From NCBI GenBank assembly GCA_031275395.1, contig JAISOU010000063.1, positions 1 to 45,510 on the forward strand: a stretch of DNA of 45,510 nucleotides, written 5' to 3'. The stretch is from Helicobacteraceae bacterium. GTDB lineage: Bacteria > Campylobacterota > Campylobacteria > Campylobacterales > SZUA-545. The notes beneath the pieces were generated by a model. That model worked only from the letters and a program-made list of their open reading frames with translations, made no database searches and was not told the DNA's origin. This document shows positions 1 through 45,510 of this stretch, piece after piece (positions within the stretch are counted from its first letter, which is position 1; each line of letters begins with the position of its first letter). Both the position numbers and the translations under genes were made by a program.

Positions 1-52
<52 letters not shown>

Positions 53-87
53 GCTCGTCTCTTTCATACTTATCAAGGCTGGGATAT

Positions 88-687
88 ATGATCGCTAGCA
101 AACGCACCCTTATTTCGCAAGCGCTAGGCGTTCTGTTTTTCTTCGTCTTTGCAGTTTCCGAGAAAGTAATCGCGCACGTTGCGCCATACGTATCCTCGGC
201 GATGTTTGCGATAGGTTGTTTTTTAGCGGGCGTAGCCGTCGTCGGGCGCGCGTGGTGCGCAGTCTATATCGCGGGACGCAAAAACAAGGAGCTTACGCGA
301 GACGGACCTTACTCTTTATGCCGCAATCCGCTCTATTTCTTTAGTTTTTTGGGCGCGGTTGGTATAGGGCTATGCACTACGTCGATCATTTTGACCGCTA
401 TAGTTATAGCCGTTTTTGCAATCCTCTATCCTATTACGATCGCTAGCGAGGAGCGCGCGCTACGCGCGTTTTTTGGGGCGGAATACGACGAGTATATGGC
501 GCAAACTCCTAGATTTTTGCCTCGTCCGTCGTTATTTCGAGAACCTCAAGAGCGCCTCGTTAACGCTAAGGTATTTAGACGGGAGCTTTTCGACTCGATC
601 TATTTTGTCGTTCTGATCGGCGTTTTCGCGTCAATCGACGATCTGCGCGAATATGAGGTATGGACGAGTCTATTTAAGATCTACTAA
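88..687 (+). CDS. Isoprenylcysteine carboxyl methyltransferase/PEMT-family membrane methyltransferase
   Basis: A 199-residue integral membrane protein with hydrophobic segments at roughly residues 9-30, 37-58 and 88-118. The central block GPYSLCRNPLY (about residues 73-83) is the ICMT/PEMT signature, in which a GPY-x-x-x-R-N/H-P-x-Y segment forms part of the SAM pocket. It is followed by EERALRAFFGAEYDEY and PRFLP, the C-terminal helix features of the family. Family members transfer a methyl group from SAM to a membrane-embedded thiol, amine or carboxyl; the substrate here cannot be told. The last 45 residues extend beyond the usual core and include another hydrophobic stretch. The start at 88 has an AAGG ribosome site at 75-78. 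No operon partner is visible; the next gene begins after a 144-base gap. Confidence 0.8.
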   Translation: MIASKRTLISQALGVLFFFVFAVSEKVIAHVAPYVSSAMFAIGCFLAGVAVVGRAWCAVYIAGRKNKELTRDGPYSLCRNPLYFFSFLGAVGIGLCTTSIILTAIVIAVFAILYPITIASEERALRAFFGAEYDEYMAQTPRFLPRPSLFREPQERLVNAKVFRRELFDSIYFVVLIGVFASIDDLREYEVWTSLFKIY

Positions 688-774
688 CTTCAGATAACTT
701 CAGAAAAAAAGGATTAAGTAGCGGCTATATCTCTTTGCGCTAACCCTATAGAGCTAGTCAAGAACCGCGTAAAG

Positions 775-802
775 TTCAAAATAGCGTTGAAAAAGTTACA
801 AT
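775..802 (+). promoter_or_regulatory. Putative sigma70-type promoter of the restriction-modification pair
   Basis: TTCAAA at 775-780 and TACAAT at 797-802 are separated by 16 bases and sit about 30 bases before the TTG start at 832. A strong ribosome site, AGAGGAGGGG at 815-824, follows. The match is by eye only. The same TTCAA-16-TACAAT layout appears in front of pckA. Confidence 0.35.
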
Positions 803-831
803 GGGGGCAGACAAAGAGGAGGGGATAGCGG

Positions 832-1923
832 TTGGAAATCACGGGTAAAATCACGGGCGTTATTAGATACGAGGCGCGTTTGCTCAAGCGGCTAGAAGAG
901 CGCGAGCTTCGCTCTTTTGACATAAACGACGCGCCGTCTTATTGCGTCGTAAAAGACGGATTTTATCGCTTTGGCGTTTCAAAATGGGTATCGCCAAAAC
1001 GAACGCGATCGTACCCATACGAAAGAGTTTATAACACGCTTGGTTGCTCCAAAAAAATTACGATAATTCCGATCGTCAAAGACGAAGGCAAAAACGGCGA
1101 TAGAGATTTTATTCAATGGGATACTATATTGCTTATGTCTTTATTGGACGTTTACGTAATTTTGGCGCACTACTCGCAAGCAAGCGTAAAAGAGCGGAAA
1201 ATTACCGATCAAAAATTTGATAATAACTATGTCGTATCCAAGATAAAAGAGATTGAAAAATGCCATAGCTCGGCATTGCATTGGAATCTAAAAGAGATCG
1301 ATTCTCTCGCAACTTTGATACAAGAAGCGAAAAATAGCTGCAAAAAGATAGAAAAGCAAATCGGAATTATTCTGCATAACGTTAAAGGTTTAGACGATTT
1401 TCAAGCAAAGATTACAAAAGAAGTTTCGACGTTTAAAGAGTTTTCGCGACTTAAAGCCGCGCAAGCTCAAAAAAGAGAATTTGCGACAAGCCAACCAAAA
1501 GAGAGTTTAGCGACAATCACAAAAGCGAAAATAACGATCGGTAATTATTTAGGCGGGTTATATTATTTTACCGTTGATGAAACAAGAATTGAAAAAGACG
1601 CGCTTTTTCTGATCGAAAGCAAACATTCGCGAAACGCTATTCTGCCAAGCCAAGCGGATATAAAAGACGGGCTATTAAAGATGATACTTTACTCGAACCT
1701 TAGCGACGTAACCGCGAACGACAAAGCGCTAAATTGCGTAGCGGTATTGAATTTAACTTCGCAAAAACTCGCGGGAAATATCTCTTCCGTTTCTAGCGAT
1801 ACAGATTTTGACGCTTACGCAAAAAGCGTTAAACTTCTCCCCAATGCAAAGAAGCTAATCGCCGCGCTATTTGAAGAGGCGCGAAAGAATCGGTTTATCG
1901 TCAATATAGGGGGCGTAAAGTGA
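832..1923 (+). CDS. Probable type II restriction endonuclease (PD-(D/E)xK-like), partner of the adjacent adenine methylase
   Basis: I do not recognise the family with certainty. The 363-residue protein has a compact N-terminal part, a Lys/Glu-rich helical middle (about residues 125-215, possible coiled coil) and a C-terminal part with D256-x5-E262-S-K264, which fits the D...(D/E)xK nuclease core seen in many restriction enzymes. The TTG start is chosen because AGAGGAGGGG lies 7 bases upstream. Its stop overlaps the GTG start of the adenine methylase by 4 bases (GTGA, 1920-1923), so the two are translationally coupled. Tight coupling of an unknown ORF to a Dam-type methylase is the usual context of a restriction subunit, and that is the main basis for the call. 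Expected reaction: double-strand cleavage at the unmethylated target of the neighbour. The target is unknown; GATC is a reasonable guess. Confidence 0.55.
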   Translation: MEITGKITGVIRYEARLLKRLEERELRSFDINDAPSYCVVKDGFYRFGVSKWVSPKRTRSYPYERVYNTLGCSKKITIIPIVKDEGKNGDRDFIQWDTILLMSLLDVYVILAHYSQASVKERKITDQKFDNNYVVSKIKEIEKCHSSALHWNLKEIDSLATLIQEAKNSCKKIEKQIGIILHNVKGLDDFQAKITKEVSTFKEFSRLKAAQAQKREFATSQPKESLATITKAKITIGNYLGGLYYFTVDETRIEKDALFLIESKHSRNAILPSQADIKDGLLKMILYSNLSDVTANDKALNCVAVLNLTSQKLAGNISSVSSDTDFDAYAKSVKLLPNAKKLIAALFEEARKNRFIVNIGGVK

Positions 1924-2795
1924 TTAAAAGCCCATTACGTTATCCCGGCGGCAAAAGCAGAGCCGCAGAGATGATAGCGCGGCTAATTCCCGATTTTAAG
2001 GAGTATAGAGAGCCTTTTGCGGGAGGCGGATCGGTTTGTTTGTATCTAAAACAGCGCTATGCGAATAAAAAGTATTGGATCAACGATCTATACGCGGAAC
2101 TTTATCTATTTTGGAAAATGGCGCAAAATAACGTCGACTCGTTAATAGAAAAAGTATACGAATGGAAAAACAGATTCAAGGTAGGCAAAGAGTTACATCG
2201 GTTTTTAGGCGACAACGCGGGCGTTTTTAGCGACTTAGAAAGAGCGGCGGCTTTTTTTATTTACAACCGTATTACCTTTTCGGGAACGAGTCTTAGCGGA
2301 GGATTCAGTCAAGCGGCTTTTGATAAAAGATTTACCGACAGCAGTATTTCGCGCTTACGTCGCTTATCCGAGATAATCGACGATCTATCGATCACAAATT
2401 ACGATTACGAAAAACTGATCGCTAAGAGCGGACAAGAGGTTTTTATCTATCTCGATCCGCCCTATTATTCGGCGACAAAATCCGCGCTATACGGCAAAAA
2501 CGGCAATTTGCATAAATCTTTTGATCACGATCGTTTTGTTCAAGTAATGAAAAATTGCCCTCATAAATGGTTAATAACGTATGACGATTGCGAATATATT
2601 CGAGATATGTTTTCTTTTGCGCATATTCAAAGTTGGACGCTTAAATACGGAATGCGAAACATAACCGATAGATCGGATCAAAATGGCAGAGAGTTATTTA
2701 TATCTAACTATTCGTCGCCGCTATGGCGGGATAGATCGCCCGCGCTTCCTTTTTTGGAATATCTAAATTCGCGGCAAAGAAAGCAAATAGTATGA
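1920..2795 (+). CDS. Dam-type DNA adenine N6-methyltransferase (D12 class)
   Basis: The 291-residue protein has the hallmarks of D12-class (Dam, DpnM) adenine methylases: N-terminal SPLRYPGGKSR (residues 4-14), SAM-binding EPFAGGGSV (31-39) and the catalytic DPPYY motif (179-183). It transfers a methyl group from SAM to the N6 of adenine in a short target, GATC in the best-known members. The start is GTG, overlapping the stop of the upstream putative nuclease by 4 bases, which supports a type II restriction-modification pair rather than a solitary Dam. GATC, mostly inside CGATCG, is extremely common through the window, so if the enzyme methylates GATC the chromosome would be densely modified. 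The specificity is inferred. Confidence 0.93.
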   Translation: MIKSPLRYPGGKSRAAEMIARLIPDFKEYREPFAGGGSVCLYLKQRYANKKYWINDLYAELYLFWKMAQNNVDSLIEKVYEWKNRFKVGKELHRFLGDNAGVFSDLERAAAFFIYNRITFSGTSLSGGFSQAAFDKRFTDSSISRLRRLSEIIDDLSITNYDYEKLIAKSGQEVFIYLDPPYYSATKSALYGKNGNLHKSFDHDRFVQVMKNCPHKWLITYDDCEYIRDMFSFAHIQSWTLKYGMRNITDRSDQNGRELFISNYSSPLWRDRSPALPFLEYLNSRQRKQIV

Positions 2796-2822
2796 TCGCT
2801 TAAAACGATTAGAGGTGGCGTA

Positions 2823-3884
2823 ATGATTGAAACTCGCAAACTTGGAAAGAGCGATCTAAACGTTCCTAACGTCTGTCTTGGCACGATGAGTTTCGGAAGC
2901 CAAACCGATGAAGCAGACGCGCATAGCCAACTTGATTTTGCGCTGGAAAACGGCGTTAATTTTATCGATACGGCGGAGATGTATCCCGTGCCGCCCGATC
3001 AGACGACCTTTAACCAAACGGAAAAGATTGTCGGGCGGTGGATTAAAAACAAGCGGCGCGATTCGATCGTTTTGGCTACCAAAATCGCGGGCGCGGGGCG
3101 CGGTATGGAGTATCTGCGCGGCGGCAAAACTTTGCGCGTGAATCGCGAGCAGATACGCGCCGCTTTGGAGGGTTCGCTAAAGCGTTTGCAAACCGACTAT
3201 ATCGATCTCTATCAGATCCATTGGCCGGATCGCAATCAGCCGATGTTTGGGCTATGGCGCTTTGATCCTTCCAAGGAGCGCGAAACGACGCCTATTTTAG
3301 AACAGTTAAAGGCGCTTGGCGAACTGGTCAAAGAGGGCAAAATCAGAGCGGTTGGCGTAAGCAACGAACATCCTTGGGGGATTATGGAGTTTGTCCGCGC
3401 CGCCAAAGAGCGCGACCTCCCCTATATCGCATCGACCCAAAACGCGTATAACCTGTTAAACCGCAAGTTTGAATACGGCTTGGACGAGGTTTGCTGGCGC
3501 GAAAACGTAGCGCTTTTAGCCTATTCTCCCCTCGCCTTTGGGCATTTGACGGCAAAATATCTTGATAATCCTAGCGCGTCGGGGCGTATTACAATCTTTG
3601 CCGATCGAAACTACGGCGAACGTTACGATAAACCCGCCGTGCAAAGCGCCGTAAAAGCCTACGCCGATCTGGCGCGATCAAACGGAATAACGCCGACGCA
3701 CCTAGCGTTATTTTTTCTCGTCCGCCAACCCTTTGTAACCTCGACGATTTTGGGCGCGTCCAATTTAGCGCAGTTAAAAGAGGATATTAACGCCTGCCGC
3801 GAACCGATCGATAGCGCTTTGGCCGACGAGCTTTTGCGGCAAATCGATCGGATACACCTGTTTCATTCAAATCCCGCTCCGTAG
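2823..3884 (+). CDS. tas: Aldo/keto reductase, Tas-like
   Basis: A 353-residue NADPH-dependent aldo/keto reductase. The catalytic tetrad is visible as D49, Y54 (AEMYPVPP), K87 (ATKI) and H133 (QIHWP). The N-terminal ADAHSQLDFA block, the AEMYPVPP motif and the C-terminus ending NPAP closely resemble E. coli Tas, a member of the YajO/Tas branch. Tas was found as a suppressor of tyrosine auxotrophy; its natural substrate is not settled. A GAGGTGG ribosome site lies just before the ATG at 2823. It follows the methylase by 27 bases on the same strand but shares no obvious function with it. The 128 bases after its stop hold no recognisable feature. Confidence 0.9.
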   Translation: MIETRKLGKSDLNVPNVCLGTMSFGSQTDEADAHSQLDFALENGVNFIDTAEMYPVPPDQTTFNQTEKIVGRWIKNKRRDSIVLATKIAGAGRGMEYLRGGKTLRVNREQIRAALEGSLKRLQTDYIDLYQIHWPDRNQPMFGLWRFDPSKERETTPILEQLKALGELVKEGKIRAVGVSNEHPWGIMEFVRAAKERDLPYIASTQNAYNLLNRKFEYGLDEVCWRENVALLAYSPLAFGHLTAKYLDNPSASGRITIFADRNYGERYDKPAVQSAVKAYADLARSNGITPTHLALFFLVRQPFVTSTILGASNLAQLKEDINACREPIDSALADELLRQIDRIHLFHSNPAP

Positions 3885-4012
3885 ATTGAAAAGTATGAAG
3901 CGCTCGCCGCGACGAAGTCGCCAAAGCTGATCGGCGCGCTAAACCTACGCCGATCAAAAGCGCGAAGAGGCTTTACAAGACGGCAAAGCGGTTGATCTAC
4001 GCCTTAAATCGG

Positions 4013-4831
4013 TTATCTTTTGTCGATCAGCGCGTCGATTATTTCGGCAAAACGATCGCGGCGCTCGCGATCCGTAGCGAAAGAACCGATATGACCGCCG
4101 TTGAAAATAATTTTTAACTCTTTCGGTTCTTTGGCGGCGTCAAATAAGGCGCGGGCGTGGTTAGGCGCGATTATAGGATCGCGATCGCCGTGAATAATCA
4201 AAATCGGCAAACCTTCCAACGCGGCGATATTTTCGATCGGATCGTATTTTTTATCGACTACGCCGCCAAGAAACGGCAGAACGAAATAGCCCAAAAACGA
4301 ACGCTTCGCAACCTCTTTGGCGATTGTTTCATAACTAGAAAAAGCGCCTTCGGTAATCAGCGCGGCGATCTTATCTTTATACGGCGAACTTGCCGTTAGC
4401 GCCGCCGCGCCGCCCAAAGATTGCGCGAAAATAACGACCGCGACGTCGTCAAACTCGTTTAGGGCGTATTCGATCGCCGCCTGAACGTCGGTTATCAGCC
4501 CCTCTACGGAAGGTTTTCCGCTAGAAGCGCCATATCCGCGATAGTCGATCGCCAAAACGCTAAAACCGCGCTTGGGTAGCCAATAAACGTTGGGCAGATG
4601 CTCGCTAACGTTGCCCGCGTTGCCGTGAAAAAAAAGGATCAAAGCGCGGGGATTTTCGGCTTTGAGATACCACGCATACAGTTTTTGCCCGTCTTTTGTT
4701 TCGACTGTTCGCGTTTCGTAATCGACTTCAAAAAACGACGGATCGGCGCGGACGATCTTATCGGGGTGAAAAAAAAACGAAGCGCAGCCGCTTAAACTAA
4801 AAGAAATAATCGATAAACAAAAAAGCCTCAT
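4013..4831 (-). CDS. Lipoprotein alpha/beta hydrolase (BEM46-like)
   Basis: A 272-residue serine hydrolase anchored as a lipoprotein: the N-terminus carries a short hydrophobic signal and lipobox LSGC with the lipidated Cys at 16. The alpha/beta-hydrolase core shows the oxyanion segment HGN (69-71), the nucleophile elbow AQSLGG with S138 (Ala replaces the first Gly of GxSxG), acid D218 in GDRDP and H247 in GGHIG. This matches the BEM46/YfhR-like branch of unknown physiological substrate. The start lies 35 bases inside the upstream gene with a GGGAGG site 9 bases before it, so the two are probably co-translated and may act together at the envelope. Confidence 0.85.
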   Translation of the reverse strand: MRLFCLSIISFSLSGCASFFFHPDKIVRADPSFFEVDYETRTVETKDGQKLYAWYLKAENPRALILFFHGNAGNVSEHLPNVYWLPKRGFSVLAIDYRGYGASSGKPSVEGLITDVQAAIEYALNEFDDVAVVIFAQSLGGAAALTASSPYKDKIAALITEGAFSSYETIAKEVAKRSFLGYFVLPFLGGVVDKKYDPIENIAALEGLPILIIHGDRDPIIAPNHARALFDAAKEPKELKIIFNGGHIGSFATDRERRDRFAEIIDALIDKR

Positions 4832-6662
4832 TTAGCTTTGCCTCCCCTCGTTTTTCGCTTGCAAACTCTAAGCGAACGGCAAGATTGGTTTCAAGCGCAT
4901 AGCTGGAATCTAGCTTAAAATTCGTCCGCGCCGTATCCTCGTCGGTTAGATCGTAATCGCGTTTTGCTTCAAAACGAACGCGCAGACGATCGCTCGGCGT
5001 TAGAATCGCTCCCGCAGAGCCGCCCGCGTAAAACGCCTGATTATTACGCAATTTTTTGCCCGTTTGCGCCTCCATATCGCCGCCAAGATAAAAAATCGCC
5101 TTATCGCTTCCCCACGAAAGAGCCGCCCCGCCCTTAAAATAGCCGTAACCGCCGTTTGGCAAACTCGGCGAATTATCGCGCCAGCCCAAATCCACGCGCC
5201 ACGAGATCGGCGTGAAAAATTGATCTCTAGCCGCAAAACTTTCGATGCTCATTACCGTAAATCTTCGGATTCGCGTCTTGTCGTCGGCGTGTTGAATCCA
5301 CAGATCGCCCGCGCTAATCGAGCTTCCCGCCGCGTAGCCCGCAAGCGGATCGACAATATCGTGATAGCTTGGACGGATTCTAAAATTAACGCTTGGCTTA
5401 TCCTCGTCGTCATAACCCGCGCCAAGCGCTACGCGAGAGATCATATGCCCCTGATCGGGACGCGGCGGCGCGGCGATCGGCTTTGGCGGTTTTTGAGCGA
5501 TCCCAAGCGAGCTTCGCGCCGACATAAGCGCGAAATAGCGGGCTTTGTATTGATCGTAATCGATCTTTTTTTTGACGTTCAGATATTCGCAATACTCCAT
5601 CGCCAAATTAAACGCCGCGATCGCGTCTTCCGTATCGAGCGCGGCGATCGCCTCCGCAGGCGCGATCTCGCCGTAGGAAAGAGCTAGCGCCGTATCGACG
5701 CTTCGTTTATCGCCGCTTTGAACCAAATGCGAAATCCGCGTCGCGCGAGCGGGGCGAAAAACCGCGCTTTTTAGCATATCGGGCGCGTTGATAATCGCCC
5801 TTACGGTATCGATCGGCGCGGCAAAGCCGTGAAAATGCGAGGTAAAATCCGAATCGCCTTTGGCGTATTCCAACAATTCCAGCAATACGAAAGAACAGTT
5901 CTCTTTGAAAAAATAGTAATCGCGCGCAAAATAACTAAGCTCCCAAGCGCGAAACAGAAGCCTGTCGATCTCTTTGCGCGAGAAGTTCAGATCGAACTCC
6001 CATATATCGCGGTTTTCCAAATTGCCGTATTCTTTAGCTTTTTCGGCGTATGGCAGAGCGGAAAAGTAGCCGCTGTAACCGCCCATCAAACCGAGTATCG
6101 AATAGACGAATCCGTTTTCGTCGGGCGGCATATCCGCCGCGTAATTAACCGCGTAGCTAGTCAAGGCATTAACGCTGTCGTTTCTATCGACGCGCAAAAA
6201 GGTATGCCCGAACATAGAGGCGGGATTGTTCATATACGCCGCCGTAAATACCAAAATAAGACGATCGCCGCTAACGCCGCCGTACCAATGATCGAAGAGA
6301 TCGCACGCGACGTTTTCTAAACGGCTTTCGTCGATCGGCAAAGTTTCTTTTAGGTAGCTCCACCGCGCTTTGTAGATACAGCGCGTATCTAGGCTTTCGT
6401 TGCCGTCGAAACCGCGAACAAAAAAGGAGTCGATCGTAGCCAAAAGCTCGCTTTGCGGGTTTGTTTTGCCGTCTTTTGCCAAAAAATAGCGGCGATCGTC
6501 GATTTCGTTTTCAAACCCGCCAAAAAAGGCGCTTTTATAGCCCGTAACGGCAAGCCACTCTTTTTGGTTTGCTATATCAAGCTCAATCGCTTTGGTTTTA
6601 AGCTCCTGCGCGTAGCCCGCAAACAAAACGATCGGGAAAAAAAGTAGTAGAAAAATCCTCAT
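4797..6662 (-). CDS. DUF4105 / Lnb N-terminal periplasmic domain protein with probable C-terminal outer-membrane barrel
   Basis: A 621-residue exported protein with a signal peptide (about residues 1-18). The N-terminal half carries the DUF4105/Lnb-type domain, including SMFGHTFLRVD and the ENCSFVLLELLEYA segment with its conserved Cys. The C-terminal part (about residue 400 on) has alternating short hydrophobic strands and ends in FLFIDYFF, an aromatic-terminated beta-signal typical of outer-membrane barrels. The enzymatic role is not established; the domain is named after a lacto-N-biosidase chaperone/peptidase-like region. No good ribosome site precedes the ATG at 6662, which lies only a few bases after the T-run of the upstream gene's terminator, so read-through may control it. 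It overlaps the downstream hydrolase gene by 35 bases. Confidence 0.82.
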   Translation of the reverse strand: MRIFLLLFFPIVLFAGYAQELKTKAIELDIANQKEWLAVTGYKSAFFGGFENEIDDRRYFLAKDGKTNPQSELLATIDSFFVRGFDGNESLDTRCIYKARWSYLKETLPIDESRLENVACDLFDHWYGGVSGDRLILVFTAAYMNNPASMFGHTFLRVDRNDSVNALTSYAVNYAADMPPDENGFVYSILGLMGGYSGYFSALPYAEKAKEYGNLENRDIWEFDLNFSRKEIDRLLFRAWELSYFARDYYFFKENCSFVLLELLEYAKGDSDFTSHFHGFAAPIDTVRAIINAPDMLKSAVFRPARATRISHLVQSGDKRSVDTALALSYGEIAPAEAIAALDTEDAIAAFNLAMEYCEYLNVKKKIDYDQYKARYFALMSARSSLGIAQKPPKPIAAPPRPDQGHMISRVALGAGYDDEDKPSVNFRIRPSYHDIVDPLAGYAAGSSISAGDLWIQHADDKTRIRRFTVMSIESFAARDQFFTPISWRVDLGWRDNSPSLPNGGYGYFKGGAALSWGSDKAIFYLGGDMEAQTGKKLRNNQAFYAGGSAGAILTPSDRLRVRFEAKRDYDLTDEDTARTNFKLDSSYALETNLAVRLEFASEKRGEAKLNEAFLFIDYFF

Positions 6663-6667
6663 ACATT

Positions 6668-6698
6668 AAAAAGCAAGGAGAGGTCGCCCTCTCCTCGC
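6668..6698 (-). terminator. Rho-independent terminator of the DUF3015 gene
   Basis: On the minus strand an 11-base-pair stem (GCGAGGAGAGG with CCTCTCCTTGC, one G-T pair) closes on a GCGA tetraloop of the GNRA type and is followed by five T. It lies 12 bases after the stop of the DUF3015 gene. This is the clearest intrinsic terminator in the window. Confidence 0.88.
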
Positions 6699-6709
6699 AA
6701 ACGCCGTTC

Positions 6710-7183
6710 TTAGAGAACCGCGTCCATATTTGCCAGAACTTCGCCCGCCGTAATGTTTTCGGCGGTAAAGATTTTGCCGAAATTAGCTTGCGCCGCCGCA
6801 AAGAAAGCGGGTTTATCGCTTATGCCCGCGAGATCCGCAAAAGCGTCGAGCGTTTCGCCTTCGCCTTTAGCTACGTCTGCGGCTAGGCGATCGAGGTTGT
6901 CGTTCGTAAAGCCGTTTAGCTTCTCGTTGCTTGCAAATACGCCCGCAGCGTTGCAGCCGCTAGTGCCTGTGGTAACGGCATACGCGCCGGAACCCGTACC
7001 GTTTACGGTTACGCCAAGAACCTGAAAAACCAGATCGTTGGGCTTTTCTTGAGCGAAAAGCAGATTGCCAAGACCGCAACCGGACGCCGTGTAGCGAGCG
7101 CCGCCGTATTGACCGTCGAAAAGCGCGAAAGCGCTAGTAGCTAAAGCGCCCGCAAGAGCGGCGCTGACGAAGACTTTGTTCAT
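6710..7183 (-). CDS. DUF3015 family exported protein
   Basis: A 157-residue protein with a signal peptide (about residues 1-20, cleavage near AFA). The segment SGCGLGNLLFAQ followed by LVFQVLGVTVNGT and TTGTSGC is the DUF3015 signature, a small family of unknown function with conserved Cys and Gly/Thr/Asn runs in exported proteins of proteobacteria. The start at 7183 has an AAGGGG ribosome site. A strong terminator follows directly, so it is probably an abundant, mostly monocistronic transcript. The DUF4105 gene comes next on the same strand; a joint envelope role is possible but unproven. Confidence 0.82.
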   Translation of the reverse strand: MNKVFVSAALAGALATSAFALFDGQYGGARYTASGCGLGNLLFAQEKPNDLVFQVLGVTVNGTGSGAYAVTTGTSGCNAAGVFASNEKLNGFTNDNLDRLAADVAKGEGETLDAFADLAGISDKPAFFAAAQANFGKIFTAENITAGEVLANMDAVL

Positions 7184-7544
7184 TGAGACCCCTTAAATAA
7201 TTTCGCCTGCATAAGCAAGCGTGGACATTAGTTTAGTCAAAATAGCTTAAGGCCAAATTTCGCAGTTTGCAAAAATTAAAGGAAAATTATGGATTTTGGA
7301 GTGCCTTACAAGAGCTAAAGCGTAAAAAATATGGCGCTTAGGGGCGGCGGGCTTGGCAAAAAAGACCGCGATCGAGGCGGCGCGGATTATCCCCTCTTAC
7401 GGCGAGCGGGAGAGATAAACTTTGAGCTTCTTAATAAACCTATCGCAAAAAGCGTTTGTATTTCAGCCGACGCGGCGGCTTCGCATACCGCCCAACGTTA
7501 AAAACGATCGTTTATTTTCAAAGCAAAAGCGTAGAATACGGTTT
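7184..7544. other. 361-base intergenic region between the DUF3015 and pilin-like genes
   Basis: The left part holds the DUF3015 ribosome site and presumably its promoter; a TTGACT lies about 55 bases upstream of that gene on the minus strand but I see no well-spaced -10. On the plus strand AAAGGAAAATTATG at 7278-7291 would start a nine-codon reading frame, and a 29-codon frame begins at 7331. Neither resembles anything known to me. No RNA gene is recognisable. Confidence 0.5.
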
Positions 7545-7967
7545 ATGAAACGCGCATTTACTTTGCTAGAGGTCGTTATCGCTACTTTAATTGCGTCGAT
7601 CGCGGCGATCGCCGCGCTGAATATCGGGGTTCAAAGCTCAAAAATCGCCGATCAGCTCACAAAACGCAAGGCGATCTTAGCGCCGCTCTCGATCGCCGCT
7701 TTACACGGCAAAAGCGATTTTCACAACACCGAAAAAACCTACGAGAGCCTGCTTAGCGGCGCTTACGCGATCGACCACGAAGGCTTGAAACGCTATCTGC
7801 AAGAGCGCTCCGTTTTCTATACGCAGGAGCTTTACGGGCGTTGGGAGATCGCTCTCGAAGAGGAGATCGAAGGCGCGGAGTTACCGCGATTTGAGATTAT
7901 CGTTAAGACGATCGGCGCGGAGGGCTTAGAGGGCAGAATCTACGCCGTGCAACCGGAAACTCTTTGA
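7545..7967 (+). CDS. Type IV pilin/pseudopilin-like protein (prepilin N-terminal methylation motif)
   Basis: The protein starts MKRAFTLLEVVIATLIASI, a class III prepilin leader: short basic leader, cleavage before F, Glu at mature position +5 and a hydrophobic helix of about 20 residues. The open frame extends upstream to 7422 but the extra 41 residues would put the prepilin signal internally, so I place the start at the ATG at 7545, giving 140 residues; its ribosome site is weak. The pre-cleavage residue is Ala rather than the usual Gly. The globular part has no disulfide pair or other landmark. It probably belongs to a type II secretion or type IV pilus-like machine, but no assembly genes are nearby, so it may be a minor pseudopilin encoded away from its system. 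Confidence 0.75.
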   Translation: MKRAFTLLEVVIATLIASIAAIAALNIGVQSSKIADQLTKRKAILAPLSIAALHGKSDFHNTEKTYESLLSGAYAIDHEGLKRYLQERSVFYTQELYGRWEIALEEEIEGAELPRFEIIVKTIGAEGLEGRIYAVQPETL

Positions 7968-8073
7968 TTTTGTCGACGGCGCGGAAGCGCGATACGGGCA
8001 AATAATTGGCGTTTTATCGACTTTGTTCGTCTAAAGGACGCTTTTAAGTCTTTTTGCGTTAGCGGCGAGGCGA

Positions 8074-8835
8074 TTAGTCGAAGGATTCGACTATGTAGAA
8101 ATAATCCGGATTAAACGATGAGTAGTAGGGCGAAATAGTCGCTTCGATATAGGCGTTCAGGCGATTGACTTTCGTAACCACGCCGACCTTTACGCCCGCG
8201 AAAAAGATGCCGTCCAAGCCGTTTGTGATCGCCTCGTCGCCCACCTTTACGTTCATCCATGCAGGAATATAGCGGGCGATCATCTCCTGATCGGATTTGC
8301 CCATAACGATTCCGGGCGCGCGATCAGAACCGATATAAACGGAATACGAACACTCCGCGTCGCCGTTTAGAAGCGCTCTAGCGTAGCGTCCGATCGGCGC
8401 GACGACGATTCCCGCCGCGTTGTTGTTATAGATTAGCCCCTTGACCTCGCCCTGTTTTAGATCGGAGTAATCGACGATGATTTTTTGCATATCGGGCAGT
8501 TCGGCGTAGCTAACGGCGCGAACGGCGCGAACGCGAAAGTTCGGCGGCGTTTCGTAGTCTTTGAGCTTTGAGAGGTCGATTAGCTCCGCCGCAAAAGCGT
8601 TCAGCACTTCTCGATCGGCTTTTAACGCTTCGTTTTCGGTTCGTAGCCGCTCGATCGTTTCAGCTTGATTAAAATAGGTCTCTTTCCACTCGTCGATCTC
8701 CCGCGTCCAAGTAAGATACTGAGATTTAATTGCGGTCGTTACTTCTACAAAAGGCGTTCCGCCCGCGATCTGGAATCTGACGGCAAGCACCGATAGCAGA
8801 ATTACCGCGGCGGCGAACAGAACGGGTTTGAGCAT
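8074..8835 (-). CDS. mreC: Rod shape-determining protein MreC
   Basis: A 253-residue bitopic protein: an N-terminal membrane helix (about residues 4-20), a coiled coil (about 45-80) and two periplasmic beta domains with the typical closing segments GLDGIFFAGVKVGVV and a C-terminal strand. MreC links cytoplasmic MreB filaments to the peptidoglycan elongation machinery. It lies 4 bases after mreB in an operon order (fabZ, lpxA, clpX, mreB, mreC) that I recognise from Helicobacter. MreD is not found after it; the next gene on this strand is far away. Confidence 0.93.
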   Translation of the reverse strand: MLKPVLFAAAVILLSVLAVRFQIAGGTPFVEVTTAIKSQYLTWTREIDEWKETYFNQAETIERLRTENEALKADREVLNAFAAELIDLSKLKDYETPPNFRVRAVRAVSYAELPDMQKIIVDYSDLKQGEVKGLIYNNNAAGIVVAPIGRYARALLNGDAECSYSVYIGSDRAPGIVMGKSDQEMIARYIPAWMNVKVGDEAITNGLDGIFFAGVKVGVVTKVNRLNAYIEATISPYYSSFNPDYFYIVESFD

Positions 8836-8839
8836 CTAA

Positions 8840-9880
8840 TCACGATTCGTATGCGAGATGTTGAAGCAGATCTATCTCTTCCAGCACGCGCCCCGCGCCT
8901 TTTGCAACCGCCAAAAGCGGCTCTTCGGCGACATAAACGGGCAGATGCGTAGCCTCCGAGAGATATTTATCAAGCCCGTCTAACAGCGCGCCGCCGCCCG
9001 CCAAAATCACGCCGTTTTCGACAATATCGCCCGCTAAATCGGGAGGCGTTACCTCTAAAACCGCTTTTAACGCGGCCAAAATATCCTCTAACGTCCCTTT
9101 AAGCGCTTCTCGCGCGTCGTCGCTGGTAAAGTCGATCGTCGCCAAAAGCCCCGTGATCTGATCGCGCCCTTTGACCGCTATAGTTTGTTGTTCGCGGGGA
9201 GCGATGGCGTTGCCGATTTTGATCTTGATCTCTTCGGCTACGCGCTCGCCGATCAAAAGATTGTGCTTGAGTTTAATGTAGTTGATGATCGCCATATCGA
9301 GCTTATCGCCGGCGACTCTGATAGATTTGCTGATCACAAGCCCGCCCAACGAAACCACGCCGATCTCGGTCGTGCCGCCGCCAATATCGACGACAAGCGA
9401 TCCTCTCGGCTCTTTTACGGGCAGTCCCGCGCCGATCGCCGCCGCCATAGGCTCTTCGATCAGAAATACCTCTCTAGCGCCCGCGCTAATAGCCGACTCT
9501 TTGATCGCCTTTCTTTCCACCTGCGTTACGCCGTAGGGAACGCCGACGACGACGCGAGGACGCACGAAAGTTTTGCGCCTATGAACCTTCTCGATAAAGT
9601 AGCGGATCATTCGTTCCGTCATCTCAAAGTCGGCGATCACGCCGTCTTTCATTGGGCGAATCGCCAAAATGTTGCCGGGCGTTTTGCCCACCATCTCTTT
9701 TGCCTCGCGTCCCACCGCCAAAATACGGTTACGCCCCATTGCGTCGCGCTGAACGGCTACCACGCTTGGCTCGTTGATCGCTATGCCCTGCCCGCGCACG
9801 ATCACGACCGTGTTCGCCGTGCCTAAGTCGATGGCGATGTCGCTGGAGAATAATCCGATAAGTTTGTCAAAAGACAACAT
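8840..9880 (-). CDS. mreB: Rod shape-determining actin homologue MreB
   Basis: A 346-residue actin-fold ATPase. DLGTANTVV near residue 18 is the phosphate-1 loop, DIGGGTTEIGVV the phosphate-2 loop, and ILAGGGALLDGLD the adenosine motif. MreB polymerises under the inner membrane and positions the cell-wall elongation complex. Length and motifs are those of a standard full-length MreB. It starts 9 bases after the clpX stop and ends 4 bases before mreC, so it is co-transcribed with both. Confidence 0.97.
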   Translation of the reverse strand: MLSFDKLIGLFSSDIAIDLGTANTVVIVRGQGIAINEPSVVAVQRDAMGRNRILAVGREAKEMVGKTPGNILAIRPMKDGVIADFEMTERMIRYFIEKVHRRKTFVRPRVVVGVPYGVTQVERKAIKESAISAGAREVFLIEEPMAAAIGAGLPVKEPRGSLVVDIGGGTTEIGVVSLGGLVISKSIRVAGDKLDMAIINYIKLKHNLLIGERVAEEIKIKIGNAIAPREQQTIAVKGRDQITGLLATIDFTSDDAREALKGTLEDILAALKAVLEVTPPDLAGDIVENGVILAGGGALLDGLDKYLSEATHLPVYVAEEPLLAVAKGAGRVLEEIDLLQHLAYES

Positions 9881-9889
9881 TAGTTTCCT

Positions 9890-11113
9890 TTACGCGCTTT
9901 TCTTTTCCCGCGCTAGTTTGATATATAACGGCTTTTCTTGGTTTTTAACGCAGTTTGCGTTGATCACCACTTCGTAACCTTCAAGCTCCGGCAACTCGTA
10001 CATACTCTCGCACGTTACCTTTTCAAGAATCGATCGCAAGCCCCTAGCGCCCGTTTTTCGCTTGATCGCCTGTTCGGCTACGGCGCGGATCGCGTCGCTC
10101 TCGAAGGTGAGCTTTACGCCGTCGATCGCAAAGAGTTTTTGATACTGTTTTAACAGCGCGTTTTTAGGCTCCGTCATTATGCGCGCCAAATCGTCGGGGC
10201 TTAGCTCTTGTAGCGTCGTAACGACGTGAAGCCGCCCGATTAGCTCCGGAATCAAGCCGTAATGCACAAGATCGTCGGGTTCTACTTCTCCGACTAGGGA
10301 TTTTATCTCTTTTTCGCCGCGCTTAACCCCCGTAAAGCCAAGCGTATTTTTACCGAGCCGCCGCGAGATAATCTCGTCGAGTCCGTCGAACGCGCCGCCG
10401 CACACAAAGAGGATATTGGTCGTGTCCATTTGAACGTAATCCTGATTTGGGTGTTTGCGCCCGCCTCGCGGAGTAACGCTGATCTGAGCGCCTTCGATGA
10501 TTTTCAAAAGCGCCTGCTGAACGCCTTCGCCGCTCACGTCGCGGGTGATTGATCGGTTTTCGCTAAGGCGCGAAATCTTGTCGATCTCGTCGATAAAGAC
10601 AATTCCGCGCTCGGCTTTCTTTAGATCGCCGTTAGCGTTTTGCAGAAGCTTTGTCAAGATATTTTCCACGTCTTCGCCCACGTAGCCCGCTTCGGTTAAA
10701 CTCGTCGCGTCGGCGATCGCGATCGGCACGTTGAGGTAACGCGCCAGCGTTTGCGCCATCAGCGTTTTGCCGCTTCCCGTAGGGCCTATCATCAGAACGT
10801 TGGATTTTGATATTTCGCTATCGTCGTCGATCTCGTGTTGGCGAAAAATGCGTTTGTAATGGTTATAAACCGCGATTGAAAAGGTCTTTTTCGCGTCCTC
10901 CTGCCCAATCACATAGCCGTCTAAAATCTCTTTAAGAGCCTTTGGACTGAACTCCGCAAGATCCATCGCTTTGAACTTTGCCTGCTCTTTGTCTTTCATA
11001 ATGTCATAGGCGCTCGTTACGCACATCTTGCAAATCCGCGCTTCGCCGCCCGTTAAAATTGGATTTTCCGCGCTTTCGCTCGCGCCGCAAAAACTACATA
11101 CTTTGGTCGTCAT
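9890..11113 (-). CDS. clpX: ATP-dependent Clp protease ATP-binding subunit ClpX
   Basis: A 407-residue unfoldase that feeds substrates, including SsrA-tagged proteins, to ClpP. The start at 11113 ([10 protein letters not shown]) has AGGAGG upstream and its ATG overlaps the lpxA stop as ATGA; the open frame runs 22 codons further upstream without a family match. The N-terminal zinc domain has C6, C9, C28 and C31. The AAA+ core shows GPTGSGKT (Walker A), GYVGEDV (pore loop), [10 protein letters not shown] (Walker B) and RKHP. ClpP is not in the window. SmpB, the tmRNA partner that generates SsrA-tagged substrates, is encoded at 14482. Confidence 0.97.
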
Positions 11114-11907
11114 TCGTCCTCCTCGTTTTGACCGCTCGAACGCGGCACGCCCCGCTTGCTCGACAGGATAAATTGGCATAAAGCCTTTGCTTCAGCGCTT
11201 AGATCGGCTTTTTCTAACTCTTTTTCAGCCGCCGATCTCGGCGCGCTTTCGCCTCTGAAAATCTCTTTGAATATCGGCTTTAGCGCGTCGATCGCCTCGC
11301 GGGAGAAATATCGGCGCAATCCCGTAAGATTAAGCCCCCTGATCTTAGCGCGATTACCCTCCGCCAGCACAAAAGGCGGAATATCTTGGCTAACCGCGCT
11401 TGCTCCCGCGATCATCGCGTAAGCGCCGATATGGGTAAATTGATGAATCGCGCTCATTCCGCCTACTACGGCGCGTTCGCCAATCTCCACGTGTCCCGCG
11501 AGGGCGACAAAATTGGCGATAATACACCAATCGCCGATTTGATTGTCGTGCGCGACGTGGGTATGCCCCATCAAAAGAACGTCGTTTCCGATTCTCGTTA
11601 CGCCGCCGCCGCCTACCGTGCCGACGTTGATCTGGCAAAACTCCCTGATCACGTTGCGATCGCCGATAATCAGCTTTGTCGGCTCGCCGTTATATTTGAG
11701 ATCCTGCGGCGCGGTTCCGATCGAAACGAGAGGAAAGATCTTGTTGTTCGCGCCGATCGTCGTTTGCCCCTCGATATGCGCGCTATGCCCGATCGTCGTG
11801 CCTTCGCCGATCGTTACGTTTTTGCCGATAAAAGCGTAAGCGCCGATCGTTACGTTTTTGGCGATCTTCGCGCCCTCTTCTATAATAGCCGCGTTATGTA
11901 TGCTCAT
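11110..11907 (-). CDS. lpxA: Acyl-ACP--UDP-N-acetylglucosamine O-acyltransferase LpxA
   Basis: A 265-residue left-handed beta-helix protein: the first two thirds consist of hexapeptide repeats such as [12 protein letters not shown] and IGEGTT. The region around [12 protein letters not shown] includes the catalytic-His motif of LpxA. It performs the first step of lipid A synthesis, moving a hydroxyacyl chain from ACP to UDP-GlcNAc, in the cytoplasm. Its start overlaps the fabZ stop by 4 bases (ATGA) and its stop overlaps the clpX start by 4. Coupling to fabZ is common since both use beta-hydroxyacyl-ACP. Confidence 0.96.
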
Positions 11908-12356
11908 TGTTGTTTATCGACGACCATCGCTTTTAGCGTCGCCTCGCACGCAAGCTCGCCGTCGACGTTTGCCGTAGCCTCCAAAACCCAAACCGCCCCT
12001 TTGCGTTTTATCGCTTTGACTTTGTAATCGAGCCGATCGCCCGGGCGGATAGGCTTTCTGAACTTCGCCGAGTCGATGCTCATAAAATAAACGACCTTAT
12101 TTTTTACCGCCTCCTCCCTCATATCACCCGCGTAAAACGCTAAAACCGCGCCCGCCTGCGCCATTCCCTCGATAATCATCACGCCCGGATAGATCGGGTG
12201 TTCGGGAAAATGCCCCTGAAAAACGGGTTCGCTAATCGAGATGTTTTTATACGCTTCCACATATTCGCCGACCTTGACCTCCGTAACGCGATCGACCAAT
12301 AAAAATGGAACGCGGTGAGGCAAAATCCTTTGAATCTGCATTACGTCCAATACCAT
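11904..12356 (-). CDS. fabZ: 3-hydroxyacyl-[ACP] dehydratase FabZ
   Basis: A hot-dog-fold dehydratase of 150 residues in the fatty-acid elongation cycle. The catalytic block [13 protein letters not shown] carries the active-site His, and [10 protein letters not shown] holds the Glu. I choose ATG at 12356 ([15 protein letters not shown]) because AAGGA lies 5 bases upstream; a TTG 15 bases earlier, at 12371, would overlap the palindrome described separately and lacks a ribosome site. First gene of the fabZ-lpxA-clpX-mreB-mreC operon. Confidence 0.95.
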
Positions 12357-12370
12357 AACCGTCCTTGCCA

Positions 12371-12392
12371 AGAATATAATCGCGTATATTCT
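12371..12392 (-). promoter_or_regulatory. 8-base inverted repeat (operator or promoter) upstream of fabZ
   Basis: AGAATATA (12371-12378) and TATATTCT (12385-12392) are perfect inverted repeats separated by six bases (ATCGCG). The element ends 15 bases before the fabZ ATG and contains TATATT, a -10-like hexamer, on both strands. A repressor bound here would block the operon. Which protein binds, if any, is not visible. Confidence 0.45.
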
Positions 12393-12462
12393 ACTTTAGC
12401 CGCGCTGAACGCTTACTTTTACGCCCTCGCGCGCGGATAATGCGGGGTCGCAAACGCTTCGC

Positions 12463-12651
12463 TTGAAACGTTACGCGCCGCAATCGCGCAATTACACGCT
12501 TTACAATCTGCCTAACGAATGGGCAAGATTGATTGCCGCCGACGGAATGAAGGTCGCGACTTACGCGAAAATCGCGATCGTAGAGAAAGTTAGACGCGAC
12601 GGGGGGGCGCTTGAAGGACTAAATACCGTCAAAATGCGGTATAATGGATAA
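12463..12651 (+). CDS. Small hypothetical protein, possibly ribbon-helix-helix
   Basis: A 62-residue open frame starting at TTG without a clear ribosome site. The segment YTLYNLPNEWARLIA followed by a second helix ending KIAIVEKVRRDG has the strand-helix-helix spacing of Arc/CopG-type DNA-binding proteins, but I cannot name a family. It ends 12 bases before the vbhA-like antitoxin gene, and the TATAAT box for that gene lies inside its last codons. It could be an extra regulator of the toxin-antitoxin pair, a decayed gene, or a chance frame. Confidence 0.35.
   Translation: MKRYAPQSRNYTLYNLPNEWARLIAADGMKVATYAKIAIVEKVRRDGGALEGLNTVKMRYNG
12640..12645 (+). promoter_or_regulatory. -10 box of the vbhA-fic promoter
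   Basis: A perfect TATAAT lies 19 bases before the antitoxin ATG at 12664, with an AAAAGGAAAC ribosome site between. No good -35 hexamer is seen at 16-18 bases (the best, GACTAA at 12618-12623, is poor). The transcript would have a very short leader. Confidence 0.45.
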
Positions 12652-12663
12652 AAGGAAACAAAT

Positions 12664-12885
12664 ATGATCGTGGCGCACAATATCAAAGAAACTGCGGTAA
12701 GAGTTGCCGATTCGTCAAGTAAGACCAAATTGATTTCTGATGAAGAACGGACAAAACGAATGAAAGCGGTTGAATACGCTAAAGCGTCGGTTGCGTTAGA
12801 AGGTTTCAGGTTTGATGAAATCGACGAACATGATCTGCGGTTTATAAACGGCGAAATCTCGCTCGCCGAATATGTGGCGAAATGA
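12664..12885 (+). CDS. VbhA-like antitoxin of a Fic toxin
   Basis: A 73-residue helical protein. The helix AKASVALEGF contains S42-x3-E46-G47, which is the (S/T)xxxE(G/N) inhibition motif of class I Fic antitoxins; its Glu enters the ATP site of the toxin and blocks AMP transfer. The C-terminal INGEISLAEYVAK is also typical of the VbhA antitoxin domain. It overlaps the fic gene by 4 bases (ATGA), the standard arrangement for VbhA-VbhT-like pairs. A ribosome site AAAGGAAA is present. Confidence 0.85.
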   Translation: MIVAHNIKETAVRVADSSSKTKLISDEERTKRMKAVEYAKASVALEGFRFDEIDEHDLRFINGEISLAEYVAK

Positions 12886-13610
12886 GCATAGACGAGAGTC
12901 GTTCATTAATTGAAAAAAATAAAACTAAGCGCCGTATTGCCGAGTTGTTTATTGAACCAGTTTGCGGGAATTTCGATATACCTCATTTGCAAGAGATTAA
13001 CCGTCGTATCTTTCAAGATTTGCCCGCGCTTGGTTTTAGCGACGTAACCCCGGGCAGATTTCGTTCGCCTACGCCCGAAAAACTCGATTGGGTTAAATCT
13101 CGTAAACTAGAAAGCGTTAATTTAATAACATTTGTCGCCTATTCTTCTATGGATCAAAAAGCGCAAAATAGACTTGACCACGCATTAAAACAGATCGACA
13201 TTAACGCGCTTACTAAACTAAACGCAATCACGTTTTCTCGAACAATCGCCGAGTTATACGCCGCAATTGATTTCATTCACCCATTTAAGGATGGCAACAG
13301 TAGAACATTGCGAGAATTTACAAGAGAACTTGCCGATACATGCGGTTATAAAATTGAGTGGGAGCGCTTTGATAAAACTAAAGCGGGACGCGATATTCTA
13401 TATATTGCTCGCGATCTAAACGTAAATAAGTTGGCGCTACCGCATATAAAGGATATTAACACAAAACGCGATATTCTTTATACGATAGACGCACTTGAAG
13501 GTAACCGCGACCTGATAGACGTTTTGCAAGATGTGATCCAAAAAGGCTTACAGCCAAAAATTCTAAATTTTCAAAGAGGCAGAAGCAAAGACGAAGGGCT
13601 GGGGTTTTAG
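12882..13610 (+). CDS. fic: Fic-domain AMP-transferase toxin (class I, VbhT-like)
   Basis: A 242-residue protein with the Fic core HPFKDGNSR (residues 133-141): H133 is the catalytic base, D137 and N139 organise Mg-ATP, and R141 contacts phosphate. The third glycine of the classical HPFx(D/E)GNGR is Ser, as in many chromosomal Fic proteins. PGRFRS near residue 58 matches the flap region. It should transfer AMP to a protein target, in many class I Fic toxins a topoisomerase subunit, and is held inactive by the antitoxin encoded just upstream. No C-terminal BID or secretion domain is present, so it acts inside its own cell. Confidence 0.9.
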   Translation: MSIDESRSLIEKNKTKRRIAELFIEPVCGNFDIPHLQEINRRIFQDLPALGFSDVTPGRFRSPTPEKLDWVKSRKLESVNLITFVAYSSMDQKAQNRLDHALKQIDINALTKLNAITFSRTIAELYAAIDFIHPFKDGNSRTLREFTRELADTCGYKIEWERFDKTKAGRDILYIARDLNVNKLALPHIKDINTKRDILYTIDALEGNRDLIDVLQDVIQKGLQPKILNFQRGRSKDEGLGF

Positions 13611-13918
13611 CCTTTCACAGATTTTGTATTTTAACAGCCCAAAATGCGGTTAAAGAAACCTAGATTTAGCCGCTCGCAAAACAAAAAGAGCTTTGACGTT
13701 AAAGGGCGCGGTTCAAGCCTTGTCCTAAGCGGCGGGTATCGCGTCCAAACGCATAAAGTATAAATCCATAAAACCTATGACGCAACGTTTAGAGGTAGCC
13801 GATACGCCTTTTAGATCTAAACGAAAAACGCATAACTTTTTTGTCAAACGCGATAAATTAGAACGGCTAAAAGAGTATTCGCCTAAGACGATTAAATAAT
13901 GAAAAGCGCGGAGATCTA
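13611..13918. other. 308-base region after fic with two tiny open frames
   Basis: No recognised gene. Two very short plus-strand frames, 13644-13763 (39 residues, Arg/Lys/Ser-rich) and 13777-13899 (40 residues, Lys/Arg-rich), follow each other in the region; neither has a clear ribosome site or a known family. They could be decayed remnants of a gene next to the toxin-antitoxin pair. No terminator hairpin with a T-run is evident after fic or comF. Confidence 0.35.
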
Positions 13919-14482
13919 TTAGTCGGCGCGGGCGAGAGCGACGGCAAAAAGCGGATTTTTATCACGTTTTTCAAGAGCGGCGGCGGCTTCTAAAAGCGTC
14001 GTTCCCGTCGTGATTAGATCGTCTAATATGATCGCGTTTGTTTCGGGAAAAGGCTTAACGATAAAACGGCGCGGATGCGATTTGCGAAAGGCGAGCGTCT
14101 GACCCGCGTATTTCTCTTTGGATCGGGCGCGAAGCGAGCCAAAACGCGGCGCGATCATACCCGCCGCGCCGGCTTTGGCTAAGAGCGCCGAGTGCGAATA
14201 CCACGCGTTCAAGCGATCGTCGATCGGGACGAGCGCCGCGCTTTCGTCAAGTTTTAGTTCGCTAAAAAACGGCTTAAACGCCTTGATCGCCAGATATTTT
14301 AATACAAAAGAACCAAAGGGATAATACTTCGTTTTTATTAGCGGCTCTATATCGCCAAACTCGTAAAAGGTAATCGCTTTAAGCTCCCGCAAATTATGTA
14401 TTCTGGCGCGAACGTCGATTGAGCGATCGCATTCGGGGCAGATATATCTCCAGCTTAATTTCTCGCAAAGCAAACAGCGCAT
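13919..14482 (-). CDS. comF: ComF-family phosphoribosyltransferase-like protein
   Basis: A 187-residue protein with an N-terminal zinc-finger-like pair C3-x2-C6 and C15-x2-C18, and near the C-terminus the PRPP-binding loop AIILDDLITTGTT. That is the ComF/GntX layout. ComF proteins take part in DNA uptake during natural transformation, probably at the cytoplasmic face of the import channel; no other competence gene is nearby. The length is slightly short for the family (about 190-240). It shares one base with the upstream smpB stop (TAATG). Confidence 0.85.
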   Translation of the reverse strand: MRCLLCEKLSWRYICPECDRSIDVRARIHNLRELKAITFYEFGDIEPLIKTKYYPFGSFVLKYLAIKAFKPFFSELKLDESAALVPIDDRLNAWYSHSALLAKAGAAGMIAPRFGSLRARSKEKYAGQTLAFRKSHPRRFIVKPFPETNAIILDDLITTGTTLLEAAAALEKRDKNPLFAVALARAD

Positions 14483-14931
14483 TAGCCGCCTCTTTTTAGC
14501 GCTCGTTTAATGTTTAATTTTACGTCGCGCTCTTTGATCGCCTCGCGTTTATCGTGTAGCTTTTTGCCCCGCGCCAAAGCGATTAAGATTTTTGCGCGGT
14601 TTTTAGAGTTAAAATATAGCTTTAACGCCACGATCGTAAGCCGTTCTAAATTAACGCGCTCGGCGATTTTACGAATCTCTTTTTTATGCAGTAGAAGGCG
14701 GCGCGATCGGCTTTCGTCGGGCGCTATGCGCGAATCGGAGTTTTCGTATCTAGTTATATGCATTCCAAAGAGCCAAACCTCCTCGTTTCGTATCACTCGC
14801 GCAAAGGCTTCGTTTAGGCTCGCTTTTCCAGCCCTGATACTTTTCACCTCGCTTCCTTCAAGCGCGATTCCCGCCTCGTAGGTTTCCAGAATCTCGAAAT
14901 TATGGCGCGCTTTGCGATTTTCAATCGTCAT
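14482..14931 (-). CDS. smpB: SsrA-binding protein SmpB
   Basis: A 149-residue tmRNA-binding protein. The N-terminal NRKARHNFEILETYEAGI and EVKSIRAGKASLNEAF blocks are the oligonucleotide-binding barrel, and the basic tail after KLHDKREAIKERD enters the ribosomal decoding site. It brings tmRNA to stalled ribosomes. Its ATG overlaps the ispE stop (14928-14931). The ispE-smpB adjacency is also found in Helicobacter. The ssrA gene is not recognised in the window. Confidence 0.97.
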   Translation of the reverse strand: MTIENRKARHNFEILETYEAGIALEGSEVKSIRAGKASLNEAFARVIRNEEVWLFGMHITRYENSDSRIAPDESRSRRLLLHKKEIRKIAERVNLERLTIVALKLYFNSKNRAKILIALARGKKLHDKREAIKERDVKLNIKRALKRGG

Positions 14932-15719
14932 AATTCGCCCCTAAAAAACGCGCTTCCGCTTCCGCTAAGAAACCAGCCGTCCTCTCTATATTCCATCAAC
15001 TCAGGATAGCTTTTTAGCGCCGGTAAGAGCAGATCGTTTAAGTCTTGCGCTTCGTATTCGGCGCGCAAAATATCCGCGCTTGTCATAGTAAGCAGGCGAT
15101 CGGCTAATCTTGCGTTGGATTGCGCGCGATCGCCGTAGTTTAATCTAAAGGTTTGATAAACCTTTGGAGTTTCGCATAAGATCGGCGGCGTTTTAAGAGT
15201 AAAACGCGGCGTAATCTCCGAAAACGGCTCGATTCGTTCGCCTATTCCGCTCACGTTTGCCGCCGCGTAGCCGCTTAAGAAAAACGCTACGTCCGCGCCC
15301 ACTTTCGCGCCGACCCGCGTTAGCTCTTCGTTAGATAGTTTTAATCCCGCCGCCTCGTTGATCATCATCAGAAAAGTCGCCGCGTCGCTACTTGCGCCGC
15401 CTAGCCCCGCGCCGCTTGGTATCTGTTTATAAACGATTACCTTATACGCGGCGGCAAAATCGAATAGCTCCTTGCTAGGATAGATACGACCAAGTTGCGT
15501 AAAAGCGCGGTAGATCGAATTGTTTTCGATCGGGCAGTTGAAGTCGCCTACTATATCAAAACCCTTCGCGCTCGCGTTTTCAAACCACAACTTATCGCGC
15601 AGAGCGTCGTAGCGGACGAAACGCGACGAGATCAGATGGTAGCCGTCCTCTCTTCTGCCGACAATTTTCAAAAAGATATTGAGTTTTGACGGCGCGTCGT
15701 AGATTTTATGAGAGGTCAA
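14928..15719 (-). CDS. ispE: 4-diphosphocytidyl-2-C-methyl-D-erythritol kinase IspE
   Basis: A GHMP kinase of the MEP isoprenoid pathway. The conserved N-terminal APSKLNIFLKI and the glycine/serine-rich ATP loop PSGAGLGGASSDAA are present, and the C-terminal SGSGSAFFR is the third GHMP motif. I place the start at TTG 15719 (263 residues): it overlaps the stop of the upstream gene as TTGA and yields the normal N-terminus, whereas the longer frame to 15782 adds an Arg-rich stretch that reads out of the preceding gene. Co-transcribed with smpB and comF. Confidence 0.94.
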   Translation of the reverse strand: MTSHKIYDAPSKLNIFLKIVGRREDGYHLISSRFVRYDALRDKLWFENASAKGFDIVGDFNCPIENNSIYRAFTQLGRIYPSKELFDFAAAYKVIVYKQIPSGAGLGGASSDAATFLMMINEAAGLKLSNEELTRVGAKVGADVAFFLSGYAAANVSGIGERIEPFSEITPRFTLKTPPILCETPKVYQTFRLNYGDRAQSNARLADRLLTMTSADILRAEYEAQDLNDLLLPALKSYPELMEYREDGWFLSGSGSAFFRGEL

Positions 15720-16057
15720 AACGAATCTTCGGCGATATAACAAGCGGCGTGAAGCTCCGCGAAAACCTCTAGCGCCGCCCATAGATCGAACGCCGTTAGC
15801 GATTTGTAGCGATCAACGATCGACTCTTGCCAGCCGCCGATTTTTGCCCATTCGACCTTTTTTTGTTTGGCGCAAAACTCCGAAGATAGTTTTCTGGCGG
15901 CAAGACTTACCTGCAATAAACCCATTGCGATCGCGTTGAAATACGCCCTATCGCTCGCCAAAATAGCGGGATCGGCGCCAAAACGTTTTTGCGCGTCGTA
16001 GATTTCCTTGCCGCGCTCCAAAATAAAGCTGACGATAAGCTGATCTGTCGGTTGCAT
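15716..16057 (-). CDS. HepT/DUF86-like helical protein lacking the RNase motif
   Basis: A 113-residue all-helical protein. The string AIAMGLLQVSLAARKLS, then VEWAKIGGWQESIVDRY and a final DLWAALEVFAEL, follow the DUF86/HepT pattern (NxxxIGEA, WxxIxGxRNxxxHxY, VW). The HepT Arg and HxY His are replaced: GWQESIVDRY has Trp-Gln where Arg is expected and Asp where His is expected. No MntA nucleotidyltransferase antitoxin is adjacent. It is coupled to ispE by TTGA and has an AAAGG ribosome site, so it is a stable member of a housekeeping operon rather than a mobile toxin. I infer a domesticated, catalytically inactive relative. Confidence 0.6.
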   Translation of the reverse strand: MQPTDQLIVSFILERGKEIYDAQKRFGADPAILASDRAYFNAIAMGLLQVSLAARKLSSEFCAKQKKVEWAKIGGWQESIVDRYKSLTAFDLWAALEVFAELHAACYIAEDSF

Positions 16058-16284
16058 TGTTTGCCTTTGCGTTTATTACGCGGATTTTAACATAGCCTTC
16101 TCTTGCCGTTATTGTTCCGCTATTGCCGTTCGCTTCGCCGATCATAAGCGCAATCGCGTAAGAGCGCCGAAATTTAGTCAAATGCGGCGATCCGTCGATC
16201 GCCCGTAACTCTTAATACGAGCGGCTACATCCTATTTAGATTTCCGTCCTCTTCGCTTTGAAACTCCAATATATTTGACGCGAT

Positions 16285-17529
16285 TTATAGAAAAATACGT
16301 TTGCCTATATGCGGGATTTTTGCGGCTTGGGACAACGCTTTTCCTATGACCAGAATCGCCGGTTTTTCGCACATTTTCGCCATTTTTTCTAAATCGCCAA
16401 GCGTTCCTACGATCGTCGTTTGATCGGCGGAGTCTATCTTTGAGATAAAAGCGGCGTTTAACGATAGATCTATCCCTTGTTCTTTTGCGCTTTGAACAAT
16501 CTTTGCGGCAAAACTATGCGCCATTAAAACGATCGTCGTATAAGGGCAATGATTAAGTTTTTTCACCCATTCGTCGTTAAAGAGCGCCTCTTTTAAGTGC
16601 GCCGAAACGATTAAAACGCCCGTTGAAAATCCGCGTAGCGTCGGAGTTATACCGCCCGATATACAGCCCGCAAAAGCGGAAGTTACTCCGCTTATCGTTT
16701 CGCACTCCGCGCCGTTTCTATGTAAAAACTCCGCCTCCTCGAAGAGCCGTCCGAATATCGACGGATCGCCGCCCTTAAGCCGCCCTACGTTTAAGCCCAT
16801 TTTGACGTATTCGAGCGCTTTATTATTGATCTCGTCTTGCGAAAGATTATGCCGCCCTTTTTGTTTTCCCGCGTCAATCTTTATACACTCGTTTGGCAAA
16901 AGTTTTACAATCTCTTCGCCGACAAGATTATCTATTAAAGCGACGTCGATCAAGCTTAGCGTTTGCAAAGCTCTTAGCGTCAAGTTTTCCGCTTTTCCCG
17001 TTCCGCAACCGATCAAAAAGACCTTACCCGTTTTTTGGGCTTGTTTTTCGTTATTTTTTCGATTTGATTTTAACGTTTCGTAAAACTCTCGCGATCTAAT
17101 CGGAATAATTTTTTGAATCAGATCGCGTATCTTTTGCGCGTATTTTGGCGAAGCTCCACCCGTGCTGACATTAACGCTTAGATCGTAGTTCTTAAACGCC
17201 GCGCCAAAATAAAAATCGCAAAACTCCGGTTTATCGACGCAATTAAGCAAAAAACCATATTTTTTTCTATGGCTAAACAGCTCTTTTGATAGCCGATCGT
17301 CGCCCGTCGCGTCGATCGCGATATCAAATACCATATTTTGTAGAAAAGCTAAATCAAACTTGGCGATTTTTACATTTTTATCTAGAAAAAAATCGTCCCT
17401 GATCGCCTCCGCGATAATGGTAAGCGAACAGTCGCTTTGCAATACGTTTCGCGCCTTAAGAGCGGCGGCTTTGCCCGCGCCGATCAATAAAACTTTTTTC
17501 GGCGTAAGCGCGATCTGAAGGACGTTCAT
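16285..17529 (-). CDS. cysG: Siroheme synthase: precorrin-2 dehydrogenase/ferrochelatase fused to uroporphyrinogen-III C-methyltransferase
   Basis: A 414-residue bifunctional enzyme. The N-terminal Rossmann domain (VLLIGAGKAAALKAR near residues 12-26) resembles the NAD-dependent dehydrogenase/chelatase half of CysG. The C-terminal half from about residue 170 is the SAM-dependent methyltransferase with IGCGTGKAENLTLRAL, VGRLKGGDPSIFGR and SGVTSAFAG. Together they convert uroporphyrinogen III to siroheme, the cofactor of the sulfite reductase encoded immediately upstream (ATGA overlap). The start at 17529 is chosen for that overlap; the frame runs 8 codons further. It is the last gene of the sulfate-assimilation operon. 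Confidence 0.93.
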   Translation of the reverse strand: MNVLQIALTPKKVLLIGAGKAAALKARNVLQSDCSLTIIAEAIRDDFFLDKNVKIAKFDLAFLQNMVFDIAIDATGDDRLSKELFSHRKKYGFLLNCVDKPEFCDFYFGAAFKNYDLSVNVSTGGASPKYAQKIRDLIQKIIPIRSREFYETLKSNRKNNEKQAQKTGKVFLIGCGTGKAENLTLRALQTLSLIDVALIDNLVGEEIVKLLPNECIKIDAGKQKGRHNLSQDEINNKALEYVKMGLNVGRLKGGDPSIFGRLFEEAEFLHRNGAECETISGVTSAFAGCISGGITPTLRGFSTGVLIVSAHLKEALFNDEWVKKLNHCPYTTIVLMAHSFAAKIVQSAKEQGIDLSLNAAFISKIDSADQTTIVGTLGDLEKMAKMCEKPAILVIGKALSQAAKIPHIGKRIFL

Positions 17530-19799
17530 TTTTTGCGGATTTTCACCAACCAATAATCGCCGTTTTGCTTAGTCTGCTCTAAAATTGTATGCCCCTCGCC
17601 TTCGACCGATCTCGGTACGTTTTCGATCGGGGCTCCGCTATCTAGCAAAATATCCAAAATCTCGCCGCTTTTCATCTGCGCTAAGTCCATCTTGGTTTTA
17701 ACAAAGTTCATAGGGCAGGAAACGCCGCGATAATCTTTGAATCGATTAGCGTTTTGCGCAGGTTTTACCTCGATCTTTTTCTCGCGCTCTACGGCGAATT
17801 TCAAAGAGTTATCCATAGTCGCGTAAAGCTCGATTACCGCTTTTGCCAGATCGACGACTTTTGCGTTTGCGTCGCCCTCTAATAACGGAGTAAAAGCGGC
17901 GTCGATCAGTCCCGTATCTATAAACAGTTTTTTGAACGCCGCTAGAACTTCGCTTTCGCTTCTTGCTTCCTCGCCTCGCGTTATTAACAACATTCTTGCG
18001 GCAAGCGTTCTAACGGCTGCAAAGCTCTTCTCTTCAAGCGCGATTTGTAGCGCTTTTTTATCGGCGTCGATCAGATCGTACATTCCCGCGCTACATTCGC
18101 CCGCGCCTCTGCCTTTAAGCGAAAAAATTTCTTTTGCGGTATAGTCGTAATATGGGTTTTTATCCTCGTCGAAACTAGGGATTTTTTCGTAGCTTTTAGC
18201 AATCTCTATAACCGCTTTTTCGCCGCCGCTGTCGATCCATTCCGCAAATGATTTATACTCGCCTTTCTTGTCAATCCACAGCTTTAACAGATCGGATATA
18301 AACGAAGGAAGATAGTAGGCGCTTACAGAAACCGTTTGTTTTGCAAAGCGAGTGATATTTTCGCCGACTTTAGCGCCGACTAATATGCTATATGCTGGAT
18401 ATGCGACGCCGTCTTCTCGTAGGACTTTTCCAAAAAATCCTAGATCGGCGATATGGTGTCTGCCGCAACTATTTGGACAGCCAGAGATATGGATCTTAAA
18501 ACCTTGCAGAGAATCAAGCGCTATATTTTCTTTTTTTAACTTTTTTTCGATTGCCGCTATAGCGCCGCGCGGTATCGTAATACCAAGTTGGCAGGTCGCC
18601 GCGCCCGTACATACGACGCTATCTCCGATGATCGCCGCTTTGGAAGCGATTGGCGATATCTGTTTAATCGTTTCGTGTAGATTGGCTAGCTCGCTTAAGC
18701 TAAGATTTCTAAGATAGATATTCTGATCGCTTCCAAAGCGAAGCGTATCTCGATCGGGCGCGATCTCTATTAGTTTTTGCGCTAATAATTTTGCGTTTTG
18801 CGCGCTAATATCGCCTAATTGAAGCGCGATTTTCGCGCAGAAGTAACCCGTTTGTTTTTGGGCGATCGCGTAACGATCCAACCATAATTTTTGTTCGTTG
18901 TTTAACTTTGGAGGGATTGGATTTTCGATTGGCGCAATTTCGCTAAAGCTTTCAAAGTTAAGTAGCCAATCTACCCCGCTTGATCTTATTTTCTCAACCT
19001 TAAAATCGACCTCTTTTCTAAACTCTTCAATGCCTAGCTCCTCTACTAAAAATCTAAGTCTTGCGTTGTTTTTATTTTTCCTATTGCCCTTTTCGTTAAA
19101 GACTTCTTTAATCGCCTGCGATAAAAGAAATATCTCCTCTTCGGGCAGAAAATCTAAAAACTTAACGCCAACCTTAGGCTTCGCCCCCATACCGCCGGCT
19201 ACAAAGACGCTAAAGCCTTTTTTGCCCTCTTTTATCTTGGCTATAAAACCAACGTCGATCAAAGTCGCTCCGCCGCGATCGGCTTGGCTTGCGCTAAAGG
19301 CAATTTTATATTTTCTTGGCAGAGCGTATGAATCTTTTTGTTCTAGCATCTTGCGATTAAGCGCTAACGCGTAAGGCGTTACGTCGAAAATCTGATCTTT
19401 GGCGATTCCAGAATAGGGATCGGCGGTGATATTGCGAACCGTATTTCCGCCGCCGCCTCTACCCGTTAAGCCGTTTTTGTGTAGCGCTTCTATAACGCTT
19501 AGAAAGTTTTCTATCTTAACGTAGTGTAGCTGAACGCCGCCGCGAGTCGTTACGTGTAGCGAGCCGTTTGCGTAAGCGATCGATATATCCGCGAGAGCCA
19601 AAAGTTGCGCGGGCGTAATATAACCCGCGGAGAGCTTAACGCGAACCATATAGGTATTAGCTTCGCGCTGTTCGTAAATACCGAAAGGAACGCGAATTGT
19701 TTTAAACAACAAACTATCCGATCTGCCCTCGATAAAATCGCCGTATTGTTTTTTGAAAACCTCAAAATCTTCATTAACGGATTGCGGAAGCGCGCTCAT
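17526..19799 (-). CDS. sir: Assimilatory sulfite reductase hemoprotein with C-terminal TusA-like domain
   Basis: A 757-residue fusion. Residues 1-510 form a siroheme/[4Fe-4S] nitrite-sulfite reductase: the basic segment VTTRGGVQLHYV and the cluster ligands C397, C403, C441 and C445 (CTGAATC and CPNSC) are all present. Residues 550-670 are helical with no family I can name. Residues 690-757 are a TusA/SirA-like sulfur-carrier domain with the CPMNFVK motif (C695). It reduces sulfite to sulfide; in the Wolinella HcyS pathway the sulfide from Sir converts adenylated HcyS to a thiocarboxylate. The fused TusA domain could hold sulfur during transfer, which is inference. No flavoprotein subunit is adjacent, so the electron donor is probably ferredoxin. 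Overlaps hcyD and cysG by 4 bases each. Confidence 0.92.
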   Translation of the reverse strand: MSALPQSVNEDFEVFKKQYGDFIEGRSDSLLFKTIRVPFGIYEQREANTYMVRVKLSAGYITPAQLLALADISIAYANGSLHVTTRGGVQLHYVKIENFLSVIEALHKNGLTGRGGGGNTVRNITADPYSGIAKDQIFDVTPYALALNRKMLEQKDSYALPRKYKIAFSASQADRGGATLIDVGFIAKIKEGKKGFSVFVAGGMGAKPKVGVKFLDFLPEEEIFLLSQAIKEVFNEKGNRKNKNNARLRFLVEELGIEEFRKEVDFKVEKIRSSGVDWLLNFESFSEIAPIENPIPPKLNNEQKLWLDRYAIAQKQTGYFCAKIALQLGDISAQNAKLLAQKLIEIAPDRDTLRFGSDQNIYLRNLSLSELANLHETIKQISPIASKAAIIGDSVVCTGAATCQLGITIPRGAIAAIEKKLKKENIALDSLQGFKIHISGCPNSCGRHHIADLGFFGKVLREDGVAYPAYSILVGAKVGENITRFAKQTVSVSAYYLPSFISDLLKLWIDKKGEYKSFAEWIDSGGEKAVIEIAKSYEKIPSFDEDKNPYYDYTAKEIFSLKGRGAGECSAGMYDLIDADKKALQIALEEKSFAAVRTLAARMLLITRGEEARSESEVLAAFKKLFIDTGLIDAAFTPLLEGDANAKVVDLAKAVIELYATMDNSLKFAVEREKKIEVKPAQNANRFKDYRGVSCPMNFVKTKMDLAQMKSGEILDILLDSGAPIENVPRSVEGEGHTILEQTKQNGDYWLVKIRKK

Positions 19800-20194
19800 T
19801 CTATTACCTCTATCTCTTCTTCGTTTGCTATGCCGGATTTAATGCGAAAGGATTTTACTACGGGGTTTTCTCCCGCTAACGAAACGATAATATAGCTAAT
19901 GTTCGGATCGTAGGCTAAACGAATATCTTCTTGCGACAGACGCGACGGCGTAGCGGGATGCGAATGATAACACGCGGTTAATCTTAAGCCTAGTTTGCCC
20001 GCCTCTTTTAGCGCGGTAAACTGCTCGTTTGGATCAAAGCTAAAATGTTCCTCGCTATTATCGACGTTTTTCATTTTGTATATTTTTTTAATCGACTCTT
20101 TATCACCCGCCAAATAACCGCACGCCTCGATTGGCGCGTCTGCTTTTGCGTGATCGATTAACGCTTCATAAACCGATTTTACAATTTTAATCAT
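19796..20194 (-). CDS. hcyD: JAMM/MPN metalloprotease HcyD-like (HcyS-processing)
   Basis: A 132-residue M67 zinc peptidase. The JAMM ligands and catalytic residues are complete: E23 (PIEACGY), H77 and H79 in HSHPATPS, S87 and D90. In Wolinella succinogenes HcyD removes the terminal alanine of HcyS to expose Gly-Gly and later releases homocysteine from HcyS-homocysteine. Gene order hcyS-hcyF-hcyD-sir here matches that function. It overlaps hcyF by 8 bases and sir by 4. Confidence 0.88.
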   Translation of the reverse strand: MIKIVKSVYEALIDHAKADAPIEACGYLAGDKESIKKIYKMKNVDNSEEHFSFDPNEQFTALKEAGKLGLRLTACYHSHPATPSRLSQEDIRLAYDPNISYIIVSLAGENPVVKSFRIKSGIANEEEIEVIE

Positions 20195-20996
20195 ATTTAT
20201 TCTCGCATACCGCTTGCTCGTAATCGATTAACTCTTTTATACCGTTATCTCCGCAAACTCTGCACTTGGGGTTTCTCTTAAAACGGACGGTTCTAAAGGT
20301 CATAGATTTTGCCTCGAAGCTAAGCAGAGAGTTAAACAGCGGCGTTCCGACGTTTGTAATATATTTTAACGCTTCTGTCGCCTGTATCGTCCCCAAAATC
20401 CCCGCGACCGCTCCCAAAATCCCCGCGCTACTACAAGTTGGGACTTCGTTCGGCGGCGGCGGAGCGTTAAACGCGCAGGCGTAGCAGGCGCTTTTATGCG
20501 GATCGACGCTCATCGTTTGTCCGGTAAAGCGCAGAATACCGCCGTGAGAATATGGTTTATTCGCCAAAACGCAAGCGTCGTTTATTAAAAACTTTGTCGC
20601 AAAATTGTCCGTTCCGTCTATCACAAAATCGTAAGGAGCGATCAGATTTAATATGCTTTCCGCAGAAACCATCGTTTGATAGGTATTAACCTTGATATGC
20701 GGGTTAATTGCAAGCATTTTGCGCTTTGCCGATTCTACCTTTGGCGTTCCTACCTCTTCGGTTGTGTGGATAATCTGTCTTTGCAAATTGCTTAAATCGA
20801 CGACGTCGCCGTCTATTATGCCGATCTCTCCGACTCCCGCGGCCGAAAGATAAAGCGCTATAGGCGATCCTAATCCTCCCGCTCCAATCACAAGAACTTT
20901 GGAGTTTATAATTTTTTCCTGTCCCTCGATCCCGACCTCTTCTAAGATGATATGTCTTGAAAAGCGCTCTAGCTCCTCTTCGCTAAAATCTCTCAA
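20187..20996 (-). CDS. hcyF: ThiF/MoeB/HesA-type adenylyltransferase HcyF-like
   Basis: A 269-residue E1-like enzyme. GAGGLGS (residues 38-44) is the ATP loop, DGDVVDLSNLQRQ the Mg/ATP segment, DGTDNFATKFL the conserved Asp region, and CYAC with CRVCG bind zinc. It adenylates the C-terminal glycine of a ubiquitin-like sulfur carrier. The carrier hcyS overlaps its start by 4 bases and the JAMM protease follows, so it is assigned to HcyF of the homocysteine pathway rather than to MoeB or ThiF. It has no rhodanese domain, consistent with direct use of sulfide from Sir. Confidence 0.88.
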   Translation of the reverse strand: MRDFSEEELERFSRHIILEEVGIEGQEKIINSKVLVIGAGGLGSPIALYLSAAGVGEIGIIDGDVVDLSNLQRQIIHTTEEVGTPKVESAKRKMLAINPHIKVNTYQTMVSAESILNLIAPYDFVIDGTDNFATKFLINDACVLANKPYSHGGILRFTGQTMSVDPHKSACYACAFNAPPPPNEVPTCSSAGILGAVAGILGTIQATEALKYITNVGTPLFNSLLSFEAKSMTFRTVRFKRNPKCRVCGDNGIKELIDYEQAVCENKYD

Positions 20997-21202
20997 GCGC
21001 CGCCTCCCATAAAGTAGAGAAAATTAACGCGATCGCCCTCTTTTAATCGCTGAGTCGCGTAGTTTTCGTGAGCAACAAACTCGTCGTTTAACTGAACCGA
21101 AACCGTGTACGGTCGTTCTATCTCCTCTAATTTTAGAAGCTCGGAGACCGTAAGCGCTTCATTAGAAAAACTTTTTGCCTCGTCGTTTATGATCAGATTC
21201 AT
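20993..21202 (-). CDS. hcyS: ThiS/MoaD-like sulfur carrier HcyS-like (ends GGGA)
   Basis: A 69-residue beta-grasp protein. It resembles ThiS (LTVSELLKL, VSVQLNDEFV, LKEGDRVNFLYF) but ends MGGGA instead of the free Gly-Gly. The extra C-terminal Ala must be removed before adenylation, exactly as described for HcyS-Ala and the protease HcyD in Wolinella. The processed tail would become a thiocarboxylate donating sulfur to O-acetylhomoserine through MetY. It lies 32 bases after cysH and overlaps hcyF by 4. A ThiS role is less likely because no thiazole genes are nearby. Confidence 0.88.
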   Translation of the reverse strand: MNLIINDEAKSFSNEALTVSELLKLEEIERPYTVSVQLNDEFVAHENYATQRLKEGDRVNFLYFMGGGA

Positions 21203-21234
21203 CTTTTCCCTTTTTAAAAGTTAATTTTACTCGC

Positions 21235-21897
21235 TTACCCTTTAATGTGAAGCCCGCACTCTTTATGCTCGGGGTTTTCCCACCACCATCTGCCCGATCT
21301 TATATCCTCGCCTTCGGCTACCGCTCTTGTACAGGGTTCGCAACCGATACTCTTAAAACCTTCCGCGTAAAGCGGGTGAAGCGGCAGATCGTTCTGCGCG
21401 ATATAGTCGTAGAGCTCTTTTTCGCTCCAATCAAAAATCGGGTTAATTTTCAAAAGACGATATTTTTCGTCGTATTCTACTAATTGTAAATTAGCCCTTG
21501 TGATCGATTGCGCCGCTCTTAATCCCGTTATCCACGCGCTTTTATTTTTTAACGCCCTTTCTAGCGGGCGCACCTTTCTAATATCGCAACATAAACGCCG
21601 TTTTTCTAAACTTTCGCGCATACCGTAATCGCCAAGCTCGGTTTCAAGCTCTTTAACCTCGCTTTGATCGGGATAGTATTTTATAATTTTAACGTTGAAA
21701 AACCGCTCGATCTCATTGTGAAACGTTTCGCTTTGATGAAAATGTTTAAGCGTTTCAAGCGTGAAAATCTCGATATTATCGTGATCTTTTAATAGATGCA
21801 AGAGCGCTATATCTTCCGCTTGATAGCTACAAGAAAATCCGATCGCCCCTTTGATTTCATTTAATATATCGTAAAGGCGATCGCGCTCATATAACAT
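21235..21897 (-). CDS. cysH: Assimilatory adenylyl-sulfate (APS) reductase
   Basis: A 220-residue PAPS/APS reductase-family protein. The presence of C103-C104 and C186-x2-C189, ligands of a [4Fe-4S] cluster, indicates the APS-using type rather than E. coli-type PAPS reductase. The catalytic Cys is C214 in KECGLH close to the C-terminus. It reduces APS to sulfite with thioredoxin. Gene context (sulfate transporter upstream, sulfite reductase downstream) agrees. ATP sulfurylase, which makes APS, is not in the window. Overlaps cysA by 11 bases. Confidence 0.95.
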
Positions 21898-22945
21898 AGT
21901 CGCTCCACTCGTTGTTTTCGTCGTATATCTTTGCCTGTTTGAAATGGATAAATAGCCTTTCGCGGTTTTGCGCTTTTATCTCGTTCCAACGTTTCTTTTC
22001 TATATCGGCTTCGATCTCTTGCGATCCGATCAGGGTTTTTAACTCGACGCGAACGCGGTTTCCTAATATTCTATACGTCGCGATAGTCGCTTCCAAACCT
22101 TTGCCGTCCTCGTTGTCAAAGTCGATCGTAACGTCGTGCGGACGCACGAAAAACTCTACTCCCCGTTTATTTTCTTTTCCGTTAGGGCGCACAATTCCGC
22201 GCTCAAATCTTGCGTGAAAAAGATTAACGTTTCCTAGAAAACCGTAAACAAAAGGATTTGCGGGGTTGTCATAAACCTCCTCGGGCGTTCCGATCTGCTC
22301 TATTTTACCTTTGTTTAATATTACGATCTTATCGGAAACCTCTAACGCCTCTTCCTGATCGTGCGTTACAAATACGCTTGTTACGTGAATCTCGTCGTGC
22401 AAAAATCTTAACCATCTTCTAAGCTCTTGTCTTACCTTCGCGTCTAACGCTCCAAACGGTTCGTCTAGCAATAAAACCTTTGGCTCTACCGCCAAAGCGC
22501 GCGCTAAAGCCACCCTTTGTTTCTGCCCGCCGCTTAATTCGCTAGGATAACGCTTTGCCATCGATTGGAGTTGCACCATTGATAGCAGATGATTAACCTT
22601 ATCCGTAATTTCACTCTTGCTTGGTCTATTCTTGCTTGGACGCACTCTTAAGCCGAAAGCTACGTTTTCAAAAACCGTCTTATGCTTAAATAAAGCGTAG
22701 TGCTGAAAGACAAATCCGACGCCCCTATCTTTTATCGGTTTATAGGTCGTATCCTCGCCAAAAAAGTTAATGCTACCCCGATCGGGATTTTCCAATCCCG
22801 CGATAATTCTTAAGAGCGTCGTTTTTCCGCTTCCCGAAGGCCCTAATAGAGCGGTCAATTCCCCGCTAGGAATCGTTAGGTTGATATTATCCAAAGCGCT
22901 AAAAGCGCCAAACTGTTTGCCGATCTGCGATATTTCTATACTCAC
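21887..22945 (-). CDS. cysA: Sulfate/thiosulfate ABC transporter ATPase CysA
   Basis: A 352-residue ABC ATPase: Walker [12 protein letters not shown], signature [16 protein letters not shown], Walker [13 protein letters not shown] and switch His in VFVTHDQEE. The C-terminal TOBE-like domain (about residues 235-352) is that of the CysA family. It drives sulfate import with CysT, CysW and Sbp, all encoded immediately upstream. The start overlaps cysW by 4 bases. Confidence 0.95.
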
Positions 22946-23910
22946 AAGTTCTCCTCCCTCTTTGCGTTTCTTCTTTGAATTAAGATAAAATGCTCGATAA
23001 TATATTTTACAATTAGCGTTACCAACGATAAAAGCGTTAGAAGCGAAGCGATCGAAAACGCGGCGCTATATAGGTATTCGTTGTAAAGAATCTCTATATG
23101 TAGCGGCATCGTCATTGTAACGCCTCTAATTAATCCTGAAACGACGGCTACCGCGCCGAACTCTCCCATAGCTCTAGCGTTGGTCAATATCACTCCGTAT
23201 AAAACGCCCCATTTGATATTTGGAAGCGTAACTCTAAAGAATATTTGCAAGCCGCCCGCGCCCAAAGTTAGCGCCGCCTCTTCGTCGTCTTTGCCCAACT
23301 CCTGCATTAACGGTATTAACTCTTTAGCCACAAACGGAAAGGTAACAAAAGTGCTCGCTAACACAAGACCCGGAACCGCAAAAACAATCTTTATGTTTAG
23401 TTCAGATAACCATGCGCCGAACCAGCCGAACGCGCCGAAAAGCAAAACGAAAATCAGCCCCGCGATCACGGGCGAAATGGCAAACGGCGCTTCGATCATC
23501 GTCGTTAAAATCTGTTTGCCTTTGAAGTCGTATTTTGAGATCGCCCACGCAAGCAATATGCCAAAAAAGGTATTTAACGGAACGCAGATCGCGGCGACCA
23601 AGAGCGTTAATTTGATCGCCGCGAAAGCGTCGTTTTCGGCGATCGCGCTAAAATAGTAGCTAAAGCCGCTCGAGAGCGCGGAAAAAGTTAATTTAATCGA
23701 CTCGATAAAATCTTTTTTTTCGATTGCGTCGGAATAAGAGGCAAAGCCGATAGATTCGATATAGGTTTCAATACCTCTTCTTAACGCTTCGCTAAAAATC
23801 GTGTATATCGGCAAGATAATAAAAACGACTAAAAATGTTATTGTAATCGTAATTAAGATCGGTCTAATCCATTTTGGCTCGCTTGCGACGCCTTTGACGT
23901 TATTGCTCAT
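22942..23910 (-). CDS. cysW: Sulfate ABC transporter permease CysW
   Basis: A 322-residue inner-membrane permease with about six membrane helices. The EAA motif region is seen as [25 protein letters not shown], the coupling helix that docks on Cys[16 protein letters not shown] is characteristic of CysW. An insertion of about 45 residues between the first and second helix (around residues 40-90) makes it longer than E. coli CysW (about 290). Overlaps cysT and cysA by 4 bases each. Confidence 0.93.
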
Positions 23911-24902
23911 TTGCTACCTCTCGTTTTTGAGAATCGTTGCAAAAAGTTGATTAACAGTAGCAACGCAAAGGATATAACAAGCATAATAACGCCGATCGCG
24001 CTGGCTCCCTCGTAATCAAACTCCATCAGTTTCTTAACGATCAAAAGCGGAACGATTTCCGTTTCATAAGGCATATTGCTGGAAATAAAGATCACCGATC
24101 CGTATTCGCCTACGCCTCTGGCGAACGCCAAAGCAAAACCCGTTAATAACGCGGGGTAGATCGAAGGAAAAATAACGTGTCTAAATATCTGAAAAAAGTT
24201 AGCGCCTAGCGAACTTGCCGCCTCTTCTAACTCCCGATCCAACTCCTCGATCACGGGCTGAACGCTACGCACCACAAAAGGCAGACCGATAAATACGAGC
24301 GCGATCACAATTCCCGTTTTTGAATAAGCTACGCTCAAATCTATATTCTCCAAAAAACTTCTAAAACAGCTTTCCTCTTCGGGGCAAGCGTCGAAATTAG
24401 GCGCGAACGAGCGCAATTTCTCCTGCAATGACTGCAAAGGCTCGCCTAACAATCCGTTAGGAGCGAAGATTGCCGTTAAAGAGATTCCCGTAACCGCCGT
24501 CGGGATCGCAAAAGGTAGATCGATAAGCGCGTCTACGATTCGCTTTCCATAAAAACTATACCGCGCCAAAACCCACGCGATAATTAACCCAAAAAACGCG
24601 TTGATGCACGCCGCTAAGAATGTCGTCCCAAACGAGATTTTTAGCGCCGTCGTAACTCTTTGATCGGATAGGATCGCCCAGTAGTATTTAAACGATTCGG
24701 CAAACGAAGTCGTAAGCGCGCTTAAGAGTCCCTGATCGGATAAGATCGCGCTAAACTCCTTAAAGCCCGGCTTAAACGAAAAGAGAATTAACGCGCTTAA
24801 CGGTATCAAAACCAGTAGCGACATATATGTTAAAGAAAGCCCTAGCGTTATGCCAAAACCCGGCAATCGCGCCGTATTTTTAGATTTTCTATTAAACAAC
24901 AT
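23907..24902 (-). CDS. cysT: Sulfate ABC transporter permease CysT (CysU)
   Basis: A 331-residue permease with six membrane helices. The EAA loop is ELEEAASSLGANFFQIFRHVIFPSI and GVGEYGSVIFISSNMP is diagnostic for CysT. A periplasmic insertion of about 40 residues (around 155-195, containing two Cys) and another near 60-80 are longer than in the E. coli protein (277 residues), and CysW has comparable extra loops, suggesting co-evolved periplasmic docking surfaces. The start lies 18 bases after the sbp stop; ribosome site weak. Confidence 0.93.
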   Translation of the reverse strand: MLFNRKSKNTARLPGFGITLGLSLTYMSLLVLIPLSALILFSFKPGFKEFSAILSDQGLLSALTTSFAESFKYYWAILSDQRVTTALKISFGTTFLAACINAFFGLIIAWVLARYSFYGKRIVDALIDLPFAIPTAVTGISLTAIFAPNGLLGEPLQSLQEKLRSFAPNFDACPEEESCFRSFLENIDLSVAYSKTGIVIALVFIGLPFVVRSVQPVIEELDRELEEAASSLGANFFQIFRHVIFPSIYPALLTGFALAFARGVGEYGSVIFISSNMPYETEIVPLLIVKKLMEFDYEGASAIGVIMLVISFALLLLINFLQRFSKTRGSK

Positions 24903-24920
24903 ATATGCCGCCGTTTTTAT

Positions 24921-25919
24921 CTATTTTTTATAGATTTTGTCAAACTCGCCGCCGTTGGAAAAGTGCTTTTTAGTCGCCTCCGCCCATCCGCCGAAATCTT
25001 TGTCGATCGTTACGAATTCCAGTTTAGGAAATTGTTTCGCGAACTCTTTCGCCACTTCCGCGTCCGTAGGGCGATAGTAGTTTTTCGCCGCTATGCGCTG
25101 ACCCTCTTTGGAATAAAGATATTGCAGGTATGCCGTAGCCACCTTCTCCGTGCCTTTTTTCTTAACGTTCGCATCGACCAAACTCACCGAAGGCTCGGCT
25201 AGAATACTTAGGCTAGGAACGACAATCTCGACCTTGCTTTTTCCAAGCTCGTTGATCGATAAAAACGCCTCGTTTTCCCACGCCAAAAGCACGTCGCCGA
25301 TACCGCGCTGAACAAACGTATTTGTAGAACCTCTAGCGCCGCTATCCAACACGGGAACGTTCTTAAACAGTTTAGTTACAAACTCTCTAGCCTTGCTTTC
25401 GTCGTTGCCGTTATGTTTAAGAGCGTACGCCCACGCCGCCAAGTAATTCCAACGCGCCCCGCCCGAAGTTTTAGGATCGGGCGTGATCACCTTAACGCCG
25501 CTTTTGATCAGATCGTCCCAATCTTTGATCTTTTTGGGATTGCCCGCCCGCACCAAAAATACGATCGTCGAAGTGTATGGAGCGCTGTTGTTCGCAAAGC
25601 GCTTTTGCCAATCGGGATCGATAATTTTCGCCTTTTCAACGATCGCGTCGATGTCGCCGCCAAGCGCCAACGTTACCACGTCCGCGTCGTTGCCTTCGAT
25701 CACGCTTCGCGCTTGACCGCCCGAACCGCCGTGAGATTGGCGAATGGTTACGTCGTCTCCCGTTTGAGCCTTGTAGTGTTTCGCGAACGCGGCGTTGAAC
25801 TCTTTATAAAGCTCCCGCGTCGGATCGTACGAGACGTTCAAAATCTCGTATTGAGCGGCTTGTAGAACAGCCGCAGACAGAATTAGCCCTGCCGCCAAAA
25901 TGCGTTTTGCAAAACTCAT
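24921..25919 (-). CDS. sbp: Periplasmic sulfate-binding protein
   Basis: A 332-residue solute-binding protein with signal peptide MSFAKRILAAGLILSAAVLQA. The start at 25919 has a perfect AAGGAG site 8 bases upstream; the frame extends 20 codons further but would overlap the promoter. Conserved motifs of sulfate-binding proteins are visible: NVSYDPTRELYKEFN near the mature N-terminus, QSHGGSGGQARSV and TPDPKTSGGARWNYL, plus GDVLLAWENEA. First gene of the ten-gene operon. CysP-like thiosulfate binding cannot be excluded. Confidence 0.95.
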   Translation of the reverse strand: MSFAKRILAAGLILSAAVLQAAQYEILNVSYDPTRELYKEFNAAFAKHYKAQTGDDVTIRQSHGGSGGQARSVIEGNDADVVTLALGGDIDAIVEKAKIIDPDWQKRFANNSAPYTSTIVFLVRAGNPKKIKDWDDLIKSGVKVITPDPKTSGGARWNYLAAWAYALKHNGNDESKAREFVTKLFKNVPVLDSGARGSTNTFVQRGIGDVLLAWENEAFLSINELGKSKVEIVVPSLSILAEPSVSLVDANVKKKGTEKVATAYLQYLYSKEGQRIAAKNYYRPTDAEVAKEFAKQFPKLEFVTIDKDFGGWAEATKKHFSNGGEFDKIYKK

Positions 25920-25950
25920 TTTGCTCTCCTTGCATAAAAATGAAAGCGGC

Positions 25951-25979
25951 ACTATACACAAAAAAACTATAAATGTCAA
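25951..25979 (-). promoter_or_regulatory. Near-consensus sigma70 promoter of the sulfate/HcyS operon
   Basis: On the minus strand TTGACA (25979-25974) is followed by exactly 17 bases and TATAGT (25956-25951). The spacer contains a T-run. The expected transcript start is near 25944, about 25 bases before the sbp ATG. No obvious operator palindrome overlaps it. Confidence 0.85.
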
Positions 25980-26035
25980 GTAAATCGATTGGATTTATCT
26001 AAATTATTTTACCAGACCTCCCGTCGGGCGTCTGA

Positions 26036-27244
26036 TTGCCGCGCTTTCGCCTTTTTAGAATGTCGAGTGGAATTGTAGATAAAATCCGCTTACGCGAAAA
26101 ACGCGGCGGCTTCGCCAACAAGGCTTTTGATACCATTGCGGAAGTGAAAAAATATATTAAAGCGGTTCTGATCGTTTTGCTCGCGGCGCTATTGGCGGTT
26201 GGCGCAGTAGGTATCAGAGCGTATCTGGAGATTGGGCATACGCCAAACGCGGAAGATTTTGCGCGTTACGAGGGGCTGGAGTATTTCAAAAACGGGCGGT
26301 TTCAAAGCCCCGAAGATACGCCCTCTTACCCCGATCGTATTCGCGGCGGGCGCGGCGGCTGGGCTAGGTTTCTAACGCGCTCCCCAAACGCCCCAAAAGA
26401 CGAGATTCCAAAGGTTAAGCCCGTTTTTGGCGCTCCCAACGAGGAACTTGCCGCCTATTGGCTTGGACATTCGTCGCTGATTATCGAGATTGAAGGCGAG
26501 CGGATTTTGGTCGATCCCGTTTTTGGAAACGCCGCGCCGATTCCTTTTGCCGTCGGTCGTTTTACGCCGCCCGTTTTAACGCCAAAGGAGCTGCCGCCGA
26601 TCGATATTGTCCTGATCACGCACGATCACTACGATCATCTGGAATACGCGACTATCCGCGCGCTAAGAGAAAGCGTTCCGCGCTTTGTCGTGCCGCTCGG
26701 AGTCGGCGCTCATCTTGCCAAATGGGGAGTGGATAGAAAGAAAATAACGGAGCTTGGCTGGGACGAAAACCTCTCTTTCGGCGCGCTGACAATCGCGGCG
26801 GACAGGACGATCCACTATTCGGGACGAACCTTCGGTTCGCGCGCGCAAACGCTATGGGTAAGTTACGCGCTACTTGGCGAGCGCAATAGGGCGTTTATCA
26901 GCGGCGATTCCGGTTACGGCGAACATTATGCGGCGATTGGCGAAAAATACGGCGGTTTTGATCTTGCCTTTATCGAGATCGACGGCTGGAATCCGGGCTG
27001 GCCTAAAACGCATATGTTTCCCGAAGAGGTTATAAAGGCTTACAGGGATATTAAAGCCCGCGCGTTTGTTCCCGTTCATTGGGGCGTTTTCGATCTGGCT
27101 TTGCACCCTTGGAAGGAGTCGATCGAGATGATCGCCTCTCTCGCCGATTCAGAGGGCGACGTCGTTTTGCTAACGCCGCTTATGGGCGAAAAGATCGAGG
27201 CGCTCAAAACGGATACGTCGCGCTGGTACGAGGCGCTCGAATAA
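26036..27244 (+). CDS. MBL-fold metallohydrolase with N-terminal membrane anchor (NAPE-PLD/RomA-like)
   Basis: A metallo-beta-lactamase-fold protein of up to 402 residues. The zinc motif THDHYDHLE is clear, with GHSSLIIEIEGERILVDPVFG before it and FISGDSGYGEHYAAIG and VHWGVFDLALHPW after, the pattern of the NAPE-PLD/RomA branch of lipid- or phosphoester-acting hydrolases. A membrane helix spans about residues 43-62, so the catalytic domain is probably periplasmic. The start is uncertain: TTG at 26036 or ATG at 26060, neither with a good ribosome site. Divergent from the sulfate operon, which starts about 115 bases away. Substrate unknown. Confidence 0.85.
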   Translation: MPRFRLFRMSSGIVDKIRLREKRGGFANKAFDTIAEVKKYIKAVLIVLLAALLAVGAVGIRAYLEIGHTPNAEDFARYEGLEYFKNGRFQSPEDTPSYPDRIRGGRGGWARFLTRSPNAPKDEIPKVKPVFGAPNEELAAYWLGHSSLIIEIEGERILVDPVFGNAAPIPFAVGRFTPPVLTPKELPPIDIVLITHDHYDHLEYATIRALRESVPRFVVPLGVGAHLAKWGVDRKKITELGWDENLSFGALTIAADRTIHYSGRTFGSRAQTLWVSYALLGERNRAFISGDSGYGEHYAAIGEKYGGFDLAFIEIDGWNPGWPKTHMFPEEVIKAYRDIKARAFVPVHWGVFDLALHPWKESIEMIASLADSEGDVVLLTPLMGEKIEALKTDTSRWYEALE

Positions 27245-27262
27245 AAATCGCCCCGTTTTTTG

Positions 27263-27721
27263 TTACTCTCCCGCGAAAATAAGCGTCGCCTTTGCGCCTT
27301 TAGAATCTACGGTTGAAAGCGTCAATTCGTCGCCGTCGAGATTCCAAGCGCGAGCGTTTTGCAAATAGCTAAAAAACTCGCTCTCCTTAAACCCCTCCGA
27401 TTCTGTAAGCGACGCTATTTGCGTAACGCCGATCGGCTTAACGCTGATCGTTTGGTTTTCGCCGATCTCGTAAGGGACAAAAAAGCGATTTGGCGCGCCC
27501 GCGCCGCTTATGCGATCCGTTTCAAACACGATCGTAAAAGCGCGAAAGAATCCCGCCTTTTCAAGAGCCTTTCGATCCATCTCGATATATCCTCGATCCG
27601 TCTTAACTTTGACAAGCCGCCACTCTTTGCTCGCAATATCCGTATAGTTCGCTTGCGCGACGCAGCCAAACGTCGCAAAAGCGATTAAAACGAGCGCGAA
27701 AGTCGTCAAACCTTTTTTCAT
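27263..27721 (-). CDS. META-domain lipoprotein (HslJ-like)
   Basis: A 152-residue protein with a signal and lipobox FATFGC. The rest has the META-domain pattern: W-x-L near the start (KEWRLVKV), a central ISG segment followed by RFF.PYE, then TQIAS and [12 protein letters not shown], ending in a strand-rich tail. The usual GC-x-N core motif is altered to [12 protein letters not shown] proteins such as HslJ are envelope proteins of uncertain role. AAAGGAG precedes the ATG. It lies 48 bases after the natural stop of the chemoreceptor gene. Confidence 0.72.
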
Positions 27722-27769
27722 AATAGATACTCCTTTTTGTAAAGCGGATTAACGTTAAGAACCCAACCG

Positions 27770-29324
27770 CTAAGTTTTGAACTTGCTTAACTCCAGTCGC
27801 AGTTGTTTTTGGCGGTGTAAGATGCGAAGCGAGATCGGCGATCTCTTTAATGCTCGCGGCGCTTTCGTTGGTTCGAGAGCCGATCTCTTCGACGCTCGTT
27901 AAAACCCCTTGCGTCTTATGCACGATTTCGCGAGAGTCGGACGCGGTTTTCGATAGCCGATCTTTAACGCGGTCGATCTCTTTCGCGCCGCTTTCGACTA
28001 GGCCGTTTGCCGTCGTCGCGCTTTCGAGCAGGGTTTCAAACTCCTTCGCGTTTTGCTCCATAGAGCTTGCCGCGTCGCCGATCGACTGAACGGTCATGGC
28101 GATCGTCGCGCCCGTTTCGGCTAAACTCTTTTGCGCGCGTTCGGCGAGTTTTCGCGCCTCGTCCGCGACGACGGCAAAACCGCGTCCCGCTTCGCCCGCC
28201 CGCGCCGCTTCGATCGCGGCGTTTAGGGCGAGCAGATTAGTCTGATCGGCTATGTCGCCTATCACGCTTAAAACGTTCTTTACGGAGTCGGCTTCGCGCG
28301 TTAGTTGCGTTAAACGTTCGCTTAGTTCCATTTGCGCTTCGCTCCCGCTTTTGACTAAACGCGCCACCTTTTCAATATGTTGGCGCGAATTATCGAGATT
28401 TGCGGCGGCGGAGTTAATAACGTTTTTCGTTTCTTCAAGCGCGTTTTGTAGCTGTTCAAGCAGTTCGTTGGTTTCGCTCCCGTTTGCGGCGATCTTGATT
28501 GTCGCGTCAAGATTGGCTTTGGCGCGATCGTAGATCGACGCGCCGCTTGCGTCTAACTGCGACGAGATCGAGGCGTTTTCGCTCGCGCTTTCGATCGCCT
28601 TTTGAACCTCGTTTATCAGCGCGTTTAGATCCGCGCAAAGCGCGCCGATTTCATTGGGGTTTTCGCCAAGCCTCGTTTCAAAATCGAGATCCCGCGCGAT
28701 CGTTTTAACCGCCGACTGCGCGACGCCGATCGGGCTAAGAAACTTGGCAATCGCGATCCAGCTTACGATCGCGGCGAGGATAAAACTTAAAACGCCGATA
28801 ATAATCGAGTTTATCAGCGTGCGAAAAAGTTGCTCGTCGATCTCCGATAGCGGTATATCCGCGCCCGCTACGAATCTTACGTCGTCGTTCAGAGTAATCG
28901 GGATAAAAACGCTTCTATGCGTTCCCCAGTCGTCGATATATTCGTCAAATTGAGTTTGATTTGTTTTTAACGCTTCGCCAATCTTGGGGCTTGGCTCTTC
29001 GTATAGATAGAGCGGCTCGTTCTCTAGTTCGCCGCTTTTGATCTCCTCCTCTTGCGGGGTATCGACGACAAAACGAAATCCTTCGCTAGATTCTACGAGC
29101 GTATAGATAAACTCTATGCGCGTATCTTGCGCGAACCTATACGCTCGTTCGTTAAATTGCGCGAAAGTTTCGGCGTTCAGAACGCCATTTGCCGACTGTT
29201 CGGGCGCTAAAGCCGCCGCCGCGATAAGCCGCTCGTCAATGCTACGGCTAATATACTTTTTGCGTTCCATATAGACGAAAACGCCGTAGCTAACAGCCGT
29301 AAGGGCGTTAAGTAGCAAAACCAT
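27770..29324 (-). CDS. Methyl-accepting chemotaxis protein with a frameshifted C-terminus
   Basis: A chemoreceptor with a membrane helix near the N-terminus, a periplasmic sensor domain (about residues 20-170), a second helix (about 173-196), HAMP-like region and a cytoplasmic signalling domain whose hairpin tip reads [18 protein letters not shown]. As read, the frame continues to 27603, through the start of the META gene, with a nonsense-like tail. Dropping one base, for instance one of five T at 27806-27810, restores an ending [10 protein letters not shown] and a TAG at 27770-27772, the normal end for this family. The span 27770-29324 is one base more than a multiple of three. The N-terminus is also odd: the frame is open for 16 codons before the ATG with plausible protein (SIRGRFLI) but no standard start codon. 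Confidence 0.85.
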
Positions 29325-29405
29325 TATCAGGAACCGCCCGCGAATAGACGACCAAAACGACGTCGCAAAACCTTTCTATAATAAAAGCGCGAATTAGAAA
29401 CGACC

Positions 29406-29411
29406 TATAAT
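29406..29411 (+). promoter_or_regulatory. -10 box upstream of murB
   Basis: TATAAT at 29406-29411 lies 36 bases before the murB ATG. No convincing -35 hexamer is seen, which is common in Campylobacterota promoters that rely on an extended, T-rich upstream region. The divergent chemoreceptor gene starts about 80 bases to the left. Confidence 0.4.
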
Positions 29412-29447
29412 ATCACAATATTTACGAAACCGAGCGATATTTAATCG

Positions 29448-30221
29448 ATGTTTATAGATTTTCAAAAATATAGTTCGATTAGGATTGGTTCGACGATCAA
29501 AGTCGAGACGATCGGCGATCGCGGTTTTGATCCCTCGCGCTTTTTCGTAGTCGGAAACGCCTGCAACCTACTTGTTTCGCCAAATCCGCCGCCGATCGCG
29601 ATCTTGGATCGCTCGTTTGAATACTGCCGCGTCGAAGGCGGCGCGCTGATCGCGGGAGGTAAAACGCCGATCGGACGTCTTGTTTCGCTATGCAAAAAAG
29701 AGGATTTCGGCGGCTTGGAGTTTTTATCCGGACTGCCCGGCAGCGTCGGCGGTCTGATAGCGATGAACGCGGGGCTAAAGAAACGCTCCGCGTTTGATCG
29801 ACTTTTATGGGTCGATCTCGGGCGCGGCGCGATCGAAGCTAAAACGATCGAATATGGATACCGCTTCGCCAAATTAGACGGCGTCGTTTTTGAAGCGGCG
29901 TTTATGCTAAACAAAGGCTTCGATCGCGTTCTGGAAGCCTCATTTTTGGAGATCCGCTCTAAACAGCCAAAAGAGCCGAGCGCGGGAAGCTGTTTCAAAA
30001 ACCCCGACGGCGCCTACGCGGGAGCGCTGATCGAGGCTACAGGCTTGCGCGGTTTTAGGCGCGGCGGCGCGGGCTTTAGCGATAAACACGCCAATTTTTT
30101 GGTTAATCTCGGCGGCGCGACTTACGACGATGCGCTATGGTTGATCGACGAGGCAAAACGCCGCGTTTTAGATCGTTTTAATATCGCGCTCGAAACGGAG
30201 ATCAAGATTTTAAGCCGATAA
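29448..30221 (+). CDS. murB: UDP-N-acetylenolpyruvoylglucosamine reductase MurB
   Basis: A 257-residue FAD enzyme of peptidoglycan precursor synthesis. The FAD-binding segments FFVVGNACNLLVS and LEFLSGLPGSVGGLIAMNAG are present, and AGSCFKNP contains the catalytic Ser, with a final Glu near the C-terminus (ALETEIKIL). It reduces the enolpyruvyl group to lactyl, giving UDP-MurNAc. The short form, lacking the usual insertion of E. coli MurB, matches Campylobacter and Helicobacter proteins. It stands alone between the divergent chemoreceptor and pckA. Confidence 0.94.
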   Translation: MFIDFQKYSSIRIGSTIKVETIGDRGFDPSRFFVVGNACNLLVSPNPPPIAILDRSFEYCRVEGGALIAGGKTPIGRLVSLCKKEDFGGLEFLSGLPGSVGGLIAMNAGLKKRSAFDRLLWVDLGRGAIEAKTIEYGYRFAKLDGVVFEAAFMLNKGFDRVLEASFLEIRSKQPKEPSAGSCFKNPDGAYAGALIEATGLRGFRRGGAGFSDKHANFLVNLGGATYDDALWLIDEAKRRVLDRFNIALETEIKILSR

Positions 30222-30434
30222 AAACTTACGCGCTTTGCAAATACCTAGTATAAGAGCGGCGCGCAGGAGCAAGAAGGGCGAAATACGCCAATCGCAAGCC
30301 AAAAAACGGGAGTTTTGACGCGAATAAAACGGGCATTTTCAAACAAACGCGCTCTGCGCCCAACTTTCTTGGCTTTTATCTTTGTATCGACGTTTTTTAG
30401 AGCGGCTATGAAAGCAAAAATAAATATGCTATGC

Positions 30435-30462
30435 TTCAACTTTGCTAGTTCAGCCTTACAAT
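30435..30462 (+). promoter_or_regulatory. Putative promoter of pckA
   Basis: TTCAAC (30435-30440) and TACAAT (30457-30462) are 16 bases apart, 23 bases before the pckA start, with AAGGAG at 30474-30479. The rest of the 264-base gap after murB holds no gene I can support. An open frame in phase with pckA extends upstream to 30315 but lacks family similarity. Confidence 0.4.
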
Positions 30463-30485
30463 ATAAAGGCGAAAAGGAGATTAAA

Positions 30486-32063
30486 ATGAGCGATTGGGCA
30501 AAAGAGCTTAAGCTAAGTTCGGTCGGAAAGGTTTATCACAACCTTTCTTTCGGCGAAATCTACGAACACGAGAAGAAAAACGGCGAGGTCGTTTTTACAA
30601 AAAGCGGCGCGGCGGCGGTCGATACGGGCAAATTCACGGGGCGTAGCCCAAAGGACAAATACTTTGTCAAAGCCGATCCTTCGCAAAAGTATATCGCTTG
30701 GGGCAAGGTCAATCAGCCGACGAGCAAAGAGGCGTTCGACGATCTTTTCGCGCTTACCAAAGAGCGTTTGAGCGGCAAAGATCTCTACGTTTTTGACGGC
30801 TATTCGGGCGCAAACGCCAAAACGCGCAAGAGCGTGCGTTTCGTTACGGAGCTTGCGTGGCAGCACCACTTTGTAACCAATATGTTTATCCGTCCGAGTA
30901 AGACGGATCTGGAAAGCTATAAACCGGATTTTCTCGTCTATAACGCCTGCAAAACGGTCGATAACGACTACAAAAAACACGGGCATAACTCCGAAGTTTT
31001 TGTCGTGTTCAACATTGAAGAAAATATCGCGCTGATCGGCGGCACATACTACGGCGGCGAGATGAAAAAGGGCGTTTTCACGATGATGAACTATTGGTTG
31101 CCTTTGCAGGGCATTTTGTCTATGCACTGCTCGGCAAACGTGGGCGCTAAGGGCGATACGGCGTTGTTTTTCGGACTTTCAGGCACGGGCAAAACGACGC
31201 TATCAACCGATCCCGATCGCAAACTCATAGGCGACGACGAACACGGCTGGGACGACGACGGCGTTTTTAACTTTGAGGGGGGTTGCTACGCCAAAACGAT
31301 CAAACTCGATCCCAAAAGCGAACCTGAAATCTACGCGGCGATCAAGCGCGACGCGCTTTTGGAAAACGTCGTCATTAGAGCCGACGGCAGCGTCGATTAC
31401 GACGACGGGAGCAAGACCGAGAACACGCGAGTTAGCTATCCGATCGAGCATATCGCAAACCACGAAAAAACGCTTAAAGCGGGACACCCCAACAATATAA
31501 TTTTCCTCTCCTACGACGCTTTTGGCGTTCTGCCGCCCGTCGCTAAGTTGAGTAAAGAACAGGCGATGTATTACTTTTTGAGCGGATACACGGCGAAAGT
31601 GGCGGGGACTGAACGCGGCGTTACCGAACCGCAAACGACGTTTAGCGCCTGCTTTGGCGAAGTGTTTATGACGCTTCACCCGACCGATTACGCCAAACTG
31701 CTCGGCGAAAAGATCGACAAACACAAAGCGAACGTCTATCTGGTCAATACGGGATTAAGCGGCGGCGCGTATGGAGTGGGCAAACGAATGAGCATTAAAA
31801 CCACGCGCGGTTGCGTAACGGCGATTTTAGACGGTTCGATCGAAAAATCCTCGTTCAAAACAATGCCGATCTTTGGTTTGGCGATTCCCGAAACGTTAGC
31901 GGGAGTCGATAGCGCGATTTTAGATCCTAGAAGCGCGTGGGCGGATAAAGCGGCATACGACGCGACGGCGAGAAAACTCGCCGAAGAGTTTATTAAAAAC
32001 TTCAAACGCTATCAAGGCGGAAACAGCGCGTTTGATTTTAGCGCGGCGGGGCCAAAAATATAG
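30486..32063 (+). CDS. pckA: ATP-dependent phosphoenolpyruvate carboxykinase PckA
   Basis: A 525-residue enzyme converting oxaloacetate and ATP to phosphoenolpyruvate, CO2 and ADP, the entry step of gluconeogenesis. [12 protein letters not shown] is the substrate region, [15 protein letters not shown] the kinase-1a P-loop, and [13 protein letters not shown] the metal-binding kinase-2 motif. The start at 30486 (MSDWAKEL) has AAGGAG 6 bases upstream and gives the normal length. Presence of PckA fits an organism that grows on organic or amino acids rather than sugars, typical of Campylobacterota. A hairpin follows the stop. Confidence 0.97.
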
Positions 32064-32071
32064 CGATCGAC

Positions 32072-32100
32072 GGATCGGAAACCTCCGATCCCTCGTTAGT
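32072..32100 (+). terminator. Hairpin after pckA, probable terminator
   Basis: GGATCGGA (32072-32079) and TCCGATCC (32084-32091) form a perfect 8-base-pair stem with an AACC loop, 9 bases after the pckA stop. A T-run (TTTTT) begins about 10 bases beyond the stem, further than ideal, so termination may be partial. Confidence 0.55.
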
Positions 32101-32343
32101 TTTTAGCTCGTTACGGTTTCAAAAAGCGCTAATAAGAAAAGAGCGTATGGGAAGATTGACGAGAGTATATAAAGACAAATTGCGAAGAATCTATTTTTTT
32201 AGTTTTATCGTTTGCGATCGCGCCGGGATTGTTTAAGTTGGATCAGTTAAGCGGCGCGTTTTATCGGCTTTTTTTCTGCGCGGCGGCGGTTGTTAGTATA
32301 AATCGGCGCTCTAAAGCCGCCTCCTTTTAAGCGGTAGGGTTTT

Positions 32344-32985
32344 ATGGCGGTAAAAGCTATCTTTATCACGGCGACGGGAACCGACGCGGGAAAAACGTTT
32401 ATCGCTTCGTCGCTAATCGCTTATTACTCGGCTTTAGGGCTAAAGGTCGCGCCTTTTAAGCCGATTGAAACGGGCGTTTTATCGCGGCCGCAAGACGCGG
32501 CTACGCTTCAAAAGATTGCGCTTGGTTTTGATCATAATCCAAGATTTGCGTTGGAAACGGTCTGCCCGATTCGCTTTGCGCTTGCCGCCGCGCCCGCTAT
32601 AGCAAAAGGCGAAGCGCCGATCGATTGGAAGGCGATCGATCTGGCGTTTAAGCGTTTAAGCGACGAAAGCGATCTGATTTTGATCGAAGGCGCGGGCGGA
32701 GCTTTCGCGCCGATCGACGATAGTTTTTTCAGTATCGATATATCAGCGCGATTTAAGGCAAAAACGCTTTTAATTTCGCGCGATCGTTTGGGTATGATCC
32801 ACGATCTCTTAACGACGATCGAGACGATCGAAAAACGATCGGGCGTTTTGCCTCTTTGGGCGATAAACGTTAGAAACGCGGAGGATTTTGAAAAAATTAG
32901 CGAACCGTATTTGGCGAGGCGTTTCGGACGCTTTAATCGTTTGGATAAGGATTTTGAAATCATAGCGGGTATGTTAATCAGATGA
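32344..32985 (+). CDS. bioD: Dethiobiotin synthetase BioD
   Basis: A 213-residue ATP-dependent carboxylase closing the ureido ring of dethiobiotin. The N-terminal P-loop ITATGTDAGKTFIASSL and APFKPIETGV are classical BioD, and LILIEGAGGAFAPI is the second conserved region. It is the only biotin gene in the window. Its stop overlaps the next gene's ATG (ATGA). The 280 bases before it hold the pckA hairpin and nothing else I recognise; the ribosome site TAGGG is modest. Confidence 0.95.
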   Translation: MAVKAIFITATGTDAGKTFIASSLIAYYSALGLKVAPFKPIETGVLSRPQDAATLQKIALGFDHNPRFALETVCPIRFALAAAPAIAKGEAPIDWKAIDLAFKRLSDESDLILIEGAGGAFAPIDDSFFSIDISARFKAKTLLISRDRLGMIHDLLTTIETIEKRSGVLPLWAINVRNAEDFEKISEPYLARRFGRFNRLDKDFEIIAGMLIR

Positions 32986-33431
32986 GATTTTTTATTTTAT
33001 TTATTGTTTGCGCGATCGGCGCTTTTGCTTTTGAAAGCGTTTATAAATACGCCTTTAACGACGAAGAGTTATCTAGCGCAGCCGTCAAAACAAGCGAAGC
33101 GCTAAAAGCTCGTAACGCGCATTTAGGACTGATCGAAAAATCTGATATATTTGAGGGCGAAAACGGACTTGCGGCGTTAAAGATGGGCTATATCGAACTA
33201 TTTGCCGCAAACGCGCAAACGCTTCAACATCTTGTTCCCTCCGTTTGGCGGAAGTTAGAAGCGTCAAAAAATGGCGACAATCTAGCGCTAAAAGAGGAGC
33301 TATCGAAGTTTGGTTTTACGCTTATTAAAGTTCATTTTTTTAAGAACAAAACCATTATCATTTTAGCCAACGCCTCCATTTTTGCAAAAATGCCGACCGC
33401 AACCCAAAAGATCCTAATCGATTCCTTATGA
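32982..33431 (+). CDS. Hypothetical secreted protein
   Basis: A 149-residue protein with a signal peptide (MRFFILFIVCAIGAFA) and a mature part rich in Ala, Lys and Glu, probably helical, ending in a more hydrophobic segment. I do not recognise a family. It overlaps bioD by 4 bases (ATGA), so it is co-translated, yet no link to biotin is evident. The stop lies 7 bases from the stop of the convergent methyltransferase gene. Predicted location: periplasm. Confidence 0.65.
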   Translation: MRFFILFIVCAIGAFAFESVYKYAFNDEELSSAAVKTSEALKARNAHLGLIEKSDIFEGENGLAALKMGYIELFAANAQTLQHLVPSVWRKLEASKNGDNLALKEELSKFGFTLIKVHFFKNKTIIILANASIFAKMPTATQKILIDSL

Positions 33432-33438
33432 AAACGAC

Positions 33439-34560
33439 TTAATCCAGCTCCAGCGTATTTAACGGAGTTATGTGATACGTTTTCATAACGTTTTTTATCT
33501 CTTGCGTTAAAGAGGAGAGTATCGCGAGCGCTTGCGGTTTTGAATCTTTAATGTCTTGAACGTTTAATACGGGTTGAGTGATGTTTGGCAAATATAGCCC
33601 TTTTCTGCTTATATCGCTATCTAGCGGATATATGACGGTATCGCGCAAATCTTCGCTAGAAAGCTCGCTTAGTAAGATTACCGAAAAAGCGCCGGTACCC
33701 CAACAATAAACCGTATCGTATTTTCTTAAAAACTCTTTTAGCTTTTTAACGTTTTTATCCAATCGATCTCTTTTAAACCGCGCCGTTTGCGCTAATTGCG
33801 CCGTTGTTCCGCCCGTATTTTTTATCGACGTTCCGCAGTTTGAAAATACTACAATAATAGCGTCGTTATACGTTTCGTAATCTATAATCTTCAAGTCGTA
33901 AGCCTTAGCGAGATTGATATAGAAAAATAGAGAGTAGAAAAACAAATGTTGATGATAAAATCCGTCAAAATTGGGGGTTTCGACGATAATCTTGCCTTTA
34001 GGCTTAAGTTGCGAGATCATATTCTTAAAGATTTCAAACGGATTGGCGAAATGTTCAAAAACGTGTCTTAAAACAAACAGATCGATCTCTTTTCCAAAAT
34101 CGTCCGCGCCATAATAGCTCTTGCGAACGTTTAACCCTTTTGATACGGCTACGTCGGCTTGAGGAGAGGGATCGATCCCTAACAGATCGCGATAGCCGCA
34201 ATCTTTTAGCCGCCGTAATAAAAATCCTACGGAGCTTCCTATTTCGACAATTTTATCATTTTTGTTTGAGTGTTTTTTAATTATATTTACAATGTAATCA
34301 AAAGGCGAGTTTCCTATATTCTTAAATGGATCTATATAGACATAATTATCGTATATCTCTTTTAGCTTCTCTTGGGGCGCGGGAGAACCGTTAAATCCCA
34401 ATCCGCAATAACGGCAAAGATAGACGCTAAAAGGGTATGTTTTGTTAAGATTCGCCTTCTCTTTTCGCAGGGCGCTTAAATATAAAGGCGATTCTTGGTA
34501 AAAAACCATTTCGCTTTCATTCCTGCCGCAAAAAGGACATAACATAGGTCTAGTTTCCAA
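33439..34560 (-). CDS. SAM-dependent sugar C-methyltransferase-like protein
   Basis: A 373-residue protein built like NDP-hexose C-methyltransferases: a zinc-binding N-terminus (C8, C11, C49, C52), a Rossmann methyltransferase domain (VEIGSSVGFLLRRLKD, then LRHVFEHFANPFEIF and GKIIVETPNF) and a C-terminal domain with YCWGTGAFS. The last gene of the glycan operon; its start overlaps the acyltransferase fusion by 11 bases. In C. jejuni a methyltransferase gene (Cj1300) lies in the comparable region where a di-O-methylglycerate is made, so an O-methyl role on the acyl group is also possible. C- versus O-methylation cannot be decided by eye. Confidence 0.75.
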   Translation of the reverse strand: METRPMLCPFCGRNESEMVFYQESPLYLSALRKEKANLNKTYPFSVYLCRYCGLGFNGSPAPQEKLKEIYDNYVYIDPFKNIGNSPFDYIVNIIKKHSNKNDKIVEIGSSVGFLLRRLKDCGYRDLLGIDPSPQADVAVSKGLNVRKSYYGADDFGKEIDLFVLRHVFEHFANPFEIFKNMISQLKPKGKIIVETPNFDGFYHQHLFFYSLFFYINLAKAYDLKIIDYETYNDAIIVVFSNCGTSIKNTGGTTAQLAQTARFKRDRLDKNVKKLKEFLRKYDTVYCWGTGAFSVILLSELSSEDLRDTVIYPLDSDISRKGLYLPNITQPVLNVQDIKDSKPQALAILSSLTQEIKNVMKTYHITPLNTLELD

Positions 34561-35734
34561 TCTTTATAAAAGAGCGTATATCCTCTTTTAACATCGAGAT
34601 TCCTATATCGTATAGCTCTCTAGCCTTAACGCCTTTTATATATCCGTCGCCTAACTTTGAAACGCGCAAAACTCCCTCTTGAAGCAACCTTTTTTCTAAT
34701 TTTTGAGTATCTAGCAAAGGATTCTTGTTTAAATCTCTAACATAGTAATCCGCGTAGGAATCGTATTGCGCGCCCAGATTGATTATCGAGCCTTCAAATC
34801 TTTTCATATAACGATACGGCACGGTATAGCTTTGCTCTATATGGTGAATAAAAGTTAGCGAGTTTAAACCCGTTCCAAAAAGGAGAATCCACGCGTCGTT
34901 TTTGACCAAATTCGCAAATACGGAAGCCTCGCCAAAGCTATCGTTATTTGCCGTAAGAAAATCCTCGATCAAAGCGCCGCGCCCCGCTACCGAAAATATA
35001 GGATGTAAATTGCGAACGACCCCCTTTTGTTTTCTAAACGCTTCGGTAAGAACGCCGACGCAAGAAGGGGTATTTTGAACGTCAAACGGTTCGTTTTTGC
35101 AAAAGCTATAGGTAAATACCGGAAATAAGAGGTTTCCCGACAGCCCGACAACCTTAATAAACGAGGCGATAAGCGCGTCGAAAAACCAAGCGCGATCCGT
35201 CGTTCCCAAAGCTCCAAAAGACGAAATATCGGAATGGGTAAAAACTGCGTCGCCCTCTTTAATAAAATCTAGCGCGGCGACTAAATCCGACGATCGGATT
35301 TTACGAGCGCCGCTTTTATAAAGACATGGAAGCTCGTCTTCGTCAATTTCGATCTTTACTAACCCTTCTCCCTCCATAATTAAGAGGTCGCCTTTTAGTA
35401 TAGTCGTCTTAATTAGCGCCGTTTGCGTCGCCTCCCATACGGCGATCGCCTCCGCGCGCGCGACAAGCGTATCGCCAATATAATATGGCGCTTTATAAAC
35501 CGCGCTTTGCTTCATACATATCGATTTCCCCCCCGGTAGGTATTCGCCGTATAATCTCGATAAAAGCGAATGCAAAAGAGCGGTGTAACCTAACCGTTTT
35601 TTGAAACGAGACGATTCGGCAAATTGCGAAGAGGTATGAAGAGCGCTTACGTCGCCGCAGATAAAGGCAAACTCTCTGTGAAGCTCTTCCGATATATAGG
35701 TTTCAAAACTAGCTTTTTGACCCGCTTTTAACAC
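34550..35734 (-). CDS. Fusion of MaoC-like hot-dog domain and AAC(3)-family N-acyltransferase
   Basis: A 394-residue two-domain protein. Residues 1-130 resemble MaoC-like dehydratases/thioesterases, with D28 and H33 in CGDVSALH at the expected catalytic spacing and LPGG following. Residues 145-390 follow the aminoglycoside N3-acetyltransferase family: FTHSDISSFGAL, then TPSCVGVLTEAFR, RNLHPIFSVAGRGALIEDF and LLFGTGLNSLTFIHHIEQ. In surface-glycan clusters such proteins acylate an amino sugar. With the ACP gene directly upstream (adjacent, no gap) I infer that the acyl donor is an acyl-ACP and not acetyl-CoA. It is not expected to be an antibiotic-resistance gene. C. jejuni has AAC(3)-like genes (Cj1296/Cj1297) in the matching place. 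Confidence 0.8.
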   Translation of the reverse strand: MLKAGQKASFETYISEELHREFAFICGDVSALHTSSQFAESSRFKKRLGYTALLHSLLSRLYGEYLPGGKSICMKQSAVYKAPYYIGDTLVARAEAIAVWEATQTALIKTTILKGDLLIMEGEGLVKIEIDEDELPCLYKSGARKIRSSDLVAALDFIKEGDAVFTHSDISSFGALGTTDRAWFFDALIASFIKVVGLSGNLLFPVFTYSFCKNEPFDVQNTPSCVGVLTEAFRKQKGVVRNLHPIFSVAGRGALIEDFLTANNDSFGEASVFANLVKNDAWILLFGTGLNSLTFIHHIEQSYTVPYRYMKRFEGSIINLGAQYDSYADYYVRDLNKNPLLDTQKLEKRLLQEGVLRVSKLGDGYIKGVKARELYDIGISMLKEDIRSFIKIGN

Positions 35735-35956
35735 CTATCGGCCCCCAAAAATCTTTAGAAGATCGCCGTAGTTTTCTATCTCGGAGCTTTGCTTTGAGGT
35801 AATAGCGATTCCGGTAGCGTTGGAAAGCTCCATAATCAAAATAAGATGATTGAAAGAATCCCAACCTTCTACGACGTTTCGTTGAAGACCTTCGTCGATC
35901 GTATCTTCCGATACGCCCGTAACTTTTATAAATATCTCTTTAACTTTACTGGTCAA
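35735..35956 (-). CDS. Acyl carrier protein, specialised
   Basis: A 73-residue acyl carrier protein. S34 in GWDSFNHL is the phosphopantetheine attachment site; helices before and after fit the ACP four-helix fold. It differs from fatty-acid AcpP (no acidic DSLD motif), as do the dedicated ACPs of glycan and polyketide loci. Its start overlaps the FkbH-like gene by 4 bases and its stop abuts the MaoC-AAC(3) gene, so it is probably loaded with a glyceryl group by the FkbH-like protein and unloaded by the acyltransferase. A phosphopantetheinyl transferase is not in the window. Confidence 0.88.
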   Translation of the reverse strand: MTSKVKEIFIKVTGVSEDTIDEGLQRNVVEGWDSFNHLILIMELSNATGIAITSKQSSEIENYGDLLKIFGGR

Positions 35957-37686
35957 AATCGCTCCTCTACGTTTATATAATCTGGAAACTCTATATCAAA
36001 AATATCCGTCGAATACTCTTCGGCGCTATCGTTAAAACTTTCCAGCTTAAAGCCCATTCTTTTATAAAAATCTCTGGACGGAACGTTTTTTTGCGTAAAT
36101 ATAACTTTTGCTTTCGCTAAAATTCCGCCTTTTTCTTTAATACGTTTAAGTAGCGATTGCAAGAGCGCCTCTTCCGTCTTTTTTCCTATTACGCGGCAAG
36201 AAAGAAGAAAGGAGTCGATCTCCCAATATCCCTCGTAAGGAAGGGCTATTGCCGCGCCCGTAAGACCGCTTTCGCCAAAACGATCGGAAACGTAAGCGAC
36301 CAAAGCGATCGCGCCGTTTTTGATCATCTTTTCAATATCTCCCGTCGCGTAGCGTTTCGTCGTCATATTAAACTGGTTGGTCTTCTGCGTAAGCTGGGCT
36401 ACTCTTTGGATATTTTCGTCGCTGATCCCCGTTATTTTTATCGATATTTTAAGAGAGCTAAGAAACTCTTCGTAACTAAGATTCTCCGCAAACTCTCGTC
36501 TATTCTTTTCAGCTTGATACATAGCGCTTCGCATAGCGTCTTCAGCGGTATAATCTAAAGTCCCAAAAGGCGGAAGATCCCCCGCTAAAGAGGGATAATA
36601 AAGCGCGTCGTTAGGAAGCTCCGGTACAAATAGTTGAGGTAATTCTTTTCGCGCGCGATCTCTATTTATAGGATCGTCGTCTATAAAAACCATACTATCC
36701 AACCCTAAAGATAGTTCTTGCGCCAACTCTTTTATCGATTGCGCTTTGTCGTTCCAATTGATTCTATAAGCGGCAAAATCCGATTTTTTCAAGACCATAT
36801 ACGGGTGTTTTTCAAACATTTCCCATACGTCCGCTTCGTTATTGCGGCTTGATATGGCAAGGACGACGCCGCTTAAGCGAAACGCCGCCAACTGCCTTTG
36901 AAAATCGTAAAACGCTTTTCCCGCGCCGTTAGGGGAAAGCTCTACGCCGTTTATTCCGTCTTCGCCTATCACGCCGCCCCAAATAGTGTTGTCTAAGTCG
37001 ATAACGATCGCTTTTTTTCCTTTTCCCAATTTTAAAATAATATATTTAGCGTATTCGCGGGCAAGCGCCGGAAAAAGATCGGGGCGAACGCGAAAATCGC
37101 CTTCGTAATACAGCTTATAATCCAAGATATTATTTTTTCCTATCGAAGAGGCAAATCCGTCAAAATCAAAGATTTTAAGACGAGGGCGAGTTTCCGATAG
37201 AGATATAAGCTCTTCGTTTATATTGCGAAGCGTTCTAAAATACTCTATTTCGCGGACTCCCAACGGAGAATAGACGGGAATAGAGTAGTTTGAAAAAACG
37301 ATTAGCGAGCTTGCGTTCGACAATAATAAAAACAGAAGAGTTTTTATCTTATCAAAACCTTCGTTCAGAGCGGCTCTAATATCTCCGTCGTATGGATTTA
37401 GCGCTCGATCGCCTATTAAATCGTTAATATCTGAATGCAAAAAAATGATTTCTGGATTAAACTGATAAAGCGCTCCAGAGCTATCGGCAATATCGGATAG
37501 ATGCATAGAGTAAGGCGATAGATAAACCTCCGCGTTTATTCTATTTTTCCATAACGTTACCTTTAATATCTGATCAAACTTGGCGTTCGTGCCGCAACTA
37601 AGAATCGCTATCTTACAAGCGGCGTAGTCGCTTGGCGGTTTTGGCGCGTTTCTAAAAGCGGCGATATAATCGCTAAAGGTCGTCAT
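35953..37686 (-). CDS. FkbH-like HAD-IIIC protein with N-terminal extension and C-terminal GNAT domain
   Basis: A 577-residue protein. Residues 1-220 form an SGNH-like extension seen in long FkbH proteins. The HAD core begins at 226 with AIVIDLDNTIWGGVIG (D230, D232); VFIDDDPINRDRARKELP is the motif IV region. Residues 430-570 look like a GNAT acetyltransferase fold (FGESGLTGAAIAL, VIGKKTEEALLQSLL, KNVPSRDFYKRMGF). FkbH proteins dephosphorylate 1,3-bisphosphoglycerate and load the glyceryl unit on an ACP; the ACP gene overlaps its stop by 4 bases. C. jejuni Cj1302 is a comparable protein. The start overlaps the DUF4910 gene by 14 bases. Confidence 0.88.
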   Translation of the reverse strand: MTTFSDYIAAFRNAPKPPSDYAACKIAILSCGTNAKFDQILKVTLWKNRINAEVYLSPYSMHLSDIADSSGALYQFNPEIIFLHSDINDLIGDRALNPYDGDIRAALNEGFDKIKTLLFLLLSNASSLIVFSNYSIPVYSPLGVREIEYFRTLRNINEELISLSETRPRLKIFDFDGFASSIGKNNILDYKLYYEGDFRVRPDLFPALAREYAKYIILKLGKGKKAIVIDLDNTIWGGVIGEDGINGVELSPNGAGKAFYDFQRQLAAFRLSGVVLAISSRNNEADVWEMFEKHPYMVLKKSDFAAYRINWNDKAQSIKELAQELSLGLDSMVFIDDDPINRDRARKELPQLFVPELPNDALYYPSLAGDLPPFGTLDYTAEDAMRSAMYQAEKNRREFAENLSYEEFLSSLKISIKITGISDENIQRVAQLTQKTNQFNMTTKRYATGDIEKMIKNGAIALVAYVSDRFGESGLTGAAIALPYEGYWEIDSFLLSCRVIGKKTEEALLQSLLKRIKEKGGILAKAKVIFTQKNVPSRDFYKRMGFKLESFNDSAEEYSTDIFDIEFPDYINVEERF

Positions 37687-38965
37687 TTTTTTCTATAAGC
37701 CCCGCTTTTTCAAGCGCGTTGGCGGTTTCTATCAGATCGATCGCGCAAACTCCGAGTATTTCCGCGATACCGATCAGATCGTTTGTTCCGTCCGCGTACG
37801 CTAAAAAATCCATCAAGATTTTCGCTCCATTGGCGCTTCCTTTCATACTTATCGTAGGATAAAGGTTGCGCTTGCTCATCTGAGGTTCGCATAAAACCGT
37901 ATTTTTATAAACGTAGTTAGCCTCCGCTATCTCTATGCAACTTTTGACGGCGTTAAATCCTCCTTCAAGTCCCGACGGAGAGATAAACGCCATATCGTCT
38001 AACGAAGTGTGATATTCGGGATATTCGCCAAACTTGGAGCGCATAATAGAACAAACGGGCAAATCGACGCCCGGAGCGCAGTATTGTCTCTCGTCGCTAC
38101 CTCTATTCAAAAACGAATATTGTTTGAAATCTGGAGCGATTTGTTTAAGCGTATGAACGGCAATTCTATCGGCTAAAGTATTTGCGTATCTGGAAGAGAG
38201 ATAGGAGTAACATCGATCGTCGCCAACGCAACTAAGCGCGAATCCAGCCGCCATTTTTTCTTTTAGCGTTTTTAGATTCTTGCTTAAATATACGATCGAG
38301 CCTATAGTTTCGGGTATAAAAACTATGCGATAGGTATAGCGGCGAGGCGCTTCTTGCAAATAGCGAGCGAGCGCGGTCGCTACTACGGGGCTAGAAAGTT
38401 CGTTGTTCGCCATAGACGGGTGGCAGATATAAGCCGAGAGAAAAATCTCTTTTTCGCTTTTGCCTTTAATAAGAAGCTCGCCGTACGTCAAATGTCCGGC
38501 GAAATGGCGAGCGTCTATATAGACGCGATATTTTTTATCGGGTTCTTTTCTAAGCTCCAGTCTTTGATTATGCGTAAGGCAAAATCCCCAATCTTTTTGA
38601 TAGTAAGAGGTAACGTAAGGAATGGCGTCGGGAAGCTCGGGCAGAGAATACAGACGAGAATCTAACTTTGCAAAGTCGAGCGTTTCGTCTATCGCCGTCG
38701 AATAGCCTACGATATGCAAATTGTGCTTTTTAAAATCGACGATTCGATCGCCCTTGTCGTTTGCGATAAAGGCGTCGTTTATCTCCCACTCTTCGGGAAT
38801 TGTCCAATCGAACGCTTTCGCGCCCGTCGGTTCTTTATGAATTTGCAATTCCGGAAGGATCGCCTTAATATACCGCAAGGTTTCGTTTATCCCTTTGCCC
38901 GTTATACTGCGGCAGATTGGATAGAGATCGCTTGCCCATCGGTACATTTGGTCGCCTACGCTCAT
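37673..38965 (-). CDS. DUF4910/DUF2172 aminopeptidase-like protein (Cj1295-like)
   Basis: A 430-residue protein of the DUF4910/DUF2172 type with an M28-like metallopeptidase fold: SAYICHPSMANNELSS, IPETIGS, RGSDERQYC and EYHTSLDD carry the candidate zinc ligands. The last 80 residues form a winged-helix-like tail. C. jejuni Cj1295 belongs to this family and has been linked to adding 2,3-di-O-methylglycerate to the pseudaminic acid on flagellin. The neighbours here (FkbH-like, ACP, AAC(3)-like, methyltransferase) fit the same chemistry. Whether it hydrolyses or forms an amide is unknown. It starts 12 bases after ppk2. Confidence 0.85.
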   Translation of the reverse strand: MSVGDQMYRWASDLYPICRSITGKGINETLRYIKAILPELQIHKEPTGAKAFDWTIPEEWEINDAFIANDKGDRIVDFKKHNLHIVGYSTAIDETLDFAKLDSRLYSLPELPDAIPYVTSYYQKDWGFCLTHNQRLELRKEPDKKYRVYIDARHFAGHLTYGELLIKGKSEKEIFLSAYICHPSMANNELSSPVVATALARYLQEAPRRYTYRIVFIPETIGSIVYLSKNLKTLKEKMAAGFALSCVGDDRCYSYLSSRYANTLADRIAVHTLKQIAPDFKQYSFLNRGSDERQYCAPGVDLPVCSIMRSKFGEYPEYHTSLDDMAFISPSGLEGGFNAVKSCIEIAEANYVYKNTVLCEPQMSKRNLYPTISMKGSANGAKILMDFLAYADGTNDLIGIAEILGVCAIDLIETANALEKAGLIEKNDDL

Positions 38966-38977
38966 CGATCGTCTTTG

Positions 38978-39886
38978 TTAATCGTCGATCTTTTCAAAGC
39001 GGTGGTAACGACCGACGACGGCTGGATCTGGACTTAGGGATATTTTTGTTTTCGCTTTGGCGTCGTAATCGATAACCGATAAAACGTAACGGATCGACTC
39101 TAAACGCGCCACCGCCTTATCGTTGCTATTTACGATAATCCACGGACTAAAGCGCGTGTGCGTTCTGCTGAACATCTGTTCTTTATAGAAGGTAAATTCG
39201 TCCCATTTTTTCTGCGCCTGTTTATCTACGGGGCTAAGTTTCCACTGCTTTAGCGGATTATGTTCGCGCGAGGTGAATCTCTCTTGCTGCGTGTCTTTCG
39301 ATACGCTAAACCAAAACTTAATCAAAATAATCCCGTCGTTGATAAGCGACTGCTCGATCTCGGGCGCTTCGTGCATAAAGCGTTCGTATTGATCTTTTGT
39401 GCAAAAGCCAAACACCGGTTCGACGACGGCGCGATTATACCAACTGCGGTCGAAAAAGACGATCTCGCCCGGATTCGGCAGTTGCGCCATATAGCGCTGA
39501 AAGTAAAACTGTCCCGCTTCGACCTCCGTAGGTTTCGGTAGAGCCACGACGCGGTATTTGCGGGGATTGAGCGCTTCGGTAAAGCGTTTGATCGCGCCGC
39601 CCTTGCCCGCCGCGTCCCGTCCTTCAAATAAGATCGCCACGCGCTGTTTCGTTTCCGCGACCCAATTTTGCATCTTGATCAGCTCGCCTTGAAGTTTTTC
39701 AAGCTCTTTGTTGTATTCGACCATTCTGAGCGCTTTGTTTAGCCGCGCTTTGCCTACGATCTTCTTTAATCCCGCGTCGGATTTAAGCAATCCGAGTTTC
39801 GCTCTAAAATTGGCGGCTCTGGCTTTGCTTTCCGCGTCCGTTAATTTGGAGGCGATAAACTCAAAATCCGCGAATAGGCTTTCCAT
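38978..39886 (-). CDS. ppk2: Polyphosphate kinase 2 family protein
   Basis: A 302-residue PPK2 enzyme: Walker A FEGRDAAGKGGAIKRF, PTEVEAGQFYFQRY, the Walker B-like FFDRSWYNRAVVEP and the lid with TSREHNPLKQWKLSPVD. It transfers phosphate between polyphosphate and nucleoside di- or monophosphates; class I members mainly make ATP or GTP from ADP or GDP. AAAGGAG precedes the ATG. It is 12 bases upstream of the glycan operon on the same strand, so the two may be co-transcribed, but no functional link is obvious. Confidence 0.94.
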   Translation of the reverse strand: MESLFADFEFIASKLTDAESKARAANFRAKLGLLKSDAGLKKIVGKARLNKALRMVEYNKELEKLQGELIKMQNWVAETKQRVAILFEGRDAAGKGGAIKRFTEALNPRKYRVVALPKPTEVEAGQFYFQRYMAQLPNPGEIVFFDRSWYNRAVVEPVFGFCTKDQYERFMHEAPEIEQSLINDGIILIKFWFSVSKDTQQERFTSREHNPLKQWKLSPVDKQAQKKWDEFTFYKEQMFSRTHTRFSPWIIVNSNDKAVARLESIRYVLSVIDYDAKAKTKISLSPDPAVVGRYHRFEKIDD

Positions 39887-39938
39887 AATGCTCCTTTGTT
39901 ATAAAATTAGCAAAATCATAGCTAGAAAACGAATAATT

Positions 39939-40403
39939 ATGTTTGAAATTGTCTTGCTTTCGCCGAAAATCCCGCAAAACGTCGGCGCGATCGGGCGGCT
40001 TTGCGTTTGCGCGGGCGCGAAACTAAGCGCGATCGCTCCGACGCCGATCGACTTTGACGATAGGAAACTGCGCCGCGCCGGATTGGATTATTGGCGCTAT
40101 TTAGATTTTTCTCTTTGGGATAACTTAGAGCTGTTTTTGGCGAAAAATCCGACTTGCGATCGGGATTTTTTCTTTACGACAAAGGTCGATCGCCCCTATT
40201 TTCACGCTTCGTTTCAAGCGGGCGATCGGTTTTGGTTTGGCTCGGAAGACGCGGGATTGCCGGAGGATTTCTGGCGCGCCTATTCGGATCGGGCGCTGAC
40301 GATCCCGATGAAAAAGCCCTTTCGCAGTCTAAATCTGGCAAACGCCGCGTCGATCGTCGTTTATGAAGGAATCAGGCAAAATTACGCTACTTTTACGGCT
40401 TAA
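39939..40403 (+). CDS. trmL: tRNA (cytidine/uridine-2'-O-)-methyltransferase TrmL
   Basis: A 154-residue SPOUT methyltransferase. Motif 1 SPKIPQNVGAIGRLC, motif 2 FWFGSEDAGLPEDFW and motif 3 LNLANAASIVVYEGIRQ form the SAM-binding trefoil knot. TrmL methylates the wobble nucleotide of leucine tRNAs. The frame opens far upstream (39708) but that part is antisense to ppk2; the ATG at 39939 gives the normal N-terminus and length. The gap to the divergent ppk2 is 52 bases. Confidence 0.94.
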   Translation: MFEIVLLSPKIPQNVGAIGRLCVCAGAKLSAIAPTPIDFDDRKLRRAGLDYWRYLDFSLWDNLELFLAKNPTCDRDFFFTTKVDRPYFHASFQAGDRFWFGSEDAGLPEDFWRAYSDRALTIPMKKPFRSLNLANAASIVVYEGIRQNYATFTA

Positions 40404-40416
40404 TTTAGGTTTTTCT

Positions 40417-41364
40417 ATGATTTCAGGTTCAAAGACGCAAATAAAGAGAGGCAAAATTAAGAAAATTATAAAGCTCGCCGCTTCGTTTGTGTTGGTCGGT
40501 CTGACGGTTACGATCGTCGCCTACGTTCCGTTCTACGTCGAAGAGAAAGAAAAGAATCTCGCGTCGATTGCGGTCGATGCGGCGACGAGCGAGTTTTCGC
40601 AATGGCTGGAAGACTTTAGCCGGATTGCCGAGGGGCTTTCAAAAATACCCGTCATAAGAAACGGCAAGATCTCCGATATAACCGCTTTTTTAAGCGACTA
40701 CGGGCGAACGGCGCCAAAAGAGATTGAAAAAATTGTCTATATCGATAAAAACGGCAAAGGCTACTACCACACGGGCGAGGTTTTCGACCTATCTGATCGC
40801 GTCTATTTTCGCTCTATTATGGTTGATAAAAGCGCCGATCGTATCGTCGCAAATCCTTTTGCGGCGCGAAGTACGGGCAATCTGATTATGGCGATCGTCT
40901 ATGCCGTTAAAGACGCTTCAGATAACGTAAAAGGGGCGGTTTTTGTATCGATAAACGCCGAGAAACTTGGCGAAAAAACGCAAAAGTTGCGCTTTTCAAA
41001 CGACTCCTACGGCTGGGTGATCGACGGCGCGGGAAGAATCTTCGCTCATAACGACGAATCGATAACAAGTAAAATGACGATTCGCAGCTCTCCAGATTTT
41101 GATTTCAGAGGGCTTGCCGAGCATGAAAGAGAGATTGTCGGCGCCAACAAAAGCGGTCGCTTTTTCTATAACGATTCTCGCGGAAGAGACCGCGTCGTAT
41201 TTTATTCGCCTATCGGCGCTTCGCCTAACTGGGTCTATTGCGTTTCGATTGACAAAAACTTTTTTCGCGGCAATCGAGCGATATTGTTAGCCGCGCTGAT
41301 CGCGGTCGCTCTATTTTCGTTTCTAACCGTTTTGATCGTAAAGGACGTTGATTTTAAGCGCTAA
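40417..41364 (+). CDS. Cache-domain membrane protein without signalling domain
   Basis: A 315-residue protein: a cytoplasmic basic N-terminus, a membrane helix (about residues 20-40), a periplasmic double-Cache-like sensor domain, and a second helix (about 285-308) followed by only a few residues (KDVDFKR). It has neither HAMP nor a methyl-accepting domain. Its sensor domain is clearly homologous to that of the chemoreceptor immediately downstream: compare IDKNGKGYYHTGEVFDLSDRVYF with [23 protein letters not shown] in pieces, and PFAARSTGNLIMA with [13 protein letters not shown]. The pair arose by tandem duplication. I take ATG 40417, 13 bases after trmL, with AGG upstream. Confidence 0.82.
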   Translation: MISGSKTQIKRGKIKKIIKLAASFVLVGLTVTIVAYVPFYVEEKEKNLASIAVDAATSEFSQWLEDFSRIAEGLSKIPVIRNGKISDITAFLSDYGRTAPKEIEKIVYIDKNGKGYYHTGEVFDLSDRVYFRSIMVDKSADRIVANPFAARSTGNLIMAIVYAVKDASDNVKGAVFVSINAEKLGEKTQKLRFSNDSYGWVIDGAGRIFAHNDESITSKMTIRSSPDFDFRGLAEHEREIVGANKSGRFFYNDSRGRDRVVFYSPIGASPNWVYCVSIDKNFFRGNRAILLAALIAVALFSFLTVLIVKDVDFKR

Positions 41365-41397
41365 ATGACGATATTAAAACAGACGAAAGGAAAATAG

Positions 41398-43299
41398 ATG
41401 AACATAAAGGGCGTTCGCCAAAAAACAATGTTGGTTATTTTAGCGCTATGCGTCGTTAGCGCGAGCGTTATGATCGCGATCGTGGAAAACAGAGTGGTTC
41501 AAAGCGAAAAATCGCTTACCCTAAAAACGGTGGAAGCGGGGAGCGAAGAGATTGCGCAGTGGATCGAAACGTATAAATTGTTTGTCGTAACATTGGCGAA
41601 CACGCCTATGATTCGCGGCGCAAACGAGGGGCGAGACGAAGTAAAAAAGTTCTTAACCGAATTTGGCAAAAATATGGATCCCGCCGTTCAAAGCCTTATT
41701 TTTATCGATCTAAACGGCAAAGGAATCTACCATACGGGCAGAGAGGGAGATTTATCCGATCGCGACTATTTCAAAACCGTAGTTTTAGAGCGAAAAACCA
41801 AGCTGTTGGTAACAAGTCCTTTTCTGGCAAGAAGCACGGGCGACGTGATCGTGGCGTTTGTTTCCGCGGTTTACGATCAGAACGAAAACCTGATCGGCGC
41901 GGTCTTCGCAAGCGTAGGAACAAAAGCGATCAGCGAGGTGGCAAAAAGGCTTAAAATCTCTGATAATACCGAAGGCTGGCTGATCGATAACTCGGGGTAT
42001 ATTTTCTCGCACCCAAACCCCAAAACTTTATTGACGATGACGATCGGCAAAAGCGCCGAATTTGGCTACGACGGCTTGGAGAATAACGTTAAAGAGATTC
42101 TTGGCGGCGTTTCGGGCGAAGCCTCTTTTATCGATCCAAACGGCGCGGACGCGCTTTTGTTTTACTCGCCGATCAAAAATTCGCCCGGCTGGGTTTATGG
42201 CGTCGCGATCGAATCGTCGTATTTTATGAAAACGCCGCGTATATTATTGTATGTGATGACGGCGTGTTTTGCGGCGATCTTAGGCGGCTTATGGCTGATC
42301 GTAACATCGCTCGTTAATCGTATCAAACGCGTTAGTAACTTTATGCGTGGCGTCGCCGAAACGCTCGATCTAAAGAATAAAGCGACGATTTTTAGCGCCG
42401 ACGAGATCGGACAGATCGGAACGGCGCTTAATTCGCTATTAGAAACTTTTGACGAAACGGTAAAAGAAACCTATAATAGCGCCGAATCAAACGCGAACGT
42501 TAGCGCAGAGTTAAACGTAACGGTAAACGAAATTGGCAAAGCGGCGGCGGGAGCGCAAGACTACGCGAAAAAAGCCGAATCGCAGATCGTCGAGATCGGC
42601 GCGGAAGTCAAGGCGTTAAGCGAATCCTTCGCGCGCGCCAATAGCGGGGCAAAAGATTCTAACTCGCAACTTCACTCTTTGTTAAGCGAGATCGAACATA
42701 TGGCTTCTTCGGTGCGCGAACGTAGCGTCGAGCAGGACGAACTTTCGCAAAAATTGACGCGCCTTAGCGAGCAAACCGAACAGATCAGGGGCGTTTTAAC
42801 GACGATTAACGACATCGCCGATCAAACTAATCTTTTAGCGCTAAACGCCGCGATCGAAGCGGCGCGGGCGGGCGAACACGGGCGCGGTTTTGCCGTCGTC
42901 GCCGACGAGGTGCGAAAACTCGCCGAGCGAACGCAAAAAACTCTCGGCGAGATTAACGCGACCTTAACGACGGTAACGCAATCGGTTTTAGAAAGTAGCG
43001 ACGAAATGCAAAAGAGCGCTAAAGCGAGCGAAGGGTTGGTTCAGATCGCCGATCAGGAAATAAGCAAAGTTAAAGGGGTCGTAGGCGTAATGCAAAACGC
43101 GGTTTCTTCGGTTGACGAGAGCGTAGAAAGATTGAAAAAATTGCTGACGACGACGGATATTTCCGTTGATAGTATGCGCGAAGTTTCCGCGATCACGGCA
43201 AAGAACGCTACTAACGTGGAGCAGATCGCCTCCGCGTGCGCGCGCCTCGATAGTCTTGCGGAGGAGCTAAAAGATCGTTTGCACCGATTTAAATTTTAA
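41398..43299 (+). CDS. Methyl-accepting chemotaxis protein, double-Cache sensor
   Basis: A 633-residue chemoreceptor: membrane helix (about residues 10-28), periplasmic double-Cache domain (about 35-275), second helix (about 280-302), HAMP (about 303-355) and a signalling domain whose tip is [18 protein letters not shown], ending DRLHRFKF. It senses a small ligand in the periplasm and controls CheA; no che genes are nearby. The ligand is unknown. AAAGGAAAAT precedes the ATG. It lies 33 bases after the Cache-only paralogue and probably shares its transcript. Confidence 0.95.
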
Positions 43300-43520
43300 C
43301 GACGTCAAACGACTAAACAAACGAACGCGATTTCCGACGCTTTAACCGCGCAGGCGTATATAAAAGGCGGCTAGTCGCTTAAAAATCTATGGCGAAACAA
43401 CGTTTTTCAGTTTTGTAAAAAGGTCGATTTTTTAACCTTTGAAAACGATTTTGGATTGCAGTTTATCGCGAGAGCGATTTAAGAACCGTCAATCGCTTTT
43501 ATCTAAAGTAAAAAAGTTTT

Positions 43521-44477
43521 CTATCCGCCCGTTTCGTAAAAGGCGCGATCGGTCGCCTTTTCGCCAAAGCGGTTTTTTTCGCGTTTGTTCGCTAATACTT
43601 GGCGAAAAATATCGATTGCGCCCTCTATGTCGCCGCGTTTGATACGATCTTTGACGCTCGACGCTTCGTCGAAATATAAACAGGGCGCTAGTAGCCCCTG
43701 CGCGGTGAGGCGCGCGCGGTTACAGGAGGCGCAAAACTCCTCGCGGTGCGGTTCGATCAGACCAAAAACATAGCCGTCGTTCAACGCGAATAGGCGCGAC
43801 GGGCTTTTTGGATCGCGCCCGATCTCCTCGTATTCGTAGCGCGAGGCAATCTCGCGCAAAATCTCGTCGCTTCGCATACCGCGCAGACGCTTATTGGCGC
43901 GGGCGTTATCCATATACTCGATAAAACGGACGCTAACGCCGCGCTCTTTACACCAACCCAAAATATCGCATATTTCGCCGTCGTTAATCCCCTTCATCGG
44001 CACAGAGTTGATCTTGGTCTTTAAGCCGACCGCCAGCGCTTTGTCGATTCCTAGTAAAACCCGCTCCAATACGTCGCGGTTGGCGATCCGCCCCGCAACC
44101 TCGCGCTTGAGCGAATCCAGCGATATATTCACGCGCTTTAATCCCGCGTTTTTGAGGCTCTCGGCTAGATCGTTTAGCAAAAAGCCGTTTGTGGTCATCG
44201 CCAGATCGACTTGCGGCGCGTAATCGGCGATCATCTTGATAAAAGCGTCTAGGTTGCCGCGCACGGTCGGTTCTCCGCCGGTAATTCGCACCTTTTTTAT
44301 CCCGCAGTCGATCGCCGCCTTGATAAACAAAAATAGCTCCTCGTAGCGCAATATTTCGCTATGCGGAACCCAGCTTAACGGTTTGTCGGGCATACAGTAT
44401 AAACAGCGAAAATTACAGCGCTCCGTTACGGAAACGCGCAGATAATCGACGACGCGGCTATGCGCGTCAATCAGCAT
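43521..44477 (-). CDS. moaA: GTP 3',8-cyclase MoaA
   Basis: A 318-residue radical SAM enzyme of molybdenum cofactor synthesis. The N-terminal cluster motif is C21-x3-C25-x2-C28 (CNFRCLYC), the C-terminal cluster is [16 protein letters not shown] with a third Cys in [16 protein letters not shown] is the SAM segment, and the protein ends in the conserved Gly-Gly (YETGG). It converts GTP to 3',8-cyclo-GTP. The other moa genes are not in the window. It overlaps the upstream lipoprotein gene by 11 bases. Confidence 0.97.
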
Positions 44478-44805
44478 AGTAGTATCTCCAATCCTCGTAA
44501 ATAGAGCCTATAAGCTCGATCTTTTTGACCTTGCGATAGCGGTAATCGACAATCACGCGATCGCCGATCTTAAACTGCGGCGATCCTTTATAGTCATAGA
44601 CGGCGAATATGCGCCCGTCGTCCAATATCAGCTCTATGTCCTGTTTTGAGTTTTGCGCGATCCGCGCGTAGCTTACTACGGCTTTTGCGCGTCCGTATTG
44701 TTCGCACCCGTAGCCGTAACACGCGCTTAGATCTTCCCATTTGGAGGATTTTGAAACGCACCCAACGAGCGCGAAGGCAACGACCGTCAGCCAAAAAAAC
44801 CGCAT
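44467..44805 (-). CDS. Small hypothetical lipoprotein
   Basis: A 112-residue protein with a signal and lipobox ALVGC (Cys 16). The mature part has CYGYGC, a possible disulfide, then a strand-rich domain ([35 protein letters not shown]) resembling a small OB- or SH3-like barrel. No named family recognised. It precedes moaA and overlaps it by 11 bases, which suggests co-transcription. The ribosome site GAGGAGAT precedes the ATG. Confidence 0.72.
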
Positions 44806-45416
44806 TATCTCCTCTTTTTCTCAAAACCGTTATTTTTAGATCGACCAATATACCGAAAACTTACGATATTTGCTATTCTAGCAATCCTGCGCGTTCGCTT
44901 ACGCGATTAGCGCGCGGATATGCGCTACGCTAAAGTCGCGGAAACATCGGCGTTTATCGACTTATAAACCAACGCTACAAAATACCTGACGTCGTTTCCA
45001 TAGGCTTGCCAAACCAATACAGATCGTTTGAGAATAGAGCGGTTATCGCCGCGCCTTTTTTGGATAAAACGCGCTTAAACAAACGATTAAAAAGCGTGAA
45101 AATAAAAGCGAAAAAAATCGAGTTTATAACGATGGGATTTGCCGCAAATCTACGATCAAACGTCGAAGCGCTACCGTTTTGGGAGTGGGCGCTAAACCAA
45201 AGCGAATCATTTTCGCGGCGGATATTTCCGCTCGCCCTCGTCGTTTTTGTTGATTTTCGTTTTATGCGCGCCGCGCTGAAACAATTTTGGGAACGAAATT
45301 TGCGTGCGACAATTCGTAGCCGCATTCAAAAGGTTAGCGCTCGCTTGCTTCACGCCAAGCCTTTCTGACAAATTAGGCTAAAGCGTAAGCGCCGTAAATT
45401 CAATCAAAGGCTTTCC
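44806..45416. other. 611-base region without a confident gene
   Basis: Two overlapping open frames on opposite strands (about 116 and 120 codons, between 44975 and 45368) cover each other; neither has a good ribosome site, a recognisable motif or convincing composition, so I call neither. TTGCTA (44870-44875) and TAGCAA (44879-44884) form a perfect inverted repeat with a TTC spacer about 65 bases upstream of the small lipoprotein gene and could be an operator. A -10-like TATATT lies near 44849 on the minus strand. Confidence 0.5.
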
Positions 45417-45510
45417 ATGACGCTGTCCGACATTCTCAAAGATTCCGAATATAAATTAACGCAGTTTGATACTGCCAAAATCAAAGAATTGGAGCAAAAA
45501 ATCGCTTTGC
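45417..45510 (+). CDS. Start of a gene truncated by the window end
   Basis: ATG at 45417 has AAAGG 7 bases upstream. Thirty-one codons are visible, beginning MTLSDILKDSEYKLTQF and continuing with a charged helix. The opening reminds me of N6-adenine methylase or restriction-modification proteins in Campylobacterota, but the fragment is too short to be sure. Confidence 0.5.
   Translation, partial: MTLSDILKDSEYKLTQFDTAKIKELEQKIAL

Follow-up and report, generated by a model that had tools for sequence, protein, structure and literature searches.

Five genes form a tight operon on the minus strand of the window (the 45,510-nucleotide stretch of Helicobacteraceae DNA analyzed here), in the order DUF4910, FkbH, acyl carrier protein (ACP), MaoC+AAC(3) fusion, methyltransferase. 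Family identities were assigned with Pfam and NCBIfam. With their upstream neighbor, and with the two domains of the fusion on separate lines, the features are:

38978..39886, minus strand: PPK2 polyphosphate kinase (TIGR03707, 353 bits, cut-off 302)
37673..38965, minus strand: DUF4910/DUF2172/HTH_47 protein of the Cj1295 and CA_C2195 family (PF16254, 340 bits; structure 3k9t, E=1e-94)
35953..37686, minus strand: FkbH-type glyceryl transferase/phosphatase (TIGR01686, 290 bits, cut-off 147; HAD motif IDLDNTIWGG)
35735..35956, minus strand: stand-alone ACP, 73 aa (weak ACP matches, 21 bits; attachment motif GWDSF, D-S-F)
35345..35734, minus strand: MaoC/hot-dog domain, fusion residues 1-130 (alignment with PhaJ 1iq6; Asp-x4-His dyad)
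34550..35344, minus strand: AAC(3)/Antibiotic_NAT domain, fusion residues 131-394 (PF02522, 134 bits; TxxHxxE motif)
33439..34545, minus strand: zinc-ribbon class I methyltransferase, TylC3/TcaB9-like (PF13489, 56 bits; PF08484, 22 bits; 4rv9, E=7e-10)

DUF4910 and FkbH overlap by 14 nt and FkbH and ACP by 4 nt; the GTG start of the fusion directly follows the ACP stop codon, and a gap of 4 nt separates the fusion from the methyltransferase if the latter begins with the ATG at 34545, which comparison with sister species makes the probable start in preference to 34560. The five genes of the preliminary description are all in place, but a probable start of the unit had been overlooked: PPK2 ends only 12 nt upstream of DUF4910. 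PPK2 is also a neighbor in two sister species (L047, L048); it is probably the first gene of the transcription unit and probably stands outside the pathway itself.

The FkbH protein combines a TIGR01686 score well above cut-off with the HAD DxDNT motif. Enzymes of this family take D-glycerate from 1,3-bisphosphoglycerate and load it onto an ACP, and family knowledge therefore supports the earlier proposal that glyceryl-ACP is formed here. A literature search found no direct study of Cj1300 or Cj1302 function or of FkbH in flagellin glycans. The ACP is 57% identical to its sister-species counterpart and 39% identical to the ACP of a Desulfosporosinus FkbH-ACP-AAC3-DUF4910 locus. The methoxymalonyl-ACP route (FK520, bafilomycin, tetromadurin) likewise uses FkbH and a stand-alone ACP to make glyceryl-ACP, and its ACP-bound unit is O-methylated; it differs in having dehydrogenases, which are missing here, in a methyltransferase of another family, and in that the window's acyl group would go to an amine rather than to a polyketide.

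The MaoC domain scores slightly below the Pfam cut-off (24.7 bits against 27); nevertheless, it aligns with PhaJ 1iq6 over residues 6-133 of 134 (E=7e-14), as a full hot-dog domain with the Asp-x4-His dyad of the MaoC/PhaJ (R)-hydratases (GDVSALH in the window, EDFNPLH in 1iq6). In these (R)-hydratases, the Asp and the His carry functional roles. The preliminary scheme left this domain without one. The sister-species AAC(3) proteins have no MaoC domain; the window's AAC(3) domain is 69-71% identical to them and retains the TxxHxxE motif. A search of 150 relatives, the named loci and 72,556 plasmids found no second MaoC+AAC(3) fusion; beside DUF4910 the same parts are fused in other ways, as AAC3-FkbH and as MaoC-SDR-ACP. 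We propose that the AAC(3) domain is an N-acyltransferase that moves an acyl group from ACP to a sugar amine; the earlier suggestion to that effect draws support from fold and context. That it might instead represent an aminoglycoside resistance gene acquired with unrelated neighbors is suggested by the PF02522/AAC(3) match, but only this superfamily level is reached (the NCBIfam AAC_3 equivalog scores 60 bits against a cut-off of 270, on which ground we rejected a resistance function), and the domain belongs to a biosynthetic set that is conserved, its fusion partner being MaoC in the window and FkbH in other loci; the probability of this explanation is close to negligible.

Matches among the 72,556 plasmids included AAC3 regions within proteins annotated as HAD-IIIC phosphatase. 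One such FkbH-type protein, on an Erwinia rhapontici plasmid, occurs without DUF4910 and beside an aminotransferase, a CDP-alcohol phosphatidyltransferase, an ATP-grasp protein and an MFS transporter, an arrangement that suggests a small metabolite: the AAC(3)-FkbH pair would N-acylate a free amine with glycerate, and no sugar polymer would be involved. For the window this is quite improbable, since its operon contains no transporter and no further biosynthetic gene, and since DUF4910 links it to nonulosonate loci.

The methyltransferase has an N-terminal CxxC zinc ribbon on a class I core and aligns with 4rv9 from residue 7, giving the TylC3/TcaB9 architecture of zinc ribbon, core and C-terminal domain, with PF08484 slightly below cut-off (22.4 bits against 23.5). 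The YHEH motif of the characterized TylC3/TcaB9 enzyme, which we take to be catalytic in this sugar C-methyltransferase, reads YHQH in the window and HHQH in three relatives, so that HQH replaces HEH. Identity with the Campylobacter-type methyltransferase is 28% over 124 residues, confined to the SAM core. The two enzymes are not orthologous, so that dimethylglycerate is not established as the product of this operon.

The DUF4910 protein (DUF4910 340 bits, DUF2172 117 bits, HTH_47 74 bits) has an M28-like fold and a C-terminal winged helix, features that would suit a protein-directed peptidase or regulator, next to an unrelated acyl-modification unit. In 3k9t, however, the M28 catalytic Asp and Glu are replaced by Ser and Pro (PMC4000134); S184 and P218 of the window protein align with these residues (Ser191 and Pro225 of 3k9t), and the 3k9t zinc ligand Asp195 is Asn188, so that neither the catalytic pair nor the two-zinc site of peptidase M28 is retained. 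Loss of Cj1295 alters a glycan and not a polypeptide (PMC3068675). Moreover, among the 95 DUF4910 loci that match the window protein best, AAC3 directly adjoins DUF4910 in 34 cases and is almost absent more than four genes away. Action on proteins is accordingly highly improbable.

We propose instead that the DUF4910 protein is a sugar N-deacetylase, performing the first half of an N-acyl exchange. Cj1295 is needed for dimethylglyceryl-pseudaminic acid (Pse) in C. jejuni (PMC3068675), and in C. jejuni strain 12664 fkbH cj1302 is a pseudogene and dimethylglyceric acid is absent (PMC7099621). The published oxonium shift, from 317.13 to 391.16, corresponds to acetyl out and dimethylglyceryl in (+74), not to an addition (+116). 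These masses require N-deacetylation in some form; with the M28 catalytic residues and one zinc ligand replaced, deacetylation by the DUF4910 protein would need unusual chemistry. The preliminary scheme gave DUF4910 no role, whereas the masses call for a deacetylation step. What the literature found offers on the family is a crystal structure, the phenotype of one mutant and proposals for its reaction, but no assay.

As first reported, there are no nonulosonate or flagellin genes in the window: phmmer with reference proteins found no match there to nonulosonate synthesis or Maf genes. A search for pse genes and flagellin elsewhere in the genome had been recommended, and absence of any nonulosonate or amino-sugar pathway would have spoken against an amino-sugar acceptor. 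The genome encodes PseI (475 bits, cut-off 340), PseB (522, 408), PseC (457, 424), PseG (232, 154) and PseH (145, 93), and a PseF homologue (phmmer). It also has three flagellins, all of full length, and two proteins of the MptE/Maf type, one of them adjoining a flagellin. (A sialic-acid-synthase-family match on contig C22 was rejected as a second NeuB, being DAHP-synthase-like by inspection.) The existence of the pathway, flagellins and Maf supports an amino-sugar acceptor, even though all of these genes lie on contigs other than the window's, and the operon is not linked to them in this genome.

Which glycan carries the sugar is a separate matter. The same chemistry might act on an amino sugar that belongs to lipopolysaccharide, to capsule or to some other glycan of the surface: judged by eye, the genes around the genome's own PseI (L004) are glycosyltransferase/heptosyltransferase-like, neither Maf nor flagellar genes occur in several of the DUF4910 loci, and a surface polysaccharide was proposed by Das et al. 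(PMC4000134). We regard this as unlikely, though the strongest of the alternatives to flagellin-linked pseudaminic acid. The genome has flagellins with Maf adjoining one, flagellin is the subject of the only experiment done on the family (PMC3068675), and in Aneurinibacillus terranovensis DSM 18919 a set with the same methyltransferase type directly follows flagellin. The order there (L110) is flagellin, methyltransferase (37% identical over its full length, HHQH), AAC3, DUF4910, FkbH, VOC protein, Maf and PseI/H/G/F/C/B; the Maf and Pse genes and the VOC protein set it apart from the window operon, and no MaoC or ACP was found in the stretch searched.

FkbH-ACP-AAC(3)-DUF4910 sets occur within flagellar or Pse loci of other firmicute and proteobacterial genomes as well (Lysinibacillus L158, Desulfosporosinus L102, Motilimonas L097). 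In Campylobacterales L174 (genome G117) the order is pseB-pseC-DUF4910-AAC3-ACP-MT-FkbH, with a DUF4910 protein 48% identical to the window's, and through this locus the previously noted likeness to the Campylobacter set holds. The comparison with C. jejuni NCTC 11168 Cj1295-Cj1302 (dimethylglyceryl-pseudaminate), drawn through L174 and published papers, brings out the same association of DUF4910, AAC(3)-like protein, ACP, methyltransferase and FkbH; the window operon differs in lying outside a pse/flagellin locus, in its methyltransferase family and in the fusion of MaoC to AAC(3). C. acetobutylicum CA_C2195-CA_C2199, the neighborhood of 3k9t, shares DUF4910, an N-acetyltransferase, an ACP and an N-acetyltransferase+HAD phosphatase protein (PMC4000134, table 2), but clusters with spsE/spsF and glycosyltransferases, and the methyltransferase there forms a fusion protein with a glycosyltransferase. 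With DUF4910, AAC(3)-like domain, ACP and acyl-loading enzyme in one unit and a pseudaminate pathway in the same genome, the operon agrees with a Cj1295-type cassette, and it is a rearranged relative of the C. jejuni gene set.

In the model that we consider probable, the operon encodes a cassette that exchanges one N-acyl group of a nonulosonate for another; the likeliest target is flagellin-linked pseudaminic acid. Its observed basis is gene content, homology, the pseudaminate pathway in the genome and conserved co-localization with Pse/flagellar genes in other phyla. Against it stand the separation of the operon from pse, maf and flagellin genes in this genome, the altered M28 residues and zinc ligand of DUF4910, the non-orthologous methyltransferase, and the 41 of the 95 DUF4910 loci in which no AAC3 was called within eight genes. 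The DUF4910 protein would act no later than the CMP-sugar stage, taking off the N-acetyl group at N5 of Pse that derives from GlcNAc; FkbH, by its family, would load D-glycerate from 1,3-bisphosphoglycerate onto the ACP; the methyltransferase would modify the glyceryl unit; binding or processing of the acyl thioester might fall to the MaoC domain; the AAC(3) domain would then move the acyl group onto the freed amine, and a Maf enzyme would put the sugar on flagellin. More speculatively, and with a rather low probability, the hot-dog domain may dehydrate or otherwise remodel glyceryl-ACP before AAC(3) transfer, the product being a nonulosonate with an N-acyl group not yet described rather than dimethylglycerate (for example pyruvyl- or lactyl-type, or a C-methylated glycerate made by the TylC3-like methyltransferase).

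The exchange model can be put more generally, as a module that determines which acyl group a nonulosonate carries, with either FkbH or an AMP-ligase as loader. Where DUF4910 and AAC(3) occur together, the loader is FkbH in 11 of 54 loci and AMP-ligase in 22, never both (0/54; P=0.001, kinship among loci being ignored); this swapping, the proximity of DUF4910 to AAC(3), the Pse/flagellar loci of several phyla and frequent phase variation in Campylobacterales underlie the generalization. Variation of surface nonulosonates matters for immune recognition and for the binding of phages, and the Aneurinibacillus and Lysinibacillus loci offer test systems outside Campylobacter.

The window's DUF4910 copy has no homopolymeric tract, and the MaoC region contains a G7 tract (35528-35534) that we rejected as a sign of phase variation, because chance alone should produce runs of seven in a stretch as long as the window. 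Phase-variable family members are nonetheless a trait shared with C. jejuni NCTC 11168 Cj1295-Cj1302: tracts of at least 8 G/C lie in or beside DUF4910 in 7 of 23 Campylobacterales genes (8 tracts, 0.37 expected). In one sister species (G006) a C13 tract breaks the DUF4910 frame, resembling phase-variable Cj1295.

Gene calls on the window bear out the five-gene operon that the preliminary description placed at 33439-38965: all five genes lie there on the minus strand, with successive junctions of -14, -4, 0 and about +4 nt. Domain searches identify a DUF4910/DUF2172/HTH_47 protein, FkbH, an acyl carrier protein (ACP), MaoC plus AAC(3), and a class I methyltransferase (MT). The ACP score (21 bits) and the MaoC score (24.7 bits against a cut-off of 27) are weak alone; it is motif, position and alignment over the full length that support both identities. 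Since a PPK2 gene lies 12 nt upstream and two sister species share this neighbour, the transcription unit probably spans 39886 to 33439, PPK2 included. The contig opens with a run of 50 C (window 1-50) that reads in frame with an ORF; the assembly may have broken there at a hypervariable tract.

A search of the window found no pse or Maf matches. The pseudaminic acid (Pse) genes of this genome are on other contigs:
PseI, contig C55
PseB, contig C26
PseC, contig C90
PseG, with a PseF homologue, contig C69
PseH, contig C4
Five Pse proteins exceed curated family cut-offs. The genome also has three full-length flagellins, two further flagellin-domain matches, and two MptE/Maf (putative flagellin glycosylation) proteins, one directly adjoining a flagellin. 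With these genes present, the proposed flagellin-glycan role is not refuted by the lack of any nonulosonate or amino-sugar pathway. On the PseI-bearing contig a YrbL-like ORF is interrupted by a G14 tract (L004 10759-10772).

The acetyl at N5 of Pse comes from GlcNAc; something must remove it before another acyl group takes its place, and DUF4910 would do so. The preliminary scheme (FkbH loads glycerate, MT methylates it, AAC(3) transfers it to an amino sugar) gave DUF4910 no role; the deacetylation step is added from this origin of the acetyl and from oxonium masses. The published ions (PMC7099621) differ by 391.16-317.13 = 74.03, which fits dimethylglyceryl (116.05) for acetyl (42.01), whereas simple addition would shift the ion by 116. 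5-(2,3-di-O-methylglyceroyl)amino-Pse needs Cj1295, proposed by the authors to remove the C5 acetyl (PMC3068675). Against a deacetylase role, the M28 catalytic pair is missing from DUF4910 (PMC4000134), and zinc ligand Asp195 of the family structure 3k9t is Asn in the window protein and most of the compared subfamily. The C. jejuni comparison was made through L174, a Campylobacterales locus chosen by gene order.

The MT aligns best with sugar 3-C-methyltransferases (4rv9), and window-type MTs have YHQH or HHQH in place of the YHEH motif; the enzyme may be an O- or a C-methyltransferase. The Asp-x4-His dyad of PhaJ is conserved in the MaoC domain. Four further Campylobacterales loci (L235-L238) place MaoC proteins next to PglD-like hexapeptide acyltransferases (three of the four confirmed by Pfam), and the partnership between MaoC and a sugar acyltransferase is thus a recurrent one; two of these loci have NeuB-family synthases nearby. 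Six loci carry an AAC3-FkbH fusion, adjoined in five by a protein that contains MaoC and ends in an ACP; in the sixth (L104) only the ACP part of the equivalent protein was detected. On a Maritalea plasmid a pair of this kind, pseB, DUF4910 and a NeuB-family gene are near one another. The window fusion thus links parts that are joined otherwise elsewhere. In an Erwinia rhapontici plasmid (L242 8890-11403) the AAC3 match lies within a HAD-IIIC phosphatase, in a metabolite-like cluster without DUF4910.

The wider comparison covers 95 DUF4910 loci, selected for matching the window protein best. A genome scan with alignment A1 supplied 80 named loci, of which four dropped out because the ORF caller missed their gene; Campylobacterales stretches and loci of the window genus make up the rest. 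Within eight genes of DUF4910 lie AAC3 (54 loci), ACP (38), a NeuB-family synthase (36), an AMP-ligase (23) and FkbH (16). FkbH and AMP-ligase never co-occur (P=0.007 over the 95 loci, P=0.001 over AAC3 loci); given loci picked as best matches and tests without correction for phylogeny, this is support, not proof, that the two acyl loaders are exchangeable. Full-length MTs of window or Campylobacter type occur in six FkbH loci against no AMP-ligase locus (P=0.002); FkbM, another methyltransferase type, is present in an AMP-ligase locus.

Several related loci carry flagellar genes, further neighbours being read as flagellar by eye from sequence. The Aneurinibacillus terranovensis locus (L110) has a flagellin (PF00669, PF00700) followed by a window-type MT, AAC3, DUF4910, FkbH, a VOC protein and Maf, with PseI/H/G/F/C/B beyond on the opposite strand. 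FkbH, ACP, AAC3 and DUF4910 accompany Maf in Lysinibacillus antri, Motilimonas pumila and Desulfosporosinus acididurans; the fetched stretches of the first two contain Pse genes, that of the third none. VOC (glyoxalase-fold) proteins recurrently adjoin FkbH (L097 6776-7189, L110 13380-13772, L158 14110-14514); the window operon has none.

Six further genomes of the genus were compared. G002 has PPK2-DUF4910-FkbH-ACP-AAC(3)-MT without MaoC, its AAC(3) (L048 1851-2690) bearing two in-frame TAA stops, either a pseudogene or a draft-assembly error. G006 has PPK2-DUF4910-AAC(3)-MT, with FkbH and ACP elsewhere (C16, L214), and DUF4910 was not found in the remaining four. The cassette is accessory and rearranged within the genus; the MaoC domain was either gained by the window species or lost from the others. 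A second FkbH set in the genus (L214 7202-11437, also L215 and L216) comprises ACP, FkbH, a VOC protein, a KASIII-like protein, ACP and an SDR; an FkbH search did not find it in the window's genome.

The window copy of DUF4910 has no G/C tract of at least 8. In G006 a C13 tract (L047 3143-3155) breaks the DUF4910 frame, a possible sign of phase variation. Of 23 Campylobacterales DUF4910 genes, 7 have a G/C tract of at least 8 inside them or within 60 nt; these tracts number eight, where flanking DNA predicts 0.37 (P=7e-9, Poisson, related genomes included). A C21 tract lies in a neighbouring ORF close to the left end of the G006 stretch (L047 80-100).
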